DNA of 23,091 bases from a virus: positions 1 through 23,091 of the IMG/VR virus record IMGVR_UViG_3300005613_000424; one strand, 5' to 3'. The first letter of the stretch is position 1. Each line of letters begins with the position of its first letter. The notes under the pieces are model-generated. The model had not been told where the DNA came from, made no database searches, and was given only the letters and a program-made list of their open reading frames with translations. Below are positions 1 through 23,091 of this stretch, piece by piece. A program made the translations under genes and the position numbers.

Positions 1-645
1 AGGAGAGTAAACTGTAATTGTTTTAGTAATATCAGGGTCAAATCGTGCTCCTTCTTCTATTATTACTTCAATATTAGAAGGAATAGTTTCATCTGTTGAA
101 AATACATAATCAGTATTATTACTAGTACTATTATGACGAAGTACTATTGTTGCATGTTCTGATGTTCCTATAGTATCTACATAATATTTAACTGTATTAC
201 TATCCCCAGTTACACCTTGATCTGTTGCTAAATAATCTGGATAATAATAATTACCAGGTTTAAATGCTAAATCCCATGTTCGATTAGGTATATAATATAT
301 TTGTGTTCCAGATGAATTTAATATTTTAAGTGAATAATCACCATCTACTAAAAGAGTAACAGGTGAATTATCATATAATGGAATACCTCCTGCACTTGTT
401 CTTAGAGGTTGAGTTACTCCAACAATAGTTCCATCTTCCTCTTGCACATATAATGTTTTCTGGTTTCCAACAATTTCAGGATCAGTATCAGGATTTCCTA
501 CATAAATATATGCAAGTGATATAGGTCTACCTCTTGAACTTAAAGGAAAATATTCCGGTCCAAGATTAACTTTGTTATAAGCAAAAGCATTAACAGAAAA
601 AATCAATACCAAAAAAATACTAAATAAAAACTGTTTAATCTTCAT
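1..645 (-). CDS. Tailspike with P22-like head-binding domain and signal peptide (3' end outside window)
   Basis: This gene runs off the left edge; 215 codons are visible. The start ATG (643-645) follows AAAGGAGA by about 7 bases. Residues 1-22 look like a Sec signal peptide: KIK, a hydrophobic stretch, then an AFA cleavage site before YNKV. Residues about 27-105 resemble the head-binding domain of the P22 gp9 tailspike, with the same run of features: an IYVGNPDTDP segment, then N-Q-x-x-LYV-x-EEDGT, T-QPL, AGG-PLYD, and a final S-SGTQIYYIP. From about residue 140 the sequence (TIPSNIEVIIEEGARF) looks like the first turns of a pectate-lyase-type beta-helix. The likely role is host surface binding or polysaccharide cleavage at the virion tail. 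The signal peptide is odd for a virion protein, because P22 gp9 is cytoplasmic and lacks one. The catalytic part is not visible. Confidence 0.8.
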   Translation of the reverse strand, partial: MKIKQFLFSIFLVLIFSVNAFAYNKVNLGPEYFPLSSRGRPISLAYIYVGNPDTDPEIVGNQKTLYVQEEDGTIVGVTQPLRTSAGGIPLYDNSPVTLLVDGDYSLKILNSSGTQIYYIPNRTWDLAFKPGNYYYPDYLATDQGVTGDSNTVKYYVDTIGTSEHATIVLRHNSTSNNTDYVFSTDETIPSNIEVIIEEGARFDPDITKTITVYSP

Positions 646-666
646 TATTTGTCTCCTTTAAATTTG

Positions 667-1293
667 TTACCAATAACTCATATCTAAAATATCAAACATA
701 AATTGTTCTTCTGGTTGTATACCTAGTGCTTGTATAATTCGGGGATCTATATGAAACCCTTTTCGTAATGCAGCTATAACATCTGCTTTTGTATATCCTG
801 CATATTCATCTACTACTGGACCTTGATATGGAGCAATATTTTCGACAGGGTTATATGCATAATTAGGTTCAAACCCACTAGCAAGAGCTGAAGATAAAAC
901 TTCTTTTTTAGGCATATCTGCATAAAATGGTTCAATTCCTATTCCTTCCTGTGTACCAGTTTTTGTCATTATTTCTTCTTCTGGTAATTCAGCATAACTT
1001 GGCTTATATGCAGGATCAGGAGATGCAGTATAACCTTTAGGTGTATGACCTATAGCTAAAGCATCTTCTACAGTAGGATTCTCCATTCTATAGAAATTCT
1101 GTTTTGCATCCCATTCACTATTTTCTCCAAAAACATAATCAGGGTCAGGATTATAAGGATTATCATTTGATATACCTAAATAAAATTCTGCTGGTAACAA
1201 TGGATTTTGATCTTGCCATTGTTTAAAATGTTCACTATTATAATCTGGCCTAAAATGTTGTGGTCTTTTCCAATTTGCCATATCAAAAGCCAT
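667..1293 (-). CDS. Hypothetical protein between ejection gene and tailspike, with degenerate helix-turn repeats
   Basis: I do not recognise this 208-residue protein. It starts behind AAGGAG about 7 bases upstream, and that site overlaps the end region of the preceding ejection gene. It is rich in Pro, Tyr, Asn and acidic residues, with no signal peptide, membrane segment or cysteines. Its second half holds degenerate repeats of a short helix followed by G-[FH]-x-P. Examples are EDALAIGHTPKGY near residue 76, KEVLSSALASGFEPNYA near 129 and ADVIAALRKGFHIDP near 168. Proline and tyrosine lie between them. Its place between the gp16-position ejection protein and the tailspike suggests a virion or tail accessory role, but that is inference from position only. 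Confidence 0.7.
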   Translation of the reverse strand: MAFDMANWKRPQHFRPDYNSEHFKQWQDQNPLLPAEFYLGISNDNPYNPDPDYVFGENSEWDAKQNFYRMENPTVEDALAIGHTPKGYTASPDPAYKPSYAELPEEEIMTKTGTQEGIGIEPFYADMPKKEVLSSALASGFEPNYAYNPVENIAPYQGPVVDEYAGYTKADVIAALRKGFHIDPRIIQALGIQPEEQFMFDILDMSYW

Positions 1294-1304
1294 TGTTAAA
1301 CTCC

Positions 1305-4238
1305 TTAATTATCGATTGGTTTTAAAGTTTTTGGATTATATGCTTGGGCTTTTTCTATTGTTTCTATAGGTATAAAAAATTCTTCATTTAATTTAATAAC
1401 ATCAATATCCATTTCTTTCATAACTTTTTTTAAACTAGCACCCCCATACCATTCTTCTTCAAAAAATCTAAAAAGATACTCACCACCACGATCTATACCT
1501 GCTTTCCTATCTTCTACTGTAGTCATTAAACCAAAACCTGGTTCATTTAATTTACCACTTTTTATTTCTTGTTTAAGTCCTTTAATATATTTTTTTATAT
1601 TACTTGGAGGAGTATGTTTATAAACTTTAGCATCTTCTTTGATTACGCGTTCCATAAAATCTATAGATTCATTTGTTCCTGATCTCAAGTCTAAAAATTT
1701 TATATTTTTAGGAAGTTTAATAGCTGACCTTATTGGCCCAAATTGATCTCTATCATGTTCATTAAAAAATTTTTTATTAGCAAAATATGAATCTCTTCTA
1801 GGTTTACCATTTTTTAAATATTTAAGACTATCAGTATTATGATAAAGAATTCTATTTTCTGGTAAAACTGGTTTAGCTACTGGTTTAGCTACTGGTTTAG
1901 CTACTAATTTACTTGTTAATTCTTTTGGAAAAATTACTCCTTCAATTTTATCTAATTTTCCTTTAATATTTTTAATTAGTTTTATTTGTGACTTATTAAA
2001 TGGAATAACTGCCCATATTTCAGAATTCATTAATGAATCAGATGCTATTACACCGTCAAATCCTTTATTTTTAAGTTCTTTAACAACTTTTGGAACATAA
2101 ACATAATCCAATAAATTTTCTCCTTCATACGGAGAAAAGTCTTTTATATCTTTAGGAGTTGCATTTACTTTTTGTACAGCTGTTTTTATTTCATCTAAAC
2201 CTGCTGGTTTAAGTATTTTAACTTTAGCTTTAACAATTGTGGGACTTTTTTTACCTCGTTCTACTGCATACCATTTAGCTCCTTCTATATCATCAGTAAA
2301 ATATGTTGGTCTTTTTACAGATATTTTATCAGTTCCTCCATGATAAAGTTCAAATATTCCACCCTTTTTTGGATTAATTATTTTACTAATAAATTCAGGT
2401 ATTGGAGTTTTAATATTTCTAGTTGTTGGTTTTTCTAAAGAAAATGAACCACGTTCTTCTTTGAGTTTTGCTATTCCTTTATCTTTAAATTTGTTTAACA
2501 TATTATTAATAGTTTGAATTCGTTCTCTTTCTGATACTTCTACTTTTTTTCTAGTATCAATAATATCTTGAACTGCCATTTCTGTTTTAGATATATCCCT
2601 TGATTTCAACATTTTATGTAATTGATCTGGAGTATATTTACTTGATGGATAAGGAGTAGAAAATACAGCTTTTGGTGATTTAATTTTAGGTAAGTCCATA
2701 GGTTTAGGAGACTTTACAAGTCCTTTATCAGGAGGAGTAGTATATCTAAAAGGTTTTTTAGGTTCAAGTTTAGGTGGAGTAGGAGGTGGAGTATAATTAG
2801 ATGGTTTAACAGGATATTTAGCAGGATTAGCTTTATGTAAAACAAAAGCTAATTTGGCTTTTACTTGTGGATGTCCAATTGTTGATTCCCATATAGCTAA
2901 TGGCCAAGTCCTGGGACGCATCAATACTTTTGCTCCCAAAGGAACAAGATTTTTTTGTGCTTCTTTAGCAAAAGCTCTTTCAATAGCTTCTACTAAACTT
3001 ATTCTAGCAGCATCAGTTGCATTAAGTTCTGCTAAAGGTGGATATACTTCCTCTAAATTTAACATTATCTCTCTTGCTACACCTTTTTTTCCAACAGAAT
3101 TTAATTGAGCACTAAGTCCTGATGGTTCTGATCCTCCATATTTAACTTCCTCATATAATTGACGTTTAATTTGATTAGCTTTAGCTGGAGTTAGATCTTT
3201 AGGATGAGCTCTAAATCTGTTTGCTATAGCATCTACATAAGCTTTAGCTCCTACAGGATCACTGCTTTTAGAAGCTTTAGCATATGCTTTCTCAAGACCT
3301 TTTTCAAGAAGAACTTCTCTACTAATATTTTTACTTGAATCTTTAGAAAGAATCTTTGTAATATCATCAATATAATCTAAAGCTTCTTTTTCAAGATTTT
3401 TAATTTTTGATAATCCATATTCAGATGGTGAAATTCTAGAATTTAAGCCTTCTTCTACAGCAGCTGTTTGTTTTGAAATTACTTCATTAGGAAGAGTTTG
3501 TATCCATTTTTTGGACATTGGAGTTTTAATTGCACTACCATATAATCTTTTTGGTAATGAATGAAAAAGATAATCTTCCATTATAGGAGCTAGTCTAGTA
3601 CCTCCTTCCATAACTCCACCTATTATAAGAGCAGTACCTACATCTGCTGCACTTTGAAGCATTTCTTCTTTAATTGTAGAAACCTCAGGATCTTCTCCAC
3701 CAAGACGTTTATATGAATCTATTAAATAATCATTAAGTTGTTTTGCTGCTCCATAACCAAGAGCTGTTCCAACAATAGGAGAACCTAAACTTCCAGCAAC
3801 CATTCCTATTCCTTCAATAGCAGGAGCAATTACTTGCTCAAGTATTCCTTTACCTGCTCCATATAAACCTGCAAGAGTGGGATTATCTTTCATCCAATCA
3901 GGAGCATTAGGATCTAATTGTTGTGGATTAGTATAAGGAGTAGTTTTTTGTTCTGCTATTGCTTTTGAAACATAATCAGGAAGACCAGTTTTTGTATCTA
4001 TTCCATTAATAAAACGATTAGGATGATCATTCATTTTAAATCTTGAATCCCAATGTCCTGCTTCATCAGGTTCTATTCCAGCTTTATATGCTTTTCTATA
4101 ATCATATTTATGTTCAGGAGCATCAGGATTAATATTTAACCCTGTTTTATTAGCCCATTTTTTATACCAATTTTGAAAATCAGATTCATTAAAATTATCA
4201 GTATTAATAGCTTCTTGTACATATGCTGGTAATGGCAT
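1305..4238 (-). CDS. Large ejection (internal virion) protein with two C-terminal ADP-ribosyltransferase-like domains
   Basis: At 977 residues this is far longer than P22 gp16 (609), whose map position it occupies. The N-terminal part (about 1-460) looks like an ejection protein: a polar start, a glycine/alanine-rich hydrophobic stretch at about 125-170, then helical charged sequence. A proline-rich linker follows (about 475-535). Residues about 629-757 resemble an ADP-ribosyltransferase-like fold of the H-Y-[E/Q] class: ELYHGG with H633, then TYFTDD, GFDGVI and a final WAVIPFNKSQIKLI. After a VAKP-repeat linker, about 796-970 shows a second similar start, ILYHNT (H800), followed by SYFANKKFF and ending DVIKLNEEFFIPIETI. 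The start codon overlaps the upstream stop (TAATG). Ejection proteins enter the host with the DNA, so these domains could modify host proteins at once, as T4 Alt does. The enzyme assignment is by motif only, and the second domain is less certain. Confidence 0.72.
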   Translation of the reverse strand: MPLPAYVQEAINTDNFNESDFQNWYKKWANKTGLNINPDAPEHKYDYRKAYKAGIEPDEAGHWDSRFKMNDHPNRFINGIDTKTGLPDYVSKAIAEQKTTPYTNPQQLDPNAPDWMKDNPTLAGLYGAGKGILEQVIAPAIEGIGMVAGSLGSPIVGTALGYGAAKQLNDYLIDSYKRLGGEDPEVSTIKEEMLQSAADVGTALIIGGVMEGGTRLAPIMEDYLFHSLPKRLYGSAIKTPMSKKWIQTLPNEVISKQTAAVEEGLNSRISPSEYGLSKIKNLEKEALDYIDDITKILSKDSSKNISREVLLEKGLEKAYAKASKSSDPVGAKAYVDAIANRFRAHPKDLTPAKANQIKRQLYEEVKYGGSEPSGLSAQLNSVGKKGVAREIMLNLEEVYPPLAELNATDAARISLVEAIERAFAKEAQKNLVPLGAKVLMRPRTWPLAIWESTIGHPQVKAKLAFVLHKANPAKYPVKPSNYTPPPTPPKLEPKKPFRYTTPPDKGLVKSPKPMDLPKIKSPKAVFSTPYPSSKYTPDQLHKMLKSRDISKTEMAVQDIIDTRKKVEVSERERIQTINNMLNKFKDKGIAKLKEERGSFSLEKPTTRNIKTPIPEFISKIINPKKGGIFELYHGGTDKISVKRPTYFTDDIEGAKWYAVERGKKSPTIVKAKVKILKPAGLDEIKTAVQKVNATPKDIKDFSPYEGENLLDYVYVPKVVKELKNKGFDGVIASDSLMNSEIWAVIPFNKSQIKLIKNIKGKLDKIEGVIFPKELTSKLVAKPVAKPVAKPVLPENRILYHNTDSLKYLKNGKPRRDSYFANKKFFNEHDRDQFGPIRSAIKLPKNIKFLDLRSGTNESIDFMERVIKEDAKVYKHTPPSNIKKYIKGLKQEIKSGKLNEPGFGLMTTVEDRKAGIDRGGEYLFRFFEEEWYGGASLKKVMKEMDIDVIKLNEEFFIPIETIEKAQAYNPKTLKPIDN

Positions 4239-5941
4239 TATTTAATCCTCTTCTCTGTTTTTAAATCCCAAACTTCTTCTTCACCAGTTTCTGGATTTGT
4301 TACTGTTATAGTATTTTCTGTATCAAATTCAGCACCTGCTTCTCCTTCTTTAGCCACATAAAGATTAATATTTTCTCTAACACTATTAAGATTTTTAACA
4401 GTTGCTTTTATTTCATCATTTACTGATTTTAAACGGATATTAGCCATATCCCTTGTACCTTCAATAACTTTTTTAAGTTCTCTATATGATAAATTAGGAT
4501 CATGAATTTTTTCCCATTCCATTCTACCTTTTTCAGGAAGTAAAGCAACTGATGCAGATGAACCTTGAGATAACTTAAATATTTCAACACTTATTTCTTT
4601 CATGTATGCTTCAAGAACTTGTTCATGACCAGAACCTTTATATCTCATATTGAGTTCTCTTATTGGTACATCAATAGCTCTTGCACCAACTCTGCCAATA
4701 ACACTATTCATAATTTCATCAACTTTAGCAAGCTGCCCATTTATATTTAAAACAAAATTACCCATTGCACCCCTATTTCTTTGCTGTTGTACTAGAGAAC
4801 CTGAAAGAGATTTTTCAATAGCTCTAGGTTGCACAAAATTAAAATCAGGTTCTATTGCTAAAACTTTTTTTCGGACAACTTCTTGAATTGGAACACCAAA
4901 AGTATTATGAACTCTATCAATTGTTTCTTTACCAGCTAAAATAGCATCAGCTACTGCATCTAAATCCATTGCTCCATAAAGTCCTGCTAATTTTCCTTCA
5001 GTAGTAGCTTCACTTCTTAATTCTGCTTGTTCAACATTATCTCTATTCATTTCCTCTAAAACAGTTTTAGCTTCAACATCTCCTCGTAAAGCTGCCATAG
5101 TTAACTCTGTTTTATTTTTCATTGTTGGATTTAATATTTTATCTCTTTTAGCTTCATATTCTTCTGAAGTTATAAGATTATTATTAAGGTCAGTTCTTAG
5201 TTTTGCTAAATCACTATGAGGAGTAACTCTATCAATACCAATTAAATCACCAAATAATTTAGCTTGTTCAGGATTAGTATTTAAAAGATCTATATATTTA
5301 TTAAAATTTTTTGCTGCTGCTGTTTCTTTATCTTTTTCATTTTTTGTAAATCCAGTTGCTAAAGCAAAATTGTCTGCTAAATCAGGATTAGTTTTTTTAA
5401 GATCTTCCCAATATTCAAGATTAGTTATATCAGTAGTTTTTTTATCTGTTACTCTTGAAGCAGTTTTATAAGCTGCATATCTTTTAGGAGCCATAAAAGC
5501 AATTTCTTTTTCTAATTTGGCAATAGTTCCTTCTGGATCAGTTTCATACTTTTCCAAAAAAGAATCTGTTTCCATTCTTTCGTCAGGTTGAAGACCTCTA
5601 GCTTTTAAAAATGCTTGTCGTCCTCTTACTATTTTAGTAACTTCTTCAGGATTATCCGCATTTTGCATAAGTTTAAAAGAAGAATTTATATAATTATCTT
5701 TAGTAGATTGATCTCTGAATTTTACTTGCTCAGTTAATTCTTTGGCTACTTCTGGATTTTGTATAGCATATTCAGCGATAGCCATAGGATCACCAGATCT
5801 AAAAATTTCTACTGCTCTTTTTTTAACATTTTCTTTTTCTTCTTTTTCTTTTCTTTGTTGGTGGTAAGCTAAACCAGTTTGTAAACCTTGTAAACCTTGT
5901 GTAATATCAAGACTTGGGTTTATATAAAAAGGATTTGCCAT
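4238..5941 (-). CDS. Ejection (DNA injection) protein, gp20 position
   Basis: This 567-residue protein is highly charged and almost wholly helical in character, with no signal peptide or obvious enzyme motif. The opening MANPFYINPSLDITQGLQG followed by a glutamine/lysine/glutamate-rich coil (about 25-50) is typical of podophage injection proteins. It sits between the gp7-position and gp16-position genes, where P22 encodes gp20 (471 residues). Its likely role is as an internal virion protein released into the cell envelope to help form the DNA channel. The start overlaps the stop of the preceding gene (TAATG), which implies translational coupling. The assignment rests on gene order, composition and the N-terminal pattern; no single diagnostic motif is visible. 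Confidence 0.68.
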   Translation of the reverse strand: MANPFYINPSLDITQGLQGLQTGLAYHQQRKEKEEKENVKKRAVEIFRSGDPMAIAEYAIQNPEVAKELTEQVKFRDQSTKDNYINSSFKLMQNADNPEEVTKIVRGRQAFLKARGLQPDERMETDSFLEKYETDPEGTIAKLEKEIAFMAPKRYAAYKTASRVTDKKTTDITNLEYWEDLKKTNPDLADNFALATGFTKNEKDKETAAAKNFNKYIDLLNTNPEQAKLFGDLIGIDRVTPHSDLAKLRTDLNNNLITSEEYEAKRDKILNPTMKNKTELTMAALRGDVEAKTVLEEMNRDNVEQAELRSEATTEGKLAGLYGAMDLDAVADAILAGKETIDRVHNTFGVPIQEVVRKKVLAIEPDFNFVQPRAIEKSLSGSLVQQQRNRGAMGNFVLNINGQLAKVDEIMNSVIGRVGARAIDVPIRELNMRYKGSGHEQVLEAYMKEISVEIFKLSQGSSASVALLPEKGRMEWEKIHDPNLSYRELKKVIEGTRDMANIRLKSVNDEIKATVKNLNSVRENINLYVAKEGEAGAEFDTENTITVTNPETGEEEVWDLKTEKRIK

Positions 5942-6732
5942 TATAATACTCCTATAGCTGAATAATTAATCATCATAAAATTATCTTTTAATATAACTGC
6001 TTTTGGAGCTTTTTCAAAAACTTCATCAGCTAAACAACCAAATGTAGAACCTTTAAGTCCTAACATATTTGCAACGAAATTCCAATCAAAAGAATAAAAA
6101 TTAAATCCATTTATTTCACCAATTTTCTTTATATTAGTTTTAAGTCGTCTATCTGAAAACATTGCTATTGTACCAGCAATTCCTAAAGCATTATTCATAG
6201 CTTGTTGATCACTTTGAAGACCAGCTTGTGTTCCTGCTACTAATCCTTGTGCTTGTGTTTGACCAATTCCTGTCATTGTATTAGCTATTTGATTTGTATT
6301 AGAAGGAAGTCCTGCCATTCCTTTAAGACCCATTAATTGTTGATTATAAGATTCCAAAAGAGCTTGATTTTGCAATTGTGTATTATAATTGTACATATTA
6401 GCTTTTACATTTCCAGAACGTAATTTACCTGTAGCTGAAGCTGATCTTAAAATAGCTTCTTCTCCAGCTTCTTCTCCACTCATTATATTTTTATATAATG
6501 GAGATTGAATTGCTCTTTCAATCAATTCTTGTTGATTTCCTGTTCCACCTTCTAAACCATATAATCCACCAAGTTCTTGAAGAGCTCCTTCTCTAAATTG
6601 TTGTGGTATTACTTCACGTTCTTTTAAATATTCTAATGCTTCTTTTTGAGATTCTGATTGAATATTAGATGCTTCAATTACAGCATCTTCAGCATCATCA
6701 CTACCAAATATAAAATCTAATAATCCACCCAT
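5941..6732 (-). CDS. DNA-transfer/ejection protein (gp7 position) ending in a Peptidase_S74-like segment
   Basis: The first part of this 263-residue protein matches a common podophage DNA-transfer protein. It opens MGGLLDFIFGSDDAEDA, followed by a helix with QQ-rich segments. The middle contains SPLYKNIM, AGEEAILR, ASATGKLRSGN, YNTQLQNQALL, YNQQL and LPSN. From S193 the sequence changes to SDRRLKTNIKKIG, then GFNFYSFDW and ADEVFEKAP, the hallmark pattern of the Peptidase_S74 intramolecular-chaperone domain best known from the C termini of tailspikes and fibres. The segment is only about 71 residues, so it may be a shortened or non-cleaving version. A good RBS (AAGGAG) lies upstream. P22 gp7 in this map position is 229 residues. 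Confidence 0.72.
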   Translation of the reverse strand: MGGLLDFIFGSDDAEDAVIEASNIQSESQKEALEYLKEREVIPQQFREGALQELGGLYGLEGGTGNQQELIERAIQSPLYKNIMSGEEAGEEAILRSASATGKLRSGNVKANMYNYNTQLQNQALLESYNQQLMGLKGMAGLPSNTNQIANTMTGIGQTQAQGLVAGTQAGLQSDQQAMNNALGIAGTIAMFSDRRLKTNIKKIGEINGFNFYSFDWNFVANMLGLKGSTFGCLADEVFEKAPKAVILKDNFMMINYSAIGVL

Positions 6733-6733
6733 T

Positions 6734-7072
6734 TTATTTCTCCTTAGTGTAAATTAATTTATTATCAATAGCTATTGTTTTTTTAAAATCACAATGTTTT
6801 GCAAGTCTTTCAATACTTGGTTTTTCAATTATAGCTATTATCATTTTACACCAATTAAAATGATCAAATATATACTTACACCATTCTAAAAGTGCTTGTT
6901 TCAAATATCTAAGACTTTTTTTATCTGAATATAAATGACAAACAGCACCATTTCCTTGTCGTGTAATTGAAAATAATATTAAAGTATTTTTAAATAACCA
7001 TCTAAAATTTAAGTAATTTTCATTTGTCCTTAAATTATAAGTAGGTCCATAATATGGTATAAATTTTATCAT
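6734..7072 (-). CDS. Small virion protein at gp14 position, possibly GNAT-like
   Basis: This 112-residue protein starts on an ATGA overlap with the stop of the upstream gene, so the two are translationally coupled. It is basic and aromatic. The segment NGAVCHLYSDKKSLRYLKQA, then LLEWCKYIFDH, WCKMIIAIIEKPSIERLAKHC and a phenylalanine, resembles small phage proteins with a degenerate acetyltransferase (GNAT-like) fold that sit next to the ejection genes. The closest P22 counterpart by position is gp14. Whether it has any catalytic activity cannot be judged, since no acetyl-CoA loop is obvious. It contains three cysteines, unusual among its neighbours. Confidence 0.6.
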   Translation of the reverse strand: MIKFIPYYGPTYNLRTNENYLNFRWLFKNTLILFSITRQGNGAVCHLYSDKKSLRYLKQALLEWCKYIFDHFNWCKMIIAIIEKPSIERLAKHCDFKKTIAIDNKLIYTKEK

Positions 7073-7404
7073 ACTATTTCTACTACATCAAGGTTTACTG
7101 TTACTTGATCTGCTACACTAGCTATAGCACTTAATATATCAGTAGCTTCAAATATTTGTCCAACAACTTCAGGACATTCATATGTTTCTCTACTACCTAA
7201 AGCTTTTAAATTCATTATTAAATTTGCAGGATCAACAGCTACTCCATCAGGTCTTTTATTAAAACTAATAGTAACAGCACCTGCTGCATCATTTGTAGCT
7301 GTACATTTTAATACTCTTGTTATTGTATTTGCAGGACAAGTATAAATAGTTGTATCAGCTATTCCAGGTTGTGCTAAATAAACATTTTTTAATGTTATTC
7401 CCAT
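7069..7404 (-). CDS. Small beta-rich virion protein
   Basis: This 111-residue protein has a beta-sandwich-like composition and no signal peptide or coiled coil. Visible features are TTIYTCPANTITRVLKCTATN, then AAGAVTISFNKRPDG near residue 40, and SRETYECPEVVGQIFEATD in the second half. This pattern recurs in small structural or decoration-like proteins of aquatic phages. A clear RBS (AAAGGAG) precedes the ATG. It lies between the needle-position fibre and the gp14-position protein, so a tail or neck component is likely, but the exact role is unknown. Confidence 0.6.
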   Translation of the reverse strand: MGITLKNVYLAQPGIADTTIYTCPANTITRVLKCTATNDAAGAVTISFNKRPDGVAVDPANLIMNLKALGSRETYECPEVVGQIFEATDILSAIASVADQVTVNLDVVEIV

Positions 7405-7419
7405 TTTATTCTCCTTTTA

Positions 7420-8742
7420 TTAAGTCGGTTCTCCTAATTTATCCATTGTAAAGTGAAAATGAACTTGTATTAAATCTACATTAACACCTATAGTTCCACC
7501 ATTAGTATGAGATAATATCATTCCTATACAATCATGTGCAACAGCACCAGTAATACCTGTAGTAAGTTCAACTTTTGCAAGATCATGTTGAGCAGTTGCA
7601 CCTGAAATACCACTAATTGTTGTAGTTGCTCCAGTTACACTTTCTCCTTCAGCTACATTATTGTATTCTAATGTCCATTCAACAGTTCCAGTATCAACAG
7701 CATCTCTATGTGTAAATTCTACTTCAACACCTATCGCAGTACCTACAGCCATTCTATATGGACAAATTAAAGAATAATGAGCTTCATCTCCAACAGTAAA
7801 TATTAAAGTAGGAAAAACACTTAATCTACTTTCAGTAGGAGCAGTAGCTCCTAGTTTCCAAGAAGCACTAGAAACTCGAACATATCTAGTAACTCTAGCA
7901 GTTCCTACCATATTTTGAAGACCATCTGCTTCAAATGATGTATAATTAGCAGCTCCTCCAATTTTAGTTATACCTGCTGAAGATATAAATATTCTATCTG
8001 CAGAATTAGTTTGAATTCTAAAATCATGAGCACTTACAGTTCCAATTCTACCTATTGTATTACCTGCTTGAAAAAATATTTGAAGATTATTAGTAGTATC
8101 TTGAAAAAGTAATGTAGGTTGAGAAGCATGATGTATATGAATATCATAAGCAGGGGTTATTCCCATTCCTAATTTATTTATTAATACTAAATCACCATCA
8201 GCTTCTATTGTTATAGCAGCTGATGCTCCAACTGATCCAATTGTTAATCCATTTGGAATTGTAATACCACCAGTATCACTTACAATAACGAGACTATTTT
8301 GAATCCTATTTCCTGCAATTCCATCCCATCTAACAATAGCATTATCTGTTGATACTCCAGGTTTTATAATAGATATAGAATTAGTAGGAGCAATAAATTC
8401 TGTAAGTTTTAATTCATTAATTTTTTTATCATAATTTTCTGGTTCAGGAAGTAAAAGTAATTTTTTTTCTATTTCAGTTATTCTTTTATCATAATTCTCT
8501 GGTTCAGGAAGTAAAAGTAATTTTTTTTCTATTTCAGTTATTCTTTTACTATAATTTGTTGGAATATTATATATTTCTGCAACTGTTGATATAAAAGAAT
8601 CAGTAAGACTAATACTGGAAACTCCACCAACTCTATTAAAAAGAGTTCTAAAAAATTCTTGCCATTCTATGGTCATAGGGTTATTAACCCCAGTAAACAT
8701 ATTTGAAGTAGGAATTTCTGGTAATGATAATTTTTCTGTCAT
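7420..8742 (-). CDS. Tail needle-position fibre protein with duplicated coiled-coil segment
   Basis: This 440-residue protein lies directly after the gp10-like gene, where P22 encodes the gp26 tail needle (233 residues). Residues about 20-115 are helical. A 20-residue coiled-coil unit containing KRITEIEKKLLLLPEPENY is present twice in tandem (65-84 and 85-104). After about residue 120 the protein becomes a beta-rich fibre: STDNAIVRWDG near 130, then IPNGLTIGSVGASAAITI, and glycine/serine-rich strands. The C-terminal 150 residues look like a beta-sandwich knob (GTVEWTLEYNN, ending VDLIQVHFHFTMDK). The likely form is a trimeric fibre or needle plugging the tail and touching the host. Its start overlaps the upstream stop (TAATG). 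Fibre is fairly secure from sequence; needle is inference from order. Confidence 0.65.
   Translation of the reverse strand: MTEKLSLPEIPTSNMFTGVNNPMTIEWQEFFRTLFNRVGGVSSISLTDSFISTVAEIYNIPTNYSKRITEIEKKLLLLPEPENYDKRITEIEKKLLLLPEPENYDKKINELKLTEFIAPTNSISIIKPGVSTDNAIVRWDGIAGNRIQNSLVIVSDTGGITIPNGLTIGSVGASAAITIEADGDLVLINKLGMGITPAYDIHIHHASQPTLLFQDTTNNLQIFFQAGNTIGRIGTVSAHDFRIQTNSADRIFISSAGITKIGGAANYTSFEADGLQNMVGTARVTRYVRVSSASWKLGATAPTESRLSVFPTLIFTVGDEAHYSLICPYRMAVGTAIGVEVEFTHRDAVDTGTVEWTLEYNNVAEGESVTGATTTISGISGATAQHDLAKVELTTGITGAVAHDCIGMILSHTNGGTIGVNVDLIQVHFHFTMDKLGEPT
8431..8550 (-). repeat. 60-bp tandem duplication inside the needle-position gene
   Basis: Bases 8431-8490 and 8491-8550 are two adjacent 60-bp copies differing at only about three positions. 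Being a multiple of three, the duplication lengthens the coiled coil by 20 residues without disturbing the frame. The near identity points to a recent event. Confidence 0.95.
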
Positions 8743-10157
8743 TATGAATACTCTACTCTCATTAATCCAAAAGCCATTTTAGATGTTGAAATTCCTCTAA
8801 ATTTAAAACCTACATAATTTCTTATATATCCAAGACGTCTAGCAATAAATCTATTATTATAATCTAGAGGTTCACCATAGTCTAACCAATATTCTGTTCC
8901 ATAAATTATACCATTTTTTGTTAATGAAATAGCTACAGTAGCATCATCACTTACATTAAATCCTGGAATAATTTCTATTTTAATTTTATCAATTGATACA
9001 CTTTCTAAACTTAAAAAAGGAGTAAATAATATCCATTCAATTTTTTCATCATAATGAGTTACTACTGATTCATCAAGTTTTCCTAAGTTTACATCTAATT
9101 TATCTCCATATATCCATAAAGAATTTCTAGCATCAAATATACCATTAATTGCTCTATAAGGATTATCACCAATTGTATCACTTTTTAAAATAGACCAAGC
9201 ATATTGTAAACCTATTGTTTGCATAATAGTTTCATTAAGACATAAAACTTCATTTGGAAGATGAAGTAAAATAAATGTTATTCCATTTTCTGTATAAGTT
9301 TCCATACGCATATCAATAAGTTCAGGTTCAGTATATTGAGCTAAAATTTTATCAACTTCTTTTGTTGATACTTTAACAGATGTTCCAGTAGATAAAGCAT
9401 AAACTGAAACAGCTTCTTCTTTATGACCTCCTGTTATATAAAAAATTCCTTTAACTTCACATTTAGCATGAGTAGCAACTATGCCAATTTTTTGAGCTCT
9501 TGTATCTAATCTTTGAAAAGCAAAATTTTCTGAAGCAACATTTATAAAATATTCTGTTGAATATCTACCAAATACTATTACTTTATTATCTGTAGTTTTA
9601 GCAAGACCAAGAGAAAGATCTGGCATAAATTCTGCTGTAGCATATTTTAAAGGATCAATAGATTCTTCATTATCAATATCAGTATGATAAATATACTCTC
9701 CATCTGTTAAAAAATAATAACCATCAATCCAAACACCATCAATTGGATTTCCTAAATCAGCATCAACTACTTCTCTAAAACCACCTACAGCATCATATAA
9801 AAACATTTTTCCATCTGCAATTATACCTTGTGTATTAAAACTATAAAAATTTTGTAAACGACATTGAGATATTCCAGGAATATCTCCTAAATCAGTAACT
9901 ACACCTAAAGCGGATACTGATATTAAATGTGTACCAGAAACTCTAAAATGATTTTCAAATCTTTCATTATAATTTGCTCCACGATCTATACCTAAACCAG
10001 TACCAAAAGAAGTAAGTCCAGAATATGATTGCATATAACCTTTAGCTCCCAAAATTTCTTTTTCTATTGCATACATATTTATGGGTAAAGCATCCCTATA
10101 ATCTACTAAAGAATTTACTTTATCACCTTTTATTAATGTAACTGGTATTTCAGGCAT
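8742..10157 (-). CDS. P22 gp10-like tail stabilisation (hub) protein
   Basis: At 471 residues it has the length of P22 gp10 (472) and resembles it throughout. Shared features include an N-terminal YRDALPINMYA and KEILGAKGYMQSYSG region, RGANYNERFENHFRVSG, a central DGYYFLTDGEYIYHTDIDNE, TEYF, a later LLHLPNEVL, WSILKSD with YRAINGIFD, and the C-terminal GRI-like GYIRNYVGFKFRGIS. The family is Phage_stabilise (packaged DNA stabilisation protein). In P22 six copies join the gp4 ring to the tailspikes and needle. No signal peptide is present. The RBS is weak (AGAGAT), and an unusually long gap of about 137 bases separates it from the upstream DGR-like gene, so it may rely on its own translation start. 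Confidence in the family is high. Confidence 0.9.
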   Translation of the reverse strand: MPEIPVTLIKGDKVNSLVDYRDALPINMYAIEKEILGAKGYMQSYSGLTSFGTGLGIDRGANYNERFENHFRVSGTHLISVSALGVVTDLGDIPGISQCRLQNFYSFNTQGIIADGKMFLYDAVGGFREVVDADLGNPIDGVWIDGYYFLTDGEYIYHTDIDNEESIDPLKYATAEFMPDLSLGLAKTTDNKVIVFGRYSTEYFINVASENFAFQRLDTRAQKIGIVATHAKCEVKGIFYITGGHKEEAVSVYALSTGTSVKVSTKEVDKILAQYTEPELIDMRMETYTENGITFILLHLPNEVLCLNETIMQTIGLQYAWSILKSDTIGDNPYRAINGIFDARNSLWIYGDKLDVNLGKLDESVVTHYDEKIEWILFTPFLSLESVSIDKIKIEIIPGFNVSDDATVAISLTKNGIIYGTEYWLDYGEPLDYNNRFIARRLGYIRNYVGFKFRGISTSKMAFGLMRVEYS

Positions 10158-10294
10158 TTTTATTATCTCTTTTATTATTTCTTTTCTTAATCTACACTGT
10201 TTATATTTGTAATCATATGTTGGTGTATTGCCTCTTGATTTTGTGTTCCCTTAAAAGCTACTCAGGGTTAGCCTTTATTCTGTTTTAATTATTG
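10158..10294. other. Intergenic gap downstream of the DGR-like variable region
   Basis: This is the longest gap within the otherwise tightly packed late operon. It begins right after the variable region's stop codon. I see no copy of the variable region (no template repeat), no U-tract terminator and no convincing promoter. A 25-codon minus-strand open stretch without a start (10187-10261) reads like a protein tail and could be a remnant. CCCT and AGGG form at best a weak hairpin near 10243-10268. Confidence 0.5.
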
Positions 10295-11827
10295 TTATCT
10301 GCAAAGCCGCCCGCAGATATGCCGATAAACATAACCCGACGAACCATACAAAGCCCAACAGAAGAACCCCGCAATACCACCACTATCAATAGTACCGCCA
10401 AACATAGCCACCCGCCAACCAGTATTTTGATAATAATAATCAGTCACATAGGTGGAGGAACTTCCTCCAACTGCTGAAGGTAAAAACCCTCTCTTGGTCT
10501 GTTCGAGAGTAGTCTGATATCCATTTGCATTATGCAGTGTAATTCCGCTTCCTCCTGTATCCTCCAACCGTGTGTAATTTGTATCAGTATCATCTGCAAA
10601 CTGAGTCTCTACATTATTGACATACGGTATATTGTCATTAACATTAATCCCGTCTACCAACTTCCAAACATGACCAAAGAAGTTTTCAATTCCTCTATAG
10701 CTCATGTAACTCCCAGTAGTTCCATCTCCGCCAGAGGTATTAGCTGTAGCATTTCCGTCTGAATTAGAATTACCTGTTTTTTCTATAGGATTGTAATTAT
10801 TCCAAGCTGGCCATGCTGAACTCCAATCTGTAAGTCCAGCACCGATCATAGACTGTGAATAGAATGAGGCATATTCTATAAGATACAATAATTGAATAGC
10901 TGAAACTAAATCGTAATCCTGTTGTCTCCAACCAGATCCTCTGTTTAAAGCAACTTCTCTAAACTGCGCTCTTGTTCCCTGATTCATAGGAGCTTTACCA
11001 GAGATACTACTCAGCTTATCTCCAGTAGTTGCAGTCCAATCCCTCTGGACTTGGATAACACACTGGTCATTTGCTTGTGTACCAGCCAGAGTTCCGGTTG
11101 CAAGATTGATATAACCCAATCCTGCTTCAAAACTTAAAATATCATACGTCCCATCATTTACAGTACTGCCACTAACTACTATCTTGTCAACTCCTGCCTC
11201 TAAATTTGAAAAAGCGTGTGCAGCCGAATCCGAGTAAATGGTATCGTCAGCACCACCATTATCCGAAAACGAGAAGGTATATGTCGCATCTGAAGGGAGA
11301 TATAAGCCATTAACATATTTCCCCTCTGATGTGTCATACAGCACACCCTCATATGCTCCTATATATCTATAGTCTACAACAGCTCCGTCTTTATTAAAAG
11401 CAGGGTGGAGAGTAAATCCGTCTAAAGGTTTCAGAGAAATATCCCACGTATGCACTGTGCCAGAGTAGCTATACCTATAATAAAACTTAGGAATCTCCAC
11501 CATCACCTGGCCATCTGTGCCATCAAGGTTAGCGCTACCTCCATCCTGCTTCTTAGTAGAGTCATCTGGATCAAGATAATATTCCACATTTCCTGAGTCA
11601 TCTACAACACAGCGTCTCATTGCTACTTGGATAGGAATAATAGAATCATCAGGTTTAGAGGCTACAGCTACGCCTTTCAAAGACCCTGTTCTCTCAATCG
11701 CACTTGGAGTACTTGTATTCTCATCCCACTGAATACCATAATATTCAACAGGAAGGGAAACAGCCTCCACATTTATAACTGAGAATAAAAAACAGATTGC
11801 TATAACTGTAAATAGTATTTTTTTCAT
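10295..11827 (-). CDS. DGR-type variable protein, C-type-lectin-like, with signal peptide
   Basis: This 510-residue protein matches the layout of phage DGR target proteins. Residues 1-22 are a signal peptide (MKKILF, hydrophobic core, VEA site). The body shows features typical of this lectin-like family: EYYGIQWDENTSTPSAIERTG, MRRCVVDD, YYLDPDDSTKK, GQVMVEIPKFYYRY, ISLKPLDGFTLHPAF, RYIGAYEGV, RAQFREVALNRGSGWRQ, SAIQLLYLIEYASFYSQS, YNPIEKTGNSN, YMSYRGIENFFGHVWK and RGFLPSAVGGSSST. An extra small beta domain (about 182-262, with SGSTVNDGTYDI) is inserted in the middle. The last 41 residues (G470 to R510) form the presumed variable ligand-binding surface. The gene is less AT-rich than its neighbours, a sign of transfer. 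Its ATG overlaps the upstream stop (ATGA). Likely role: a diversified binding protein displayed on a surface or on the tail. Confidence 0.85.
   Translation of the reverse strand: MKKILFTVIAICFLFSVINVEAVSLPVEYYGIQWDENTSTPSAIERTGSLKGVAVASKPDDSIIPIQVAMRRCVVDDSGNVEYYLDPDDSTKKQDGGSANLDGTDGQVMVEIPKFYYRYSYSGTVHTWDISLKPLDGFTLHPAFNKDGAVVDYRYIGAYEGVLYDTSEGKYVNGLYLPSDATYTFSFSDNGGADDTIYSDSAAHAFSNLEAGVDKIVVSGSTVNDGTYDILSFEAGLGYINLATGTLAGTQANDQCVIQVQRDWTATTGDKLSSISGKAPMNQGTRAQFREVALNRGSGWRQQDYDLVSAIQLLYLIEYASFYSQSMIGAGLTDWSSAWPAWNNYNPIEKTGNSNSDGNATANTSGGDGTTGSYMSYRGIENFFGHVWKLVDGINVNDNIPYVNNVETQFADDTDTNYTRLEDTGGSGITLHNANGYQTTLEQTKRGFLPSAVGGSSSTYVTDYYYQNTGWRVAMFGGTIDSGGIAGFFCWALYGSSGYVYRHICGRLCR
10298..10420 (-). 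other. Putative DGR variable region (VR)
   Basis: The final 41 sense codons of the lectin-like gene. Read on the minus strand, the 120 bases 10301-10420 contain only 11 adenines and no AA dinucleotide, against an A-rich genome. About half of the codons end in T with diverse first two bases (ACT, ATT, GAT, AGT, GGT, TAT, GTT, CGT, CAT). They sit between conserved codons such as GCG GGG TTC TTC, TCG TCG and GGG CGG CTT TGC. That is what adenine-specific mutagenic retrohoming of AAT/AAC codons leaves behind. The end GGGCGGCTTTGC is GC-rich, as initiation-of-mutagenic-homing regions are. Confidence 0.78.
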
Positions 11828-11841
11828 TGATTATCTCCTAT
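11778..11841 (-). repeat. Signal-peptide/RBS repeat, copy 1
   Basis: A 64-bp block covering the RBS and most of the signal-peptide coding sequence of the DGR-like gene. It aligns without gaps to 12107-12170, with about seven mismatches. The two genes share little beyond this block. Confidence 0.9.
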
Positions 11842-12156
11842 CTCACTATATATTTTATCAATTTTAAGTTTTATCTTTTCTGCTTCTGCTAAGATTAGAC
11901 CTCGCAAAACTTGTAATACTTCAATATCTCCCTGTAAATGATTAATCCGTACTTGTATTTTGGCTATTTGAGCATCTATCTCAGGCAATGTATAAGTCTC
12001 ATCTATATGATTCTCTGTAGTTATTCTATGCTTGATCTTGACTTGATTTATATCTGTTACTTCATAATCCTTGGTAATAGGAATATAAGTCTCGGAAGCA
12101 TGGGCCACTGAGAATAAAAAATAAATCGTTATAACTGCAAATAGTATTTTTTTCAT
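11824..12156 (-). CDS. Small signal-peptide protein with coiled coil, next to the DGR-like gene
   Basis: I cannot assign a family to this 110-residue protein. Residues 1-20 are a signal peptide (MKKILFAVITIYFLFSV then AHA before SET), almost the same as that of the following lectin-like gene. The mature part starts with a beta-like stretch (TYIPITKDYEV) and continues from about residue 55 as a long heptad-rich helix: IDAQIAKIQVRINHLQGDI, then EVLQVLRGLI and EKIKLKIDKI. It could trimerise and support the lectin-like protein. The stop overlaps the start of that gene by 4 bases (ATGA), and its own start overlaps the upstream gene by one base, so the cassette is translated as a unit. A role as a stalk or chaperone is inference. 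Confidence 0.65.
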   Translation of the reverse strand: MKKILFAVITIYFLFSVAHASETYIPITKDYEVTDINQVKIKHRITTENHIDETYTLPEIDAQIAKIQVRINHLQGDIEVLQVLRGLILAEAEKIKLKIDKIYSEIGDNQ

Positions 12157-12170
12157 TAATTACCTCCTAT
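12107..12170 (-). repeat. Signal-peptide/RBS repeat, copy 2
   Basis: Gapless match to 11778-11841 (64 bp, about seven mismatches), covering the RBS and most of the signal-peptide codons of the 110-residue gene. Confidence 0.9.
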
Positions 12171-12698
12171 TGTAAAAGCATTTGTTCCATCTATATATAA
12201 TTGTATACTTTGATATGGTTGATTTAAGACAAGTGTAGCCGCTCCATCAATATTTCCACCAGATTCAAGAGAAATTGTAATATTATGTGCTGCAGCTCCT
12301 CCACTTTCATCCTTTATAACAAATATCCGTGGGTTAGCAACAGTGCCTGAATTTTCATCTTCAGTAGAAATAGTAACTGCTCTTGCTGCTACTGTATTAT
12401 CTACAGCTATAATATAATCAGTGGTTAGTGTGGAAGGGTTATAATCAGCCGCACCTGTGGCAGTCCTTTTAACTGATTGAGCTCCATCTAATATAGTATT
12501 TCCTGTAATAGTAATATCAGTAAAAATTCCTGTTGCTGGAGTAGTAGCACCAATAGTAGTTCCATCTATTGTTCCACTTTCAATATCAACTGAAGGAAAT
12601 ATATCATTACAAAAAATAATTGGTTCAGAAGCATGCGTAAAATTAATTATACCAAAAAAACTTATTAAAATTAATACTAAAATTAATTTTTTTTTCAT
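12156..12698 (-). CDS. Fibre-like beta-repeat protein with signal peptide
   Basis: This 180-residue protein has a Sec signal peptide (MKKKLILVLILISFFG..., THA before SEP). The mature part starts with a common phage fibre motif (IESGTIDGTTIGATTPATGIFTD in two overlapping parts, about 39-60), then GNTILDGAQSV. It ends in a beta domain often found in phage fibres and surface proteins: TDYIIAVDNTVAARAVTIS, RIFVIKDESGGAAAHNITI, and YQSIQLYIDGTNAF. It is probably a trimeric beta fibre. It belongs to the signal-peptide cassette between the gp4-like and gp10-like genes and shares the HASE cleavage-site context with the 110-residue protein. An RBS (AGGAG) precedes the start. Whether it is part of the virion or exported on its own is unclear. 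Confidence 0.68.
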   Translation of the reverse strand: MKKKLILVLILISFFGIINFTHASEPIIFCNDIFPSVDIESGTIDGTTIGATTPATGIFTDITITGNTILDGAQSVKRTATGAADYNPSTLTTDYIIAVDNTVAARAVTISTEDENSGTVANPRIFVIKDESGGAAAHNITISLESGGNIDGAATLVLNQPYQSIQLYIDGTNAFTIGGN

Positions 12699-12706
12699 TA
12701 CTTCTC

Positions 12707-13225
12707 CTATCTATATAATGTAAAAGTAATCGTAGTTGTTGCATTATTTACTGCATTGTTTTCAATAAAAAGTAATTCTTCACCAGTCAATGGTCTTGAT
12801 ATAGTTGCTGGATTAAATGTGGTAATTGTAGCATTATCTATTGAATCTACACCATTACCACCAAAAACATCTATTTTACTAGTTCCCCATCCAGGTAGTA
12901 CAGATGAAGCTGCAGGACGGTATAAATAAAAATCAGTATCATCTGTTGGTCCTGTATCTCCTGGAATAATATCTATTTCTGCAATCCACCAGCCATATAA
13001 AGATTTTGTAGTCATTCCAGGTACTTTATACATAGCGATAGTTGCAGGACTTGAAGCAGTTGCTGAGAATGTTACAGTATAAGTAATAAATCGTACTTCA
13101 GTAAGTTTTGATACTCCATAATATGAGTGATCTGTACAAGTTATTTCTCCAGCAATAATAGCAATTGCATTAAATGGAACTATTAAAATAGTTAAAACAA
13201 AAATAAAAATAACAAATTTTTTCAT
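12707..13225 (-). CDS. Beta-sandwich phage structural-type protein with signal peptide
   Basis: Residues 1-22 of this 172-residue protein form a signal peptide (MKKFVIFIFVLTILIV..., AIA site). The mature part resembles a small beta-sandwich protein found near head-tail genes in many phages: ITYTVTFSA, then LYGWWIAEIDIIPGDTGPTDD, a DVFGGNGVD motif, and ISRPLTGEELLFIENNAVNN with a final TITFTLY. In relatives I know of, the corresponding motifs read PGxTxPTDxYD and DVLGGxGxN, usually without a signal peptide. It is first in the signal-peptide cassette, directly after the gp4-like gene, with a clear AAGGAG RBS. The role is unknown; a head-tail or tail accessory function is plausible. Confidence 0.65.
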   Translation of the reverse strand: MKKFVIFIFVLTILIVPFNAIAIIAGEITCTDHSYYGVSKLTEVRFITYTVTFSATASSPATIAMYKVPGMTTKSLYGWWIAEIDIIPGDTGPTDDTDFYLYRPAASSVLPGWGTSKIDVFGGNGVDSIDNATITTFNPATISRPLTGEELLFIENNAVNNATTTITFTLYR

Positions 13226-13235
13226 TTTTTACTCC

Positions 13236-13982
13236 TTAATCTATATCAGATGAAAGTATTCTAAAATTAATAATTCTTGTTTCAACTCTACCATCTGAAG
13301 TTGTTATTACAATTTTTACATACAAAAGTGATATTCCAGAACCATCAGAAGCTCCATCTGCTTGAACTGTATAATTAATATCTGGAGTATTATTAGCATC
13401 TGCAGTTATTGTTATACCAGTATTTGCTTCAATAGTATAAGAATCAATATCCTCACCATCTATAAGATAAGAATCAAAATGTTCAATAAAATCTGTTATA
13501 TCTCCAATATACATTGTTTTAGTTAAACAAGTATTAGGAGCTTCATTTTGAGTATTAAAAAATCTACTCCATCTATGACCAATTATTGATCCACTTCCTA
13601 CAGGCATTCTATTAGGATGTTGAACTTCTTTTACTAAAGCAGTTGCCGAAGAAAGAAATGATATTCCTGCAGAAGCTTGTCTTATTAAAGTAACATCTGG
13701 TTTTGCTCCTTTACCATAATCGGGCATTAATCTGACTGCAAGATTAACATCATATGAGTGCCAAAATTTTCTATCCATATTATGAGGAGTATTAGGATCA
13801 GGTTCATCTTCAAAAGTATAATTTGTACAAATATTTCTACCATTAAATTCAGCAGCCATATTTTCAAGTTTACCTAAAGCGAGTTCTAAATCTTCAGGAG
13901 AAGGATCAACAGTAATTCCTGAAATTCTTAAAGCTGAAAAAGCTCTATTTAAAATGTCTCCTTTGGTATTATTAACAGCCAT
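13236..13982 (-). CDS. P22 gp4-like head-completion/tail adaptor protein with extra C-terminal beta domain
   Basis: Residues 1-150 match the P22 gp4 family (166 residues): NTKGDILNRAFSALRISG, a DLELALGKLENMAAEFNGR helix, FEDEPDPNTPHN, LAVRLMPDYG and the conserved RMPVGSGS near 125. In P22, gp4 binds the portal after packaging and starts tail assembly. From about M157 the protein carries roughly 90 further residues not found in P22 gp4: YIGDITDFIEHFDSYLIDGE, then a serine/threonine-rich beta stretch, DGSGISLLYVKIVITTSDGR and a final FRILSSD. This looks like a separate beta (Ig-like) domain, possibly displayed outward from the neck. The RBS (AAAGGA) lies within the end of the preceding small gene. 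Confidence 0.85.
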   Translation of the reverse strand: MAVNNTKGDILNRAFSALRISGITVDPSPEDLELALGKLENMAAEFNGRNICTNYTFEDEPDPNTPHNMDRKFWHSYDVNLAVRLMPDYGKGAKPDVTLIRQASAGISFLSSATALVKEVQHPNRMPVGSGSIIGHRWSRFFNTQNEAPNTCLTKTMYIGDITDFIEHFDSYLIDGEDIDSYTIEANTGITITADANNTPDINYTVQADGASDGSGISLLYVKIVITTSDGRVETRIINFRILSSDID

Positions 13983-13987
13983 ACTAA

Positions 13988-14167
13988 TTATCCTTTATGT
14001 GAAAACTTTTTTGCCGGTACTTTTAATTCTGTTTTCTTTGTTTCTGTTTTTCTCATTTCTGCTTTTGCTTCTGCTTTACTTAAAAACCAACCATTTTTAA
14101 GTTCATGTTCATAAGAATTTTCATCACATATTTTAAAACTGCTATTTTTATGTAATATTATTGCCAT
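13988..14167 (-). CDS. Small basic phage protein, 59 residues
   Basis: A short gene with an ATG at 14165-14167 behind AAGGAG and a stop 5 bases before the gp4-like start, so it fits the operon spacing exactly. The product begins MAIILHKNSSFKICDENSYE, has a central NGWFLSKAEA, and ends in a lysine-rich tail (KTELKVPAKKFSHKG). Small proteins of this shape, with a GW-hydrophobic-S motif in the middle, are common between coat and head-completion genes in podophages. Function is unknown; nucleic-acid or capsid contact through the basic tail is only a guess. Confidence 0.65.
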   Translation of the reverse strand: MAIILHKNSSFKICDENSYEHELKNGWFLSKAEAKAEMRKTETKKTELKVPAKKFSHKG

Positions 14168-14211
14168 TTCAATTCTCCTTTCATTTAAATTAATATTCTT
14201 CTACCTAGAAT

Positions 14212-14237
14212 GCCCTCATTCAATTAAGAATGAGGGC
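14212..14237 (-). other. Strong intergenic hairpin upstream of the 59-residue gene
   Basis: Perfect 10-bp stem (gccctcattc with gaatgagggc) and a 6-base loop. There is no U-tract on either side in the direction of transcription, so it is not a canonical terminator. It may stabilise or process the mRNA. Confidence 0.8.
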
Positions 14238-14260
14238 TAGTTAAAGATTAAAAATTATAT

Positions 14261-14509
14261 TTATTCATTAATTTTCTCAAAAATATCATTAACTTTATCC
14301 AAAATATCATTAACTTTATCTAAAATATTATCTAATTGAGGAATTTCTATTTCTCCTATTGTTTGTCTTCCAGATTCACATTCAAGACAAGGTTGAGGAT
14401 CAGGAGGTAAAAAATTTCCTTCTTCATCAGTCTTTCCTGTCCAAACTAATCTTGTACCATCACCACCACAAACTGGACAAGGTGAAGTTATTTTAAATTT
14501 TTTAGCCAT
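14261..14509 (-). CDS. Zinc-ribbon protein with heptad coiled-coil tail
   Basis: This 82-residue protein carries two CxxC knuckles (C11/C14 in CPVCGGDG and C41/C44 in CLEC), which together would bind one zinc ion. Residues about 59-80 are a short parallel coiled coil built from a repeated ILDKVND unit (isoleucine, leucine and valine at the a/d positions), visible in DNA as a direct repeat at about 14281-14325. Similar small CxxC proteins occur between coat and tail genes in other phages. The RBS (AGGAG) is clear. It may be a trimeric or dimeric head-associated adaptor; no function is established. Confidence 0.7.
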   Translation of the reverse strand: MAKKFKITSPCPVCGGDGTRLVWTGKTDEEGNFLPPDPQPCLECESGRQTIGEIEIPQLDNILDKVNDILDKVNDIFEKINE

Positions 14510-14518
14510 AATAATCTC

Positions 14519-15586
14519 CTATGTAACATTACCAGCTGCTACCCAAACACCGCCAGTGAGATCATCATTACCCATTGGACCACCACCAGAAGCTGAATAA
14601 ATCTGAACTGCATCCCATCCTGTATTATTACCAATAAGGTCAGCTTCATCATGGACACGACAATTACCAATCCAACAAAACTGAGCATTTGCATTAGCTG
14701 CTTGTCGTTGTAATACTTTTGTGGGACTTTCATCCCAGAAATCACAATTATCAATCCATTGAATAATTGAACAACCATGAACACAAGCTGCTCCAGAAAC
14801 TTGCTGATGAAAACCACATCCACGTATTAAATTCTCAGCTGGAGATCCTTTAGAACTTCCTACATGTGCAACACCATATTCAGTATAATATTCAAGAAGA
14901 CTATCAACAACATGAACCCATTTACCACCATTATTGAGAATAGCACCAGCACCAGTACCCCCATTAACTTTACAATTTTTAATTAAAACTGAATTACCAG
15001 CACCATAAAGTAAATCGCTAGCATTATAATCATCACTAATTCCAATAACAGGCATCTGCATATGAACTGATGTACCACCTTCAGCAAATGTCCAATTAGT
15101 TTTAGTAATAGTTTCAGTACTGAGACATTTAATTGTAGTGAAATTGTGAATTTCTACATTTGGTCTACAAATTGAAATTGTAGGTTGAGCTACATCAACA
15201 GGACCACCTAACCAAGTATAACCATGAGCAATCAATCTGATTTGACCTATACCACCCACATTAGTTCCACCAGCAGTCCACAACATAACATCTGAACCTA
15301 AATTACTACCTGCACGAGAAAAATTTACATTTTCAGAATATAAACCACCAAGAACATGAATATCTACATTATGTAAACAATTATCAGGTGAGTTTGCTAT
15401 ATCTACAGCTGCCTGAATTGTCTTTGTTGCTTGACCAACTGATTTACCATCATTACCTCTTTTACCATTATTATCACTCACAAACAAATGTTTGCGAACT
15501 CCATTTACTGCAAAATCAAGATCATCTCTTGATACATTTAATCCTGTGTGAAAAAAATTTCTATATTGATGTCCTAAATTTGTCAT
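14519..15586 (-). CDS. Right-handed beta-helix protein within the head gene block
   Basis: At 355 residues this has pectate-lyase-like beta-helix character. After a short head (HQYRNFFHTGLNVSRDDLDF) comes HLFVSDNNGKRGNDGKS, AT-KTIQAAVDIANS, then VDIHVLGGLYSENVNFSRAG. The rest consists of rungs such as VEIHNFTTIKC, SVLIKNCKVNGGTG, WVHVVDSLLEYY, NLIRGCGFHQQ and WIDNCDFWDES. It ends GGVWVAAGNVT. No catalytic set is recognisable and there is no signal peptide. Its location between coat and gp4 genes, not in the tail region, suggests a head-attached fibre or decoration protein that binds glycans, though a tail role cannot be excluded. The RBS (CAAGGAG) follows a strong hairpin. Confidence 0.72.
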   Translation of the reverse strand: MTNLGHQYRNFFHTGLNVSRDDLDFAVNGVRKHLFVSDNNGKRGNDGKSVGQATKTIQAAVDIANSPDNCLHNVDIHVLGGLYSENVNFSRAGSNLGSDVMLWTAGGTNVGGIGQIRLIAHGYTWLGGPVDVAQPTISICRPNVEIHNFTTIKCLSTETITKTNWTFAEGGTSVHMQMPVIGISDDYNASDLLYGAGNSVLIKNCKVNGGTGAGAILNNGGKWVHVVDSLLEYYTEYGVAHVGSSKGSPAENLIRGCGFHQQVSGAACVHGCSIIQWIDNCDFWDESPTKVLQRQAANANAQFCWIGNCRVHDEADLIGNNTGWDAVQIYSASGGGPMGNDDLTGGVWVAAGNVT

Positions 15587-15605
15587 AATTTATTCTCCTT
15601 GTTCA

Positions 15606-15626
15606 GGGTGGAGTTAAACTCCACCC
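15606..15626 (-). other. Intergenic hairpin downstream of the small beta-rich head gene
   Basis: Inverted repeat gggtggag/ctccaccc (8 GC-rich pairs, extendable by AT pairs) between two structural genes. No U-tract follows, so it is more likely an mRNA processing or stability element than a full terminator. Confidence 0.8.
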
Positions 15627-15646
15627 AGAGATTAAAAGATTAAAGA

Positions 15647-16021
15647 TTAAGTATGAGCTGGAGGTCCAGCTTTCCCTGTTAATGACCAAATTCTCCAACC
15701 AGCACTATCATCAACATAATATAAAACAGCTTGATCACCAGCATCTGCAAAAACAATAGTTGCCCATCCTGTAGCTGTAGTAGGAGTTAAAGTTCCATCA
15801 CCTCCACCATCTGTTGCAAGATAAATAACTAGTAATTGACCTGGTACACCATTTGCAAGAGTTAAAGCTTCTGCATCATCACCAGTTGTTTTAGTCACAT
15901 ATGCATGAGTAACAGGAATTGCTAATTCATCAGCATCAACTGTTGTACCAAGATCATCTGTTTTATCATCACTACTTTCATTTTGATGATACATTTCTCC
16001 TATTCTTAAAATTTTTGACAT
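15647..16021 (-). CDS. Small beta-rich head (decoration-like) protein
   Basis: This 124-residue acidic protein follows the coat gene. After a polar N terminus (KILRIGEMYHQNESSDDKTD) it shows a beta pattern seen in small proteins next to coat genes in many phages: HAYVTKTTGDDAEALTLANG, PGQLLVIYLATDGGGDGTLT, TGWATIVFADAGDQAVLYYV and WRIWSLTG. It lacks a signal peptide. Such proteins are often capsid decoration proteins, though that is inferred here from position and composition. It has strong RBS AAGGAG and is bracketed by two intergenic hairpins, which may set its expression apart from coat. Confidence 0.65.
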   Translation of the reverse strand: MSKILRIGEMYHQNESSDDKTDDLGTTVDADELAIPVTHAYVTKTTGDDAEALTLANGVPGQLLVIYLATDGGGDGTLTPTTATGWATIVFADAGDQAVLYYVDDSAGWRIWSLTGKAGPPAHT

Positions 16022-16039
16022 ATTATTTTCTCCTTCTTT

Positions 16040-16070
16040 TTAGGATGGAATATTAAATATTCCATCCTAA
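16040..16070 (-). other. Long hairpin just after the coat gene
   Basis: Near-perfect palindrome: arms 16040-16054 and 16056-16070 are fully complementary around one base. The stable part is taggatggaa with ttccatccta, and the AT-rich centre probably forms the loop. It follows the coat stop by about 15 bases and precedes the next RBS. It has no U-tract, so partial termination or 3'-end protection of the abundant coat message is more likely than full termination. Confidence 0.85.
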
Positions 16071-16084
16071 ATTAAGTTATTAGA

Positions 16085-17362
16085 TTAGAAAGTTACTGCA
16101 ACTCCACAATTTGAAGGATTAGAAATTGTAATCCCATACCAAGTAAACAATCTAAACCTAAAATTCATAGTAGCTATATTCCCATCATAAACCATATAAA
16201 CTCTAAGACCATTAGGCATAGTATCTGTAATAACTTTCATACCATCATATTGTTTAAAAAGTTCAGCGGGAATTGTACCACCAATAACTTCAACTGCTGA
16301 CTTATCCCAAAAAATATTTGTTTTTTGAGTTGCATCAATATTAAGACGAGTAATAGTAGCACCATTTAAAATAGCTGTATCAATATTAGCATAAGCTGCT
16401 TCAATAGTAGAAATTCCTGCTTGATCTGCAGCAATTGGCTTAGGATAAATTTTAATATGAGTTGCATCAGTAAGCTCAATACAAGTAAAAATCATTGACT
16501 GACCAGATGGATTTTTATCTCCAAGACCAATAGACTGAATAGCAGTTCCACCATTTTCTATAGTAAATTTATCTCCAACTGCCATAAGAGAAGAATCATT
16601 CACTACCAAAGAAGCTTCTCGATAATCAACATTTGTTACAACATGTGTAACAGCATTTACTGTACCACCTGAAGGAACAAATGCTTGATCACCTGTTACT
16701 GTTACTGCAGGATCAGCAGCACCTGTTATATTAGGCAAAAAAGAACCTGTAAAAATATCAAATCCTGCTATATTTTTACCAATTTGACCATTTGACCATA
16801 CTTCTGCAGGTTTACCCTGTAAAGTCTGACGAGCAGCTAAATCAGTACCAAAAGTAAGATTATCTCTATCATTAATAACAAAATATCTTTGTGTTTGATT
16901 AAGTTGTCGTTCATTCATAAGAGCCTGAGCTTCAGCAATAAATTCATAACCACTTGTTGCATTAGATCGGTAAAACATAGAACCCTGAGTTACAATAGCA
17001 TCTGCTATATCAGAATTTAACTCAGAAGACTGACGTCTACCTGATTGTTCAGCTCTACGTTCCCAAAAACGCTGATCTCGAAGATCATCTGCTCTCATTT
17101 GTACAAAATCATTATTTGGAGTTCCAAGAACAGCAGGATAAGTTTCTTCAATTATTCCAGTTTCTGTATCTGATAAATCCCATCCAGAAATTACTGGAGC
17201 CTGCTGTTGTACAGGATACCAAATCACATTACTAGCATTCTGCATTGAACCTGCAGGAGGTTCATGAAAATCGACAAGAGTAAGGAGAGTTTGCTGTGCT
17301 TCATACATTTCCTTAAACTTCTCAAACATTACTTCTGCAATTTTACCTGTTGATAAAGCCAT
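16085..17362 (-). CDS. Major capsid protein, P22 coat (gp5) family
   Basis: This 425-residue protein (P22 gp5 is 430) matches the P22 coat family end to end. Conserved stretches are PPAGSMQNASNVIWYPVQQQ, GWDLSD, NNDFVQMRADDLRD with the following RR-x-EQSGRR, NFVAD-like EFIAEAQALMNERQLN, a QGKPAEVWSNGQIGK-AGFD segment, an inserted beta (I-like) domain with TGDQAFVPSGG and VGDKFTI, DATHIKIYPKP, NIFWDKSAVEVIGG-IPAE and the terminal FRLFTWYGI-NPSNCGVAV. It builds the HK97-fold icosahedral shell with the scaffold encoded just upstream. The start follows AAAGGA with about 10 bases of spacing. A long hairpin sits just downstream. Confidence 0.95.
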   Translation of the reverse strand: MALSTGKIAEVMFEKFKEMYEAQQTLLTLVDFHEPPAGSMQNASNVIWYPVQQQAPVISGWDLSDTETGIIEETYPAVLGTPNNDFVQMRADDLRDQRFWERRAEQSGRRQSSELNSDIADAIVTQGSMFYRSNATSGYEFIAEAQALMNERQLNQTQRYFVINDRDNLTFGTDLAARQTLQGKPAEVWSNGQIGKNIAGFDIFTGSFLPNITGAADPAVTVTGDQAFVPSGGTVNAVTHVVTNVDYREASLVVNDSSLMAVGDKFTIENGGTAIQSIGLGDKNPSGQSMIFTCIELTDATHIKIYPKPIAADQAGISTIEAAYANIDTAILNGATITRLNIDATQKTNIFWDKSAVEVIGGTIPAELFKQYDGMKVITDTMPNGLRVYMVYDGNIATMNFRFRLFTWYGITISNPSNCGVAVTF

Positions 17363-17379
17363 TATTTTTTATCCTTTCA

Positions 17380-18327
17380 TTACCATTTAGAAGTATCAAT
17401 ACCCGCAGCTTTTGCTTCTTTCTTAGCATTATATGCAGCTTGTGAGTTATGCTTCCCATGAGCATCATCATACTTCTTTTTAAAAACTCGTTCTTTAGTA
17501 GATGATGTAGCATCTCCACTTATTTCATTAGTAGGAGCAGGAGCATTTGATTTTCTTCTTTTGGTGTTTAATAGTTTTGCTTTTTGTTCACCTAAAAAAG
17601 CTATTGCTTTTAGACCATTAGTATTTTCAGAAAGAAGAGTTATTAATTCACCACGAAGGGCTTTACTTCTTCCCAGTTTATACATAACTTTCTCAGAACC
17701 TTCTCCCAAAACTGAAATCATTTGATCAACAATTAAATTACCCTGCCCTGGTCTAACTGTTTCAACAGCGTTTCTTATTGCTTCATCAGACTGTTTATAA
17801 GTTTCTGCTGAAATACCACTATCTTCAATTAGTTTATCAGCTCGTACATAATGCTTATCTACATTATCTTCAAGTTGTTTAATAGCTTTACTTTGTATTT
17901 CCTGGAGTTGATTTCTTCCTTGTGTAACAGAAAGCTTAGATTCAATCCGTTTATCTTCATATTCATCCAAAGCAGTATGATAAGCCTCTAAAGATTCATA
18001 ATCTCCTTCTTTAGGTCTTATCAAAACTTCATTTTTAATAGGAGGTACTGATCCTTGTTCTTTAAGTTTTTTAACCTCTTCTTTGAGATTCTCAATTTCA
18101 GAATCTTTTTCCCCAATTCTTCCTTTTAACTTTCGTTTTGCACGTATATGTGCACTAACTGGCATGGTATCAGATAATGTCTGGTCATCATCTTCTTCTT
18201 TCATCCAGTCTTCTTCTATTTTTATAGGTTTACCATCTTCTCCGAGCTCTTCTTCAATTATTTCTTCTTCAAGCTCTTCCTCAATCACCTCATCTTCAAC
18301 TATTTCTTCCAGATTTTCTTCAACCAT
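17380..18327 (-). CDS. Scaffolding protein, P22 gp8-like
   Basis: This 315-residue protein, close to P22 gp8 (303), lies between portal and coat. An in-frame ATG at 18408 would add 27 residues and overlap the portal gene, but the ATG at 18325-18327 (MVEENLEE) sits 5 bases after TAAGGAGG and is taken as the start. The N terminus is very acidic (residues 1-45, mostly glutamate). A coiled coil follows (IENLKEEVKKLKEQ) and then charged helices. P22-like features near the C terminus are APAPTNEISGDAT and a basic helical tail (ERVFKKKYDDAH, AYNAKKEAKAAG) expected to bind coat. It guides procapsid assembly and leaves through the shell. Confidence 0.88.
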   Translation of the reverse strand: MVEENLEEIVEDEVIEEELEEEIIEEELGEDGKPIKIEEDWMKEEDDDQTLSDTMPVSAHIRAKRKLKGRIGEKDSEIENLKEEVKKLKEQGSVPPIKNEVLIRPKEGDYESLEAYHTALDEYEDKRIESKLSVTQGRNQLQEIQSKAIKQLEDNVDKHYVRADKLIEDSGISAETYKQSDEAIRNAVETVRPGQGNLIVDQMISVLGEGSEKVMYKLGRSKALRGELITLLSENTNGLKAIAFLGEQKAKLLNTKRRKSNAPAPTNEISGDATSSTKERVFKKKYDDAHGKHNSQAAYNAKKEAKAAGIDTSKW

Positions 18328-18394
18328 TATATCCTCCTTAATGTAAGGGCCTTGTGTAAAGCACAAGTACTTATGTTTAACCAGTTCATCTCTG

Positions 18395-20521
18395 TTAACC
18401 ACTCCCACTTGAGAGTTGTTTATCTACATCTTTAGTTACATCTCTTAAACTTATAAGTTTAGTAGCTCTATCAACTTTTTTACCAAGAGCTTCTATACTA
18501 TCCATTTCAATTTTAGCATCTGCCTCCTTTAAATCAATCATTATACTCATACGTTTAGTTTCAGCATTAAAAGCATCAATAGCTGACTGTCTTTCATCAT
18601 TTTGTGCTTTTAATTGCATTTCAATTCCTTTACGTTTCTGTTCAAGAAGATCAGCATCTCCTTTCTTATTTTCTGCAATAGCTATCATTGTAGCAGCATC
18701 TGGTTGTTTAGGTTGATTTTGCATTTGTTCTGCAAATTCTTGTTCTTCTGGTGTTTGTGGTTTTCTGATACCCATTTGTATTAACTGTTTATTTACATAA
18801 TCTCTTATATCACTAAATTCAACACCATCTTGAAGAGCAAGTATTTTGAGTTGTAAAACTTTTTTTACAGGATCATCAGGAGCCATTTGCATCATCATCA
18901 TTTCTAGTCTATCAATAGTCTGTTCCTTTTGACTTGAATAACTAGGGCCTATTTTAGAAAAAACCTCAAATTCAGCTCTTCGTAAATCATTAACAGTAAC
19001 AAGATCACCAGTTTCTTTATCTATTATAGTATCCATTACTTGAGTTTCTTTTTTGGTACCATCAGATAATTCAACCATAACTTTTCTTGGAGTATCTATA
19101 ATTTCAGAAGCCATAGAAATCCAAACTTCACCATCTCTCCGTTTTGCATGTTTCATATGAGTTTGAAATCTCATAGACTGACGTTCAATTCTAGCTTCTA
19201 ATTTTTGAACAGCTTTCCCTGAAATATCAGGTTCAGCAACTTTATCAGGAACACCAGGGTTAGCTACATCAGTAATAGCATCTTTAGTTTGAGCCAGTAC
19301 CAAAGGAAGAGCAGTAGGCATAGGCTGTTCTGGCATTACTCCTATTGGATTGGGAGGCAGTTCCTCACCATCTGCTGATTTTCTATTAATAAACATATAT
19401 GGATATGCATTATCAATACCATTCTCAGAATACATATCTTCAAATCCTTGAATCTGTTCTGGCCAAAACAAAGGTTTCTGACGTGGTGATCTTGAAAGAA
19501 TTTCTCCCATGTAAGAGAAAGCAAAATTTCTGAGACGTTGTGGATCTTTAGCTAATCTTGTTATACCTTCCCAGTATTCTTCTCCTTCAATTATTGCATG
19601 TTCTCCATAACATGGAATAACTGGAATATACTGACCAGCTATTCTTTCACTTTTAATAATTTCTCTTCCAGAAGCAATATATTTTGTAACAACATTTCTT
19701 TTAATTTTCTTCTCAGAAATTATTGAATAACCTTCATCAAGTAAATCATCCATAACATCCATTAAGTCAGATTCTTGTAAATCAAGAGTTTCACCAAATG
19801 GATCTTCCATTGTAAGAATAATATCATTAATTTCTTTTATATGATAAAAGCTTGTAACATAAATCTTTTTTCCTTCTCCTCCAATCCATGGAAAAGTAAA
19901 AGAATGTTCAGGATGCTTAAACGAATCAGCATCAATATTATCAATCTCTTCTCCAGTAAGTTCTTTAATTAAATCCTTATAACCATTTTCTGAATATGCT
20001 GTTAAAACTGAACAATATTTTGCATCAGACTTATCTAAGAGTTTTGACTGAGGATCCCAAAAAACTGTATTATTAGCTTCAAAAATAGGTTTACGAAGAA
20101 TTACTTGTTTATCATTATCAGCATTCTGACTTTCATATTTTGTATACAGTAACCAAGCTCCTATTCCACAAACAACATTTTCTGTTTCAGCATTTTCAAA
20201 AGCTTCAATAGAAGTATTCTTTTGAAGACCAGCCCTATATAAGCCATCTGCCAGCTCCGCTGAGTCTTTTCTAGTTTCATTAATGGGAGTGAAATCTACT
20301 TGAACAGGATTTGCAGAAAGATCTGATAATATTTGTCTTCCAGCTTTACGTAATACATCAAATTCTCCGCGATAAGCAAGTTGAGAAGATTTAAGAATGC
20401 TGTCATCCCATTGTGTTACCCAATAAAAAACTAAATCATTTGAAGATCGTTCTCTAGGAATTTGATTAGCTACAAAAGCTTTTTCATGCATTCTTTTCAA
20501 GTCCTGTATTTCAAGATCCAT
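18395..20521 (-). CDS. Portal protein, P22 gp1 family
   Basis: At 708 residues (P22 gp1 is 725) this resembles the P22 portal over its length. Shared segments are FYWVTQWDD, AYRGEFDVLRKAGRQI, LSANPVQVDF, GIGAWLL, EANNTVFWDPQSKLLDKSDA, VFPW-like FTFPWIGGE, IKRNVVTKYI, RIAGQYIPVIPCYGEHAIIE, LAKDPQRLRNFAFSYMGEI, KPLFWPEQIQGFEDMY, MKHAKRRDGEVW, IGPSYSSQKEQ and NKQLIQMGIRKPQTPEEQ. The last 120 residues are a long charged helix, as in the P22 barrel, though probably shorter. The dodecameric ring forms the DNA entry vertex and binds terminase. Its start overlaps the terminase stop (TAATG). Confidence 0.95.
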   Translation of the reverse strand: MDLEIQDLKRMHEKAFVANQIPRERSSNDLVFYWVTQWDDSILKSSQLAYRGEFDVLRKAGRQILSDLSANPVQVDFTPINETRKDSAELADGLYRAGLQKNTSIEAFENAETENVVCGIGAWLLYTKYESQNADNDKQVILRKPIFEANNTVFWDPQSKLLDKSDAKYCSVLTAYSENGYKDLIKELTGEEIDNIDADSFKHPEHSFTFPWIGGEGKKIYVTSFYHIKEINDIILTMEDPFGETLDLQESDLMDVMDDLLDEGYSIISEKKIKRNVVTKYIASGREIIKSERIAGQYIPVIPCYGEHAIIEGEEYWEGITRLAKDPQRLRNFAFSYMGEILSRSPRQKPLFWPEQIQGFEDMYSENGIDNAYPYMFINRKSADGEELPPNPIGVMPEQPMPTALPLVLAQTKDAITDVANPGVPDKVAEPDISGKAVQKLEARIERQSMRFQTHMKHAKRRDGEVWISMASEIIDTPRKVMVELSDGTKKETQVMDTIIDKETGDLVTVNDLRRAEFEVFSKIGPSYSSQKEQTIDRLEMMMMQMAPDDPVKKVLQLKILALQDGVEFSDIRDYVNKQLIQMGIRKPQTPEEQEFAEQMQNQPKQPDAATMIAIAENKKGDADLLEQKRKGIEMQLKAQNDERQSAIDAFNAETKRMSIMIDLKEADAKIEMDSIEALGKKVDRATKLISLRDVTKDVDKQLSSGSG

Positions 20522-22008
20522 TAATATGCCATCCTTCGTTTTTGATCTCTATAAGTTGAACCAATAACTCTAATATGTTGAGGTCTTTTAATTCCTCCCA
20601 TATTTACAATTTTTGGAACCTTCCACAACATTTTAACAGAATCTGCTAAATTTGGTGATGGAATTTTAAACTTAGCTTTCATAATATCCTTAGAATATAA
20701 ATCCAACATTCCATTATTATTAGGTTTTTTTGGTATTCTGCATAATTCTGCTCTAAGTTTTGTAAGTTCAGTGATACCAGAAGAAAAAGAAATAAGAGTC
20801 TCTGGATCATGATATTTTCCTTTTTCTACTGCTTCAAAGGTTCGGTAAATTCTATTTCGGAGTTCAAAGTATTTTTGAACTCTCAAATTTTTAAAAACTT
20901 CTTTATTTGTTTTTTGTTTTTGAATTGAATATATGTTTGCTTCTTCAACATTTATTGGTTCATAAACTGAATTTGGTTTTTCAGGAGTTTCAGATCCTTT
21001 ATATTGAGATAGTCTCACAGTTTTTCCACCAAATACTTGTTCAATTTGTCTATTTAAACCTATTCCTACTCCATCACAGTCCCATATAAAAGCATCAGAC
21101 TTATTTAGTATAGCAAGATCAGTTGCCCAATCACATCCTTCATTAATATCTCCTGTATTCATTTCCTCAACTTGCAAAACTACAGAACCATGTCTAAAAG
21201 CATATCCTTTAGCATCCTCTCCTTCATCTGATGGATCATGTGAGGACACTCTTATACCAAGAGGCTCAAAACCTAATTTTTTATGTGCATCAATACATGC
21301 ATCAAACCATTTAGCACTTATTAAAGCATTCTCTACTGAATCATTATATTCACCTTCCCAAATATGTTCATATAAGGCACTAGAAAGAGAATAATAGTCA
21401 TTTATTCTTTCAGCTTCAAGTTCAGGAGGAAACCAAGGATTATCAGAATGATTAATTTTTACAATATAATGTAAGTCATCTTCATAAAATCCATTTCTAT
21501 CTAATTCTTCTTGATAAGGAACAATAAATCGTTGAGAAAAAGGGTCAGCTTTACTCATTGGATTAGCAGATATCCACAATTCTGAGTCTGCCTCTCTTAG
21601 AGTAGGAGTCAGTATTTGTAGACTTGCTTCTGTGATAAACTGACCCTCTTCCAACCAAAAATACTTAAACCCAAACATAGACTTAATTGCTTCAATAGAT
21701 CTTGCTAATCCTCTAAATCTAAATCCTCCACCATTCTTATGATCAATTCTGTTATTATAATTTTTAAAACCAGGAATTTTAAGTTTCTTTATTTCTGCCT
21801 TAAGAAGTGCAAAAACACTATCTTCAATAGAATTTTGATACTCACGTAAACAACCAATCATAGCTCCTTCAATTTGAGCTTTCATAGACAACATATCAGC
21901 AAATGACATTGATTTAGCACCACCTCTACCACCATAAGCAACTTTATATCTCTTAGACTTACTTACGAGAGCTTGTAATTTAGTTGGTATTTGTAGTTGC
22001 AGTGCCAT
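20521..22008 (-). CDS. terL: Terminase large subunit
   Basis: At 495 residues it has both terminase activities in recognisable form. The ATPase domain has Walker A GGRGGAKS (26-33) and Walker B YFWLEE (116-121) with E121 as the likely catalytic glutamate. The RNase H-like nuclease domain has acidic residues in SSHDPSDEGED (D258), WDCDGVG (D310, D312) and LADSVKMLW (D456). It packages DNA into the procapsid through the portal and cuts concatemers. The type fits the SPP1/P22-like headful group (Terminase_3 family). The start follows AAGAGGAAA and lies 29 bases inside the small-subunit gene, a typical coupled overlap. Confidence 0.95.
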   Translation of the reverse strand: MALQLQIPTKLQALVSKSKRYKVAYGGRGGAKSMSFADMLSMKAQIEGAMIGCLREYQNSIEDSVFALLKAEIKKLKIPGFKNYNNRIDHKNGGGFRFRGLARSIEAIKSMFGFKYFWLEEGQFITEASLQILTPTLREADSELWISANPMSKADPFSQRFIVPYQEELDRNGFYEDDLHYIVKINHSDNPWFPPELEAERINDYYSLSSALYEHIWEGEYNDSVENALISAKWFDACIDAHKKLGFEPLGIRVSSHDPSDEGEDAKGYAFRHGSVVLQVEEMNTGDINEGCDWATDLAILNKSDAFIWDCDGVGIGLNRQIEQVFGGKTVRLSQYKGSETPEKPNSVYEPINVEEANIYSIQKQKTNKEVFKNLRVQKYFELRNRIYRTFEAVEKGKYHDPETLISFSSGITELTKLRAELCRIPKKPNNNGMLDLYSKDIMKAKFKIPSPNLADSVKMLWKVPKIVNMGGIKRPQHIRVIGSTYRDQKRRMAY

Positions 22009-22501
22009 TTTCCTCTTCTTTTGGTTTAGATTCTACAAATCGAACTTCCCATACTTTATCCTCTTCTTCATTATTATCAAAATTTTCAGTTTTTAATAAT
22101 GGATTTTGATTAATTAAGTTTGTCAAAGTTTCAGTAAGAGATTTTAAAGTTGAAGCTGCTTTGACATCATTATCAGGAATACTAGAAGCTACAGAAATAG
22201 TTTTTTGAAGAAGTATTGTTTCAAGTTCTATATATTTAGAACCTAAAAACTTTTGTTTTAAAATTTGAAAGGCTTGTGTTTGATTTATTACTTGAGAGTT
22301 TAATTTAGTTAATACATCCTCAATCGATTTAATATTTTCCATATCAATTGAAGCATTCTGTTCCAAAGAAATTTGTTTCCAACTTTTTGCATTATAAGCT
22401 AAAACAGCGGCAGAAATATTATGTTCTCTAGCAAGATCTTCTAAAGAATATCCCAACATCTCATATTTAAATTGTACCAAATTCCAGTTTATATCTTGCA
22501 T
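21980..22501 (-). CDS. terS: Terminase small subunit
   Basis: This 173-residue protein sits directly upstream of and overlapping terL. The N terminus has a helix-turn-helix-like segment (EMLGYSLEDLAREHNISAAV) suited to binding a packaging site. The centre is a helical oligomerisation region (VLTKLNSQVINQTQAFQILK, then KAASTLKSLTETLTNLI). The C terminus is acidic and disordered (NNEEEDK..., ending GTATTNTN), as in ring-forming small terminases that contact TerL there. It is the first gene of the late operon: the ATG lies about 30 bases after the predicted transcription start, behind AGGAAA. Confidence 0.85.
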   Translation of the reverse strand: MQDINWNLVQFKYEMLGYSLEDLAREHNISAAVLAYNAKSWKQISLEQNASIDMENIKSIEDVLTKLNSQVINQTQAFQILKQKFLGSKYIELETILLQKTISVASSIPDNDVKAASTLKSLTETLTNLINQNPLLKTENFDNNEEEDKVWEVRFVESKPKEEENGTATTNTN

Positions 22502-22535
22502 TACCGTTTCCTATCTTATTAAATCGTATAGTAAT

Positions 22536-22564
22536 ATTATATCATAGTTTAATAACTTTGTAAA
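22536..22564 (-). promoter_or_regulatory. Sigma70-type promoter for the late structural operon
   Basis: On the minus strand, TTTACA (-35, 22559-22564) and TATAAT (-10, 22536-22541) are separated by exactly 17 bases. The -10 is a perfect consensus match and the -35 matches five of six. Transcription would start near 22529, about 30 bases before the terS ATG. It is the only near-consensus promoter I noticed in the window. Confidence 0.85.
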
Positions 22565-22599
22565 CAAAAAAGTGAAGCTGGGATAAAATAAGATTGGAT

Positions 22600-22677
22600 T
22601 GGTATTTTGTAATGCTGGATTGGTGAAATATAGAGTTGTAATGGTATTTTGTAATGCTGGATTGGTGAAATATAGAG
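22600..22677. repeat. Pair of perfect 36-bp direct repeats upstream of the late promoter
   Basis: Bases 22600-22635 and 22642-22677 are identical 36-mers (starting tggtattttg, ending aaatatagag) separated by 6 bases. They lie about 35 bases upstream of the -35 element. They could be binding sites for a late activator, replication iterons or part of a packaging site. Two copies with a 6-base gap do not make a CRISPR array. Confidence 0.95.
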
Positions 22678-22800
22678 GGCGCTTCAGATTGACCCTATTA
22701 TTTTTCTGCATTGGAAATTGCAAAAGGCCTACTACCCCCTTCCCGAAAACTTTGAGTCTGAGATTGAAATTAAGATTGAAACTAATTTTAACAATAATAA
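22678..22800. other. Non-repetitive gap between the 36-bp repeats and the minisatellite
   Basis: A short stretch with a GC-richer core (around ggcgcttc and aggcctactaccccc) than the surrounding DNA. It holds no convincing gene or RNA structure. Two plus-strand frames and one minus-strand frame stay open through it into the repeats on its right; none has a good start with an RBS. It could be a packaging or replication signal, but nothing diagnostic is visible. Confidence 0.4.
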
Positions 22801-23091
22801 TTTCAATAGCAATAGTTTCAATAGCAATAGTTTCAATAGCAATAGTTTCAATAGCAATAGTTTCAATAGCAATAGTTTCAATAGCAATAGTATCAGTAAT
22901 AATAGTATCAGTAATAATAGTATCAGTAATAATAGTATCAGTAATAATAGTATCAGTAATAATAGTATCAGTAATAATAGTATCAGTAATAATAGTATCA
23001 GTAATAATAGTATCAACAACAATAGTATTAGTAATAATAGTATCAGTAATAATAGTATCAGTAATAATAGTATTAGTAATAATAGTATCAG
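22801..23091. repeat. 15-bp minisatellite reaching the right edge
   Basis: Nineteen full 15-bp units plus a partial one. First come six copies of tttcaatagcaatag (22801-22890), then units of tatcagtaataatag with variants at 23011, 23026 and 23071. The array continues past the window edge, so its full length is unknown. Because 15 is a multiple of three, two plus-strand and two minus-strand frames stay open. In one plus frame the units read as asparagine/serine-rich pentapeptides (FNSNS, then ISNNS). Coding is not established. Confidence 0.95.

What the first reader, a model, noticed from the sequence alone, without database searches (positions are those of the whole stretch)
10298..10420. DGR variable region without its reverse transcriptase or template in the window
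The last 41 codons of the lectin-like gene are adenine-poor (11 A in the 120 sense bases of 10301-10420, no AA) and rich in NNT codons with scattered first two bases. They are framed by constant codons (GWRV before; AGFF, SS and GRL within). DGR reverse transcriptases mutate template adenines, and AAT/AAC codons would yield this pattern. No template repeat or reverse transcriptase is visible here, whereas they normally sit close to the variable gene, so this may be a remote or trans-acting arrangement.
Basis: partly seen in the sequence, partly recalled or inferred. Interest (0 to 1): 0.8.

Follow-up and report, generated by a model that had tools for sequence, protein, structure and literature searches.

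The report
Orphaned hypervariable phage lectin gene
A phage gene for a lectin-like binding protein carries the clear scar of a known mutation machine (a diversity-generating retroelement), but the machine itself is missing from its normal place beside the gene, so the phage most likely carries a captured, now fixed variant.

Summary
The last 41 codons of gene 10295-11827(-) are the most adenine-poor 120 nt of that strand. They are a genuine DGR variable region (VR). The closest relative (L001, 88% identical target gene in a different phage) has a complete cassette: target, template repeat (TR), RT-17 RNA, reverse transcriptase (RT). Against L001's TR the window VR differs at 25 of 36 adenines but 3 of 82 other bases (Fisher p = 5e-14). 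The protein model matches DGR variable proteins TaqVP (Z 27) and Mtd (Z 12).
TR, DGR RNA and RT are absent from the 23-kb record, including the usual site. All 41 RT-bearing relatives carry the RT within 664 nt of the target; here a head-closure gene follows after 137 bp. The target lies in an accessory island of a podovirus-like backbone whose 46 sampled relatives carry no RT.
A trans-acting system is not excluded, but relatives favour an orphaned, probably frozen VR. RT-less targets recur across the tree, some with deletion scars. RT-less pairs show no VR hypervariation where RT-bearing pairs do. 49 of 51 related RTs keep a VR in cis.
Unexpected: the target and three neighbouring genes have signal-peptide-like N-termini.

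The parts
10295..11827 (-). DGR target gene: 510-aa tail-associated C-type-lectin-fold protein
   Evidence: phrog_5302 tail protein E 3.4e-100; AF2 model pLDDT 86.6 matches TaqVP and Mtd
10300..10417 (-). variable region (VR) core, 118 nt alignable to the TR of L001
   Evidence: 25/36 template adenines changed, 3/82 other bases changed
10284..10318 (-). GC-rich VR 3' end (IMH-like), stop codon and 11 nt beyond, shared with L001; homology to the DGR phage ends here, before its TR
   Evidence: blastn ends at 10284; sequences
10448..10747 (-). recently exchanged 3' segment of the target: 6 differences in 300 nt to L001, all at third codon positions; the 5' part of the gene is far more divergent
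10158..10294 (-). normal site of TR and RT, here a 137-bp intergenic stretch with no TR stump, no RT stump and no DGR RNA
11762..11827 (-). signal-peptide-like N-terminus of the target (MKKILFTVIAICFLFSVINVEA), absent in L001
   Evidence: heuristic scan; pLDDT under 50 for residues 1-24
10158..13225 (-). accessory island of four signal-peptide-like genes (12707, 12156, 11824, 10295) between conserved genes 13236 and 8742; replaced by two unrelated small genes (720 bp) in the near relative L260
8742..10157 (-). head-closure (Hc3) / phage stabilisation protein directly downstream, where relatives have TR and RT
   Evidence: phrog_578 E 3.7e-86, PF11134

Best explanation
10300-10417(-) is a real DGR variable region in the C-terminal C-type-lectin domain of a phage binding protein. 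Its adenine-directed variation was written by mutagenic retrohoming from a TR nearly identical to that of L001 (shown by sequence). The gene, at least its VR-bearing 3' end, was then passed by recombination into an accessory island of a phage backbone that does not normally carry a DGR. TR, DGR RNA and RT stayed behind (inferred from the mosaic and the position of the breakpoint). In this phage the VR is most likely an orphan: a fixed binding variant, renewed only by recombination with DGR phages and not diversified on the spot (inferred from relatives).
For: VR to TR of L001: 25/36 A changed, 3/82 non-A changed, p = 5e-14; codon-shuffled VRs never come below 27 non-A mismatches. The target is 88% identical to L001 over 10284-11743; beyond a second 75% stretch in the neighbouring gene (12168-12472) the two phages share no DNA similarity. 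dS to L001 falls towards the VR (0.72, 0.34, 0.11, 0.13), and an independent RT-less/RT-bearing pair, L048/L053, shows the same (1.83, 0.25, 0.03, 0.00). No RT in 46 records with related portal genes nor with the sensitive RT profile. The island is occupied differently in near relatives. RT and no-RT states need at least 15 changes on the target tree, and the window's sister is RT-bearing. Deletion scars: L048 keeps a TR stump and an RT C-terminal stump; L059 has a truncated TR; L072 keeps TR, RT-17 RNA and only the first RT codons. RT-bearing pairs differ at 20-21 of 114 VR sites with 6-14 of 900 upstream; RT-less L048/L051 differ at 0 of 114 with 25 of 900, and L023/L024 at 7 of 114 with 42 of 900.
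Against: The window is a 23-kb linear fragment, so a cassette elsewhere in its genome cannot be excluded. The frozen state is shown only for two RT-less pairs of relatives, not for this phage. The VR 3' end is intact, so it could still serve as a target if RT and TR were supplied. The two C-to-T differences from L001's TR could mean a slightly different TR of its own.
Confidence: 0.65

Rival explanations
1. Remote cassette: TR and RT lie in the unsequenced part of the same phage genome and still diversify the VR.
For: Record is a fragment; VR 3' end intact; remote VRs known in cellular genomes (PMC7517822).
Against: All 41 RTs found beside relatives of this target lie within 664 nt of it; 49 of 51 related RTs have VR and TR in cis; relatives of the backbone up to 43 kb have no RT; no other viral contig holds a TR compatible with this VR except L001.
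Confidence: 0.15
2. Trans action: the VR is diversified by RT and TR of a co-infecting phage, prophage or host.
For: Avd, TR and RT supplied from a plasmid diversify a phage VR in BPP-1 (PMC3240598). L001's TR fits the VR almost perfectly and both carry the same VR 3' end. L042, L033 and L072 keep a TR without any RT in 41-71 kb records.
Against: RT-less pairs L048/L051 and L023/L024 show no excess VR divergence; a separate clade of RT-less targets has a normal A content, 20-34 A in 105 nt.
Confidence: 0.14
3. Assembly chimera: the 3' end of the target comes from reads of an L001-like phage.
For: The 3' segment is 98% identical to L001 while the rest is not; metagenomic assembly.
Against: 9 synonymous differences in the 3' segments and a graded decline of dS; the junction falls at the end of the gene; the gene 12707 side of the island recurs on a separate contig, L259.
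Confidence: 0.05
4. No DGR history: an A-poor, G+T-rich gene end by chance or codon bias.
For: None beyond the absence of RT in the record.
Against: TR comparison p = 5e-14; fold and family.
Confidence: 0.01

Closest known systems
DGR cassette of L001 (IMGVR_UViG_3300005613_002289): target, TR, RT-17 RNA, RT
   Same: 88% identical target gene, same VR 3' end, TR explains the VR
   Different: L001 has TR, RNA and RT directly downstream and no signal peptide; its backbone is a different phage
Bordetella phage BPP-1 DGR (Mtd)
   Same: phage binding protein with C-terminal C-type-lectin VR; Mtd fold match Z about 12
   Different: BPP-1 carries avd, TR and brt in cis; none here; no conserved hairpin after the VR in this family
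Thermus aquaticus variable protein TaqVP (5vf4)
   Same: best fold match (Z 27.1, 274 residues aligned)
   Different: low sequence identity (20% over the alignment)
Remote variable proteins of cyanobacterial DGRs (PMC7517822)
   Same: VR-bearing lectin genes away from the cassette
   Different: there the TR and RT are known in the same genome; here none is known

Membership tests
DGR (complete element) | variable region at the 3' end of a target gene, adenine-directed differences from a TR | tested here: met
   25/36 A versus 3/82 non-A against the TR of L001, which lies in another record
DGR (complete element) | template repeat in the same genome | tested here: not met
   none in the 23-kb record; the rest of the genome is not available
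DGR (complete element) | DGR-type reverse transcriptase in the same genome | tested here: not met
   no RVT_1 and no match to the family RT profile in the record; the rest of the genome is not available
DGR (complete element) | DGR-associated structured RNA between TR and RT | tested here: not met
   RT-17 present in L001, L032 and L072, absent in the window
DGR (complete element) | ongoing adenine-specific diversification | not testable with these tools
   needs reads of the source sample; only one sequence of this phage is held
DGR variable protein (C-type-lectin fold, TaqVP/Mtd type) | C-type-lectin fold with the VR at its C-terminus | tested here: met
   Foldseek E 3e-8 to 5vf4; VIA-align Z 27.1 to TaqVP and 11-12 to Mtd
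phrog_5302 tail protein | profile match | tested here: met
   E 3.4e-100 over residues 28-510
remote DGR target | matching TR and RT elsewhere in the same genome | not testable with these tools
   record is a fragment

The most novel reading that the evidence does not exclude
RT-less phages keep DGR-ready variable regions that are rewritten in trans by co-infecting DGR phages, so the mutation machine is a shared good. In this phage the diversified lectin would also be exported by a signal peptide and shown on the infected cell rather than on the virion.
Probability: 0.12. Interest if true: 0.75.

Novelty: new variant of a known kind. Interest (0 to 1): 0.45.

Why it matters
The largest DGR survey states that it could not see targets away from an RT and so underestimates DGR diversity (PMC8144416). 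This family offers that missing class with closely matched RT-bearing and RT-less members, including deletion scars. It lets one ask whether losing the machine freezes a phage's binding specificity, or whether orphan VRs are served by other phages. Signal-peptide-like N-termini on phage DGR targets also contradict an earlier statement that phage DGR proteins lack them (PMC6199706).

Tried and rejected
Hairpin or cruciform after the VR as a mark of an active target: the window has an 8-bp stem in single-strand folding but no excess over shuffles (z -0.49), and only 7 of 56 family members have a perfect stem of 7 or more; dropped as evidence. TR-compatible pattern scans of all viral contigs: only L001. 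Cross-contig search for TRs of the other orphans among about 340 loci held: apart from TRs beside their own VR (L033, L042, L072), only L048 finds an equally good match, in its RT-bearing sisters. L265 (an RT 73% identical to L001's) has a TR but it fits neither the window nor the co-sampled orphan L003. RT stump after the window's VR: none; a 24-codon open stretch upstream of gene 8742 has no match. PDB by sequence and Pfam on the target: nothing.

Full report
WHAT IS THERE. Gene 10295-11827 on the minus strand encodes 510 aa, a phrog_5302 tail protein (E 3.4e-100). Its neighbours are phage structural genes: terminase, portal, major head protein and head closure. The AlphaFold2 model (pLDDT 86.6) has solved DGR variable proteins as its best matches: TaqVP of Thermus aquaticus (Foldseek E 3e-8, VIA-align Z 27.1) and Mtd of BPP-1 (Z 11-12).

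IT IS A DGR VARIABLE REGION. A scan of IMG/VR gave 170 relatives, of which 80 were fetched. The closest, L001, carries target 4879-6351, then a TR at about 6382-6499, Rfam RT-17 RNA at 6526-6614 and a reverse transcriptase 6614-7684. Over 118 nt the window VR differs from L001's TR at 25 of 36 adenines and at 3 of 82 other bases (p = 5e-14). L001's own VR differs at 22 of 36 and 3 of 82. The two VRs differ from each other at 25 sites, 21 of them template adenines. Most RT-bearing relatives show the same, typically with 0-5 non-A against 12-27 A mismatches between VR and a TR just downstream. In L037 the assembly holds a run of Ns inside the VR, and by eye all of them fall on template adenines, as expected of a mixed population.

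THE MACHINE IS ABSENT. No RT, TR or DGR RNA is found in the window. In 41 relatives the RT starts within 664 nt of the target's stop codon. Here the next gene is the head-closure protein, 137 bp on. The window record is a linear fragment, so the rest of the genome is unknown.

HOW IT GOT THERE. Apart from the target (10284-11743, 88%) and one piece of the neighbouring gene (12168-12472, 75%), window and L001 share no DNA similarity; the similarity stops 11 nt after the stop codon, before the TR. Towards the VR the synonymous divergence falls from 0.72 to about 0.12, and the 300 nt of 10448-10747 hold 6 differences, all at third positions. So the VR-bearing end was exchanged more recently than the rest. 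The same gradient appears in an independent pair, RT-less L048 against RT-bearing L053 (1.83 to 0.00). The backbone belongs to a group found through its portal gene: 46 records tested (several of 30-43 kb) have no RT, and the same holds with the family RT profile on the larger ones. Between genes 13236 and 8742 these phages carry variable cargo; L260, 91% identical in the downstream gene, has two unrelated small genes there.

ORPHANS ARE COMMON AND LOOK FROZEN. Besides the 41 RT-bearing loci, 23 loci with at least 1.5 kb downstream have no RT. On the target tree (VR excluded) RT and no-RT states need at least 15 changes; the tree cannot tell gain from loss. Scars show loss in some. L048 keeps the first part of the TR and the last codons of the RT with the middle deleted. 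In L059 the TR is cut short. L072 keeps TR, RT-17 RNA and only the first RT codons. Near-identical pairs separate the two classes. RT-bearing L053/L056/L057 differ at 20-21 of 114 VR positions with 6-14 differences in 900 nt upstream. RT-less L048/L051 differ at 0 of 114 with 25 of 900, and L023/L024 at 7 of 114 with 42 of 900. Two informative RT-less pairs are few, and L048/L051 carry most of the weight. Conversely 49 of 51 related RTs with enough upstream sequence have a VR-TR pair in cis, so dedicated trans cassettes are rare.

MECHANISM. Shown: the VR was written by adenine-mutagenic retrohoming from an L001-like TR; the cassette is not at its site; the 3' end was recently exchanged between phages. 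Inferred: the exchange left TR and RT behind, and the VR is now a fixed variant of a binding protein. Not excluded: a remote cassette in the missing half of the genome, or rewriting in trans, which works experimentally in BPP-1 with TR, avd and RT on a plasmid (PMC3240598).

EXPORT SIGNAL. The target and its three upstream neighbours begin with signal-peptide-like sequences. L001's target lacks it, and gene 12156 matches the C-terminal part of L001's 944-aa tail fibre with such a leader in front. By the same crude rule 13 of 78 targets in the family qualify, against 0 of 442 ORFs of 200 aa or more in the backbone relatives (rule there slightly stricter). No proper signal-peptide predictor was available. 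An earlier study reported that phage DGR proteins lack signal peptides (PMC6199706).

VERDICT. A genuine DGR target without its DGR in the available record; most likely an orphaned, captured variant. It is moderately interesting by itself; the family around it makes the question of orphan and remote DGR targets in phages testable.

Noticed in passing
window 10295-13225 (-): Four consecutive genes (10295, 11824, 12156, 12707) start with signal-peptide-like sequences; unusual beside phage structural genes. Gene 12156 is the C-terminal domain of a tail fibre (L001 2031-4865) with a leader in front.
   Followed up: partly
L072 4658-4990: VR, TR and RT-17 RNA intact, but the RT is gone after its first codons, and no RT in the 71-kb record: a natural candidate for trans complementation or a very fresh deletion.
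   Followed up: partly
L048 11086-11240: Deletion scar of a DGR cassette: TR stump joined to the C-terminal end of the RT; same VR in four contigs.
   Followed up: yes
L037 11170-11290: Ns in the assembly clustered in the VR at template adenines: population heterogeneity in a contig with an RT in cis.
   Followed up: yes
L042 11320-11520, L033 11221-11420: VR and complete TR without an RT in 41-kb and 50-kb records.
   Followed up: partly
window 22793-23091: 15-bp tandem repeat (AATAATAGTATCAGT, about 20 copies) at the very end of the record; probably where assembly stopped.
   Followed up: no
window 10190-10261 (-): 24-codon open stretch VAFKGTQNQEAIHQHMITNINSVD* between target and head-closure gene, no match found; perhaps a gene remnant.
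   Followed up: partly
L302, L304, L326, L334, L335: Related RTs with two VRs in cis matching one TR.
   Followed up: no
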